Of a stretch of 64,000 nucleotides of DNA, positions 1 through 64,000 are shown piece after piece (position 1 is the first letter of the stretch; each line of letters starts with the position of its first letter). A program made the translations under genes and the position numbers. The stretch is from positions 682,001-746,000 of the forward strand of contig NW_024104509.1 of assembly GCF_003945595.2 (NCBI RefSeq), in the 5' to 3' direction. The stretch comes from Pipra filicauda (taxonomy: Eukaryota; Chordata; Aves; Passeriformes; Pipridae). Below the pieces are notes generated by a model. The model did not search any database and was not told the DNA's origin. It was given only the letters and a program-made list of their open reading frames with translations.

Positions 1-400
1 GGCTATTTTAAATGAGTTCCTGTTGTCCAACTCAGTTCTTTCTGAGGTGTCATGTTGGCACAGGACTTGCTTTTCAAGGCCCAAAGGGGTGTTCCAAGCA
101 GTGGTGTGAGGCACAGGGTATGCCTCCAGTGGATGTTTCCATGTAAGCATGTACCGTTTGCTTGGCGTGTTTGCAGGAGTGTGATGTAATCATATCTGCC
201 AGGTCTCCATATATTTATATTTCAGTCATCATTCACCATACCACAGAGGGTTAGATTGGCCTGCTTGATTGCAGCACGTTTCAGAGTTATGGATAACCTG
301 GGAGTGTGCATGGTTGAGTCCTCCCCTTGATCATGACCCTATCTCTATGTTGCATCTTTTCCCTAATGACCTGAGGCATCACAGGCCCACTGAGCCAGAA
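1..400 (-). pseudogene. Integrase core remnant of the ERV-L-like provirus
   Basis: The minus strand from about base 137 down to base 1 is open. It reads through AYPVPHTTAW, then a stretch ending in ERTELDNRNSFK. The spacing and the Asp-Asn pair match the second catalytic Asp region of retroviral integrases, where Asp-Asn-Gly is usual; here the Gly is Arg. Bases 140-400 are probably more integrase or the RNase H/integrase junction, but I could not follow a clean frame. The window edge truncates it. It is not functional. Confidence 0.55.
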
Positions 401-1409
401 ATAATTCACTCATGTTGTCAGTCCAGATCCCCTGAGATATTTTAATCTTGGCAGCCCGATTCACCTGTCCATTGTTGTGATGTTCTTCAGTAGCCCGACT
501 CTTGGGTACATGTGCATCTACAATAATGTACTTTTACAGCCATCTTCTCTACCCAGACAGTGACGCCTTGCCAGAATTCAGCAGCCCGGGTAAGTTTACC
601 TCTATCCTCCTAATTCATCTTTCTCCATCAGTCTAGTCAACCCCACAGGGCATTTGCTACCATCCACGAGTCAGTGCAAAGGTAGAGCACTGGCCATTTC
701 CCTCATTCAGTGATATCTAAAGTTAGCTGAGTGCCTTTCAGGTCTGCAACCTGACTTGATCCACCTTGTCCCTCAGTAGATTCTGTGACTCATGACATAG
801 GACTCCATACTGTAGCTTTCCATTTTTGATGTATCCCTACAATAGGGCAGGAAATGTCAGTAAAGAGAGCATGTTGCTTTTCATTTTGTGGTAGCTGATT
901 AAACGTGGGGGCCTCCTCAGCATGTGTCACCTCCTTCTCCTCCCCTGACGATGAGAGTTTGAAATTTTCACCTTCAGGCTAGTTCATGATGACTTCCAAG
1001 ATCACTGGTCGAGTAGGGTTTCCTATTCAAGCTTGCTATGTGATCAGCATGATCCACGTAGTATCAGTGGCATGATGTGCGGAAGGGACTTTCCCTTTGA
1101 ACATCCAGCCCAACACTGGCAGTTGGGGTGCCAGGAGGAGCTGTGCTTCTAATCACTTTTAAAGCAGCTCAAATCCCTTCATAAGCTACCAATATGTCTT
1201 TTTTAGTTAGGGTGTAACAGGTCTCAGATCCTTTGTATCTCTGACTCCAGAACACCAGTCAATCCAGCACTCCAGAATCCTTGAGTCTCCACTGGTACTT
1301 TTTGCCAGAGACTCCAGGAAGGAGTTCTGGGAGTTCCAGGAAGGAACCATTCTCCCCAGCTGCAATGTAGAGAACATTTTTCACATCTTGTCCTGTCCTG
1401 ACTGGCCCA

Positions 1410-2140
1410 AGAGCTACTGCATGAACAATCTCCTACTTAATTTGCTCAAAAGCTTGTTGTTTTTCAGGCCCCCACTTAAAATCATTCTTCTTGTGGGTCA
1501 CATGGTAGAGAGGGCTTACAATCTGACTGTAATGTGGAATATACACTCTCCATAAACCCACAGTGCCTAGGAAAGCCTCTGTTTCCTTTTTTGCTGCTTG
1601 CTGGGGAAATAGCTGCTGTTTTGTTGACCATCTGTTGGAATCTGATGACATCCATCTTGCCACTTTACTCCTAAAAACTGAATTTCCTGGGCAGGTCCCT
1701 TGACCTCACTTTGCTTTATGGCAAAACTGGCCTTCAGGAGGATCTGAATTATCTTCTACCCCTTTCTCAAAAATGTCCTCTGCTGTGTTGCCCCACACAA
1801 TGATGTCATCAATGTATTGCAAGTGTTCTGGAGCCTCACCCTTTTCCAGTGCAGTCTGGGTCAGTTCATAACAAATAGTGGGACTGTGTTTCCACCTCTG
1901 GGGCAGTTGTTCCCAAGCGTACTGGACACCACACCAGGTGAAAGCAAAATGGTCTCCATGCCAAAGGAATGGAGAAAAATGCATTAGCAATGTTGATGGT
2001 GGCACCACTTTGCTGCCTTGGACTCCAGTTTGTACTGAAGTTCCAGCACGTCTCACACAGCAGCATTGAGTGGTGGTGTGACTTCTTTCAGGCCGTGATA
2101 GTCTACTGTCAATCTCCACTCTTCACTGGACTGTTAAAGA
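1410..2140 (-). pseudogene. Reverse transcriptase remnant (YIDD) of the ERV-L-like provirus
   Basis: Minus-strand fragments in different frames give consecutive RT blocks. One has IANAFFSIPL (motif A side, 1866-2066), one has EHLQYIDDIIVWGN with the YIDD active-site box encoded at 1805-1816, and one has FLGTVGLWRVYIPHYSQIV followed by FKWGPEKQQAFEQ (1433-1663), the thumb/connection region typical of ERV pol. Frame changes near 1700 and 1870 and the interrupted motif A show that the gene is dead. Motif recognition is strong; the exact ends are approximate. Confidence 0.8.
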
Positions 2141-2149
2141 GTGAGTGAG

Positions 2150-2965
2150 TCTTGCTGACTTCTCCCTGGCTCTCCAGTTCATGAATCATCTCATGGTTGG
2201 GGGTCACAGAGTCCTGGCTGGTGCAGTATTGTCAACAGTGCACTGCTGTGGTAGCGATCGCCACCCGTTGTTCAGTGCCACAGCAGAAGGGTCCTCTGAG
2301 AGACCCAGGAAGGTATTCAGTTGTCTAATTTCCTCTGTCTCCACAGCAGCTATACTAGAAGCAACAATGCCTTTTTGATCCTTGAAATACCCTCTTCTGA
2401 GATAATCTATGCCAAGGCTGCACGGGGCCTCTGGACCAGGCACAGTGGGGTGTTTTTACCATTAATTCCCAGTCAGGCTCACTTCAGCTTCCAGTACAAT
2501 CAGCTGTTGCGATTCCCCTGTCACTCCCAAAATAGAGATGGATTTTGCCCCTACATTTCTTGATGGCATCAGGGTGTGTTGTGCACTGGTGTCAAATAAA
2601 GCCTTACACTTTCATGTAAGATTCAATAACCTGATGTGTCAGGTTATTGAATCTACATAGTCCAAAGATCCAATTGTCCCTTTCCTCTACCTGGCTGAAG
2701 GCAGAGCCCCTCTATTTCTGTTCATAGTACTTGTAGCTCCCTTCTTGCAAATAAGTAATGGAGGTCCCCTCAAGAGAATCAAAGGTAAAATCAGCTCTCC
2801 TATTCTGTGTGAGGACTTGCCCACTGGAAACTGAAGTGATATTTATGCTTGAAGAATTGTGGTTGTCCTTCCTTTCAACTCTTGTGACCATGTTGCCAGG
2901 GCAGAGGTGAATTTTCCATCCCACTTCCTCATACCATCTCCACTGTTGCACAGGAAAAAACGCAC
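2150..2965 (-). pseudogene. gag-pro / pol N-terminal remnant of the provirus
   Basis: Minus-strand pieces at 2204-2443 (with GIDYLRRGYFKDQKG and AAVETEEIRQL) and 2712-2951 (with DSLEGTSITYLQEGSYKYYE) lie directly upstream of the RT block in transcription order. They look like the protease-to-RT linker region of avian ERV-L pol. No intact Asp-Thr-Gly or Asp-Ser-Gly protease box was found, so the protease is either lost or unrecognisable. A striking hairpin (2619-2654) interrupts the region. Confidence 0.5.
2619..2654. repeat. Perfect 16-bp inverted repeat with a 4-base loop
   Basis: The left arm 2619-2634 ends in CCTGA and the right arm 2639-2654 starts with TCAGG. They are exact reverse complements around the loop TGTG. 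With a one-base bulge the pairing continues about five more bases outward (ATGTA against ACAT). It lies inside decayed pol DNA, so it is more likely a local inverted duplication than a terminator or functional retroviral element. Confidence 0.9.
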
Positions 2966-3151
2966 TTTGTGGTGTGTACCCTCTTTCTCACAAAGTGGGG
3001 TGCCTTCTATTAGCAGATGCTCTGGTCTATACCAGTGGGGAATGGAACATTTCCTCTCTAATTTGCTTGAGTCTTTCGAACCTGTCTGCAGTCTTGGAAA
3101 GTCTTTCCATAGCTGAGATGCTGGTCGGTAGGGAGGAAAGGAGACGATCAG

Positions 3152-3572
3152 AGAATCATAGCATCATAGAATCAACCCAGTTGGAAAAGACCTCTGAGAT
3201 CATCAAGTCCAACCCTTGATCCACTACCGCCATGGTTACTAGACCATGACACTAAGTGCCACATCCAGTCTCTTCTTAAAAACCTCCAGGGATGGAGAAT
3301 CCACCACTTCCCTGGGCAGCCCATTCCAATGCTTGATTACCCTTTCTGTAAAGAATTTCTTCCTAATATCTAATCTACACCTCCCCTGGCACAGCTTAAG
3401 ACCATGCCCCCACCTGGCTACAACCTCTTTTCAAGGAGTTGTAGAGAGTGAGGAGGTCTCCCCTGAGCCTCCTCTTCTCCAGGCTGAACAACCCCAGCTC
3501 CCTCAGCCTCTCCTCATAGGACTTGTGCTCTCCCACGTTCTGTACCACTCATGACTAGCTGCCCTCAGGGTC
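3152..3572 (-). mobile_element. CR1 LINE 3' fragment inserted in the provirus
   Basis: The low-coordinate end carries the CR1 tail as repeated CATAGAATC-type units (3152-3174). Above it come the usual 3' UTR and the C-terminal ORF2 sequence in reverse orientation. The copy is 5'-truncated, as most CR1 insertions are. It is very similar over about 200 bases to the CR1 at 39182, so both belong to one subfamily, but it lacks roughly 50 bases after GACCATGCCC that the 39-kb copy retains. Provirus-like sequence resumes on both sides, so the CR1 landed after the retrovirus. Confidence 0.9.
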
Positions 3573-4148
3573 AATCTCTGAATGACCTTCCTTGAACTCT
3601 GTCCTGACTCTAAACTTGGTGTTCACTGTACTGACTCTAAACATGATATAGACCGTACTGAGGAGACATAGGAGACATAGCAACAAGAGCATACTTTCCT
3701 TAACATCCACAGGAAATTCAAAACTCTCAAAAGCTATTGTAACAGTTCTGAAGAAGAAAAAACTGGGGAAAATCACTGACCCCTGTTCTCCCCATCGAGT
3801 ATGATTGTTAATGGCCTCTCAAAGGTAGTGCCCGAGATAAGGGTAGGAGAGCCACACTGAATATACACACTAAATGACCCTCCTTGCCGCTGATGTTATC
3901 ATGTCATAAGTTGATATCACACAGTACAGCAACAAAGTAATCCTGATCCTTCTCTGTCCTCTGAAAAAGAACACTGCTAGGAGCATAAAGTGCGTATATG
4001 GAAATACATATATGATTAGGTACCACAACCATGTGAGCAGACCAAGCAATATTGCGACCAGTGCCTCTGGACCTAATACAAGAAATTCTTAGTTCAAATT
4101 TGTTTCCAGCCTACTCTGGGCAGATTTGTTTCTGTCTCAACCCTTCAT
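3573..4148 (-). pseudogene. Presumed gag/leader remnant of the provirus
   Basis: This stretch lies between the primer-binding-site-like sequence and the CR1 insertion, where gag should begin. A 73-codon minus-strand frame at 3555-3776 is the longest open piece, and no capsid or nucleocapsid motif is recognisable. The call rests on position only. Confidence 0.35.
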
Positions 4149-4166
4149 GTGTCACATTGGGCACCA
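4149..4166 (-). other. Primer-binding-site-like sequence (tRNA-Lys type)
   Basis: On the minus strand, eight bases inside the LTR edge, the sequence is TGGTGCCCAATGTGACAC. Retroviral sites for tRNA-Lys(1,2) begin TGGCGCCCAACGTGG, so the first 14 bases match apart from two C-to-T differences. The position just downstream of the 5' LTR is where a primer site belongs. The eight-base spacer is longer than usual, so the LTR edge may be misplaced by a few bases. Confidence 0.5.
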
Positions 4167-4174
4167 AATAAGGC

Positions 4175-4586
4175 TGTCGTGGTTTAGCAATGGTATTCCC
4201 CAGTTTCATGCTCTCACCAAAACACTCCAAACCATGCGCTGCTTGTACACTCCCCCAACCCCATCCCCTGCAGCCGGCTGGAGAGGAGAATTGGAGGCAC
4301 AAAAGGCAAAGAACATGGATTAAGATAAAAATAATTTAATGGAAACAGCAATGAAATAAGAAAACAAACAGGAACAGCAACAATATTGATAACAAAGGGT
4401 ACAACTGGCAAAAGACTCACATGCGAGTGCTCATCACTATACCATTGTGGAACTCCAAACAACACCTGACTGCGCCATGCTACATGACCCGGAAAGGGAC
4501 TCTTTTCCGCCTGCCCCCAGAACTAATGTGAGGTAGTGTAGAATAACCTCCAGGTCCTTAACTCTGTCCTGTCCAGAATCAGGACA
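4175..4586 (-). repeat. 5' LTR of the ERV-L-like provirus
   Basis: Read on the plus strand it starts TGTCGTGGTTTA and ends near AATCAGGACA. That is the reverse complement of the avian ERV-L LTR pattern TGTCCTGG...TTAAACCACGACA. It shares a purine-rich block (GGAAACAGCAATGA and following) with the solo LTR at 9439, so both are one family. A TTTAAT at 4335-4340 is ATTAAA on the LTR strand, a possible polyadenylation signal. The orientation agrees with the pol remnants. Confidence 0.8.
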
Positions 4587-5753
4587 CATATCTACAAACA
4601 CTTAGGACTTATGCTGCTGAATGTTCTCCTTTCACTGGATGATTAAGTATTTTGTTAAAGAATTCTTTTATGTGAAGACATTTATGGTCCATTTTTCACT
4701 GCTACTTAATGTCTACTGTTTTAATCTGCTTGGCGAAAAATAGAAAAGCATCAGTTCATATTTGAGTATTAAAAGAATATAAAATAAAGTTGGCTCAATT
4801 TTGACAGTGTTTGTGTAATTAAGAAAGTAAGAAAAGAGAGGCTGCAATCCTCCACACTTAACTGCTTGGATCACTTTTGTATCTGAGGACTTGGGACTCA
4901 GTTTCTAGAAAAGCTGAGCACCATTCTGGATGTTAGTACAGGCTTTGAGCTTTTCTGTACACTTGGCAACAGTAGGCTCTCCGTAATATTAAGAAAATGC
5001 ATGCTTTTTTGGAGCCAGACAATGGCATTAAAGAATGTCTGGAATATGCCTTCATAAATTTGAGTTGCTATGATCATTGTTGGATTTATTCTGAAAGGAG
5101 AAAAATATCTGCAGAGTTTAAAACTCAAATGTCTTGAAACCATTTAAATTTTACCATGATTTGAAAAGTCTAGGCTTATGAAGTGTGAAGGTAGAAGAAC
5201 GGGGTGTCATGCCTTCCTGAAGTGCAAGTGGCAAAGCAGACTTAGACATTGAATAGAAATACTTGTGAGGTTGAAGGCAGGCTGCTTGAGGGAATCAGGG
5301 AGACATTTGTATGGGTATATGAAGAATTCAGCAAAGATGTATTTCTGCTCTAGAGTCTGACAGCAAGATGGTCCTATGCAGACTGTAGCTCATATATCTA
5401 TGCCCACATATTTAAGACTATTATTCATTTTTTCATGCAGCCCTTTCTGTTTGGTTTCTTTGCAAATGAAACAATGTGACAGAGGTACTGGAGGTAGCTG
5501 TGCTATGCTTATATGGCATGCACTGAGTTCAACTACATGTACATGGGTACATATGATAGCCATCTTTACAGACAGCTCACACAGTGGTAAAGTAAGTTTT
5601 TCTTGCTTTTTTTTATGTTGCCTCTAATGGGAGACACCCTAATGGTCAGATCTTGCCACTAACCTTTGTAGCTCCAACAATAAACATGGACAAAGAATTT
5701 TGTGAAAATCAATTTGGCTGGAGAAAAAAACACAATTCCATTTTTTTTCTTCT

Positions 5754-5755
<2 letters not shown>
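4587..5755. other. No gene recognised
   Basis: AT-rich sequence without a coherent ORF, recognisable repeat or RNA gene. Short ORFs on both strands look like chance. Confidence 0.6.

Positions 5756-5808
<53 letters not shown>
5756..5808. repeat. Uninterrupted poly(T) tract of 53 bases
   Basis: A pure run of T preceded by a short CTTCTTC-rich stretch. Read on the minus strand it is a poly(A) with an AATAAA about 40-50 bases upstream (plus TTTATT near 5852), which is the layout of a polyadenylated 3' end. It could be a retrocopy tail or simple homopolymer growth. Its length may also be inexact in an assembly. Confidence 0.85.
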
Positions 5809-5813
<5 letters not shown>

Positions 5814-8800
5814 GGTAACAGCAATTTCATTTGTCGAATGATCTGACTGATTTTATTATGAAATAAGATGACATCTATGCTGAATTTTCATATGGAACTC
5901 TTTAGCCTCTGGGCAAGATTTTTCTTTATTATTTTTTTTTTTTACTATAGGCTTTCCCATTTAATATGTTTTTTTCTAACAGCTTTCATAATGTGCAGAA
6001 GGATCACAGAAACTTTTTTGAAACCTTAGATACCAAAATTTAGAATTGTTAGAGAACTTATCACAGGGGCTACAGCAGCACCCTTCCAAGAGATCACAAA
6101 GATGTCATCACTGCAAACACCTGGGTGTTTTAGCACAATGATGTTCAGTTCCTTCTTTGCTTTGCAAATAACTCTATGTAAAGTACACAATATAGGTTGC
6201 AAGGAAGCACAGACAATTTAATTTAAATGCCATTGTGAATGGGAGAAATCCACTCCACCCTCCAAAATTCTGCCTAGATTTTCTCTGCTGTCATTTCTGA
6301 TGTACAATACCTTAATTATTGATTAATTAATGTTTTCTCAATTATGAATTTGTTTGGACTCCATTGATCCTGGTGTGCCTTTCATTAGCATAGTCATATC
6401 ATAGATAATTTCGGGGCAAATTGCAGGATTGCTTGGTCAGGTTTTTTTCTTGCCTTAACAGGATCTGATCCTGATTTCATACCAGCGCAAATATCAACTG
6501 GCTACAATGCAATCCAGTGCAACAGAACCAGTTACTGGTGTGAGACTACAGCTATGAGTAGGACATGAGTTTTAAACCAGTAGCCTCCTGGATTATGTGT
6601 GAGATGACCTAAACACAAACCTCTGATCTGCAGCGTCCTGTGGAGAAGCTTCTTTCTAGTTCTGTTCACTCCCCATGGCAGTTTACAAATATCAGCCTAA
6701 TTCATGCATAACACCTCAGCTAGGGGATGATGTTTAGGTGCTATGAATATCTCCCAAATTAGCCTATTGCTAGCCTCAGCGTCCATATTCATGCCTTGTG
6801 CCAAGCTCCATAGCTGTGCAAATGCCCTAGATTCTTCTTAATTTTTTCATTGCTGTGATTCCAGCAATTACGATTTCAAAAGGATGACAATGAAAGCAAG
6901 GCTATTTTACATATTAAAAGGAATTTTTCTTTATCTGTGGGAATCATGCTGCTAAACATTACCTGCTTGTGTAACCAACTGTCATGTTCCCATAAAAATT
7001 GTTTTCTTACTTCTCCTGGTTTTGTTTGCCCTAGTCATTGCTTGCTTCTTTAGTTGACTCTGTAAGCTAGTGCTAAATACAATACAGCCACTTCTCCAGA
7101 TGATGATGTGAAATCTTTGTACTGCTCTGTGCTAGGAGATAATTACCTTGTAAGTAGGCAGCTGATGCAGTTGTCTGACTCAGGTCCAGTGCACTTCTGA
7201 CAGGATGCTTCACACAACTGACATTCTTGGGAATCATCAAGATATTCCCCTAGTGGAAAAAATTTTGTTTATTTCAGACCAACATCTCATAACTGAAAAA
7301 AAAAAAAAAAGGAAAGAAAAGCACCTAGCCAGGCTGGAAAAAAGGAAAGGAATTAGATCTATTTTGAATTACTGAAATGAGCACATTTCCCTGTGGCATC
7401 AGGAAAACAAGTACTGGCTCCCTTGGGGAACCAGGATACTCAGACTTGGTAGTTTCTAGTGCTTATTAATTTAGCTTTTTATTTATTAGTTTTTTCCCAT
7501 GTGAATTTGACAGAGTGATTCTTGTTGTTCTTGTTAATGTTATTTATTTTGCATCATTTGAACTGGTGAGATTCTTTAAGATTCACTATGGAAAGTTCTA
7601 TCAAAACCAGTGCTACCAAGGAGTATTCATTACATAATGTCTTTAGGTGCAGCTGCAACATGAGCCTGATTGCAAGCTGCAGCATAAAGAGTGTGCTGTC
7701 ATGGGTGGGGGTATGTTACATGAGGAGATGGACTTGAGCAACCTTCTGTTAGTCAGAGACATGTTGGTGCTTCCTAAAACTCTAGCTACGGCGTATTTTG
7801 CCCCATCCCAAGCTGCTGATGGAAGATTCCATATGAAATGGACGTAGGCTCTCATTTAGGCTGAATCGAAACTTAGTGCCAAAGTGCACATTTGGACTTG
7901 AAAAAAAATTTGTATCATATGGACTGTTACCTTAAAACTGAGATAAAGATATAAACATTTCTAGATCATGAATACACTAGTTCTACTATAGTGCTGAAGT
8001 GTAAAGTTTGCCTCTTTATTTACTGAATATTAAGTAAAACACTGGTACAAATGGTAAGCTGCTTTATGTTCTTAGAGCAGAGATATTAATTTGGTAAGTA
8101 TGATTATATACTGTATCTGTATGCACCATCATGTGAGAACAGTAAATCAATATATCACAGTTTTATAAAGCTCAAGATTAGTCTTTTATGTCAGTTTGTT
8201 CTGGGAAAATTTATTGTAACTGAGTCTATATATTTAGAGAATTGGCTGTTCCTTCATTTTTGAGTAATGGAAGAGGCTGGGCAAAATGTCCTATATAATA
8301 CATAAACCCTGCAGTTTCTATGGATACTTCAATATGGAGAAACTCTTTCCATTTGCATTGCTGCTGGAAAACCCAGATTTGGCAAATACAGTGAACTTCA
8401 GGACTAAAAATACAAGTGTGGAATGACTTGGTTTTGGCTCTCAGTTTCAATGAGCTCCCTTTATTTGAAGAGCAAAGGCACTGTACAAGCAGCTACTGGT
8501 ATCAATTTAAAACAATTTCTGGAAGAAAAAGTTTCTAAAATACCACAAATTGTGTTCTCTGTTCATTGTGTTTTCTACTACATATTAAACTGTATTAACA
8601 AATTTTTTAATGGTTGAAACCACAGGTGTGAGATATGAGCTAGGATAGTACTTCCATGCTTAAGGGAATGGGAATAGTATAGTTATAAAAGCATACCAAC
8701 TGGAATATCAAGCCAACTGTGGGTGAAACCTAAGGTATCCAAAATGTAGGCAAAGATATAATTTTCATTTTGTAAAGGTTTGTGTGGCTCCTGAAGAAAG

Positions 8801-9433
8801 GGAAAAATAAAAGACAAGCCAAAAGCCAGTGACAGAACCATATAAAACATGAAGGCAGTCCTTCCCAGAGGCTGTTTCGGGATCAGCGCTAACTGGGAAG
8901 AAGTTCAGAACTGGGAGAAAATGAACGGTCTCCTGATGAGATCAGGGAAACAAAAATCTTTGTATGCATACACGTTCATACATTTTTATAGTTCTCATTA
9001 TCCAAAGAGCATTTTGTATGTGTATATATATATTATATATGTTTACATACATTTAGGTAATCCCATGCATGCTCATATAGGCCAAATCATGTAAACTGAC
9101 TAGTTCAATAGAACTAGTGTAGCATTTCTGAACTGCAATGCTGCATCATGTATGACTGATTACTTTATAAAGGACTAAAAATGAAAACATTAGAAAAGCT
9201 GTTAGACACAGAATTCAGCAGGACTCTCAATGTTTCTACATATTACTCAGATACTTGTTGTATTGATGCATATCTATCACTTTCTAGAAAAAAATAATGT
9301 GGTCTACTGTCTTGTAGTTTTTCAGACCACTACAGATTTGGTTATTGTAATCCTCTTAAGTCTTTCTGATATGTATTTAGAGGATATAACATGGAACCCC
9401 AGGTTCTCAAATGCCTTATGAGATTTAATATAT
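5809..9433. other. No gene recognised
   Basis: AT-rich DNA with only short chance ORFs. It holds a second T-rich run at about 5931-5943, a short A run near 7297-7311, and a minor 8-bp hairpin at 9099-9118 (ACTAGTTC, loop AATA, GAACTAGT). No exon of the PCSK5 long isoform was recognised by eye on the minus strand. Confidence 0.55.
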
Positions 9434-9438
9434 AATTT

Positions 9439-9890
9439 GGTCATGGTTTAGGAATAGTACTCTCCAATTCAGTGCCCCCACTGAGACTCTCCCAAACCAG
9501 ACTCTACTTGCTCACTCCCCTTGCTTCCCCTCTCCCTTCCCATTCCAGGGATGAAGTTGAGAGCTGGAGGCACGAAAAGGTGAAAATCGTGGGTTGAGAT
9601 AAGCACAACTTACTGGAAACAGCAATGAGATAAGAAAACCAACAGTAACAGCAATAATATTAATAACAAAACATATAAGACAAAGAAACAATTTAAATGT
9701 AAAAAGGTAAACCAGTTCCAGACTTTCTAACCCACCATGCTTTCTCCCCCCACAGAAAATGGTGAAGCAAGTCCCTTACCCCCACCCCTCACAAGTGATG
9801 TGAGATGGTATTGAATAACATTAGGGTCTAGCCATTCCTCTTTCCTGGCTACTGTAAAAAATTAACCCTGTCCTGACTGAATCTAGGACA
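9439..9890 (-). repeat. Solo ERV-L-type LTR with 5-bp target-site duplication
   Basis: The same LTR family and orientation as 4175-4586: GTCATGGTTTA at the low edge, the shared GGAAACAGCAATGAGATAAG block, and CTAGGACA at the high edge. It is flanked by AATTT at 9434-9438 and AATTT at 9891-9895, a 5-base duplication as expected for ERV-L integration. No internal retroviral sequence adjoins it, so it is a recombination-derived solo LTR. Confidence 0.8.
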
Positions 9891-9897
9891 AATTTCG

Positions 9898-9918
9898 TCT
9901 ATCTATCTATCTATCTAC

Positions 9919-9993
<75 letters not shown>

Positions 9994-9994
9994 C

Positions 9995-10053
<59 letters not shown>

Positions 10054-10054
10054 C

Positions 10055-10113
<59 letters not shown>

Positions 10114-10140
10114 ATCTGTCTATCTGTCTATCTATATCTA
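9898..10140. repeat. ATCT tetranucleotide microsatellite
   Basis: About 54 near-perfect ATCT units from 9898 to about 10113, interrupted by ACCT variants at 9917, 9993 and 10053, then degenerate ATCT/GTCT units to 10140. It starts three bases after the target-site duplication of the solo LTR. Length is likely polymorphic. Confidence 0.95.
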
Positions 10141-10260
10141 TGTATATGACACACACATATATTTTGACAATAACACAACCATGAAAAAATGCAGTATCTA
10201 CACCCACAAACATACACATACATTTGGACAATAACACAACCATGAAAAAATGCAATATCT
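10139..10260. repeat. Tandem duplication, two units of 61 bases
   Basis: The block containing ACAATAACACAACCATGAAA occurs at 10167 and again at 10228, a period of 61 bases. The last about 38 bases of each unit are nearly identical and the leading parts are looser. It abuts the degenerate end of the ATCT microsatellite. Confidence 0.8.
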
Positions 10261-10775
10261 GGAAAGATTTCCTGCTGCAGGTCTTGTGGCTCCGTGCTTT
10301 ATACTATTCGTTTTACATCTCCAGGAAATCTGTCAGGGTGACTTTATTATATAATTGCATCTCTGATGTTGCTACGTGATATGTATTAGAAAACCTTTCT
10401 GTTTCTCTAGTCTTTCAGTTTATTTGCCCACACTGTTTGATTATCCATTGGGCCTGAGCTACTAATCCATACACCTCAGCTATGCATGATTAAATCCTTC
10501 TCACATGGTAGACATGCTTAGTTTGAAAAGGTTTCAGTTATTTCTTTGTTACGCCTTTCATTCGAAGTGCTGTAATTAATTTCAGCTGTGCTGGAACAGT
10601 GCCAGGAAGATCAGTTCTGCACTTACTTTATGCTCTAAGCTGGAGCATTTTAAAGCATAAGACTGTGCACCAGAAAATACTTGCATGTTGGGCCCTCTGA
10701 ATTGCAAGTCACATCTAGAACTGTAGATCTGCTATTGAACATTAATGAAATAGTTTTCAGTGGATATTCAGAGAG

Positions 10776-10829
10776 TTAACACTGAAATTTGAAAAAGAAG
10801 ACTTAACACTGAAATTCGAAAAAGAAGAC
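10776..10829. repeat. Tandem duplication, two units of 27 bases
   Basis: TTAACACTGAAATTTGAAAA plus AGAAGAC at 10776-10802 is followed directly by the same 27 bases with a single T-to-C change at 10803-10829. A recent local slippage or duplication product. Confidence 0.92.
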
Positions 10830-12984
10830 TTTTAAACTACTCCACAGGGCAGTTTAAACATCTGCTAGAATTCCCTGTGAGCAATTTATTTCTTTACAAA
10901 TCTTGCTAGATAAGTATTGATTAAGCAAGCCTCAACCTTTTTTTAATCTTTTTTTTCTGTATTAAAATTCTTTATCTGTCAAACATACCTAATGGAGGGA
11001 TACTCTCAGAAACATGTCTTAGGTGTGCTTTCAATCAGACAATGCTCATCAGTTACTTTGGATCATCCCATATTTATCCTTAATTTCTTTTTCAACTCTG
11101 TTACCTTGATATCTTGACAAAAAATATTTCTCACCTTGATAAAAAAAAGGAATGAAGATGCTGTAGAAATAAGGATTTGTTAAACAACAAATCCTGATAA
11201 TGCAACGATTTTAATGTACAAGTTTTTTGTCCGCTGTTAGAAATGTTTAACTCCACATCTGGGCTACATCAGGTTGCAGGCTGCGCCTTTAACTGCATAC
11301 AAGAGCCCCACACTTAGCACTGAGCTCCTATCAGTTGAATGTGGTATGTTCTAGAATGAGGCAGGCACTATTATCTCCCATTAAGAAGCCCAGTAAGATC
11401 ATCAAATTAGGGTGCAATAGCAAACTAGAACCTGTCTCTCTTGAGTCCCAGTCTAGAGCACTGTCACAGTTGCTATGTCTTTGCATAAGCAGTATCAACT
11501 GTACCTTTATCTTGTCACTATTTCTCTCTTGCTTTCCAAAAGCTGTGTAATTCATTGACAGCACAGGATATTTTAGGAGACCAGTTAAATGAAGGTGTGA
11601 ATATCCTTGTAAGTTATGCCTGGAGATATGGACTTTTATGTGCTGGCTCTCGTAAATCTTTTTCTCTTGTTGTCTCCCAGTGACACTTAGACCCTGCAAG
11701 TCATGTTATTTCTCCACTTTTCTTGATCAAAACTTCACTTTATCTAATATTGATTATCTTCTATAGCATTTCTGCAGTGGCTTTTCTTTTATAATAAATA
11801 GAAAAAATTACCTTATTTGCTCTGTTTTCCTTGTTTACTTTCATGGGAACCTAGATACGGATTTTATACTTGGGTTTTTTGCATGTAATCTTATAGATTA
11901 TAAAGTTTTGACAGAGCAGATAAACAAAAATTGATCAGAATTGTTTTTCATCAATTAGCTGCGAGAGCTGAAAGAAATTGGTCTTAGAGAGTGCTCTGCT
12001 TTTTTCATGTTTGGCCTTGACACGTTTTATTTTGTCTGGCTTGTGGGATCAGCTCCTTGAGTTTTCTGAAGAAACACCCATAAAACTTAAGTACATAACT
12101 CAGACTAACTTGTACACAGCAATACATTAAAATTCACCCTGAGGATTCTTTAGTTTAAAGTTACTCCTCTGCTTAGCACAAAGTCTTAAGTGTTTGATAG
12201 ATTACAGCTCTCTGAAAGAAATCTTGCCATAATCTCCATGTCCTAACATTTTCAAGATGAAGACATTTCCAGATTTGGCAGTCATACAAAATTGGAACCT
12301 GGTTTCCAGTTATTTGTCTAGCTTCAGTTTTCAGTTTCCTGATAATTATTCTCCTCCCCTTAGTCATTTTACACAATGACCAAATTTCTATCTCCCTATT
12401 TGGATGTGCAGAGGGGACAAAGAAGATACTCTTCATGGGCAAAACATTGGGGTGTTATCATTTGGGGTGATGAGAGTGATTCAGGTTGGGAAATCTTCTT
12501 TTCAAAAGTGCCCTAAGAAGTGATGAACAATAAGTTTGAAAACAGGATGTTGAGTCCTAAGTCACTAAACCCCCCCCTTGTGCCAAGAGACAATGCAGAA
12601 CTTTGAAAAGGGTTGCACACCTCTTCCCTGAACTGCTGTGTGCTGAGTGTGATTTTAGGATGAAAGGTCCTTTTGTTACAGGACTAGCTGAGATCACACA
12701 GAGGCTCGGGTCAGCATTAATCATGACTGGCAGTAGTGAGGAAATTACCTTTATTAACTACACTATCTTACACATCCCTCTATTATTTTCCCTGCAGAAT
12801 AAAAAGTTATATTAGCCAAAGCTACCTTATTTTTTTCTGACACAAAGTGATTTTTCTCTCTCTTCATTCTGCACATTTCTTTGCTCACTTCTATGTAATA
12901 TTAATACAATTGTTTTTAGAAACCCATTGAAGAGCCAGAGCCCTCAGGGGTATTGAATAGGCATAAACAGACTCCAGAAAGACA

Positions 12985-13078
12985 TTTTTTAGCATTTAAA
13001 AAATCAGCTTTAAATCTCCATTCGTACTAATTCTTTAGGCATTTAAAAATTTGCTTTAAAATTCCATTTGTCCTGAGT
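12985..13078. repeat. Imperfect tandem duplication, period about 47
   Basis: GCATTTAAAAAATCAGCTTT at 12992 is echoed by GCATTTAAAAATTTGCTTTA at 13039, with similar sequence following (TCCATTCGTACTAA against TCCATTTGTCCTGA). Divergence is moderate, so it is an old duplication. Confidence 0.6.
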
Positions 13079-13310
13079 ACATGGAGACCTGGATGAAAAA
13101 GCTGGATGGGTTCATGGTTTCTCCTTTCCCTGTGTAAGCACATATGTCAGAGGCTGGCAAAGTTTACTGCTGCCCACCTGGAGCCTGAAATTTGACAGCC
13201 CCATGAGAAAGGGGGAAAGGGAATGGAGCAATCTGTATGGACCTGTATTGATAATGCTTTGATTTGTGCCCTTCTCACTTTAAGAAGGAGAGGGAAATAC
13301 TATAGCACTA

Positions 13311-13712
13311 TCAAACTTTTAGACTCACAACGGAAAGAAGTATATTTACCTTCTCCATTTCTTCAGCTTTCTTACTGGAAATTTTTTCCTGTCTGATGCT
13401 GTCAAGCTTCCCATTCTTTATGAAGCTCAGTAGCTGAGAACTTTCTAAAGGGCCAGTGGAACAGAGGCACTGAACCTCACTGAAAATTATCTCATAGTGC
13501 TGATAGTACTGCTTTGGAAATCTAGGTAATTTCTTGTAAAATATAAATGATAAATGTGGAAGATGATGGTATGCTTTGTGTAAAGCTGGTGTTATTACCA
13601 CCTGGAGTACATTAAAGATAGAATCTTTTAATGCTGGGGGAAAACATACGTCGGGGCAAGCAAGGTAACCCAGCATCTCTCTCCTATATAGAAAGGAGTA
13701 CATAATTTGCAT
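13311..13712 (-). CDS. Unrecognised ORF of 133 codons (doubtful gene)
   Basis: The longest open frame in this flank that is not part of a mobile element. I do not recognise the protein. It is rich in hydrophobic and basic residues and ends after a lysine/glutamate-rich segment (KKAEEMEK). Within it the minus strand has a plausible acceptor (TTTCTATATAG near 13681) and a good donor-like AAG|GTAAAT after EEMEK (near 13350), so part of it could be one internal exon. A chance ORF is at least as likely: no domain, homolog or neighbouring exon was seen. Confidence 0.12.
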   Translation of the reverse strand: MQIMYSFLYRREMLGYLACPDVCFPPALKDSIFNVLQVVITPALHKAYHHLPHLSFIFYKKLPRFPKQYYQHYEIIFSEVQCLCSTGPLESSQLLSFIKNGKLDSIRQEKISSKKAEEMEKVNILLSVVSLKV

Positions 13713-16700
13713 CTACAGAGCCTGCCCTGTCCACAGGATTTCTGCAGTCTGACTTGAATAGACATACACCTGAAATGGGAAAAGCTGAATGGGTAGTGCT
13801 TCAGTGGTGTCATCCATCTAAGAGATCCCTGCACAGGCTGTTGTACTGGTCTTCTTCAAATTAATCAGGATATGAACACAGATCTGCTGATCTGCTGATA
13901 ACTGGGAAGATTTCAGCAGGCCAACTATTGTCCCACTAAGATGTAACAACATATTCATACTGTTTAATTTCTGTTTAATTTTCAGAGATGAACACTTTTG
14001 AAAGCCTGCAAGAAATTTGTCCGAAAGGTGAAAGTTCCTCCTTTGAAGTAAGGAGCAGACCAAGTTAAATCTTTTAACGAGTGGTATAAAGGTGTAAATT
14101 TTATTCCCATCTCTAACTGTTCAGCCAGCTCAATACACTGACTTTGGTGCTCTTCCCTTGCTTAAAATCTTCCCGGTTCCTGGTCTCCACTATAAACACC
14201 TCAGGAACGGGCAGGTAATTTATTTTTAATGATTACAAATTTCATTTCCTTTAATGATCACATATTCCATGTTGAGGGTGTAGAAATGGATAAGTTATAC
14301 AGCTCTTCTAATTCAGATATAGCTGTAGAGAGGCTTTGTGACACTGTTTGGCAATGACGACTCTCTGAGCCCTCCTTTCAGCCTTAGGATTGAAAGTGTT
14401 CAGAGAGGCTGTGCTAAAGGCAGACATAGCAAGAGCAGCATTTACACAACTTTAGTTGTATGGCCTTGCTCTTCGAGTAGAAAAGAGGCTACTTTATTTG
14501 GGAATGAATATTTGAGTTATTTGTCTTTGATCCAGTGGCATTGCACAGAACAACCCATTAGCATAGTCATAAGCACCACTGCTGACAGACTCATGGATCC
14601 ATGATCCATGTGGATTGGCAGCCAGGTGCTACACCTTCTTTCCAACTCATCTGTCAAAAAGCATCTGCAGGCATCAAGCAGAGGGCAGGGGGCAGGCCAC
14701 GGACAATTGTAAATAGAAAAGATATGCAGTATTATCTGAATTGTAACTAAATCACATTAATTACACTCCAGTGAACATTCAGTGTTACTGTTGAATCTGC
14801 ACGATGGAGCCATTAATTCTTCTTGTGTAAATAAGTATTCACTGCTTGTCAATGTTCTGGCTTCTCACCCTCAGGGTGACTGGAAAAATGGGTACTTAAT
14901 CAGATTATTTCTGTCTACTGTGTTTTGTGATGGGGGAATATTTTTTCTTTTAAAAGTGTTGTTGGTTTCCCAGAAGACCTTCAATAAATCCATCCCCAAA
15001 CACTGAAAAAAACCCAATATGTTATTGTATGAGGGGCATTCTTCTAAACCGCCTTGCTCCTCTTTGGCAGCAAATATATGAGCTGCTTATGTATTTGCTG
15101 CCAAAACCCAACAAAACCCAGTCTTTGGTAGGGCACCAAGAAGCTGCATTTGTTGCTTACTCAAATTATTTTTTTAAATATCAGAGCCTCCTCACCATAA
15201 TATGTTTTCCTTTGACCACAATTCCCATTCTAGAAGTGAAATCTGGCTCTGTTTTTATGATGTAAAACATTGCTTTTTAATCCAGAAGGGAAGTCCTTCA
15301 GGATCGTTTCAACCATAGCTTGGCTATGAAATATTAACTCTGTGGTAATGTCTGCTACACTTGCACAGCAGGTGAATATTATTGCAATCTCTCTGGCTCT
15401 ATCCTGAGGATTTCAGAACAGTTTTTCTAGTGAGACCCAATATTACTGTGCTCTGAGACATCACAGAAATGTCTGAGGCCTATGATAGATCTGAATCCTC
15501 TTTCCTCATCGGTAGAACCAATGGTGGAAACGTGGGTGTTGGTTGCACTTCAAGGGTTGGACACAGTGCTAACAGGTTCAGAGCCTTAGCTCATTCTTAG
15601 GGACACTATGTTGCTACTCATGACTCTTTAGTACTTGCTAATGAGGGGGATTTAAGCCCCAACAGACTCTCATGACAGGTTTTAAATAATCAGATAATCA
15701 ATTATTTCAATCAGAAATTGAAATCTCACAGAATAGTTTAAGTAAGACAAGTAATTAAAATTATGCCTAACAGATATTTTTCCCCTGCTAAAGAAAATGT
15801 TCATAAGAAAATGCAATTTCAGCTCTATAATCTGAACAAGGTCATGCAAGTTGTTGGGTGTGAGTTTCTTTTTGATGAAAACTTGACTAGGATTTTTCTT
15901 TGTATGCTGTAAAACATTTTTAATGCTTGCGTAATGTATCTTGCACAAACATCTAATGGCAGAACTTTTCTTAATTCATTCTGTACCACTGACATGACAA
16001 TGGCATATCCAATATAAATATAAGGCATGGTAATGGATCACAGACAAGTTAGTGTTTGGTGAGTTGCACTGCAACTAAAAAGTTTTGACTCATACAAGCA
16101 ATCTCTTAAATGTCTTTACAGGAATCTTGAATTTATAACAGGCCTTCTGACCATCATTCAGTTAATTATTTTCATTAAAAAGTAACAGATTGCTATTAAG
16201 AGGATTAACTTGGTCATCGACAGTTGGAAGTTGTATTTAGTGATAGATGAAATTGCTGTAGTCAGCTCTAGTGCCTCTGTATAAAGGACTACTCACCTTC
16301 AAGGCTCCTACTGTTCCTACCTCATATTATCTGGCAATGTGGAACAAACAGAAGTCTGCTATTACACAATATATTCAGTTGCAAGGATTGTTTGGGAATT
16401 TGACACAACATTGGAAAGTTGCAATACCAATAAAGATTGGGATAGTCTGGGTCTCATAGGGAAATCTTTATTAGAAAATAGTGTGCTTTACAGAGGGAAG
16501 GCTTGCAAAGCCTTTCCAGAAAGAGGCAGGGAGTGCCAGTGGATAGCGGTGTGTGGGTAGGCAAGGGCTAAGCCAAGAGTCATGAGCTACTGCTCAGAAC
16601 CATAACGTTTCCACTGACCTATTCTGGCAGGTATCTGATCCCACAACACTGATGTGTGCCTGAGGTGGAGAGTCGCAGCTAAAAAGAGAGGAAGGTTGTA

Positions 16701-19109
16701 ACTTCACTGCAGAAATGGAAAGAAACACATATTATAAAATGACACCCTCACCCAACAAGCTTCTGCAGGCTGTTCTGCAGGTCTGGGGCATGCTAAACTT
16801 TTGTTAGCACATGTATGAGTTTTTTGGGGTTTTTTTGACCCTAGATGTCTTTACTAGAAATCTTTGAGACTTTTAGTAAAAAAGAGGTCTAGATGGGTGT
16901 TTAGTTTTCCATTTAAATCAAGGATTCTCCTAAACAAACATGAACTGGAAAATATCATGTTTTAACTATAACAAAATCTTCAATTTGTCCTTGTTTTTTG
17001 ACTTGTGATATAAATAAAGTGAAATCAGTGGAAAGGTTTAATCTGATGCAATCCACTTTACGTCTTTTTAGACACAAAGTGTTATTTTGTTCATACTTAG
17101 CAGCTCCTGATTTTTCTAAAATGGTCCATATCTGTTCCACACATCAACAACAGTGTCAAACCCTGAACACTCCAAACTACTCATCACTGAATCAGACAAG
17201 GAGGATTGATCACTTAAGAAAACTGCAGCTGGGAACAAACTAGCTTCTTTCAATTGCAAACCTGCTTCTGCAGCAATCCTCTGGTACAAAAACTAACTAC
17301 AGTGCTGCTTACAAATTTTGCTTTTATCTGACCACAGCTATTAAGGCATAACAAATAAAAATGATCAGAGTCTGAGCTGGCACCAGAAAGCACTGGTTTT
17401 CAGCCTAAAACTCATGTTTGCTTACTTGTTTGCTCAACATCTGTAGATAAAACCTCTGGAGCAGACTTATAAAAAGTTTATTATCACTATCTGTGCATTT
17501 CCTGTCCAAAAACTTGGACAAAGTCTTGACAATAAAAGACACCACGTTTGACTGAATTTCTCATGCCATTTGGAAGATGAAGGTAGGGTGGGAGCTGAAA
17601 GAAGCAGATCTTCATACGGCATTGCTGTAAGGGTTAGGCCAACCTTTTTTCCAGGTGTGGTCTTACCAAACTTCTGCTAAAAATGTGCCGTTCCACATAT
17701 GCTTGCTTTTGGGGACTGACTGGGAAACTCAGAATGATTACTTAACTCCTTTTTTTGACACCAGGTCAAAACCAGTCAGTGACAATGAGATGTCTGAGGC
17801 CAAAAGGTGGTGGTTTTTTACAGGAAATTCTTTACATGGCCTCATTGGATGTGATTAAAACATCATCTGAATACATGACTTCTTGGATTAGTTGCCACTT
17901 TAGTCTCCACTCAGGCTGTGGGACTAAGTGGTAAATGAACCAGAGCATCAGCTAAGGTCAATGAAGGATCTCACCTTGCAGAGGTAACAAATGAGGCTAC
18001 TGGGAGCCCTTTTGGTCTGGAAAGGACAGATAGCCCACAGTTCTCAAGTGGTAGTCAGTGGCTGTGTTCTGAGGTGTACTGGTTGTGAGTGCTAGCACAT
18101 GAACAGACCTCAATATGACACTGTACAAATGGCCATGCATGACTGCAAAGATGAAACCTTCCTTCTAAACTGTCTGAGCCAACAGACAGTTACAAATAAT
18201 GCTTTTTAATCCTAAGCATGCAAGAGATTAGACCCATCACAAACTCTTATAGATCAGAGGAACTCAACATTGTTATACACTAGGGTTCAGACATGGCTCT
18301 ACTGATACTATGCAAAACGTGTTCTCCACATAAAACAGACGCAGGTGCAACCATAAATCCCATCACTTAAACAAAAAAAAAATCTGTAATAAAATTAAAC
18401 ACCTTTAACATCTGAATTTGTTTCAATGACTTGTGTGTGAAACCTAAGTACTCTATACCACAGAACTACCTATGATTTTCAACAAAGATATTTAACATAC
18501 AGATCAACATGTTTTTCCAGACCAAAAGAAGAGGAATTTAGGTTAATTTAATAGAAAAAATAAAATATGGAATAACATTGATTTTGGCCATTATCAATTA
18601 CAACAGAGCTACCCTATTTTACAAATAACAACTGAACATTTTACACATGTACAGTATTTTTTCAGTAAAAATGAATTTGATTAAAACAATGTGTCAGATT
18701 TTTTAAAGAAAACAAAGTTATTAATTTCTTCTCTATAATAGTGTTAGAGACATTTGTAAGTATCCAAAAAAATTCTTTACAATCCATTACATAATTAAAT
18801 CTCAATAATGAATATATATTTATATATAATATATATAATATTAAGTTAAACTTTGAAAGCATTATGTTCTAGTTAAACACGTTATACTGAGAAATGAGGC
18901 AGCAACAGACTAGTAGTTAAACTAGCACAAATTTGAATGTTTATCTGGAAATTTGTAATGGGCACCAAAGGAGCCTGACTGCCCCCTGTCATATCGAACC
19001 AGGTTGTAATAGTTTACCTGCTCCCTGCTAAAGAGGACATTACCTACAGAAGTTTGTATCCATCCATTTGTAAAGCTTCCACAATAATTTTTGATAATTT
19101 TTTATCCCC

Positions 19110-20575
19110 TTTATTTTCCAAGATTTACGTTCTTAGATTCAATCCATTCTCTGTTTGTATGTCCTGGAATGCTGAAAAAGACACCTTGTATGTTTTAAGT
19201 ATTATCCCCTGTAAACAGTATCTTTGAAGTTCGATTTTCTGTTTCCTGTGAAATGACTGTCTTTTGAACTGTATGCTGAGTGAAGCTGATGAAGATAAAT
19301 TAAACAGAAACTTGTACTGGCAACCATGTGCCTGGGTAGGAAAGAGTGAGGCTGGGCCACTTTTCTCATCACCCAGGACCATTTTACAGTGAGGTAACTC
19401 CATTGGCCTCACGAGGACTATTCCTGCTGAAATTTCTATTGTGAGCAGTTAAAGTAGACTCAGGCCCATCACAACACAAAGAGAACCACTGGTTTACCGC
19501 CCTTTATGCAATTATACCTGGAGTTGTATTTGGCACAATTATAAATTCAGTCCTGTAAACACATCCTGTCACACACAGTCACACTGGCATTTACATATGG
19601 GCACTACGAAATAGTTCCACATATCTGTATGATAATATCCCCTTTTTTTAAATGAACATTACAAGACAAAAATAATTTATGAATACTTCTTACATGTTAG
19701 CAATGTTTTCTGACTTCTGAGCATATACATTACTCTCACTTATGCAAATCAAGAGAAGTAGTATCTCCTAAACTTGTCCACTACAGGAACAATTTTTTTT
19801 AATTTTGTTTGAAATAGCTTTGACAATTTAAAAAAATAAAATAAAAATCCTAGCATATCTGTTAATAAGCTAGCTGTCTAAAACTGAAATCTATATGATC
19901 AAAACCCCATTTTGGGCAAACATATATACATACTGCATATGATAAAAAAAAACAGCATACAGCAGAGGAAGCAAGAAAGAAACGTGTTCAGAAATGTTCA
20001 CTTTTCATTTTTTAAAATACTATTACAAAAGGGGCAGAACTTAGTCCTGCACTAATGATGTTTCTGATCCCCTCAGGAACTCAAGTTCCCCCTGTCAATA
20101 CACACTGCACAAAAAAAGACTAATGCAAACTTTTTTGTATTGTTTAGTTTTAATCCATGTAAACTTGTGTTGTATTCTTGAAACACTCTTTAAACATCTT
20201 GAAGTGGAAAGCAGCAGGAAAAAAAGGGAAGAAAAAGGACTTTCAAAAAACAGGAATAATCCTAAGGTTGACAGGAAATCAAATCAAGAGTTAAATGTTA
20301 ATTTTGGCATCAGATGCTTTGGTCACACAATACTGACTCTGCGATCCTGGATGCTCAGCTCTAGACACCCAGTTATGAAAGGTAGGTGTGTTGTAGTTTT
20401 TCCATTTAAGTTCCAACAAACAGTTCACCATCTCCCCACACAAAGAAGAGGGAGAGAGAGAAACGTGGTTTTCTTTCTTTCCTTTTTTTTTTTCCTTTTT
20501 TCCTTTTTTCATTTTTCAATAATATGGATTAATCTATAAGTCTATAGGAGCAGGAGGATGCTGGGAGGTGTCATT
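19110..20575 (-). other. PCSK5: Presumed 3' UTR of the PCSK5 short isoform
   Basis: AT-rich, non-coding sequence directly after the TAA stop of the PC5A last exon. The nearest canonical AATAAA found on the minus strand is at 19110-19115 (plus TTTATT). Variant ATTAAA sites occur further down, for example near 18547. The true cleavage site is unknown, so the lower limit is a guess based on that hexamer. Confidence 0.4.
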
Positions 20576-20691
20576 TTACCCCTTTTGTTTACATGTTCTG
20601 CAACACAATTGCTGAAGCACTTTCCGCTGGCAGAGATTGTTCTTTTTCACCAGCATACAGAATCCTCCCTCGGCCCAGGACTCTTCCGTGG
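20576..20691 (-). CDS. PCSK5: PCSK5 exon k: last exon of the secreted short isoform (PC5A)
   Basis: The acceptor is TCTGGAAG after a long pyrimidine tract. The first two bases (CC) complete an Ala codon with the final G of exon j. The 38-residue tail (that Ala plus 37 encoded here) includes EESWAEGGFCMLV, KKNNLCQRKVLQQLCC and ends KQKG followed by TAA. It has five cysteines (CxxxxxxxxC, CC, C pattern) and matches the short-isoform C-terminus known from mammalian PC5A, which binds the convertase to cell-surface partners and lets it be secreted. Using this exon excludes the downstream long-isoform repeats and membrane anchor. The match to the known tail is very close, so confidence is high. Confidence 0.93.
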
Positions 20692-22470
20692 CTTCCAGAG
20701 GGTAGCAGCAAGAGAAGGAGGAGAGGTTGAGGATTTGGAGAGCATGGCGTGTACAATGGAGGAAGGTTTAATTGGTCAGACAGGCAGATTTGGTTGAAGA
20801 GACCATTCAAGAGCAGGTAGCAAATAGGAAATTTGGTCCATCAAAAGGAATTCCAGTCAACAGCATTTTTTTTTTCAGGGAGAGGTATTGTGTGGTCCAA
20901 CAGGGAATGATTTGTATCCATTTGTGAAAAGGAAAAAAAGATTAGAAAGAGAATAATTAGAAAACAGTGATATTTACAGCAAAGGAATTTGTTCTCAATT
21001 TTTATGAATCAAAAGAATAAAACAATCAAACCACAGAAAAATTGTCAACAGAAATACAAATCCTGTAGAGTGAGTTAAACTAGTAACCAGTGCTTGATTG
21101 TAATGAGACCCTCTCTGCTTTGTAAATTAACAGGAAAAAAAAATGCTTCTGATTTTCCTTAGCTCTCCTACACTGTTGAGAACACATGGTGTGTGGTGTG
21201 ATCCAGCATGGTGCACTGCAATTGCCTGAAGGCCAGCAAACCAATGTGTTGCTCTCATGAGAGCTGCATTGGGAAGAATGGTAGAGACAGTACTGAGATG
21301 GGGTCGTGGGCAACTTCACATGTATGTGACTGAAGTTGCATGCGTATAAATGAAGATGGATTTATCCAGCCATAATAAAGACCAAGTTGGTATTTCAAAT
21401 GTTTGCATTGTAGAAATCAATTGCAATACCATATTGAGACCACTTATTCAAAATTCTTAGCATTACGCTTCTTCTTCATTTGTCTGTCTATATCTGGCTA
21501 CTTCTGGAATTGCTCTAGATTACAATGACTCTTCCAATCTCCTGATGTGAAAAAGTCTCATGACTAATTTACCAGTACCTGTAATGTAATTTTACAATGG
21601 ACAGGGTATTTTCAAAGTTTGAAGGACTAAATTCCAACAGGAACTGTGAGGGTCCACAGAAAGAAGACTCTCACCTGTGCCCTTTCTTTTTTCTTTTCAA
21701 GTCTTTAGTAAAACTCTTACTAAATCCAGTGGAAACAAGCTGGACCCAAGAGTCACTGTTAACTTTTACTATGTCTGATGTAACATATCTTCTTGGACTT
21801 TGTTCTGGTGTGATTTTCCTGTTAGATTGCACTTAGTGGGCTCTATCTACAAGTAATTCACACAGTAACATCTTCAGGGAAGCACAATGTTATCTAAGTG
21901 TCTCTGTAATTGTGACATTTAAAAGGAATGAATATTAGTGAATAATTATGCCAATTATATGCAATAAGAATGCTATCTTGGTTGGCACAAAGTATTTGGA
22001 GGAAGTTCAAATCACCCTAAATTGCATGCTCCCTATTTCAGAATTCTTTTGTTCTCACCCTTTCACACAATTCAAGCAATACTGCAGGCACTTTTAATGG
22101 TTTTTACTTACCAGCATTTTCACAGCTAAAGTGGTGAAATAGATAAATGTAATAGTAAAATTAATAGTACTCTAGGGTCTTCATATAAAAATCTGTTGAA
22201 AGCATTGGCTTTGAAAAAATGATAAGGAAGGAAAAATAGGTTGTTGGCAGGGGGAAAAATGATATTTGGAAAATTCAGGTAAAGTGGATGTGACTAATCT
22301 ACATGCAAATGTAGTGTTCTCCTTTTCATACACCTGAAAAACTTAAAAAATGTAACTCCGACTTTAAACCAACACTCAGAGAAGAAAAGAAACAGACCAA
22401 ACCAACCCAATACACATAAAAGAAGAAGCTGGCAGTGGTAAAATGGATCTTTGCACAGAATAGCACTTAC
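20692..22470 (-). other. PCSK5: PCSK5 intron between exons j and k
   Basis: 1779 bases with GTAAGT donor and AAG acceptor. A 79-codon minus ORF at 21080-21319 has seven cysteines, but not in the CxxC repeat pattern and without splice sites, so it is not taken as an exon. No repeats recognised. Confidence 0.8.
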
Positions 22471-22586
22471 CATCCTTGCATACTGTTCCCATCACGCAGG
22501 CACCAGTGTCTAGGTTATAGCCACTTGGACAGCTTGTACAGTTTCTGTCTCCTTGACCACTACAATCCAAACAGCTGGCATCGCAT
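22471..22586 (-). CDS. PCSK5: PCSK5 exon j: furin-like cysteine-rich repeat segment
   Basis: 116 bases, TTTCAG acceptor and GTAAGT donor, entering in phase 2 and leaving in phase 1. It encodes CDASCLDCSGQGDRNC, TSCPSGYNLD and then GTVCKD, the CxxCxxC / CxxC pattern of furin-like repeats that bind heparan sulfate proteoglycans and TIMPs on the cell surface. An N-glycosylation sequon (NCTS) is present. This is the last exon shared by short and long isoforms; the split codon after KD can join exon k or a downstream long-isoform exon. Confidence 0.93.
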
Positions 22587-23664
22587 CTGAAAGACAATGG
22601 CAGCAGTTGGTCTTCCAGCCCCACCAAATACAAGAGTTTCTATATACCTTTTCTGTATTGAAAAGGATTGTTTGCTGTTTCTAGAGCTATCAGGTGCTAC
22701 AATATTGCTAATACTAATAATTATGATGATATAAAATTAGCTACCCCTGCAACCCACCCCTGCGTCTTTCCATCAACTTTCTATTCAAACTTTTTTACTA
22801 AATAGCTGCATTATTCTAGTATTTTGGTACTATGCAGAAATAATCAATGAAAAGTATTAAACTGATCGTGCATACATGCGCCAAAAAGGCATGAGGAAAG
22901 CTGCAGGATAGAATGACTGACGTGCTGCCCAGTCCTTTCATCACCCGACTCCATTGTATTTTCATTGCATTTTGATTATTTTTTTTGTGTGGAATATACT
23001 TAAACACATGGTGACTCCCTTCCCACCCCGAATTCAAAGTGAGTCAATGACTCCAAAGGGCAACAAATGATATTTGTTTAATGAAGAATGGAATAAAAAA
23101 AAATCCCTTCCTTAAACAGCACAACTTTGTCCAAGATTTCTCCAGCCTTTTGTACACTGAGTTAGATAAGCTATCCTGGACAGTACTTTAGAAATATATT
23201 TCTGCTATGTTTGTGAATATGTAGTGTAAGAACTAAAATGGTCTTTGTAAATAGTAATTAACTTGCAATTAAAACCCCCCTAGTGGACTATTTTTGTTTG
23301 CTACTAAGAAATGCAGATCCTCTGTCAGATTTGTAAATTTTATACTTTTTCACTGCAGACTGTTTAAACTGAAGGTCACACTTTAAAGAAAACTTTATAA
23401 GGAAAGTCACACTTTATAAGAAAAAATACTTTCAGAAGACCTATATGAATATAAATCAGATTAAAATAAATAACAATAACAACAACAACAATAATAGTAA
23501 CAATAATAATAATAATAGCTTTTCCGTCACCTGTTTAGCATGCAATATATTTTTTTCTACTTTTGAAGTCAACAGTATTTTATCTTCTCATAAATATTAT
23601 CTTTTTCAACAGTGTAATAGCTACTACGCTGCCAAACTTCAGATACATTAGCCACTGATCATAC
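22587..23664 (-). other. PCSK5: PCSK5 intron between exons i and j
   Basis: 1078 bases with a GTATGA donor and TTTCAG acceptor. It contains an AAC/AAT microsatellite (about 23469-23518) and otherwise AT-rich sequence with no gene. Confidence 0.8.
23469..23518. repeat. AAC/AAT trinucleotide microsatellite
   Basis: Imperfect run of AAC and AAT triplets in the intron between exons i and j. The apparent poly-asparagine ORF over it is an artefact of the repeat. Confidence 0.85.
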
Positions 23665-23794
23665 CTTTTGCAGCTTTTGTATCCACTTTCAGTAGAGTGA
23701 TCAAGGTAATAACCACTACTACAAGACTGCACACATCTTCCATCTTCCATAAAATAACCCTGTGTGCAGTTTATACAGGCATCTACTCCAGCAC
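23665..23794 (-). CDS. PCSK5: PCSK5 exon i: furin-like cysteine-rich repeat segment
   Basis: 130 bases, acceptor CTAAG and donor GTATGA, phase 1 in and phase 2 out. It encodes AGVDACINCTQGYFMEDGRC, then VQSCSSGYYLDHS and GYKSCKR. Paired cysteines separated by about ten residues around GYFMEDGRC are the classic repeat unit, and NCTQ is a sequon. The phrase matches mammalian PC5 closely, which separates it from PCSK6 and furin. With exon j it forms a 246-base phase-1 module. Confidence 0.93.
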
Positions 23795-24214
23795 CTTAGA
23801 CCACAGAGAAATTGTTAGAATGCGTATACGTTGTTAGAATAAACAGCATGACATAATTTCAGTGTACCTTTTCCTGAAATAAATGACTCTTTGTAGTTCT
23901 AAAGCTCCTACAAAATCTAGCAAATGGAGGGCATTATTGTAAATCCTATAAGCTCTATCAAAATTTAAAAAAATATTTAAAAAAATCTAAAAAACCCAAC
24001 CAATCAAAAAAGGAATGTATAAACTCTTTAAATTAAAAACCTTGATTTCCATGCTAGCCAAAACAAGTTTACCATATTAAAATATATTAAAAAGCTACCA
24101 AGAAAATGAAGTTTTCACATACATACAATCACTTCATACTGTAACTGCGATAGAGTGGAATAAAATCAGAGCTAAAATCCTACAGGAAAGAAAATTACAC
24201 AGATGATGTGGTAC
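23795..24214 (-). other. PCSK5: PCSK5 intron between exons h and i
   Basis: 420 bases, GTACCA donor and CTAAG acceptor; the shortest intron in the window. AT-rich with runs of A and no repeats recognised. Confidence 0.85.
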
Positions 24215-24312
24215 CTGCACATGTTGCACAAGAACGGTGGCATGTTTCACATTCTTTGCCATTATGGTATTTTCCTTCTTCACAGCGGATAGCACATTTA
24301 GTGCCATGCAAG
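24215..24312 (-). CDS. PCSK5: PCSK5 exon h: furin-like cysteine-rich repeat segment
   Basis: 98 bases, acceptor CAATAG, donor GTACCA, phase 2 in and phase 1 out. The peptide runs from LHGTKCAIRCEEGKYH through NGKECETCHRSCATCAG. CETCHRSCATC is the CxxCxxxCxxC signature of this repeat family. The sequence continues directly into exon i (CAG|AGVDAC), as in mammalian PC5. Confidence 0.93.
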
Positions 24313-26445
24313 CTATTGTAAAAAGGAAAAAATGCACAGTGTTTGGGCAGATAACAGCAACAGATGACAACAAGATCATGCACAATCCAGTAGTTCTCTT
24401 TTAATCAAAGAAAAATCCACATATTCCGATTCATCGCCTTCCTTCATTGGTCATATTTTATAAATTTAGAGACATCAATCACTTCAAGTGGGAATGAAAA
24501 GCAGTTTTGCCCATGGGGAAATACAGAAGTTGTTTACAAACTCCTTGTAAATACTACCAAGTAACAGGGGACAGAGAAAAAATGAACAATGACAAAAACC
24601 ACTAAAAATTCAGGCATGTAAAATGTAATTATCCATGAGGAATTTGGTAAAGGGTCAACATCACTGTATTAAAAAAAATGCTAAGGGACTTGTTAATACT
24701 TCTCTCTCATGCTTCTCTGAAAGACCACCAGGATCTCCTGATACTATGCTACAGCACAGGTTAAGAACACATTCATATAGTGAAAGAAATCACAATTTCT
24801 GCAACAGCAGTTTCCCTTGAAACCTCCTAACTGAATGCCAGTACTGTGTGTCTTGTGAGATTTGTCAAGATTACAGCTGGAGGTATTCTGCCTGCAGGCA
24901 CTTTTGAGAGAGCACAAAAGTAACAGAAGGAAAAGAAATAGCACAGAGAGTCACACTTTCATGCATTCTTCTAAGGACTGTTTATTGCTTTTGTGTTATA
25001 AGGTGCCTATAGCAGTTTGTTGGGTTTGGGTTTGTTTTTTAAAATTTATTTTTTAAACTAGGACTTCTCTGACATGTTTACCATCTTCTGTGGAACTTCA
25101 GTGTTCATCCAATTTAACACTTTCTCTAAAAATGCTCTTCAGCTCTGGGGTTTACCACCCTGAGTGCTAACATGTTCTACAGACTGGATCCAGCAAAAGT
25201 CAGGTACGCTCAGCACCACTGGAAATTTTCAAGAGTCTACACAGTCCCAGTTTAGAAAGCAAACTAGCAATTCAACAGAACTAACAACTCTTGTTTTCCT
25301 GTTATTTTTCCTCAGTCATACACCTCAAAGAGCTTTACAAGGCGCATAGCATTATCATGTTTTTACAGATGGGAAAACTAATAATTTGCCCAAGTTTATT
25401 CAATGGGCCAGTAATGGAGCAACACTGGAATCCAGGCCTCTCAAGACCCACTCAAAGAAGGCTCTGCCCATTGATAACTCTGCCAAGAAAATGCTGAAAG
25501 ATCTGAAGAACTATGCAGTACGAAATGCATGTCCCACAAGGCTCCATTTATCATCCACACAGATGGTGTTTTTTAAAAATGTTACCAAAATTTACCCTCA
25601 GTTTGCTAATATTGCCCAAGAAAACATGAAGGTTGGGTTCTTTTGATTTTTTTTTTTTTTGTATTTCAATTTCAATAAAGAAATCCAGCTATTGATGTTC
25701 TAGAAAAAAACATTGAGCTTTTATTAAGACATGAAAATCCACTTCACTGGGGGCTAAAACCTTGGTGTTAAAATGTTAACACAAGGCTCATATTCTGAAA
25801 GAATATCCTATACATACCGAGTACTGACTTCATATTTTTTTGTGGCACTAAGCCAGCATACATTCTGTCATGAATGTTGCAAGATTTTTGACTTTTTCTG
25901 CTTGGATCAAAAGGTCATTCATTCATAAAGAAGCTTGAAATGTGTACTGCTGTTTTGTAGGTTTTACCTATCATTTTCAAGAATGATTAAGTTCCCCTAT
26001 GAAGAAAAAAAATCTCCACTACTGTTTAAAATATGTGAACACTATACAGTATAGAATTGAGCCTGAGGTACTTGAGATAAGCTAATGATTGGATATAAGA
26101 AGAAATACAATAAAGATAAGAAAATAATTTCTGACTACCACATGAACGAATTAGAAAAATTACTATAATTCATCAGCTCTACCGCTAAAATAAGCCTGCA
26201 AGTAAAGAAGCCAGCTTTCCACATGACTGTGACTTTTATGTTATCTGAAATGAAAGGCCTTCTAAAAATCAGTTGTTAGCCAAACGGGCACACAAGAAAA
26301 TAAGGTATTACAGACTAAACAGCATTGTAACAGTTGACATAAAGGCCATCAAGGTTAAATAGCTATCAGATGTTCTTCCTTGTGTATCCACAGCCTTGTA
26401 TACCTCTTCTGGTATTATGTTTAGTGACATCCATAATTTACTTAC
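24313..26445 (-). other. PCSK5: PCSK5 intron between exons g and h
   Basis: 2133 bases, consensus GTAAGT donor and AATAG acceptor. Small plus-strand ORFs near 25.2-25.6 kb look like chance. No mobile element recognised. Confidence 0.75.
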
Positions 26446-26530
26446 CTTAGGCCATGTCTGCATTCTGTGCAGATTTGGAATTCAACACAGGTCTTACAGT
26501 TTTCACTGCATTTTCGACAAACAATCTTAT
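26446..26530 (-). CDS. PCSK5: PCSK5 exon g: furin-like cysteine-rich repeat segment
   Basis: 85 bases, the smallest exon here. Acceptor TTTTGTAG, donor GTAAGT, phase 1 in and phase 2 out. It encodes KIVCRKCSENCKTC, then EFQICTECRHGL. The first split codon with exon f gives Asn, so the joined length equals the mammalian protein at this point. With exon h it forms a 183-base module. Confidence 0.92.
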
Positions 26531-27731
26531 CTACAAAAGAAAAAAGCCCAGAAAGCCTTGATCAGTTTTGTCTGATAAAACTGTATGAATATATTATTGC
26601 ATGACTTACTGCTTTCTAATTTGACATCATCAAGCTAGACTGAAATAGCTAAATTCTGCCTAGCATTACCTTTTTCCATCAAACATTGAATGGTTTACTG
26701 TATTTCTATACATCTGAACTAATAGCTGCACTCTGAGAAAAATATGTTTTAAGGTCATTATAAAGTTTCCTAAATATTTTAAATTTACATTCACAATTTA
26801 TAATATGGACTTAAATAATCTTCTCATATAGCAGTGATATGCAGTAATGATATGCCATGTGTTAAAGAGGCTGTCCTGCAGGCAGTCTGTCCTCTTCCTG
26901 ATTTCACGCTAAGAGACATACCTGTATGAACAGATCTCAGCTTAACAAAGTAAATATATGAATTACTTAACACCTACCTTTTAATCTCAAGAGCTCCCTT
27001 TAACAAATGTCTCTATCTCTTCAGCCCTGCTGTCTTTTGAGATTCAGTGACATGTACCTTTCTGAGAAGAAAAACCCAATTTTCCCATTTAATCCTAAAT
27101 TTTCATCTATCCATCTTAATTATGTGGAAAGGAATTACCTTTACTGTAGTTCTCACTTAGTGAAAATAGAAAAATTAAGGTAGGACCTGTTTTTACTAAT
27201 TCTCAAAAATAAACACACAGTTTCATGACAAGAAAGCAAAAGGCTAGGCACCCAGATGAACAAAGCTCCTGAGAATATATTTATCTTATATGGAGTGTCT
27301 AAAGATAATCAAAGTCACTGCAGTCTTAAGCACAGGTTTAAACGTATGTCTAAGTATTTTTGCGAGCCAAAGCCGGAAATTAAACACGGTCAGTTTCTTG
27401 GCAATCACAGGAGGAAGCTGAAGGTAGGTATCAATCATGGCAGAGGATTACTGGTCTTGGGCTGTCACTTGCTTCAATTCTGCTACTGTTACTGCCAGTC
27501 ACTCCCAGATGAAAAGATATCCTGTCACTAAATATGATTTTTAAACATGTTTTTTAAAATAATGGAACATTTTTCATGAGATTCTTGATCACACTTGGTA
27601 ACAATATAATAATAAGAACAGAATAAGAGAGAGATACATCAACATACACTTTTCCTACTTATAAGTATTCCAGCAACCTCCCCAGATCAAATTCTGTAGT
27701 CCACAATACGAAAACAACAAGAAATACTAAC
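26531..27731 (-). other. PCSK5: PCSK5 intron between exons f and g
   Basis: 1201 bases with a weaker GTTAGT donor and TTTTGTAG acceptor. No repeat or gene recognised; a plus-strand ORF at 27256-27531 is probably chance. Confidence 0.8.
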
Positions 27732-27925
27732 TCTTATCCAGGTAAAACCCATCAGGGCAGTTGGTAATACAGCTATTGGTTACTTCATTCAGGTAGTAGC
27801 CAGATTTACAGGTCATGCACTGGTCATTATGGCCTCCAACACAGGTTTCACAATTGGGTGAGCACTTTTTACATCGTTTCTTGTCTGCATTGTAGTGACC
27901 AGGTGGGCAGGTCGAAACACAGATC
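27732..27925 (-). CDS. PCSK5: PCSK5 exon f: furin-like cysteine-rich repeats
   Basis: 194 bases, acceptor GTCTGCAG and donor GTTAGT, phase 2 in and phase 1 out. It encodes ICVSTCPPGHYNADKKRC, KKCSPNCETCVGGHNDQC, CKSGYYLNEVTNSC and CPDGFYLDK. This is one whole repeat plus the start of the next, with ten cysteines in the regular spacing. It is the largest cysteine-rich exon in the window and is closely conserved with mammalian PC5. Confidence 0.94.
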
Positions 27926-28470
27926 CTGCAGACAGCAGGGAAGAAAAGGCAGAGTCGTTAATGAAATAACCTGCCACCACATTCCTGTACCATGACTGCA
28001 AAGCAGAAGTATTTCTCTCTATTTTTGCTCTTCTAATGATCACATGTTTACTAGCTGTAACCCTTCAAAGCATTGTGTCAACCTCCCTCTTCCCACATTT
28101 AATTGCCTGCAGCATACACTATCTCACTAGCAAATGCCTTGTCAGGCAGTCATACAGTATCTTTTTTGACCATCTATATTTCTTGTCTTTTTCACTTCAT
28201 CACAGAAGCTGTAGTAGCTATTAGTGTTATATATAAACATATATAGAGAGACAGCCTCTTATGAAAAAAAAAGGAGGTGGGGAAATAATCAGTGAAGGGT
28301 GTTCGAAAGCTGTACTTTGAATTCTGATTAGCTAGGGTTTTTTTAGTTTAGAAAATTTTTCAAATTCAGTGGAAAATGAATTATCCATGACTGCAGCAGA
28401 GAAGAGGAATGAAAGTTAGGATATACACTAAGAAATCAATAACGTAAAGTGTTTTTTCTCTTCGTGTTAC
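27926..28470 (-). other. PCSK5: PCSK5 intron between exons e and f
   Basis: 545 bases, GTAACA donor and TGCAG acceptor, no recognisable repeat. Confidence 0.85.
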
Positions 28471-28573
28471 CTTGTGTTGTTCTTAGATTTGTAGTAATAG
28501 TGAAGACAGTCAGTACAATGATCTGGTCCTGGCCCATCACACCCTACTTTACTACATTCTGCATTGCAGGGAC
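28471..28573 (-). CDS. PCSK5: PCSK5 exon e: start of the cysteine-rich domain
   Basis: 103 bases, acceptor TTACAG, donor GTAACA, phase 1 in and phase 2 out. It encodes PCNAECSKVGCDGPGPDHC, then TDCLHYYYKSKNNT(R). The GPGPDHC...C motif is the entry of the first furin-like repeat, and NNTR carries an N-glycosylation sequon. Its 5' edge lies only 112 bases from an antisense LTR (28686-29205). Confidence 0.94.
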
Positions 28574-28685
28574 CTGTAATAAAACGAGAATAAAGAGGGA
28601 CAAAGGGATAAAGTACTCATTTAGTACTTCTCAAACTTTAAAACGTGGTATTTTATTGCAGAAATTCGATTACTCTGTTTCCCTG

Positions 28686-29205
28686 TGTTGAGGAATACAT
28701 CCAGTACAGGTAGCTTGGTTTTCAAACTGCAGTGCAAGCTGCAGATTGAGCTCTGGGTGGCAGGGGGCCCAGGCAAGAGCTGTGAACTGCTGAGCCTCTG
28801 CAAAACAGAGAGCATGGGGACTTGTGGTGCTGGACAGGTGACTGGACACTCAGAGACACAGCAAACACCAAGGAACCCAAGCCCTCGAGACTTTCTTGTG
28901 GGCGTAAACTGTAAGAGTATAAAAGCCCAGAGTTTCCTTTGTTAGGGGTCCTCCGTCCTCAAAGGCACCCAGCTCGAGCTGTTATTTAGTTATTTAGTTG
29001 TTGCACCAAGATTGAAGCATTTTAAGGATCAGGAAGTCTAAGACTCTGCTGTGGGAAACCTAGTGTCGAGCCAGTATGGAAGCCTGGTCTGACTGTGTGA
29101 GTGTGGTGTGTTCATCTGTGAAGGGACCTTGGCCCTAACTCAGGTGGTGCGAGTGTGACTGCCAGGGTGGCTCCTGGATGGTTGGACAGGGAAGTTTCCG
29201 AAACA
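28686..29205 (+). repeat. Solo LTR, probably class II (ERV-K-like)
   Basis: The ends form imperfect inverted repeats: TGTTGAGGAA at the start and TTCCGAAACA at the end (reverse complement TGTTTCGGAA). TATAAAAG at 28918-28925 is a clear TATA box, and ATTGAAGCATTTT about 95 bases downstream looks like a worn polyadenylation signal. CCTGT occurs at 28682-28686 and 29206-29210, a probable target-site duplication that overlaps the first base of the LTR. It lies antisense in the PCSK5 intron. The family name is inferred from structure only. Confidence 0.7.
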
Positions 29206-29245
29206 CCTGTTTGATTTGAATTCCAAATAGTAATTTAGTTCCACC

Positions 29246-29287
29246 AAAAAAAAAGAAAAAAAAAAAGAAAAAAAAAAGAAAAGAAAG
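29246..29287. repeat. A-rich simple repeat
   Basis: Runs of A broken by single G residues, about 40 bases downstream of the LTR. Confidence 0.85.
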
Positions 29288-29695
29288 TCTTTTTAGTACC
29301 TAAAGACCATGCAATCCTGGTCTTAGTATTTATTCACAGTGATTTATAATTTTTAGCAGGTGGGGCATCCTCTATAGAATTTATCAAAGAGAAACTATTT
29401 CTGGATCTGAACTGATGCTTTCTCAAGGGGTAACAAATAATTCTGCATTTTATTTGAAATACACAAACGCTTCTGTAAATCATAATTAGGAATGGTTAGC
29501 AAAATCACTTATATGCAGGTCAGCATAAATTATGGACATAATGATCAGTGGCTACTCAGGTTACCAACTGGGTAACAACTGGTCCAAGACCCAATAAACC
29601 AGATACCAAGGGTCTCTATGCTCTGTTTGCTACACTCTGCAAAAGCCTCACATAGTACTTGCTGATTAGCAAGGCTTCCATCTCACCTACACTCA

Positions 29696-29755
29696 TGTTG
29701 GACTTGATGATCGTTATGGAGTCATTCCAACTTGAGATATTCTATGATCCTGTGC
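29696..29755 (+). mobile_element. CR1 3' tail fragment
   Basis: GTTGGACTTGATGATC followed by a CATTCCAACTTGAG block and ATTCTATGATCCTGTG is the last about 60 bases of a CR1 in plus orientation. Any longer body to the left is too diverged to recognise. Confidence 0.65.
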
Positions 29756-30225
29756 TTACAGTTTTCAAATAGATCCTTCCTGTTATGGGAGGAGAGAACC
29801 ATCAACTCCTGCCTTTATGCAGAAGAACAATGCCTGTGAGCAAAGTTATAACTTTCAGGATCACTGCTTTCTCTTGAATGAAATGAATTTGCCAGTCACC
29901 TTCAAATTTCTTCTAGCAGCTAAACTTGAAGTAAAGCGGGTTTGCTTCATATAAAAACTTAAGAAGTTAGTGACCTTTACAGCAGAGATAGTAGTCTTTC
30001 ATCACCTATTAAAACAAGGACTACTGCAGCTCTCTATCTAAAACAGAGACTGTGGAACTGACATGCTGTGGAAGGAGAATGTAAATAGTGCTCCTAATGG
30101 TGGATTACATGTGGGAAACTGCCAACTTGACTTATTTTGCAGTGCCAAAAATCTAACACTGTTAAGGCTGAAACAATTCTATAGGGATCAGTGGGAAACA
30201 ACACAGATGTAGAAGTTAATGTTCT

Positions 30226-30368
30226 TCATATATATATATATACACATATATGTATATATATGTACGTGCATATATATACACATACACATGCACATGTATG
30301 TATATATATGTATATATGGATATAGACACATATATACACATATATATGCATATGTATGTATATATAGT
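30226..30368. repeat. TA/CATATA-rich microsatellite
   Basis: Alternating purine-pyrimidine sequence of TATATA, CATATA and TGTATA units in the intron. It produces mirror-image ORFs on both strands that are not genes. Confidence 0.9.
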
Positions 30369-30613
30369 TTTGTATTCTTATATGCAAAACACTGCATTCT
30401 TCATAGTATGTTAATTGTAGTTTAATATATAACTTTATGTTTATTCATAAGGATAAAATGAAAACACCTAACTTTAAATTGTGAAACAAATACTTCTCGT
30501 CTTCAATGAAGAATCCAATTCACTGAACATTTTACATATGCAGACTTTGAGGTCATCCTTCAACCTATAAAGTGTTCAGTAAATGCTTGATCAGAGTCAA
30601 TGAATGTACACAC

Positions 30614-30757
30614 CTGAATAGTCGTCTGTTGCATAATCTTCTGTAGGGTCTTCAACTGGACTAGAGCGCACTCTTTCCACTTTTGGAAAATCATTTCTTG
30701 GTGAGTAAGGCTGGATGGATGTTCCATACAGTACTAAGGACCACTCTTTCAATTTGC
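30614..30757 (-). CDS. PCSK5: PCSK5 exon d: end of P domain and linker
   Basis: 144 bases, acceptor TTCTAG, donor GTGTGT, phase 1 in and out. It encodes KLKEWSLVLYGTSIQPY, the last beta strands of the P domain with the conserved Trp and LYGT, followed by an acidic, proline-containing linker (PVEDPTEDYATDDYS) before the cysteine-rich domain. Its 48-codon length and equal phases mean it could be skipped without a frameshift, though that would damage the P domain. Confidence 0.94.
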
Positions 30758-33700
30758 CTAGAAGTTAAGTATTTTAAAATCTACTTTCAGAACTGTGCCT
30801 TACAAAAATATATCACTTTCAAGCATGATGTTGTGAGTAGGTACAGATGACATTGCTCTTCAAATAAGTGTCTTCAGTGCAATACTTGTTTTACTATAAA
30901 CTGAGAAAGCATATTTTCTTCAGTCAGATCTTTATACTATATTTTCATTGCATGCATCTGGATTTCACTTTCTCCTCAGAGCATTATTAATTGTGCAGTA
31001 ATTATTTATTATTTGAGATCTTTTAGCTAAGTAGCTGTATTCAGAATTGTGACTTAAGAAAGGGGTTACATAAGAGTACTTTTCACTGACTTATAGGACA
31101 CAACTTGATAAACAGGAAGTAGCTTTTTTTAAAATCTCCAGGGAAAAACATCAGTGTCCCCACAAACCAGCATGATTTCTTATTTATTTGCCCCAGTTAT
31201 TTGGCAGATATATCACTGTATTGTCTGTGATCATCACTAACATTTTATCCTCTTAATACTTGAATGAAGAAAAAAAATTGTTTGGCTGCCCAAAGCATTA
31301 CCTGGCTTTTTGATAAGGTTTTTTTTGGGAAAGAATAAAAAGGTAAAGGTGTATCAAGTCATCAATTCAGGCAGTCAGAACACAAAGGGTAGACTTCCCA
31401 TTCCCACCTTTCTGTCTACATTACTTGGTGAATTAGTTTCGAGAAAGAGCAAAAGGACTCAGGCGTGAAATAATTCCTAAAGTAATGATGCATAAACCCC
31501 ATATTCTGGCTTGAAAAGTGGAACATAAGCTTGGTATAATTCTATTTTCTTGTTCATATTTATCCGTGTTGAGATAGCTAGTTGAATTTGAAAGATCCTG
31601 TTTTGGAGGCTGTTCTGTGGTTAAAATGCTCTTCCCTTAGAACTATCATTTAATGAGAAATGTAATCCAGACATCACTCTTCTAAAAAAAAAACAAACCA
31701 AAAACATGTAACATTAAATTCAATTAAATTTTATTTTAATGATACTCAATAATTTGAAATATTGTTCACTTGGACTTTTTCAATGTGTGCAACCAAATTA
31801 ATTTGAATCACTTTACTCGTGATTTTCTCTATTTTCCCCTGTGTTGTCTGGTAATCTCCATTGGCATGACAAAGACAATATGCATCTCTCTGATTTTACA
31901 TGCATCCTTCAAGCAGTAAGCAACAATAAGTCCACTACCTGACAGATCACAGACCAATTGTTTTAAATAGTTTATACTAGGGCTAAAGAGGGAAATCTGT
32001 TATCTCCATGTCTTTTGCCAACCCAATTTAATCTTTCTAAACGACAGAAAATTTCTAAATGTCATATAAAATCTTCTCTGCTCTATATTCAGTTATTGAG
32101 AAGAAACTACAGATCAGAGACTACATCACACAGCAGTTGTGTCACACAGTAGCTTCCAGCTTTTCAGAGCCGAATCAAAATATTACTTTCTTTAGAGAGA
32201 CATTTAATTAAATAAATTAACTGCTGTGATGAGTCTACCACACCTGTGGCCAAACTACTGGCTAATTACTATGGCTGTAAAAACTGCATGAACCTTATTT
32301 TCAAATTGTTTTTTCCTATCCACATACATGTAGGTCTTAAAGCCTCGGTAGATTAAAAAGACCCAAATCACGTATTTTCTTCCTCTATAGACATGTGGGA
32401 ATCAAGTTCCACCTTGAAGTCCTTTAGAGAGATCCAGCTGGGTCCTTAATGGTACTTTTCTTTTTAGACAAGAAGTCACATAGGGAGCTCATTTTTAACC
32501 AAGCATGCAGTCATCTCTACAGCCTTTTCAAAGATAGAGCTTCTCCATGTCCAGTCTCTGTCCTTTTTGTCTTTTAACCCACATCTACAGCATGTAAACC
32601 ATAACATACTGGGTGCAATCAAAAAATGTGTGTTTTGCTATGTTATTCAGATCTTTTCATCCTTGTCTTGATTATGAGCCAAAGCTCACCTAACTTCCCA
32701 AGGGTTGATTACATACTACTTCCAGAACACTGGTCAATATATTTGCAAGAACCCACTGAAAATAACCACAGATGCTCCTAAGTGTACTGTGTCTGGACTT
32801 TACACATATGGAAGGTCTTGTACTAATATTACTGTAGGAAGGATTGTCGCTTTGAATGTATATGTAATGCAAAAAAGGCAGTAAGGGGAATAATGTAGGG
32901 TCTCTCAGGAGATAGGTTGCCTTTGTTCAGTAAATAAAGAGGGGAAAAATTCATGCGACTTGCCAGCAAAGAAATGAATTTGCCTCAAGGTTGGTTTAAT
33001 TTGCACAATGAAATGATTTCAATAACTAAGTACATCTACAGACATGCACACTTTTATAATGAATAAATGAAGTATGCACATTTAGACCAAAATTTTTCTT
33101 TCCCCATTTTTGGCTGATTCCATCATTTAGTTTGGCTAGAATAATCCTTTACCCTGCTTGTATTTAGTATGTGTAACAAAGGTCCCATACTGTATCTAGA
33201 GGAGAAAGGGCATATCACAATGTTTCACAGTAAGCACATGTCCATCTCCATAAACTCTACAGAATTAAATGCAGAAATCATATGCACTGCTTTTATGAAC
33301 TGCACTCTGCACTTCTTGACAGATAACAGATGTGGCATCACTTTGCCAGTGCAGGGATATGATGACACATTGACTCTTTGTTCTCAGTTTGATTACATGA
33401 AAATGGCAACTCTTAATTATAAGACCTTTCAATAGCTAAACAAATACATGCATAGAACACAAACAAGAAGGAAGTATGATGGAGAAGTCAAGTGTGATAA
33501 ACTGGAGAGGCATCATAAATTGTGTTTTAAGCACCTTTTGTTTACTTCATGTTCTGTTCAGTGTGGAGACTAATCCCAAAATGCCCAAACAGCTGAGTTT
33601 ATCCACCACTAATATACGACAGGCACTTCCAAATCTTTTTGAATAGAAGAGTTACTAGACAGCTTCCAGCAGAAGGCAAACACTGCTCTGGAAAGATGGG

Positions 33701-36045
33701 GATGTATTGCTAGATAGTATATAATGAACTAGGATGCAAATTTACAACCACACTGTATCTTATGAAATCCAAATGCATGTAAAAACCTAAATAGTCTCAC
33801 AATCAGCGTTTCACATTGTGGTTAAAAGAAAGTAGAGAGTAAGCTCTCCAGCAAGATTCTTTTAGATTAGCTTCCTCCACACATCCTAGTCGGGCAGGTC
33901 TACTTTCTCCAAATCCCCTGGCCTTATTGTGTCTTTTCTTCAAGGTTTGCATGTTTAGGCTTTAGTTCTTACAGAGCAAAAGAAAGCAGTTCCATGAGAT
34001 TAGCCACTACAGCATTGAGAAGAATATATGTAAAGTATTGAAACCAATAAAGTGGTAAGACCTATACAACTACATATGTAAACCAGGAGTGTGCAGCATG
34101 GGCTTTGAAGTGTAAAGCTGGAAATGTAGCTGACCACTTTGAGACTGTCCTGGTGATGTAAAAAGGCTGCAAAATACGTCTGGAGAATAGCCCACATTAA
34201 AAATTTGCAAAATAGCTCCATGCTACCTCTTTTTTAGTGAAGGGTGTGTGCCAGGAAAGAGAAAACAAGGGAAGAGCTGAAATGCATTGCTCTGTGGTTT
34301 TTCTTCATGCCTGTTGGATGAACTATTGGTACACATAAAGGTGAAGAGATACCCTAACTTGTCCTTCACACTAGAGATGTTCCTGCATGTGTCAGGAATA
34401 AAAAGTGCAAGATGGAGTTGAAAAACATTAATTTTTGTCTCTTTTTAGTAATCTGGTTAAAATTAAACTACTTAGTTGTTGCTTAATGGCTCCCCTCTAT
34501 CAAATTCTAAAGCACTGAAAATTTAAAAAAACCCCAAACATCACACCTCCTCGTGAAGCCCTGAGCAGTTCTGCTTATAGTCTATGGCTGCTTTTCTAAA
34601 TGAGTGCCCCTTTTTAGTGTACTGGAAACTTTGCTTCTCCCCTAGTGGTGCAATTAACATCACTTAGGCTAAGAACCTTTCACCACTGTAAAGCTATTGT
34701 GAGAAGTGATCAGTGGTGATAAAGTGAAATTCGAAATACTGGCAATGCTAGTGTTTCCTTCCAGAGCTCTAGGGGATGATAATCCGAATTTCCAAAAGGC
34801 TGTGCCTAAAGTTAACCACATGACTATACAGATAACATTTAAATAACACTGGTCATAGTGTAAATAGTTACCACAGACCAAAAGTTGTTCGCTGCTCAGC
34901 AATTTTGAAAATCATCCATTATCTTGGTCTTCATTAGGGACTTATTAGCCTCATATTATGTAAAAGCGTTTCAAAATTTTTGGCTTATGACTGCTGGTTT
35001 ACTATCCTAAAAAAACTAAAATCAGTTTATGCAGACAACTGAGTCAGGCAATAAGAGAAGATGATTTAAAAGACAGACAGAAAACTTTCCTAAAAAGTTG
35101 AGATTGGCTATCAGAACATGACAGAGCTAAAGCAGAGTAGAAATAAAGAACTAAAATTCTCATTCAATTTGAACAACAGTAGTTGAGTGAGACTGATCTG
35201 TGTGCTAAGATTTTTTAAGACAGAAAATCATCTAAGCCACATAAAATCTGCACTTCCATTTTGTCATAATTTTGAAATGAGTAGGTTCATTTTTGTCCAA
35301 AGTAAAACATATAAAGCCAATTGAATTTGGCCTACGCACTAACTGGAATAGGAAGGAGACTGGACAATTCTGTGATCATACATTAGAATTCCTCCTGAGC
35401 CCTGGTTTGTTCTAAGTCATGATGGAAATAGTCCCACTGAGTCTGTAAGCTGCAGGAGTGACTGGACACCCTGACCTCCCAGAAAGGCACATTTACCTTG
35501 AACAGGTTAACTACACAAAGGCTTCTTTCCAATCTGATTAATTTAACAAGCCAAATTTCAATAAAGAGGAAGCCAAAGTACTTCATCCCTATATCTGGTG
35601 ACAGAAACATTAAGGGGCCTTTCTCAGTCAAAGTAGAATTGAAACAATTAACATTCTTCTAGAATAGTCAACTACATGCACATGGCCTATCATGCTAGAC
35701 TTTCTGATTTTAAACTCAAAGCCTTTAAGCACTTCAGTTCACATTTTAGTCAATGTTTATGTATGCTTTTCCGTGTAGTAGAAACAATAGAAGTACTTAT
35801 ACTTACCAAGGCTCATTTGAATAATTTTAATGACTTCCAATAACCTACCAACTTAAGAACAAACATACTTCAATATCCTCTATTAATGAGTTCACAGAGA
35901 TATATTTTTATAGCTTCCAATACTTCCAGTTAACATCTATGTCTTTAGAATTCAGAATGTATTTTTAGGAAATCAGAAAACTTACTGCTTTGTGAGTTTA
36001 TTTAGCTGCCTGAGATGAAATGCCTCCTTTATTTCACTGAATTAC
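30758..36045 (-). other. PCSK5: PCSK5 intron c-d, exon-d-proximal part
   Basis: Part of the 7296-base intron 30758-38053. AT-rich; the plus-strand 88-codon ORF at 33169-33435 and other short ORFs are not supported by any motif. No mobile element recognised in this part. Confidence 0.7.
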
Positions 36046-36639
36046 TGTCCTGGTTTCAGCTGGGATAGAGTTAATTTATTTCCTAGAAGCCGGTACAGTG
36101 CTGTGTTCTGGATTTAGAGGGAGAACAGCACTGATAACGCACTGATGTTTTAGCTGTTGCTAACTAGTGCTGACTTTAAGTCAAGGACTTTACAGTTTCC
36201 CATGATCTGCCAGGAAGCAGGTGCACAAGAAGGTGGGAGGAAGCATGGCCACAACAGATAAAATAACCTAACCAAAAGGATATTCCATAACATAGAATAT
36301 CATGTCCAGTATGTTAACTGGGGGGAAATAGCTGGGAGATGATGATGGGAGTCAGGGTCTGGCATCTGTCAGCGGGTGGTAAACACCTGTATTATGCATC
36401 ATGTGTTTTTCTTGTGTTTTATTTCCCTCTCTCTTTTTTTATCTCCATTTTCCTTACTAGGATTATCATTAGTATTATTATTATCACTATGATTGTATTT
36501 TACTTTATTTCCATTATTAACTGTTCTTATTTCAATCCACAGGTTTTACCATTTTCTGATTCTCCTCCCTATCCCACTGGATGGGGGGTGGTAAGCGAAC
36601 AGCTGCATAGTACTTGTCAGCTGGGGTTAAACTACAACA
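36046..36639 (+). repeat. Full-length solo ERV-L-type LTR
   Basis: It starts TGTCCTGGTTTCAGCTGGGA and ends GGGGTTAAACTACAACA, the hallmark ends of the avian ERV-L LTR, at 594 bases. Flanking ATTAC (36041-36045) and ATTAT (36640-36644) are an imperfect 5-base target-site duplication. The TATA region has decayed (GTATGTTAACTGGGG). The 111-codon ORF at 36339-36674 lies in its 3' part and is not a gene. It is antisense to PCSK5 and a different subfamily or age from the LTRs at 4175 and 9439. Confidence 0.9.
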
Positions 36640-38053
36640 ATTATAAACTAAGTTTATTGGTAATGTCATTGTAATCCTAAATATATTTCACAGCACAATT
36701 CTTATAATTAGTTTTTATTTATCAGGAAGCAGTAATCAACTATATTTGCCACTTTCAATGTTATGACATTCTGACATGAAATCCAATCAGTGTTAACTTA
36801 GATTTAGTGATAAATGATTTCCAATAAATCAGTAGTATTCGTCTCTTTAAACTGTTTTAATCTAGATTAATTGCTTAAATGACATTTCACCTTTGAATAT
36901 TTTTATTAAAGGGTTTCCACCTACTTTGATGTGGCATTCCAAAGGAGGGACTATATTCACTATTCATACATAAACAGTGGCATTTTTGTCTGTGTATAAT
37001 GTACCTGATTCAAAATAGTTTTTAAAGTTTGACTTTTCAGTAAATCCAAAAGCAAGTATATGCTTATCACTCATAACTTTATCTCTCATAATCCCTTATA
37101 TAGCAAATATAAGTAAGCATGTACTCCCTTGAGCCTCTTTTAAATCGCTTCTCTCAGTCTCCATTTCTTTCAAAGAGCTCATACTGAAATATGTGAATGA
37201 AACTGAACTGTGCAGTGGGAATTAAAAGAAGAAAAAGTGCCTGCAGCCCCAAAAAAATCTTCTAGGAGCATGGTTCATGAATGGATAAATACCAGGTCTG
37301 AGCACTCTGTCCATACACACAAGGACCACCATGCAACCTACCAGTGATAAGGAGCTGTGAATTTCTTTCTCTTGTAAAGTGAGATTTTTTAGTTATGTAA
37401 AAAATTATAAATGCCACTTTTTCTTATGGGTAGGCTAATAAATACAAGGCAAAGAAAAACAACATGAAAATAAATTCCTGGGCCCTATACAGTCGATACA
37501 GGCCAAGTAAATACAGGTCCTATATCAGTCATGAAAGTGACAGGCAAAACTCTTAAAGTAGAGTAACTCTGAGCTGCTCTAACTTGTGTTGAAGATCTGC
37601 CTGATAAATCTATATTCAGCATCCAAGAACACAGATGGAGATACCATAATTTCATTCAAATGTGGCACAGGAGGTTTCAGGCAGTTTTGTATCTTTTTCC
37701 TTGAAAACTGTGACTAGTAAAGATTTGGCTTTCTTTAAAGCACTGACATCTTTTTCTATTTTTTGATACAACACATGCAACTGCAAGAAAGAGGGAATTT
37801 TACTCTCTATCCTCATGAAATTTTCCTGGAAACCAGGAATAAGTTTAGAATAAAAATGAACCATGTGTCTTAAATGGCAAATAACAGTGACATAAAAATT
37901 AAGAGTGCATTGATAACTGAAATTAAGAATAATGCTCTTACCAACACTGCCTTCACACTAAAGGCAATGAGATGTTTCAGCTGTAAATAAAAGGTGGAAA
38001 ACAGCAAGCATTCTTCAGAATTCACAGAGCCCAAATAAAGGTTACAGTCATAC
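36640..38053 (-). other. PCSK5: PCSK5 intron c-d, exon-c-proximal part
   Basis: Remainder of the intron down from the GTATGA donor of exon c. No repeat or gene recognised; the minus ORF at 37652-37864 has no recognisable domain. Confidence 0.7.
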
Positions 38054-38190
38054 CTGGAGTCTTGAAATTTCTCAGCTGAGACGGAGTGTCACAGATTTCC
38101 AAGATCCAGTCACCTGCTGCTTTTTCACTCCAGCAGTGAGTAGTCATAAACTCCCAGTTTTTGAATCCTTCCATGGAATGATCAAATAGC
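38054..38190 (-). CDS. PCSK5: PCSK5 exon c: central P domain
   Basis: 137 bases, acceptor TTGTAG, donor GTATGA, phase 2 in and phase 1 out. It encodes LFDHSMEGFKNWEFMTTHCW, then SEKAAGDWILEICDTPSQ and LRNFKTP. The NWEFMT...HCW...GDW core is diagnostic of the convertase P domain, which stabilises the catalytic domain and sets its calcium and pH needs. Two residues look odd against the mammalian protein as I remember it: Ser after CW where Gly is usual, and Cys in LEIC where Tyr is usual. Both are single-base changes. Confidence 0.93.
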
Positions 38191-39089
38191 CTACAACAAA
38201 TCAGGACATTATTTCAAGGAAACTTCTTTTCTGTGGAGCTATGCCTCTGAGGATGCATACTCTTGAAGAGTATCCTAATCAGCCAGTTCATGCATCTGTG
38301 CCTTTACATTATTCAGGATGGCTTTCTCACATGTATTGCAAGTACATTCAAGAGTAGAAGGTAGAAAGAGTGGAAGAGAAATCTTTACCTGACATTGTTT
38401 TTTGTAACGTAAAAGAGAATTCATTGCAAAAAATCATAATTACTAATACTATTTAACATAAGGATTCATGGGTCTTGGGAAAACTGCATATAATACAGAA
38501 TTCCATCACATTAACAACATACTGTAAATACAAACAACTTAGAAGTCAGAAAATTTCAGTAACATTTATTTTTGCCTTTGGATTGGAATACTTAAAAGGG
38601 GTTTAAAATCAATAAAAACTATTAAGTGACTGAGACAACAGAGACAATATATGCCACTTCTGGTGAGGAAGTGAAATGTAACTGAGACACTGGACTCAAT
38701 CCTCAAACGACCAAGGTATCACCCTCTTCAAACACTTGACAGAACTGAGTTTGGCTAACAGTGAGAGACTAATGGCATCTGATGTTTTCATCTAACAAAA
38801 AACAATACCATAATTTAATTACCTAGATCTTGAGTGAAGAGGTCAGAACCCTGATACTAGAAATATCATAATCCAGGCCTAAGTTCTATTTCAGACACTG
38901 CAATGTGGTGCTGATCCCGCATGAGAAGGGAAAGGAGGACCCTTCCTGGTTAGGGATTAGACACAAGAGAATTCGCACTTTTATTCAGTGTTCACAGAAC
39001 GTCGCTTGGTACCCCAAAACTACTGGAGAAGTGAACTCTAATCAAGACTGTTGCCTCCAATAAAATCGCATGGCTTGGGTTTTAAAAAT
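38191..39089 (-). other. PCSK5: PCSK5 intron b-c, exon-c-proximal part
   Basis: Start of the 10793-base intron 38191-48983, the largest complete intron in the window. No feature recognised in this part. Confidence 0.75.
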
Positions 39090-39178
39090 ACATATATATC
39101 AATACATTCACATATATGTATTTTTATGTATTTGTGTATATACATACATTCATATATTGTGTATATATATACACACGC
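39090..39178. repeat. CATATA/TATGTA-rich microsatellite
   Basis: Alternating AT-rich repeats abutting the 3' tail of the CR1. A similar TATGTA-rich stretch (40944-40990) flanks the other end of that CR1, which suggests insertion into a pre-existing microsatellite. Confidence 0.8.
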
Positions 39179-39264
39179 AGATCATAGAATCATAGAATCA
39201 GCTGGGTTGGAAGGGACCTCCGAGATCATCAAGTCCAACCCTTGATCCACTACTGCTGCGGTTG

Positions 39265-39573
39265 CTAGACCATGGCACTAAGTGCCACATCCAGTCTCTT
39301 CTTAAAAACCTCCAGGGATGGAGAATCCACCACTTCCCTGGGCAGCCCATTCCAATGCTTGATTACCCTTTCTGTAAAGAATTTCTTCCTAATATCTAAT
39401 CTACACCTCCCCTGGCACAACTTGAGACCATGCCCTCTTGTCTTGCTGATAGTTGCCTCGGAAAAGAAAACAACCCCCACCTGGCTACAGTCTCCTTTAA
39501 GGGAGTTGTAGAGAATGATGAGGTCTCCCCTGAGCCTCCTCTTCTCCAGGCTGAACAGTCCCAGCTCCCTCAC
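39265..39573 (-). pseudogene. CR1 ORF2 C-terminus in the shifted frame
   Basis: A 102-codon frame containing [16 protein letters not shown], then [18 protein letters not shown] and [19 protein letters not shown], the conserved C-terminus of CR1 ORF2. It overlaps the tail of the 470-codon frame and would be continuous with it if the small deletion were absent. Confidence 0.88.
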
Positions 39574-40909
39574 AGGACTTGTGCTTGAGTCCCTTCACCA
39601 GCCTAGTTGCCCTCCTCTGGACCTGCTCCAGCACCTCAATATCCTTCCTGAACTGAGGGGCCCAGAACTGGACACAGTACTCCAGGTGTGGCCTCACCAG
39701 CGCTGAGTACAGGGGCAGAATCCTTGGACCTGCTGGCCACACTGTTCCTGATCCAGGCCAGGATGCCCTTGGCCTTCTTCGCCACCTGGGCAAACTCTGG
39801 CTCATGTTCAACTTCTTGTCAATCCAAACTCCCAGGTCCCTCTCTGTCTGGCTGCTCTCCAGCCACTCTGTCCCCAGCCTGTAGCACTGCAGGGGGTTGT
39901 TGTGGCCAAAGTGCAGGATCCGGCACTTGGCCTTGTTGAGCCTCATCCCGTTGGAATCAGCCCAACTCTCCAACCTATCCAGGTCCCTCTGCAGAGCCCT
40001 CCTGCCTTCCAGCTGATCGACACTCCCCCCCAACTTAGGGTCATCTGCAAATTTGCTGATGATGGATTCAATCCCCTCACCTAAATCATCAGTAAAGATA
40101 TTAAACAGAACTGGGCCCAACGCTGATCCCTGGGTGACACCACCAGTGACCGGCCGCCAACTGGATGCAGCCCCGTTCACCACCACTCTCTGGGCCCGGC
40201 CCTCCAGCCAGTTCCTAACCCAGCACAAAGTGCCCCTGTCCAAGCTGTGGGCTGCCAGCTTTTCCAGGAGTATGCTGTGGGTGACAGTGTCAAAGGCTTT
40301 GCTGAAGTCCAGACAGACTACATCCACAGCCTTCCCCTCATCCACCAGGCAGGTCACCTGATCATAAAAGGAGATCAGGTTGGTCAGAGAGGACCTGTCC
40401 CTCCTAAACCCATGCTGGCTGGGTCTGATCCCTTGTCCATCCCGTAGGTGCTGTGTGATTACACTGAGGATGATCTGCTCCATAACCTCGCCAGGCACTG
40501 AGGTCAGGCTGATGGGCCTGTAGTTTCCCAGGTCCTCCTTCCGACCCTTTTTGTGGATTGGTGTGACATTTGCCAACTTCCAATCATGTGGGACCTCCCC
40601 AGTGAACCAGGACTGTTGGTAGATGATGGAGAGAGGCTTGGCGAGCTCTTCTGCTAGCTCCCTCATCACCCTTGGGTGGATCCCATCTGGTCCCATAGAC
40701 TTGTGGGGATCCAAGCAGCTCAGTAGGTCACTAATTGTTTCCTTTTGGATTACAGGGGGGCTGTTCAGATTCTTATCTCTTTCTACAAGCTCCAGTAGCC
40801 AGTTGTCTTCAGAAGAACAAGTCTTACTGTTGAAAACTGAGACAAAGAAGGTGTTAAATACCTCAGCCTTTTCCTCATCTTTGATAACTATATTCCCGCC
40901 CATGCCCAA
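39497..40909 (-). pseudogene. CR1 ORF2 reverse transcriptase, 470-codon open frame, truncated
   Basis: An open frame with the RT palm: NYRPISL (residues 129-135), [10 protein letters not shown] (198-207, motif A), SQHGFRR (164-170), a [12 protein letters not shown] block (261-272) and FADD (287-290, motif C). The Pro usual in VPQGS is Thr and PKLGG replaces TKLGG, changes expected from drift. The N-terminal endonuclease is absent, and the last about 20 residues are out of frame because of an 11-base deletion. The start Met is arbitrary. It cannot retrotranspose by itself. Confidence 0.9.
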
Positions 40910-40943
40910 TAAAGAATGGAGGTTTTCCTTGCCTCTCCTTTTG

Positions 40944-41458
40944 CTATATGTATGTATATCTTTTATACATGCATATATACGTATGTATTATATTTATCAC
41001 TATTTTAATTTGGTCTTTATGTGTGAAAATTCTACTGGTAATAGCCATGTTTAAATATTTTTTAATTAAACAAGATGTCTACAGCAGAAAATCCAATTGA
41101 TTTAAAATGCTTTCCCGTAAAACAGAGAAAAATCCAGCATTGGACTAGATTAACATTTATGACATTTCCACTTGTGACTTTTTACTGTTATTTTCTAAGC
41201 TAATTTCAAGCTTTATTCTCAAAAGGTAGTGAAGTTCAGCAAGCATTGGGAAAACGGGATACTTTTGTAAGAATGCTTCTGGTGAAAACCGCCACACAGA
41301 ATATGAATAAAACACCATAGTTCTTGCTGGGAGCTTAGGTCAGTCAGCGGCATGGGGTCAGGTACAGTATATCCACACTTACTGTCATAGAAACTGTATG
41401 GACCATGCACTTTATAGGGCTCAGCCAAAAGCTGATTTTCATGCTCTCATTTCAAACA
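40944..41458. other. Intronic spacer between two CR1 copies
   Basis: TATGTA-rich start, then unremarkable AT-rich sequence; the 69-codon minus ORF at 41219-41428 has no recognisable domain. Confidence 0.65.
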
Positions 41459-42086
41459 CAGAAACATAGCATCATAGAGTTGGAAGGGAACTACAAGGAT
41501 CATCAAAGTTCACCTCCTGGCCCTACACAAGACAGTCCCCATAATCACACCATGTGCCTGAGAGCATTGTCCAAAAATTCTTGAACTCTGGCAGGCTTAG
41601 TGTCATGACCACTTCCCTGGGGAGCCTGTTCCAGTGCCCCTGGATGAAGAACCTTTTCCTAATATGCAACCTAACTCCCCAGACACAGCTTCATGCTATT
41701 CCCTTGGGTCCTGTCACTGGTCACCAGAGAGGAGATCGATGCCTGCCTCTCTGCTTCTCCTTGTAAGGAAGACGTAGGCTGCTATAGGTCTCCCCTCATT
41801 CTCTTCTCCAGACTGAACAAACCAAGTGATCTCAGCTGCTCTTCATATGGCTTTCCCTCTAGACTCTTCACCATTTTTGTAGCTCTCCTTTGGACACTCT
41901 CCTATAGCTTTGCATCTTTCTTATATTGTGGTGCCCAAACCTGCACACAGTACTCGAGGTGGGAATACAACAGTACAGTGTCGAGTGGGGCAATCACCTC
42001 CCTCGACTGACCCGATGGCCCCCAGGACATGGTTGGCCCTCCTGGCTGCCAGGGCACACTGGTGACTCATATTCAACTTGCCATTT
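41459..42086 (-). mobile_element. CR1 LINE 3' fragment (second subfamily)
   Basis: It starts with CATAGCATCATAGAGTTGGA at the tail and runs through 3' UTR and C-terminal ORF2 sequence to about GACTCATATTCAACTTGCC. The tail block (reverse complement of CCATGTGCCTGAGAGCATTG) matches the plus-strand CR1 ending at 43982, so the two are one subfamily in opposite orientation. Confidence 0.88.
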
Positions 42087-42102
42087 ATGCTTTTTCCATT
42101 TT

Positions 42103-42601
42103 AAAGGAATGCCTATAATAGTATTTATTGAGGCCATGTTACTGAGAACACAGCTGCATTGGGCAGGGCACATCTCCAGGATGAAGGACCACCGCCTCCC
42201 TAAGATCTTGCTTTATGGTGAACTTGCCACTGGCTGCTGCAAGAGAGGAGCCCCAAAGAGGAGATACAAGGACTCCCTGAAACAACATCTCAGCCTTGGC
42301 CATATTGATCATCATAACTGGTCTACTCTGGCCTCCAATTGGGAGGTCTGGAGACACACCATCTTATAACGCTGCTGCTTCTTTTGAGAAAGCACGCAGG
42401 ATCACCCTTGAGGAGAAAAGACAACGCAGAAAGAATCGTGCCTTGTAGAATATACCACCTAAGGAGTCTTTCTGCTGTGCCTTTTGCAACCGGACATGCC
42501 TATCTCGTATTGGCCTTTTTAGCCACCAACGCGCTTGTAACAAACGTGGGTAGAGCCCTTCCCAAATCTTCGTTCACAAAGTCTAGCCATGATGATGATA
42601 G
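42103..42601 (+). mobile_element. Non-CR1 LINE fragment: C-terminus and 3' tail of an RTE-like element
   Basis: The translated plus strand gives LLRTQLHWAGHISRMKDHRL, then PKILLYGELATGCCKRGAPK, RYKDSLKQHLSLGHIDHHNW and, after a small frame change near 42366, FEKARRITLEEKRQRRKNRA. This WAGH-RM-D-RxPK-GEL-G...RYKD pattern is the C-terminus found in RTE-type retroelements, not CR1. After an in-frame TAG come CAFC and a GLFSHQRAC zinc-finger-like end, then a stop, a short 3' UTR and an ATGATGAT tail. 5'-truncated. It may be the avian RTE family AviRTE; that name is inference. Confidence 0.7.
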
Positions 42602-43109
42602 TATTCTAATCTATTAGAACTCATAAAATTAAATTAAAATATATATTTAGAATTATCTTAATTTTCACTGATAATTGTGTGAGAATTTCTTCTGATGCAG
42701 TTCTGTGCCTCTGTATGTGCACCTACGTGTGTATATGTAAATATATTCTGGCAGCAGAATGGGCCTGTTTCATGTCACTGTTAAATCAGTTCTCTGAATA
42801 CAGCAAAATCTCACAAACACGTGGCACTTATTGTTTACTGAAAAGGTAGAAATTATTACACAGTTATTACCCAGAATTTGCATGTGAGTATGTTCATTTT
42901 ACGTCATTATAGAGATTATTTCCAACTGTTAGTCAAATTGTCATACTGTTGTCATATTGTTGTTGTCTGATAACTAATGTATTACTTTCTAAACATCCTG
43001 TCAGTGCAACAAGGCAGCAATATTTCTCTTTGCCATCGAGGTAACTAGATTACCCAATTCACTATTCCCCTATGCTCACAGGTCGAGCACAGAGGGTAAC
43101 AGTAAACAG

Positions 43110-43982
43110 GGTAACATCAGACCAGTGACCGGTCACTAGTGGGCTCCATCTTAGACCCTGTGCTCTTCAACATCTTCATAAATGACTTGGATGCAGGACT
43201 GGAAGGGATGCTAAGTAAGTCTGCAGATGATACAAAACTTGGAGGAGTTGTTGACTCCCTCTAAGGCAGGGAGGCCCTGCAGAGAGATCTCAACAAATTA
43301 GAGGATTGGGCAATCACCAACCATGTGAAGTTCAACAAGGGGAAGTGCCAGATTCTGCACCTGGGATGGGACAACCCTAGATGTACATACAGATTGCAGA
43401 ATGAGATCACCAGCCGGTCAAGGGAGGTGATTGTCCTGCTCTGTTTCTGCACTGGTGAGGCCTCACCTTGAATATTGTGGCAGTTTTGGGCACCACAATA
43501 TAAGAAATACATTAAGCTATTAGAGAGTGTCTAAAGGAGGACAACAAAGATGGTGAAGGGCCTTGAGAAGAAGCCATCTGAGGGGCGGCTGAGGTCACTT
43601 GGTGTGTTTGGCCAGGAGAAGAGGAGACTAAGGGGAGACTTCATTGCAGTCTCCTCATGAGGGGAAGAGGAGGGGCAGGCACTGATCTCTTCTCTGTGGT
43701 GACCAGTGACAGGACCGAAGGGAATGGCCTGAATCGAGTCAGGGAAGATTTAGACTGGATATTAGAAAAAGGTTCTTCATCTAGAGGGTGGCTGGGCACT
43801 GAACAGGCTCCCCAGGGCAGTGGTCACAGCACCAAGCCTGACAGAGTTCAAGAAGCATTGGACAACACTCTCAGGCACATGGTGTGAATCTTGGGGATGG
43901 TCCTGTGCAGGGCTAAGGGTTGGACTCGATAATCCATATGGGTCCCTTCCAACTCAGCATATTCTGTGATTCTGTGGTTCTG
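43110..43982 (+). mobile_element. CR1 LINE 3' fragment, plus strand
   Basis: ORF2 remnants (a CTCTTCAACATCTTCATAAA block, TCTGCAGATGATACAAAACT for the degraded active-site region) lead through the C-terminus to a tail of ATTCTGTGATTCTGTGG. An internal deletion is likely around 43400-43435, where the sequence jumps ahead. Same subfamily as 41459-42086 but inverted. Its open frame at 43657-43887 is a C-terminal ORF2 remnant. Confidence 0.9.
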
Positions 43983-44794
43983 CAAATTATATAGTATTAT
44001 ACAACTACTGTGCAATTACACTGTAAATTTTGTATCCTCTGGGCTTCTATTTGCATACATCGAAACACAAGCTGCTGTTTATTTTTACTCTAATTAGCCT
44101 AATATTTTGCATAATAGTTTTTGTTGGAGTATGTTTGTCTTATTTTGAAATTTTAAATTGTTGTCAGATTTCCATTTTAATAACACATCATTCTTTTAAG
44201 CAATTTTGGGAGGAAAAGACAAAAATCTTGTGTTTATAAAAACATCCTTACCTAAAATATGCTATGATTGGAACTGTAAGCTTCCACCCATGGAAATGGT
44301 GAAAATCTGGTAATATTATTTCAGAGAAAACTGACTAGCTTTTTTAAAGAATACTGCTTTGGGAAAGATTTGAATTTTATAAGGTAAAGTCTAAATTTGA
44401 ATCTTTGAATATATGTACCGTGTTTCTGCAAATGAGTCAAAAAGCTACAGACAGATCAAAAGAGCAATCAAAAACAAAGCAGAAATATACTGACTGAGGC
44501 TGTCTGTATGTGCATGTTGTACATACACAATGGTCCAAGTATTTCTGAGTTGCTTTGCTTATGCACTAAACTCTCAAATCAAAGAACCTTTGAGGCAATA
44601 CAAGGACTGCATTTTAAGTGATGTTCAATGAATGAATTAAATGATCAGATGTTCAGGTGTACTTTCCTTATCCAGAAAGAAATATATATGGAATAGGATC
44701 TTTTAAGGAGCATGGAACCAGTTGAGATGGTAACTTTGTTATTTGTCAGGTTGATGCTGTAAGGTAAACGCATGCAGATATTCTTCCCAAGAAT
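43983..44794 (-). other. PCSK5: PCSK5 intron b-c spacer
   Basis: No gene or repeat recognised between the plus-strand CR1 and the LTR. Confidence 0.65.
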
Positions 44795-45118
44795 GCCAAG
44801 GCAGTGGAAGGATTGAAAAAAAGGTTTATTTCAGACGCAAGGACCACTTTTTTACAATGCGGCGAATCAGGCCTTCAGGGGCAAAAGGCGAGTTCCTGCC
44901 CCCTCAGGACCCCTTTTATCCTCTCTGTTTCTCCTCTGCCTTCCCGAGACCTCTGTGCATGTCTGTTAGGGCATGTCTCCTCTCACGTATCAGGGAGAGA
45001 GACTGACAACTTCTCTTGCTCTGTGAGGGGAGAAAGCACTGAAACTGCCTTTGAGAAAGAGTTACCATTTAGGCAGAAAGCCTTCCTAGCGAAAACTGAA
45101 TTCCTAACTTTCTGTCAC
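44795..45118 (-). repeat. Probable solo LTR of an unassigned ERV family
   Basis: On the minus strand it starts TGTGACAGAAAGTTAGGAAT, has GATAAAAGG (44913-44920, TATA box) followed 83 bases later by AATAAA (44825-44830), and ends near CCTTGGCA. The spacing of TATA box and polyadenylation signal, the higher GC content than its surroundings and the TG...CA ends are LTR features. No target-site duplication could be settled. The 108-codon plus ORF over it (44804-45130) is antisense to the LTR and not a gene. Confidence 0.6.
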
Positions 45119-48100
45119 AAATTCTTCTGAAATTGTACCTGTCCCAATAGATGCCAAGTCAAAATTCATATCAAGGACATACTTATCAAACAGATTATCA
45201 TGGATAAGTAAATGATTAGTACGCGGTCTGATGAATTGTTAATTGACTGTTACAGATTACTATATATTGTGGACTTAATAATACCACCTCAGAGATCTTT
45301 TCAGTTACTGTATAACAGAGACACTCAGCATGAAGGTTGGCCCTATACTTTTCATCAGATTTGGATACATAAAATGTAATGTTGTTTTTGTTTAATATTA
45401 GAGTATTGCAATAAAGATGTGCACCTATAAAGAGAGCTTTCTTCTACTTTTGATTGCCAAGACTTTTTACGAAGCAACCTAGTGCGTAAGATTAGATAAG
45501 AATATCTTGTTTTTGGTCTAAGAGTCTCCTGCAGAGGAGGGTATTATTAAAATTTACTGATTGTCTAAGGTTTCACGATAGGAAAAAGATGGTCATGAAA
45601 ATACTTCCCTTTGTTAGTGAACAGAAGTATTATTAATGTCAGGGCCATATAAGCATAGGAAGCTAGTGGCCTGGAAAGTTGCCACCACGTGGCTGAGATA
45701 TTTCAGTTATGCAGTTCAAGTGGCAACAGCTGCTTTAAATTTAAAGGCAAGAATTAAATAAGCCATGACCTCAGTGGGAGACAAATGGGCCCTAAGTTTG
45801 CTTCTTCTATCCCCTTTGTGTTTAGCCTCCCCTCCATAGCCTCCCTGTACTGAATGTTTGTTAGAACTGACCTTGGTATGTCTCAAAAAACACTCAGAAA
45901 CCCACGCTGCCAAATCCAATGACCAATTGTTTTCAAAAAGGGGATACTGTTCCCCATTGGTCTTAACTGTAGCCTCATCCTCACACCAGCCAGAACTTTC
46001 CTAGCCTTTATTTTCCTCTGCTGCAGTACATCCAATGTAATCATGTTTAGCACTTTCGAAACAACAAAGCAGATGTTCCTTGTAATGTAGTTTTTGAAGA
46101 ATGCACATAAAGCTCAAGCCAGTGACAGTGTAATCCACCAAATGACTGCAAAGGAATCCATATTGACTCTGACTAACAAATTTTCTTACTGAAGTAATTT
46201 TAGGGGATGCCAACATTAGGGATAAAATATGCAGAAAAAAGGCCAGATACTGCCTTGAGGGACCTACTTGTCAATGCACCAGAATCTACACACAATGACT
46301 TTTCATCCAGAATTGGGGGAGAAGAAGTGCACATGTAAAATATACCTTTTGCACTTAAATACATTTTACCAGCAAACTGTTTCAAATTAAACCCAAATGA
46401 TTAACAGTAAAGCAATGAGGTTTTCCCTGGGTTCAGTAAAAACAGCTGATATTGCTGTTATTAATCATGTATGTGTGCATTAAAAAGTCTTGTACGTCTG
46501 AGAAAGCACCTAAGTCAGGTAGCAGCAATGTATAAGAGCGTCTGTGACCTCTGCCTATTTAAAAAAAGCCAGACTGCTTGCTGCCAATGTATTTCTCCAT
46601 GCATGCTTACACTTGAATGCATTTATTCTGATTTTTAACACTTTAAGAATCAAGAACCTCATAACTAATTTTTCATATTAGTGAACAACAACATTCCTAC
46701 TTCAAGTTTTATTCTATAAAATGATGCTAAAACATACACTTAACAACATTCAGCATACTACTAATTTCCAGACCTTTAAGCTGTATGACTTCTTACAGCC
46801 AGACCAAATAAAATAAGCCTTTTTGAAATACCATTTTGAAAAGTATTGTATTCATATCCATTTCTTTACGCTAAGAAAGGGCTTGTGAAGGCTCTAGGTA
46901 TTTCAGACCTAGAATGCGCAATATACATTTATCCCTAATATTAGTAGCCCAGAGTTGTTTGTTTCAGCAAAATGTGATTACTAGTCAGTATATCTCTGAA
47001 GTTCCCATGGGAAGGGAATTTCTGGTGTGACTTTACGAGCTCTGTCATGAATAATTTGGTTTTTGGGAAGTGCCAAAACATGAAAAGGCCTTTCAGGTTT
47101 CTTTGTTTTCTGGCTAGTCTTGTGATACTGTAGTATAAAAAAAACAGCTGAACTTCCCCTTATTTTAATACATATATTTGCATTCTCTCTCTCTATGACA
47201 GGTATGAAAAGTAATTACTTTCTGTGGAGCAGGGGTTACAGAGAAACTGACTGAATCAAATTTTGTACCTATTCCACATAACAGTCATCACCAGAGATGA
47301 ACTGTGAATACTGGAATGTTTATCCCTCTTGCTGTGGGTCAGCTGCAACACATGAAAGCCTAGAGCCAAAAGTTAGCTATGTTAAGACCACTGGGTTTAC
47401 ACAAGATTGTTTTGTTTGGATACCTAGTTGGAGGACTTTCAATTTTTTTCACTTTGGACCAAGGAAGGACCGCTGCATGAAAATTGAAAAGAAAACTAAA
47501 AAAGGATTTCTTCAAACAGAAAAACAAAAGCCTGTTTCATAACTAACAAGAGAAGCCTGCCTCTGCACTGGTTAGCAGAGGACAAATTCTTTGTTCAGTG
47601 TAGTAGTGTAGCAGGGAGATACACAGATGTGTGTGCCTATGTGCTTTTATCAGCAAGGCTCTGATGGCAGAGGAGATATTCTAGAGGGCCCCAAAATTCC
47701 AAGAAAACTTTCTGTCCATTTGATGAATTAATGTCTATAGCTTGAAGAGTATTTTCAGTACACCTTTTCTTTTATATTAACATAATCTCTAATGAAAATG
47801 GACATTCACACTTCAGTCAGAACCACGTCCATCTGACTGTCTCCAAACAAGTCCTTTTTTTAACAAGAGGAAAGATAAGTCCTTCTACCACTGAGGTACA
47901 GGAGGACACACAAGTTTCCAGAGCTAGACAGTCAGCATTTCTAGCTGTGGAAGTGTGGATGAAGAGCAGTCTGGAATGCAGGCCATTTCCAGTTCATTAA
48001 AAGTCCTGGAGAGTAGAACTAGGGATATAAACTTTTGAGAAGACTTAAGCATGACGGCAGAAGAGTTCTTACAACACAGGTTTGATATATGGCAGCTTTT

Positions 48101-48983
48101 GCAGTTTCTGAGACATATAACATCACTAACATCAACTTTTATTTGAGAGCCAAGCATTGTGTCTAACAGAATGGCCGTCATCTAAATCTGCAAGTCACTA
48201 AGGAAAAAAGGATTCCCTATCATACTATGGTCCCATTGGGAAGAATATTTCTAGCCACATGGAGAACTATAGAAGCATTTCTTAGTGCAAATGTAACTTA
48301 TTTGCACATTTGTAAATGGGGTAAAGTGTGAGAAGGTTTCTGATGTGTCTTAGTCCCTTAATCATCTCTGGTAGGAGGTGGTGGTGTTGATCATGGATTT
48401 AGCGAGATTTACCTGCAAAGTCTGTCAATGTTTTATTCCAAGAAAATGTCAGTGTTGTCCTATTATGAGCTTTTCATGGGTTGAGTATATTTACTTTGAA
48501 AAATAGGATACAGAAATTGGTAACACCAGGAACTTAAAGAAAATAGCAGTAAAGAACCACTATTCTATCTGATTTTTATTCCTAGCAAAAAAAATGGAAA
48601 AGAAAGGAGCAAAATGAAAAATAAATGGTTATAGTACATAGAAACACTTCAATTCAGCTTCCTTATAAACACTGAGCCTGTTACTATTTTCTTCACATTT
48701 CCAGCTATCTAACAACTTGTGAACCACAAAAGACTATAAAAATTAACTAATCTTTATTTTGGAGATTATATCCTTCAACAGTTTTACAGACTACTCTTCC
48801 ACTGAGATCACAATTTTTGAGTTCATTTGTACTTCACTCTGCCCAGGTCTATTAGAAAAAATAATTAGCCTGTGTCTGCCAGCAACCCTGCTGTAATGAC
48901 TTGTCTATTCTTTGCTGACATGGACATCTCAGCACAGGCTCTGCATGCTGACTGTACTGTGAAGCTGTGTTGTCATACTATAC
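45119..48983 (-). other. PCSK5: PCSK5 intron b-c, exon-b-proximal part
   Basis: AT-rich; short ORFs on both strands without motifs. Nothing else recognised before the GTATAG donor of exon b. Confidence 0.7.
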
Positions 48984-49172
48984 CTGTTGGCCAAGAGCTG
49001 TGACCTAGTTCCAGATGGAGAGGTTAGGTAAATTGCCAAGTCTCCACGCCGAGGGTGAGTAATAGTGATGCGCACAACCACATGCTCCAAGTAGATCACA
49101 TGGTGGTTAGGATTATCTGAACAGCCAGTGGCTTTGTAAATTGAACGGACAACGCTGTCAGGTCGTATTGTT
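48984..49172 (-). CDS. PCSK5: PCSK5 exon b: first part of the P domain
   Basis: 189 bases, acceptor ATTATAG, donor GTATAG, phase 2 in and out. It encodes TIRPDSVVRSIYKATGCSDN, then YLEHVVVRITITHPRRGDLA and IYLTSPSGTRSQLLAN. HPRRGDL is the conserved P-domain loop of furin-family convertases, and the combination with YKATGCSDNPN identifies PCSK5 rather than PCSK6. Sequence identity to the mammalian exon appears very high. Confidence 0.96.
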
Positions 49173-50165
49173 CTATAATAGAAACATAGCAAACAACATT
49201 ATAATTTCTTGCTTTTTGTGTAAAATAGACAACCACACATTTTTTGTTTAGTAGTGAATGACAGTGTGGGACAACTGAGAATTCGGTAGCCTATAACCAT
49301 TAGTTTTAATATGTACCTAAAAATATCATCACAGGGTAATTATTTTGCTGCAGCTAATGGTTAATGGCCTGTATTTCTGTTAAGCATGTACACAAGGTAA
49401 AATAGGAATAAGTCTTTCGGACAGAACATTTTTGTGGATTAGTGGCCAGCTGAGAATTGCTAGGATTGTCATGGGATCACAGCTGGTTGCTAAACCCCAG
49501 GAAATGCCTGGCATAGTTAATAGTCCTTGCTTACGTAACAGCAAGTATTACATATTAACTGTACTGAATGGCATGTGTTTTAAATTGGCATGGTATCCTT
49601 GCAGACTACACCAGTTATGGATCAAGCCTGTCAAATATAATTATCAAACAATAATCTTAATGCTTTGAAAGTGTGCCTTATAACTGATGCTGTCTCTATA
49701 TCCACACAGTGCACAAAGAGAATTTTGCTCTTAAGCCTGGTTCTATAGACACCCTATCCTAGCAAGTGAAAAAGTTTAGTCTTAGGCTCTGAGCTAGAGA
49801 CTCTCCTAAGACTATCTGAGAGAGTATGGAAAGCGTATTTGCTTGTTAGATCCTGGACTGGTAAGTCTGTACTTTTCTTACAAGGGTGACTGAAGTGCAC
49901 TCAACCAAACATTGTTCTTTGGTGCATCATCTACATCAAAATTTACTGTTATCCAGTCTGGCCTGTTTTACACCTTATAGGTGTTCTTTAAACTAGGGCC
50001 TTTCCCCAAGCACTACAGGGAACAATGTTTACAGGCAAATGACCCGACATCTGTGAATGTGACAGAGATTCCCGGTATAGCTTTCAAAATGCAAGGGAGG
50101 GGTAAATTATACCCAAACTCTTTCCATAAATTTATGCCAGCAAGAGTTTTGGTAGCGGGTATTAC
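49173..50165 (-). other. PCSK5: PCSK5 intron between exons a and b
   Basis: 993 bases, GTAATA donor and ATTATAG acceptor. No repeat recognised; small plus-strand ORFs are chance. Confidence 0.85.
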
Positions 50166-50283
50166 TTGATTTGCCGATCTGTGTTCTCCACACACACATG
50201 CTGTGGAGGGACTGTTGTCCACTTTTCTGCTTCTATCACCATTGCTTCAGCATCCATCAGTCCAAATCCATAGAGGTGGCTCA
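50166..50283 (-). CDS. PCSK5: PCSK5 exon a: end of the subtilisin-like domain, start of the P domain
   Basis: 118 bases, too short and split to show as one ORF. Acceptor CCTTGCAG, donor GTAATA, phase 1 in and phase 2 out. It encodes SHLYGFGLMDAEAMVIEAEK, then WTTVPPQHVCVENTDRQI. YGFGLMDAEAMV is the C-terminal helix of the convertase catalytic domain and the Cys in HVCVE opens the P domain. The Asp, His and Ser of the catalytic triad and the signal and pro segments are encoded by exons beyond the window. Confidence 0.95.
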
Positions 50284-53200
50284 CTGCAAGGTACAAACAG
50301 AATGGTTGCAGTTATAACAAAAAACTTCGGTTTTCATCATAGATTAATTCCAGAGAGTCACATCCTAACAGCAGCTGCTTCTTTTCTACTTCTTCCTTGC
50401 TTTCTCTCAAAGCTCAAAAATCTCACTGCCAGAAACATTAATGACTATACCTAATTTATTCACTAAACCTGTTCACTGCTTTCTTACAGAAGTGGCATGA
50501 GGAGCTACTTACATTGCTATCTAGCATGGTAGGAGCTACCTACCATTAGAACTGCAGAAGGTCAGAGAGTAAAATTGCCTCTGATTACCCTTTGTCCATG
50601 CGCCTTAATTTTGCCCTCTTATAAGAGATAATATTAAAAGGTGTAAAAAACCAGAGGAAGGTTATTTCTGTTACTCCAGTACCAAACATGGGCATGTACC
50701 TGTATTAAAGGTAACTGAGACAATAAATTTAAGATGGAACAGGCTGTCTTTTGTAACTGTTGTATTCTCTTAACTTCCCTGAGTGTAAGCAGCATGTAGA
50801 TGCTCTCCTGTTCCTGTATGCAATATGGTTGCCACTGATCAAACAACCAGGTAGAGCCAACAGTTCCCTAAAGCTGTGCATGATGAGGGTGAAAAGCACT
50901 TATTGAATCAGCTGTATGGTTTTGGATGATGTTCCAATCAAAACAGAACCTTGCAAATGTATCTTGCTGAATTAGAAGAGCTGCTAGACATGTTTTATTG
51001 TGTCAAGTTAGGGCTTTTGATAAAGTTCTGACAGCAGAAGGAGTGAAAGAAAAAAGCTTCCACAGGGAGGAGATTAGATTGGTAATATCAATAAATGAGT
51101 TTTGCTTGCTACCAGGACAGCGCTACCGAGAAACCCTCAGAAAAATGTCAGTGCTATTTTAACCAACAATGCAATAAAGCATGGTGTAAGTCATCCCAAC
51201 TGCACTTTGCAGAGGGTTTGTGATAGCAATCTCTATTGCCAAAACAGAATTCAAAGGACTCTTACCCCCAAAAAATCCCCAACCTTATCAAACAAATACA
51301 GTTGAAAGCATAAAGATAATCAGTGTTTAAGGATCTCATCTTCCAAACATGGCAGTACCTAATACTGTCTGAAACTGCCAGCTGAAAAGGGTTCTTCAGT
51401 GGAAAATACTGCAAGGCGTAATGACTGTGTAATGAACTGGTTTTCTTCCTATCTCCTTCCCCCTAAGCCCCAAACTGAAGTGCACATAGGATGGAAATGT
51501 TCCTTAGGAGACAACTACTGCTCTTCTGCCAAATGAGGCATGCATCCTGTTCAGAAATGAAACACAACTAAAATACATGAAAATAATTAAATTCAGCCGT
51601 CCTTCAGCTTTCTGAATTCTCTTTCATGTATTTCAAAAACAAATGGATAGAGAAAGAGATGTTCTATTTTTACATGCGGGGAGAGGCAGCCAGAAAGACA
51701 GCAAGGAAAGCTCAAATGAAGAAACTTTTTGTACTGTCAAGAAGACTCCTGTGATGGAAATCTCCTTAGTCTTAGATGCCATCTTGCAAAAACCGCATCT
51801 GATTATGAGCACATATTTATCTGTGAAGACATTTGTCTGTTCGTACACTAGAATTTTAATTAATAATCCTCCTGTCATCTCTGAAAATCAGCAGGAGGAA
51901 CAAGTCTTAACTCACATAGTCTGTAACTGTACAGTTATTCTGTGTAGTACATTCAAATAGTGAGGATTAAATTTTCAGGAATGGAAAATTTTTTTCAGCT
52001 AACTCACAGAAAACGTATTTTTAATGCCTGACAATTAGCAACTTACATTGACTTAGCACTCAGAATGTCCAGTTCTATATATATGTGTGTGTTCAACCCA
52101 ACTACTGAGCTCAAAGAAGAGCCAAGATTTTCCTCAACTCACCTTCTCTTACCCAGAAATAAGGGCAGAAGAGTACCTAACTTTGCCACCACTAAGCAGT
52201 GACCTTTTGATGGAAACTTAAGTGACTTTTAATCTACTCATCCTAGAATCTTTTTGCCCTAATATGCACATTAAAAAAGCAAATAAAATCTAAAGAGTGA
52301 ACTTTCTATCTTTCCCATCCTAACAATTACTTGGGACATAGAATTTAGGAGAAATTTTCATTCAGGAGAAAAATTACCAATCAAGTCTATGTGGTTGTGT
52401 TAACTGTCCGTGATTCAATGCTTAAACTCTTTTGCATGAAAGCAGAGGTGGGAGTGAGAATTTCTGCACCTGCTTGCTTCTTTTCTTTCCACAGCTGAAA
52501 CAGAAGTACATTATTTCCTTGAAAGGCTTTTGCATTGAAATAAAAACTTCCTGACAGTCAAGGATGTGGACAGCTGACATTTGGCTGCCTGCAACATTTG
52601 CACTTCAAAGCCCTTGATGCAGTGGGTTGGTTAGCAACTGATGGTACCAGTAGAGGTCCGTAATTTTCAAAGACTAAGTAACAGCAATTTAGGAAATAAT
52701 CACAGAGTTAGACAAAGTAGATGTATCTTACAGAAGAAAGCAGATTTTGTTCTCTACTGCCTTCAAATTGTGTCTTTTCATCTGCATACATGCTAGTATT
52801 GCTGTACCAAGGTGTATCTCTCTGAGGTTAAAAATTACCTGAATAGTCCTCATGGGGCCATAAATGTCTTCTGGGAAACAGTTGGAACTGCCACTGATTC
52901 GTTTGCAAATGGTACTGAGTTGACTTCTGCTAACCCAGATATAAAAGCAGTATCTGAAAGGTACTGATGACGGCAGACTGAGATAAGTTAATTGCGTGCA
53001 AAATGTCTCCAGACCTTGCACCAACCCAATTGCTCTACATTATCACTGTCGTGAATTCCTGCTGGGTTCAGTTGATGCTAGGAATCATTAAGGACATCAG
53101 ATGGAATATTGGGCTGTTTTGTAAGAAGACATTTATCTTTCGGAGAAAAAATACAAATGTGAGGTTTGTGCAATGTAAGCTGGTGACTAAGGAGTAGTGC

Positions 53201-54916
53201 AAGAGTCCACTAAGGAGGGTTGCTCTTGCTCAACTGAGGCATTAAAAAATGCGATCATCTTGTGATCAAGCTGGTAGAACTGTCTTGAATTCTCTCTCTA
53301 CTCATGCAGCAATGTAACTCATCATTTATATTTCTGCAAAATAAAAGGCATACACAGAGCTTTACAGATGCAGGACATGTTTCAGAGAAAAACTTGCCTC
53401 TCACAACACAGTGTAAATACTGAGTTTTAACTGATCTCTTTAATCTTATCACTAAAGAAAATAACATTTCTCAGGACTTCATTTATTAATCTCTGCAGCA
53501 ATTCCTCCACTAGTGCACCATGAAATCAAGGCCTTCTCAGCTGCTGGAGAGACTTCCCCAGTTTCTTCATAATCCCTCTGTTTTTGTCTGAAACTGCTAT
53601 TGAAAATTCATTAACTTTGTCATTTATATACAAAGAGTATGCAAAGCTATCCCCAAATCTAAAGGCAAAATGTATACCCCACTTGACTTGACTAAGAGAA
53701 ATATGAACAGCCGGTCTTGATAAATCATAACACAGAATCATGCAGACTTCAGACACTGAAAAAACAACATTTCCAGTGCAGCTAAACTGGATTTGTTAGG
53801 CTGCAGTTTTATTGCCTGTCATGAAGATGTTTCATCAGTAACTTAGATGCTAAGCCTCCCTTGCTGTTTCACTCATCCAACAAAAGCATTGCAGAATACT
53901 TTCTCCCTGGTATATTTTTGGCCTTTCCTACATAGTATTCTATATACTGTGAAAGTAGCATCTGAAATATAAATACTTTGTATACACATACCAAATACTA
54001 CATCAGAGAGAAATGGTAATAATTTCAGATTGTCAAATGAGGAATATGCAGCTTCCTTAACTAGATTAATCTGTTTGATTGTAAACTATTATAACTTGTT
54101 TGTTTATGTTACTATAGGATCTTGATCCAAAATGAGATTGACTGAATAGGAATCTAAAATATCCCTTATACTGTGGTTTTCTTAAATGTTGCTTAGCAAG
54201 TCTAGAAGATGTGAGACTCTCATCCCAAAAATACTTTAAACTGACCAACCTTTTACATTTCACATTTTAGTTGCAAAAAGAAAGATTTAATTCTGTACCG
54301 CTTTAATAATTCTATATTGCTTCTCTGTCAGTTGCTTAGTATACAGAAATGTTTCAACTAGGAAAAACAATTGTGTAATGAAAATTAAGGGACAAAAAAG
54401 GAGAAATGTTATGACGACATGGCGTACACCGTTTTGTTTTGTCATGTCCTATCTAAGAGAACACTGATCTTGAATAAGAATTCATCTTCTTTCAGCCATA
54501 TTGCTACTTCATGTCAATATATGACGAGAAATCTGTGATAACCGGGGGTGATTTCTGAAACACATAACTGTTTTACAAACCAGTAACACAGCCATGCAAG
54601 AACATGCTTTTTCACTCTTGCTTTTAAAACTAATTTCCTCATGCTTTTCAAGTTAAGCATATTTTTTGTATTTTATACAGAACTGATCCCTCAATTTTTC
54701 TACTTAAAAACAAAGCAAAGGGCAAACTAAGTCCTTTCCCACAGAATTCCCTGAAATCCATGATTTTTTGAAGACTCAGCAGGGATGCTAGAAGATTGAG
54801 TTCTTACACTTACCAGCACATTAGAGAAGGTTGTGAAGAACAGAAAGTTGCCCAATGGATTTGTCTTAAAAGTGGCAGCTACAAAGATGCACAATGAGAA
54901 TCTGAAGGGCCTCTAT
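50284..54916 (-). other. PCSK5: Upstream PCSK5 intron, first part
   Basis: Part of an intron of at least 13.7 kb that runs past the window end. The exon that should end in the catalytic-domain sequence before SHLYGFG was not found. Short ORFs (for example 51643-51960 plus, 52728-53024 minus) have no recognisable domain. Confidence 0.65.
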
Positions 54917-55121
54917 ATCATAGAATCATAGAATCATAGAGTGGTCCGGGTTGAAATGGACCTTTAAAACTCAGCTACTCTGACCTCCGTGCTGCAGGCA
55001 GGGACATATTCCACTAGACCAGGCTGCTGAAAGCCCTGTGCAACCTGGTCTTGTGCACTTCCAGGGACGGGGAATCCAACAGCTTCTCTGGGCAATCTGT
55101 TCCAGTGCCTCACCATCCTCA
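54917..55121 (-). mobile_element. CR1 LINE, outer copy, 3' part
   Basis: The tail ATCATAGAATCATAGAATCA and about 200 bases of 3' end, stopping at CCTCACCATCCTCATC. Its continuation is found at 56374-56622, on the far side of another CR1. Confidence 0.85.
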
Positions 55122-55122
55122 T

Positions 55123-56373
55123 CACAGAATCATAGTATCATAGAATGTTAAGGGGTTGGAATGGACCTTAAAGATCACCTAGTCCCACCTCACTTCCATA
55201 GGCAGGGTCACCTCTCACTAGACCAGGTTGCTCAAGGCCTTATTCAACCTGGCCGTAAACGCTGCCACGGCTGGGGCACCCACAACCTCCCTGGACAATT
55301 TGTTGCAGAGTATAACCACCCTCACAGTAAAAAATTTCTTCCTCATATCTAACCTAAATTTCCTCTCTGTCAATTTGCACCCATTGCTCCTTGTCCTATC
55401 ACTACAGCTCCTGATGAAGAGTCCCTCGCCGGCTTCCCTGTAGGCCCCCTTTAGATACTGGAAGGTTGCCATGGGCTCTCCACGTAAACTTCTCCAGACT
55501 GAACAGCCCCAGCTTTCTCAGTCTGTCTTCATAGGGGAGGGTGCTCCAGTTCTCTTAACAACTTCATGGCCCTCCTCTGGACTTGCTCCAACAGTTCCAT
55601 GTCCTTATATTGGGGACACCAGAACTCAACGCAGTAATCCAAGCAGGGTCTCACAAGAGCACAGTGGAGGAGGAGAATCACCTCCCTTGACCTGCTCGCC
55701 ATGCTCCTTTTGATGCAGCCCAGGATTTGGTTGGCTTTCTGGGCTGCAAGTGCACACTGCTGGCTCATGGTGAGCTTTTCATCAACCATCACTCCCAAGT
55801 CTTTCTCTGCAGGGCTGCTTTCAATCACTTTTCTGCTCAACCTCTAGGTGTGTCTGGGATTGCTGAAACCCAGGTGCAGGATCTTGAACTTCACTTTGTT
55901 GAGCTTCATGAGGTTTGCCTCAGCTCACCTCTCAAGCCTGTCCAGGTCCCTCGGGATGGCCTCTGTTCCCTCCAGCATGTTGACTGCACCAGCTTGGTGT
56001 TGTCCACAAATCCGATGAGGGTGCACTTAATTCCACTGTCCATGTCACCAACAAAGATGGTGAACAGTACTGGTCCCAGTACAAACCCCTGAGGGACACC
56101 ACTTGTCACTGGTCTCCAGTGGTCTCCACGTGGACAAGGAGCCGTTCACCACAACTCTTCGTATGTATATTCAGCCAACTGGACCACTGAATGGTCCATC
56201 CATCAAATCCATGTGTCTCCAATTTGGAGACAAGGATGTTGTGCAGGAGTGTCAAATGCTTTGCGCTTCTGCCCCTATCCACCAATGCTGAAGTCCTGTC
56301 ACAGGAGGTCACCAAATTTGTCAGGCATGATTTCCTCTTTGTAAAGCCATGCAGGCTGTTACCAATCACCTCT
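55123..56373 (-). mobile_element. CR1 LINE, inner copy, inserted into another CR1
   Basis: It has its own tail (CAGAATCATAGTATCATAGA) and 1.25 kb of body through C-terminal ORF2 (RLDMRKKFFTVRV), the thumb ([19 protein letters not shown]) and part of the RT, with many stops and shifts. 5'-truncated near CCAATCACC. A different subfamily from the outer copy. Confidence 0.88.
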
Positions 56374-56622
56374 TATAAAAATGGTCTTCATTATGTCCAA
56401 TCTAAATCCATCTTCATTCCCTTTAAAACAGTTGTCCCTTGTCTTGTCACTACAGGCCTTGGTAAAAAGCCTCTTTCCATCTTTCTTTAAGCACTCTTTA
56501 TATATTAAAAGGCCACAATAAGGTCTCTCTGGAGCCTTCTCTTCTCCAGGCTGAACAACCCCAGCTCTCTCAACCTTTCTTCATAGGAGAGGTGCTCCAG
56601 CCCTTTGAACCCTTTCATAGTC
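56374..56622 (-). mobile_element. CR1 LINE, outer copy, upstream part
   Basis: Resumes the outer CR1 in register after the interruption (TAAAAATGGTCTTCATTATG, then the CTTCTCCAGGCTGAACAACC block) and ends near CTTTCATAGTCAGAA. Confidence 0.82.
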
Positions 56623-59600
56623 AGAAAGGTGCTAACAGAATACTTTAAAAATTGCTCTTAAGTTTCCAGTTGTGTTTATGTTAATTTCTGATTTTTGTAT
56701 TAGTACAAATAATTTCTTCAATAATATACTAACCATGGCTTTACTTGATAATAGGTTCGACAAAAAAAATTTACATTTTTATTTTCTTCCAAAAAGCTCC
56801 TCTTCATTGATAAAATACAGTATAGACTGCCCAAGAACACTAGCAGGATAGCTAGTAGAATCTAAATCTCCAGTAGCCAGTGTTCCTTAGTGAATAGCTT
56901 GTATGCAACTCTGACACTACATCACCTTCTATGAGACTTTGCAGCCATTTAAAAAAATAGCCCTAGAACACACCATCTTAAAACATTACGGAATTAAATT
57001 CAAGATTCCATTTGCAATCATATCCTGGCACTTTTTATTTATTTCAGGAATTTAAAACTCATGTGGTTATTAAGTAGACATCGGTTGACAGAATGGACTA
57101 AAAGTGAAATTCACTTTTGGGCCATCAGAGTCAGGCTCTACTAGTAGCGACAGTGCGTACCACCCAGATAGATCCCCTGCTCATGAGTGTTAGCAGGTTA
57201 TGGACAGAAGCTCTCAGTATTGGGATTCAGCTGGTCCACAGTCCACAGTGAGCATGTGTACCAAGCACAGCCATGACAAGTTTTCCCCCTACTCGCAGTT
57301 TTTTCCACCCCATTCTTTAATTTACTTCCCAGCACTTGTTTAGGAATGAGTAAACCAGGTTAACACAGTCCTCAGAGCACATGGTATCTACTGTGTCCTG
57401 CATATGGGGACATTTTAACCAGCCAGAGAAAACACCAGTGAGCCTTGCTGAAAAGCAGTGACCAGGAAGCCTGGCTTACTTCTCTGCCTCCAAAGGAGCA
57501 GAGTTGTGACAGAAACAGAAAACCTGACTAGTGCTGGCTGGTAATTGCTAGGATAGACAAGCTGTTGCTTCTCTGCAGCAGAATTTGGCAGTAAATCATA
57601 AAGCCTCTACTGAAGACATTCATTTATATCCCTTGAAATAAGTCAGCTTATGTGAATGGAATAAATCTGAGGATTATATGCATTTAAAGGGGAGAAAAAA
57701 TGTTTGCCAAAATAAAGTTGGCTAAGAAGCATCTACAGTAATAGAAACTATAATTTTTTAACTAGGAGTAGTCTTTTTAAACTGGACTTTAATTTTCTTT
57801 TTTTTTACAAAAAGCACAAAGATCCATTGAAAAGCATGGCAGTTTGCAAATTTTCTTTAAACAAAAAAAGCCATTTTGTGACTGCACCATGGAACACCTT
57901 TTAAAAGAATGTACTCATTTCCTCTATTAGGAGAAAATTTACCCTCAGAGGTACATTTAGAATTCCTTGGTAGCTCAAAAGCAGCCAAATGTAATTTCAT
58001 TGTATCAAACAATGAAAACACCTTTTGTGCTAGGCTTCAGCTCAGAATAGGTTATGACACATGAATCAAAGGCACTGTAAGTGGAAATCCCGACAGATTG
58101 CTATCAGGAAACACAAAGACAGCATTTCTGTGCTGTCAGATGTATCAGGCACATGGCATCCTTCTTGTTCTGTCCCACACAATGGCTCTGTCTCTTCTGA
58201 AGTGTCAGAGCTCCAGCAGGATATTTACACTCAAACTAATTCCTGACTGATTTTGGCAGAGGAAGGATATACAAATACTCAGAAAAATCACAGTAAAACC
58301 TTTTGCAAATTGTTTAATAATAATGATGCTGATTTTTAGAACTAAAACTTTACCAATCTAATCCTAAAGCAGAGAAATTAATTAACTGAGCCGACTTCAC
58401 ACTATTCCCATAGAGCTACGTAGTAGATTCTCATCAGTAACCTGATGCAAAAGGAAAATAAACAGTAAGCCAAGTCTACAGACATAGCTGGGCAATTGTG
58501 GATGAAGTTCAGCATCATCTCACTTAAAAGTGACTCCTCAAAAGCTGATTTTTCTGGAGGGCACCTAACTGATCTGAGTTGTAGCCCCCTACTATTATGA
58601 GAAATTCTACACCATGACAGGATGTCTTAAGGGCTTAAAACACTACATTGTAGATGGTGTGATCTTCTTCCTAATCAGCCTGAATCCTAGTTCCATTAAA
58701 GTGGGCACACTCTGATAAGAAAACTACAACTAGTTTTGCAATCACTGAAAGGAACTATAGCAATGCAACAGCAGTGAAAAGCTTTGGTGTTCTTAAAGGC
58801 AAGTGCTTGTTGTTTTTTTAAAACAACAGAATTACCCCACACATAAGATGTCCACCATTGCCCTGGATGTATACAAGCATGGCTAGATATTTGCCTATAA
58901 CGTTAGCAGAAGTGTACTGCACCAATAATTAGTATATAAAGAGGTCATGTAAATGCATATAACTTTCAAAGACTCTTCTTTTAAAATTCAGTGTTCAACA
59001 TCTACAATTAAGAACTTGTGCTTTGGAGAATTGTATCACTTTATCAGTCATTTTTTAAATTGTTTGATCCTGGTTCTTCTTTCTTAATACTGCCTAGTAG
59101 GAATTTCCATTTCACATTACATGGCAGACTCTTAGGTTATGAGTCCATAGGGGAAGACTTTTAACCCTCCCCTTCCTCCCTACCCCCCAGTCCTTTGCAG
59201 AGTTTTCATAAAGGTCTGAGTTGGGCTTCTTAAAAGGAAGTAATGTCAAAGGTTATCATTCCCATGGTATGCATCCTGTTAGTGCTGTAAGTCTACTTGG
59301 CAATGCTTGGAATACTAGGGAGCTGTAGAGCATAGTAATTATGCATAGCTTTATATCTAAGACAAAGTCATCTCAGTTCTCGAGCTGAGGCACTACTAGT
59401 TTAAATACTTTGTCTGCTATGCTGATCAAGTTTGGTGACAATTCTGAGTGTTATATTATAATACAAATGTAAAGTTTAATTATGCATCTTGCCTGCTGTT
59501 ATTCCTACTTTAGAGCCATTTAATTTACATTTTAAAACACTGGTAAGACTGACTCACAATATATGACCCCAGGAAAGCAACCAACTCTAAGACCAAATGT

Positions 59601-60718
59601 CCATCCTTTATGTATCCCAACACAGGCTTGAGGTTTCTGCTTAAAATCTGTTTTACATTCACAGATTCATTTCTTGCTTTTCAGAGACAGAAGAAAACAG
59701 TGTTGCAGACTCAACAAGTAAATGAGAAGCTTTGATAATGAAGAGTTTGAGGTTGGGAAAAGTAATTATGCCTCTCTATTTCTCTGCAAGCTTCCCTCTC
59801 CTGCTTTGTACACCTCCATGTCTGGAACTATACAGACGTACTCCTAATCTTAAATGTCTTTCAACTGGAAACAACATTGTGTGGACTTCAGTTTGTGTTA
59901 GAGAGAAAAAAATTCCAACAACCACAACCTAGTTCAATATATTTTCCAGCTCCCTTCCCCAAATCCCAAAGACATATTTTAGTTTCACTCAAGGTTAGCA
60001 GAGCTCAGTTACCTGGCAATTTGTTTGGGTTTAACATATGAAACACTGAAAAATTCTTAATGCAATTTTAATATTATGTTAAGGAAGACTTTATTTATAG
60101 CTGCAAACCGAACTGCTACATGTGGGAAGGAAACAACAGTCACCTAGAAAGGTTGCAGTGTCCCTCCAAAAACATGACAGTAATTTTAAACTTGTGGTTA
60201 AAATACACATGTTCTTACACCACTTTTTGTCAACCATCTTGATTTCCAAATCCCACCGTGGATTTTTCTCTAGCCATGACAATGATTTCTGTATGAAGCA
60301 CTTCTAAAGGTTATGTTATTGACTCTGTGATTCCTATGGTATTTAAATGTGGATGAGACTCCTGAGGACACAGACCTTTCCTATCCTACATGTTCTGTCA
60401 GTGCTGGGGGAGACACTTTCAGCCACTGTTAGACCAGCTAGTAATTGGAGCTAGTTTAATTACCTCCTTTCCAGATGCTAATCTAAACGCTGCTTTGACT
60501 TCAAACAACTTCCAATCAGGAGTTATAATGCAAAAAAGTTCCAATTAATCTAACCAATTCAGCTAATAGAAGACTAATGATGACCTACGTGAGTGCCAAC
60601 ATCTCTCCTCAGACTTTATATCTACCAATCTGTTGAAGACAGTCATGGATACAGGGCTAGATTGCCTTTTCCAAAAATACATTTGCTTTTCCAGAACTCT
60701 TGCTGTCAGCTGCCTACT
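56623..60718 (-). other. PCSK5: Upstream PCSK5 intron, middle part
   Basis: AT-rich sequence with no supported gene, RNA gene or recognisable repeat. Confidence 0.65.
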
Positions 60719-62497
60719 TAGAATCAGAATCATTTAGATTGGAAAAGATCCTTATAATCATCAAGTCCAACCACTAACCTTACACTGCCAAGTACTAAAC
60801 CATGTCCCCACATGCTACATCAATACAACATTTAAATACTTCCAGGGATGGTGGCTCTACCACTTCCCTGGGCAGTCTGTTCCAATGCTTGACAACCCTT
60901 TCAGAGAAGAAATTTTCCTAAATATTCAATCTAAACCCCCCCTGACACAACTTGAGGCCATTTCCTCTCGTTCTACTGCTTGTTACACCAACTCCCACCA
61001 TGCTATGATCTCTTTTCAGGTAGTTGCAGAGAAAGATAAGGACCTCCAAGCCTCCTTTTTTCCAGGTTAAACAAGCCTGGCTCCCTCAGCAGCTCCTCAT
61101 CAGACTTAGCACCTCTGTTGCCCTTCTCTGGACATGCTCAAGCATCTCAATGTCTTTCTTGTTGTGAGGGCCCCAAAACAGAACACAGGACTTGAGGTGC
61201 AGCCTCACTGGTGCTGAGTATAGGAGGACACTATTTCTGATCCAAGCCAGGATGTTATTGGCCTTCTTGGCCATCTGGGCACACTGCTGGCTCATGTTCA
61301 GCCTCTGCTGATCAGCACCCCAGATTCTTTTATGCTGGGTAGCTTTCCAGCCACTCCTCCCCCAGCCTGTAGCACTGGCTGTTGTGACTGAAGTGCGGGA
61401 CCCAGAACTTCACCTTATTGAACCTCATACAACTGACCTTGGCCCATCGGTCCAGCCCTTCCAGAACCCTCTGTAGAGTCTTCCTTTCCTTCAGCTGATC
61501 AACACTCCCACCCACTTCAGTGTCATCTGCAAACTGACTGGGGGTGCACACAATCCCCTTGACCACGTTATTGGTAAAGACATTAAAAAGAACTGGCCCC
61601 AGTACTCAGCCCTAGGAAACACTACAAGTGGTTGGCCACCAGTTAGATTTAACTCGATTCCCAACCATTCTCTGGGCTTGACCACCTAGCCATTTTTTTA
61701 ACCAGCAAACTGGGCACCCATTTGAGCCATAAGCAGCCAGTTTCTCCAGGAGAATGCTATGGGAAACAGTGTCAAAGTTTGTTCTGTACGTGTCACATGA
61801 TGGCACTCAAGATGACCTTCCCTGGCACCGAGGTCGGACTGATAGGTCTGTAGTTCCCCAGATCCTTCTTCTGATCCTTCTTGTAGATGGGCATCATATT
61901 TACTAACTTCCAGTCAACTGGGACCTCTCCAGTTAACCAGGACAGCTGGTAAATGACGCAAAGTAGTGAGCTGTTGCCCCAGTTCCTTCAGTACCCTTGG
62001 GTGGATCCCAATTGATCGCAGAGACTTGTGTGTGTCTAGGTGATATAGCAGGTCACTGACCATTTGCGCTTCGACTGTGGGGGTTTCATTCTTCTTCCCA
62101 CTCCTGTCTTCCAGCTCAGGGGGCTGGGTACCCAGAGAACAACAGGTCTTGTTATTCAAGACTGAGGCAAACAAGGTATTAACTACTTCATCTTTTTCCT
62201 CATCCTTTGTCTCTTTCTTTCCTCCTGCATACAATAAAGAATGGAGATTCTCCTTAACCCTCCTTTTGTTGTTAACGTATTTATAGAAACATTTTGTGTT
62301 GCCTTTTACTGTAGGAGCCAAACTGAGTTCTAGCTGGGCTTTATCCCTTCCAATTTTCTCACTGCATGCGGTTCATGATATCCTTGTATGTAGTCCTCCT
62401 GAGTATCCTGCCAATGGTCTCCCACAGGTGATACACTGACCTTTTTCCCCTGCATTCCAGGCAAAGTTTTCTGTTCAGCCAGGTTGGTCTTCTTCCT
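60719..62497 (-). mobile_element. CR1 LINE, decayed, 1.78 kb
   Basis: Tail-side sequence (AGAATCAGAATCATTTAGAT) lacks a long octamer tail. The body covers C-terminus, thumb ([17 protein letters not shown]), the palm region (DDTEVGGSVDQLKERK with DD of motif C) and ORF2 upstream sequence with EEKDEVVNTLFASVLNNK. It is broken into at least five frames by stops and indels. Older than the 39-kb copy. Confidence 0.88.
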
Positions 62498-64000
62498 TTA
62501 ATATTTCAAGCACAAAAAATCACCCAGTCTAGCTTGCATAGAATATGATCTTCCTCATTCCTACAGAGACCAGTGCAACTTCCTGTGTTTGGTGTTTGAT
62601 TGACAACAAACAGAGGTGGGATATTACAACAGCCAAACTCAAAGCTCTTGTTTCCCTTGCTCCATCCACTGTGTGTATGGGTATTAGGGCTGGACAGAGT
62701 TGATACTGGCTGCCAATGGCATGTGAAAATATCAGGAAGCATCTGTAAGACTGGAAGGTCTTTTGATATATGAAGAGCTTTGATTTATTGACATAACCAC
62801 TCAAAAGGGCTTGCTATTTTTCAAAAGTCTTATGCCAACTTCTGACATTTTTAAAACATAATTTTAAATTTATTTATATTTTAAAGTTACTGAAAACATG
62901 CAGTAGGGTGTTTACGAATAGTTTATTTGTGTTCTCTGAAATGCAGAGAACACATTGTGTGTGAAGATTTTCTGGCTCATTTCTGAATTTGTTCCTGGCT
63001 ACTGGTTACCACTATTTAAATCTGTCCAGTCTAGGTCTCTTATTTAGGAGCCTAGATAGGCTTGTCTATTTCTCACTCCCAGACTGTTAATGCTCTACTT
63101 ACAACAAGAATAATCACAATAATCACCAATTTTATTTAATATTGTAATTAAGAAATTATATTAAAAAGCTGTAAAACATTAAGTGACTAATCCTTTTTTA
63201 CTGGTCACTCTTTGGTGGAAGTAGTAGATACTCCAGCTAACCTAAAGGGATGTGACATAACTCTGGTAGTCTCTTACTCCTTGGCAATTGAGGTGACTCA
63301 GTTTCTGTAGGAATAATATCTCCACTGGGCCTAGGAATGGTCTGGAATTGAAAAAAGTGGCGAGAGTTTTGATTTCATTTTATCTTGTCTTCCACTAGCA
63401 TTTTATTTCACTGTACTGAAGTGTTATTGTCTACGCTTTAGAGCTAGGAAGAGTGAAGTATGTTCTCTAAAAATCTCCCTACAAATTTGTGAATGGTCTG
63501 TTTCTCCAAAGGCAGTTTCTGACAGTATTTGGAGCTTCATTTACAAAGAACTGCTCACATGGTTTGATCATTTTGCTTAAAACTGCAGTGTTTCATTTTG
63601 TGTCTTTCAACCCAGAGACAGATTAGAGTTAACACAGAATTTCCTTTTTAGGAATGCAGTTGCAGGTTCTGCTGTTGACTAAACAGCTGGCAGAACAAGG
63701 AGCCTTTGCATACAATCTGCCATAGCAGAAACAGATCAGCAGTTTTGATATCTTCACAAAAACAGATGTTCTCAAGTATTTTTCCATAAAATCAGTAATT
63801 AACAGCTTTAATTATTAAAAGCTCCCTCTATTGACAAACTAACTAACCAGAGAAGATCCTGAAATGAGCATTCAAGTCTTTCTTTTTGAGACTACCAAGT
63901 AACAAGTTCCTGAGAAAAGATACATGCTGTCTCACAAGAAAACAACTAAAGAAAAAAAAAAATTCTTGTTCATTTCTAAGTTAATTCTTTTGACATGCAT
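62498..64000 (-). other. PCSK5: Upstream PCSK5 intron, window end
   Basis: No exon, gene or repeat recognised up to the window edge. Confidence 0.6.

Follow-up and report, generated by a model that had tools for sequence, protein, structure and literature searches.

A non-LTR retrotransposon is represented by its 3′ end at bases 42126-42597 on the plus strand of the window (the whole stretch of 64,000 nucleotides analysed here). We assign this element, with a probability of roughly 0.92, to a 5′-truncated and inactive copy of AviRTE that lies antisense in an intron of PCSK5, in a host that most likely belongs to the suboscine passerines and stands close to Pitangus and Manacus. The assignment to AviRTE is supported by a 3′ primer site, a 3′-UTR of about 40 nucleotides, relatives whose named bird sources all belong to AviRTE host lineages, and a clade supported at 100/99.

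According to its original description (Suh et al. 2016, PMC4844689), AviRTE is a horizontally transferred LINE of tropical birds and filarial worms, with a 5′-UTR of ~800 bp, an ORF of ~3.2 kb and a 3′-UTR of ~40 bp. Its hosts are seven bird lineages, suboscine passerines and psittacid parrots among them. The authors find it nested among RTEs from animals of aquatic or semi-aquatic habit, and give a nucleotide identity of 83-99% between subfamilies and a copy number of 141 to 8,306 per bird genome surveyed (PMC4844689). One intronic copy, in the ornithine decarboxylase gene, is described there for some suboscines, with a target duplication of 13 bp (PMC4844689).

Structure of the element

The features of the element and the two neighbouring exons are compiled in Table 1. 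Of the RTE-type ORF the last ~142 codons are retained, including one frameshift and one premature TAG. The single frame change falls at ~42360-42365, and the frame-1 translation of the upstream part reads IEAMLLRTQLHWAGHISRMKDHRLPKILLYGELATGCCKRGAPKRRYKDSLKQHLSLGHIDHHNWSTLASNWEVWRHT. The plus strand encodes the WAGH..RM..HRLPK..LLYGEL block, the K/R-rich stretch EEKRQRRKNR and the C2H2-like C-terminal end CAFCNRTCLSRIGLFSHQRACNKRG. Thus, the WAGH block, the K/R-rich stretch, the zinc-finger-like end and the ATGATGAT tail named in the original prediction were all found on the strand to which it had assigned them; its start at 42103 lies ~15-23 nucleotides too early, as homology begins at 42118-42127 and the preceding bases are flank.

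Table 1. Coordinates of the element, its flanking repeat and the adjacent PCSK5 exons in the window
Feature	Position	Strand	Basis
5′-truncated copy (ORF C-terminal end, 3′-UTR, tail), very probably AviRTE	42126..42597	+	protein relatives, AviRTE 3′ primer site, tree
ORF part 1 (IEAMLLRTQLHWAGHISRMKDHRLPK...WRHT), frame 1	42127..42363	+	tblastn: matches of many relatives in frame 1 stop at 42363
ORF part 2, past the frameshift (YNAAASFEKARRITLEEKRQRRKNRAL and NIPPKESFCCAFCNRTCLSRIGLFSHQRACNKRG on either side of the stop), frame 2, C2H2-like end	42365..42550	+	translation and tblastn
Premature TAG within ORF part 2	42446..42448	+	reading of the sequence
TAG following ...ACNKRG, where the ORF of the family normally ends	42551..42553	+	several relatives end there too (...CSKRG, ...CNKCG)
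3′-UTR, 44 nt from stop to tail end, closing in (ATG)3	42554..42597	+	sequence reading
(ATG)3 tail	42589-42597	+	sequence reading; terminal letters of the UTR, ATGATGATG
Site of primer AviRTEfull-4R	42578-42596	-	16/19 identical (3 mismatches)
5′ copy of direct repeat ATAGTATT, candidate target-site duplication	42118..42125	.	exact 8-nt match to 42598-42605
3′ copy of direct repeat ATAGTATT	42598..42605	.	exact 8-nt match to 42118-42125
PCSK5 exon upstream of the insertion (direction of transcription)	48984..49172	-	tblastn 49174-48983, 90.6% to human PCSK5; edges by eye from AG/GT
PCSK5 exon downstream of the insertion (direction of transcription)	38054..38190	-	tblastn 38204-38052; edges by eye from AG/GT

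A Pfam search with the three frame pieces of the element at E values up to 10 returned no family. The reverse transcriptase and endonuclease domains are missing from the fragment, which counts against the assignment to AviRTE. The 5′-UTR and most of the ORF of the published full-length AviRTE are missing, and only the last ~470 nucleotides are present. Judged from its sequence, the element is an inactive 3′ stub.

With its short 3′-UTR (44 nucleotides, compared with ~40 bp in the published description) and the AviRTE 3′ primer site at its very end, the element resembles AviRTE in these two features. The only site for primer AviRTEfull-4R with at most three mismatches in the window is the 3′ end of the element, where 0.04 sites were expected and four of 100 shuffled sequences contained one; part of this match, however, falls in the tail, a feature possibly common to other RTEs as well (compare P0057, below). 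The best sites for the remaining nine AviRTE primers in the window show five to seven mismatches, as is expected of a 3′ stub. Moreover, a motif search revealed that the out-of-frame reading of the UTR recurs in 11 of the 91 protein relatives described below (ten from Willisornis and one from Amazona), five of which run into at least six D residues, corresponding to a (GAT)n tail. This likeness is not exclusive to birds: tblastn also matched the UTR stretch of P0055 (48% over 25 residues) and the ATG-repeat tail of P0057, both unnamed environmental rows and both weaker. The sequence AGCCATGATGAT, with which further AviRTE pieces or co-mobilised SINE tails were sought in the window, has eight matches at up to two mismatches compared with 7.7 expected, and thus indicates nothing beyond the element's own end. 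Rfam and tRNA scans found nothing.

Flanking repeat and 5′ junction

A candidate target-site duplication and a short tandem 3′ tail, the two features of a LINE insertion, are both present, as ATAGTATT occurs on either side of the element and the 3′ end closes in (ATG)3. An exact match of equal length was found in 47 of 12,604 pairs of 20-nt stretches spaced 488 nucleotides apart with a G+C content of up to 0.40, and in 54 of 5,825 pairs with the same spacing and a G+C content of 0.15-0.30, which is nearer to the actual value of 0.225. The intronic position and the short putative target duplication are shared with the published ornithine decarboxylase example, whereas the repeat comprises 8 bp here and 13 bp there. 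The sequence found at the 5′ junction is AGTATTTATTGAG, and the relatives carry there the residues TSIEAM, which would be encoded by AGTATTGAG or a similar sequence. Comparison of AGTATTGAG with AGTATTTATTGAG suggests that the 5′ junction may include microhomology. In particular, the AGTATT of the 5′ copy of ATAGTATT may at the same time represent microhomology with the element.

The host gene and the likely host

Using human PCSK5 as tblastn query, eleven exons were located in order on the minus strand at 50.2, 49.1, 38.1, 30.7, 28.5, 27.9, 26.5, 24.3, 23.7, 22.5 and 7.2 kb. The joined exon peptides had their top three matches in Pitangus, Willisornis and Nipponia (among the best 120 of 185 matches; 1824 candidates), and the Nipponia protein is annotated as PCSK5. 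The position in a PCSK5 intron, which had been proposed from the sequence, is thereby borne out. Since candidates in this search were bounded to 0.55-1.75 times the query length, full-length PCSK5 proteins were left out and few bird PCSK5 proteins are comparable. The 49.1-kb and 38.1-kb exons are the ones on either side of the element; as the gene lies on the minus strand and the element on the plus strand, it is antisense. In addition, a microsatellite, (TCTA)59 with 94% matches, was observed between PCSK5 exons at 9898-10135.

The exon at 49.1 kb is identical at 62 of 63 positions to both the Pitangus and the Willisornis protein, and the exon at 38.1 kb at 46 of 46 positions to Pitangus. Over ten exons each, although not quite identical sets, the window PCSK5 matches Pitangus at 429/431, Willisornis at 425/436 and Nipponia at 413/436 residues; the corresponding values are 308/312 for Meleagris (seven exons), 278/288 for Hirundo (seven), 227/240 for Cyanistes (five) and 152/155 for Calidris (four), several of these seven bird proteins being partial or poorly predicted. 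When the comparison is confined to the five exons common to four birds, Pitangus (252/254), Willisornis (251/254) and Meleagris (250/254) are barely separated, followed by Nipponia (245/254). The weight is carried by two exons, at 24.3 kb and 22.5 kb, with three sites at which the window and Pitangus share R, R and A while Willisornis and Nipponia have H, H and V. One site speaks against a suboscine host: at residue 7 of the 49.1-kb exon the window carries V, like Nipponia, Meleagris and Calidris, whereas each of the four passerines in the comparison has I.

The suboscines include Tyrannidae, Pipridae and Thamnophilidae. Because the PCSK5 exons are nearest to Pitangus among the few comparable birds, the host is probably a suboscine with Pitangus and Manacus (flycatchers and manakins) as near kin and hence would belong to a published AviRTE host lineage. 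Alternatively, the element could be a genuine AviRTE whose host does not belong to any of the seven lineages known to carry it, in which case it would record a further horizontal transfer. The V at residue 7, which sets the window apart from the four passerines, and the small number of bird PCSK5 proteins in the comparison speak for this possibility. However, the three residues shared with Pitangus and the overall proximity of the host gene to this bird argue against it, as does the element itself, the nearest copies of which are those of Manacus and Pitangus. We therefore grant a further transfer a small chance only. The expectation that the copy would narrow down the host lineage is thus partly borne out, since the host gene and the element agree in indicating a suboscine passerine.

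Protein relatives and phylogenetic placement

When the read-through peptide of the element was used as query, 91 of 97 candidate proteins matched at E ≤ 1e-3, the best at 1.5e-71, which lies far beyond chance; the original prediction of an RTE-like LINE fragment is supported. Candidates were limited to 0.55-1.75 times the query length, which explains why full-length elements are not seen among the relatives. Their sources are Willisornis vidua (43), Pitangus sulphuratus (3), Amazona aestiva (3), Manacus candei (1), Penaeus (1), Solea (1), Branchiostoma (1) and unnamed organisms (38). Hence, 50 of the 91 come from named birds (manakin, flycatcher, antbird and Amazona), all in published AviRTE host lineages. 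Several relatives are named 'C2H2-type domain-containing protein' in their source records. A Pfam analysis of eight relatives yielded a weak Exo_endo_phos match in P0076 (E 4.7e-5, 23.7 bits compared with a cut-off of 24.5) and a weak C2H2 match below the cut-off in P0003 (E 0.0068). Among 53 pattern matches in genome_contigs and 79 in viral_contigs, no DNA relative of the element was present.

The closest relative is a protein of Manacus candei (P0001), 84% identical over the full read-through query. Considering rows with at least 95 aligned columns, the identity of the window copy is 0.85 to Manacus, 0.78-0.80 to Pitangus, 0.44-0.74 to Willisornis, 0.65-0.71 to Amazona and 0.37-0.66 to unnamed rows, so that the weaker bird rows overlap with the unnamed ones. 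A shorter, partial match to an unnamed row is higher (P0073, 72% over 50% of the query).

A tree was calculated from 78 rows and 140 columns, 14 of 92 rows having been dropped for fewer than 95 filled columns; its bootstrap had not settled. The bird copies together with the window copy form a clade with support of 100/99. Within this tree, window, Manacus and Pitangus group at 85/92, and window and Manacus at 82/74. None of the starred sets comprising at most half of the tree's rows includes the window copy. In AU tests on these few (140) columns neither a placement of the window copy outside the bird clade (p 0.322) nor its grouping with Willisornis and Amazona (p 0.24) was rejected. At the 12 columns that split Manacus and Pitangus from Willisornis, the window agrees with the former at eight, with the latter at two and with neither at two. 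The 17 columns that split the birds from the unnamed majority show the bird residue in the window at 13, the unnamed one at two and neither at two. Taken together, the primer site at the expected end, the 50 relatives from named birds in AviRTE lineages and the bird clade support the reading as AviRTE that had been put forward, with the AU result for a position outside this clade on the other side of the balance.

This AU result also leaves room for an older RTE of crocodilian or turtle type that was inherited by all birds and is merely related to AviRTE. In addition, the WAGH...C2H2 end spans a wider group of RTEs, as 38 unnamed rows and one each from Penaeus, Solea and Branchiostoma are among the 91 relatives. 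However, the window copy reaches 85% identity to bird rows and at most 66% to unnamed ones (at least 95 aligned columns), and it carries the bird residue at most of the columns that separate the two. Moreover, Mycteria, Grus and Hirundo, whose unmasked gene sets fill the CR1 matches listed (best 120 of 7724), provide no relative of the element, although decayed copies would escape; this is in line with a patchily distributed element rather than one common to all birds. Finally, in a copy of ~100 Myr, 142 codons should have accumulated many more lesions than a single frameshift and a single stop. An inherited RTE is thus improbable, and AviRTE remains the preferred identity.

In the tree, nine RTE C-termini (P0011, P0018, P0019, P0021, P0023, P0025, P0052, P0059 and P0064) form a set (100/97) that adjoins the bird AviRTE clade (89/75). 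Unnamed environmental RTEs, among them four of these (P0018, P0019, P0021 and P0023), share the WAGH block and the C2H2-like end with the element; the four are 61-63% identical to it and lie outside the bird clade. The organisms behind the set of nine could bear on the origin of AviRTE.

To our knowledge, the C-terminus of BovB lacks a C2H2-like end of the kind seen in the element. BovB likewise belongs to the RTE superfamily and has likewise spread horizontally, but according to the AviRTE description it is only distant kin of AviRTE (PMC4844689).

CR1 copies in the vicinity

Two CR1-like copies in opposite orientation flank the element, at about 41460-42066 (minus strand) and 43115-43975 (plus strand), as delimited by eye. 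An uninterrupted CR1-type ORF of 496 codons, containing an RVT_1 domain (E 1.6e-33), is located in the same intron at 39497-40987 on the minus strand; being free of stops, this copy is perhaps fairly young. The best 120 of its 7724 relatives are mostly from Mycteria americana, but also from Grus, Hirundo and others, and are uninformative on the host. One reverse transcriptase labelled Klebsiella pneumoniae (P0191) is 67% identical to this ORF over 93%, and is probably vertebrate DNA in a bacterial record.

Like the element, the CR1 copies are truncated non-LTR LINEs in the same PCSK5 intron, but they show no detectable similarity to its C-terminal end. Searched against the rest of the window by tblastn, the element peptide has its next best match at E 2.7 and none to the CR1 copies; a second copy of the element DNA is likewise absent from the window (next best E 0.31). 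A CR1 origin is thereby ruled out, and the CR1 match that would have contradicted the proposed RTE origin was looked for in vain. That a CR1 or L2 fragment has been mistaken for an RTE, as the CR1-like copies on both sides and the prevalence of CR1 among avian LINEs might suggest, has next to no chance in view of these E values, obtained in a direct comparison that covered CR1, and of the fact that none of the best 120 of 7724 relatives of the CR1 ORF shares an identifier with the relatives of the element.

Discussion

Target-primed reverse transcription is the standard mechanism for LINEs, and the structure of the AviRTE copy would be explained by it as follows. A full-length AviRTE elsewhere in the genome would have supplied the RNA together with the endonuclease and reverse transcriptase. 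The short 3′-UTR of that RNA, with its (ATG/GAT)n tail, would have been copied at the nicked target, and copying would have halted ~470 nucleotides in, possibly aided by the AGTATT microhomology. Upon insertion, the ATAGTATT target would have been duplicated. The resulting copy would have been dead on arrival, and it carries the frameshift and the nonsense change.

The element is a clear but ordinary copy of the published AviRTE family, to which it adds one copy. Few cases of LINE transfer between vertebrates and their parasites are well argued, and AviRTE is among them. Moreover, the presence or absence of an intronic copy with a clear flanking repeat can serve as a marker in suboscine phylogeny and help to set a minimum age for the activity of AviRTE.
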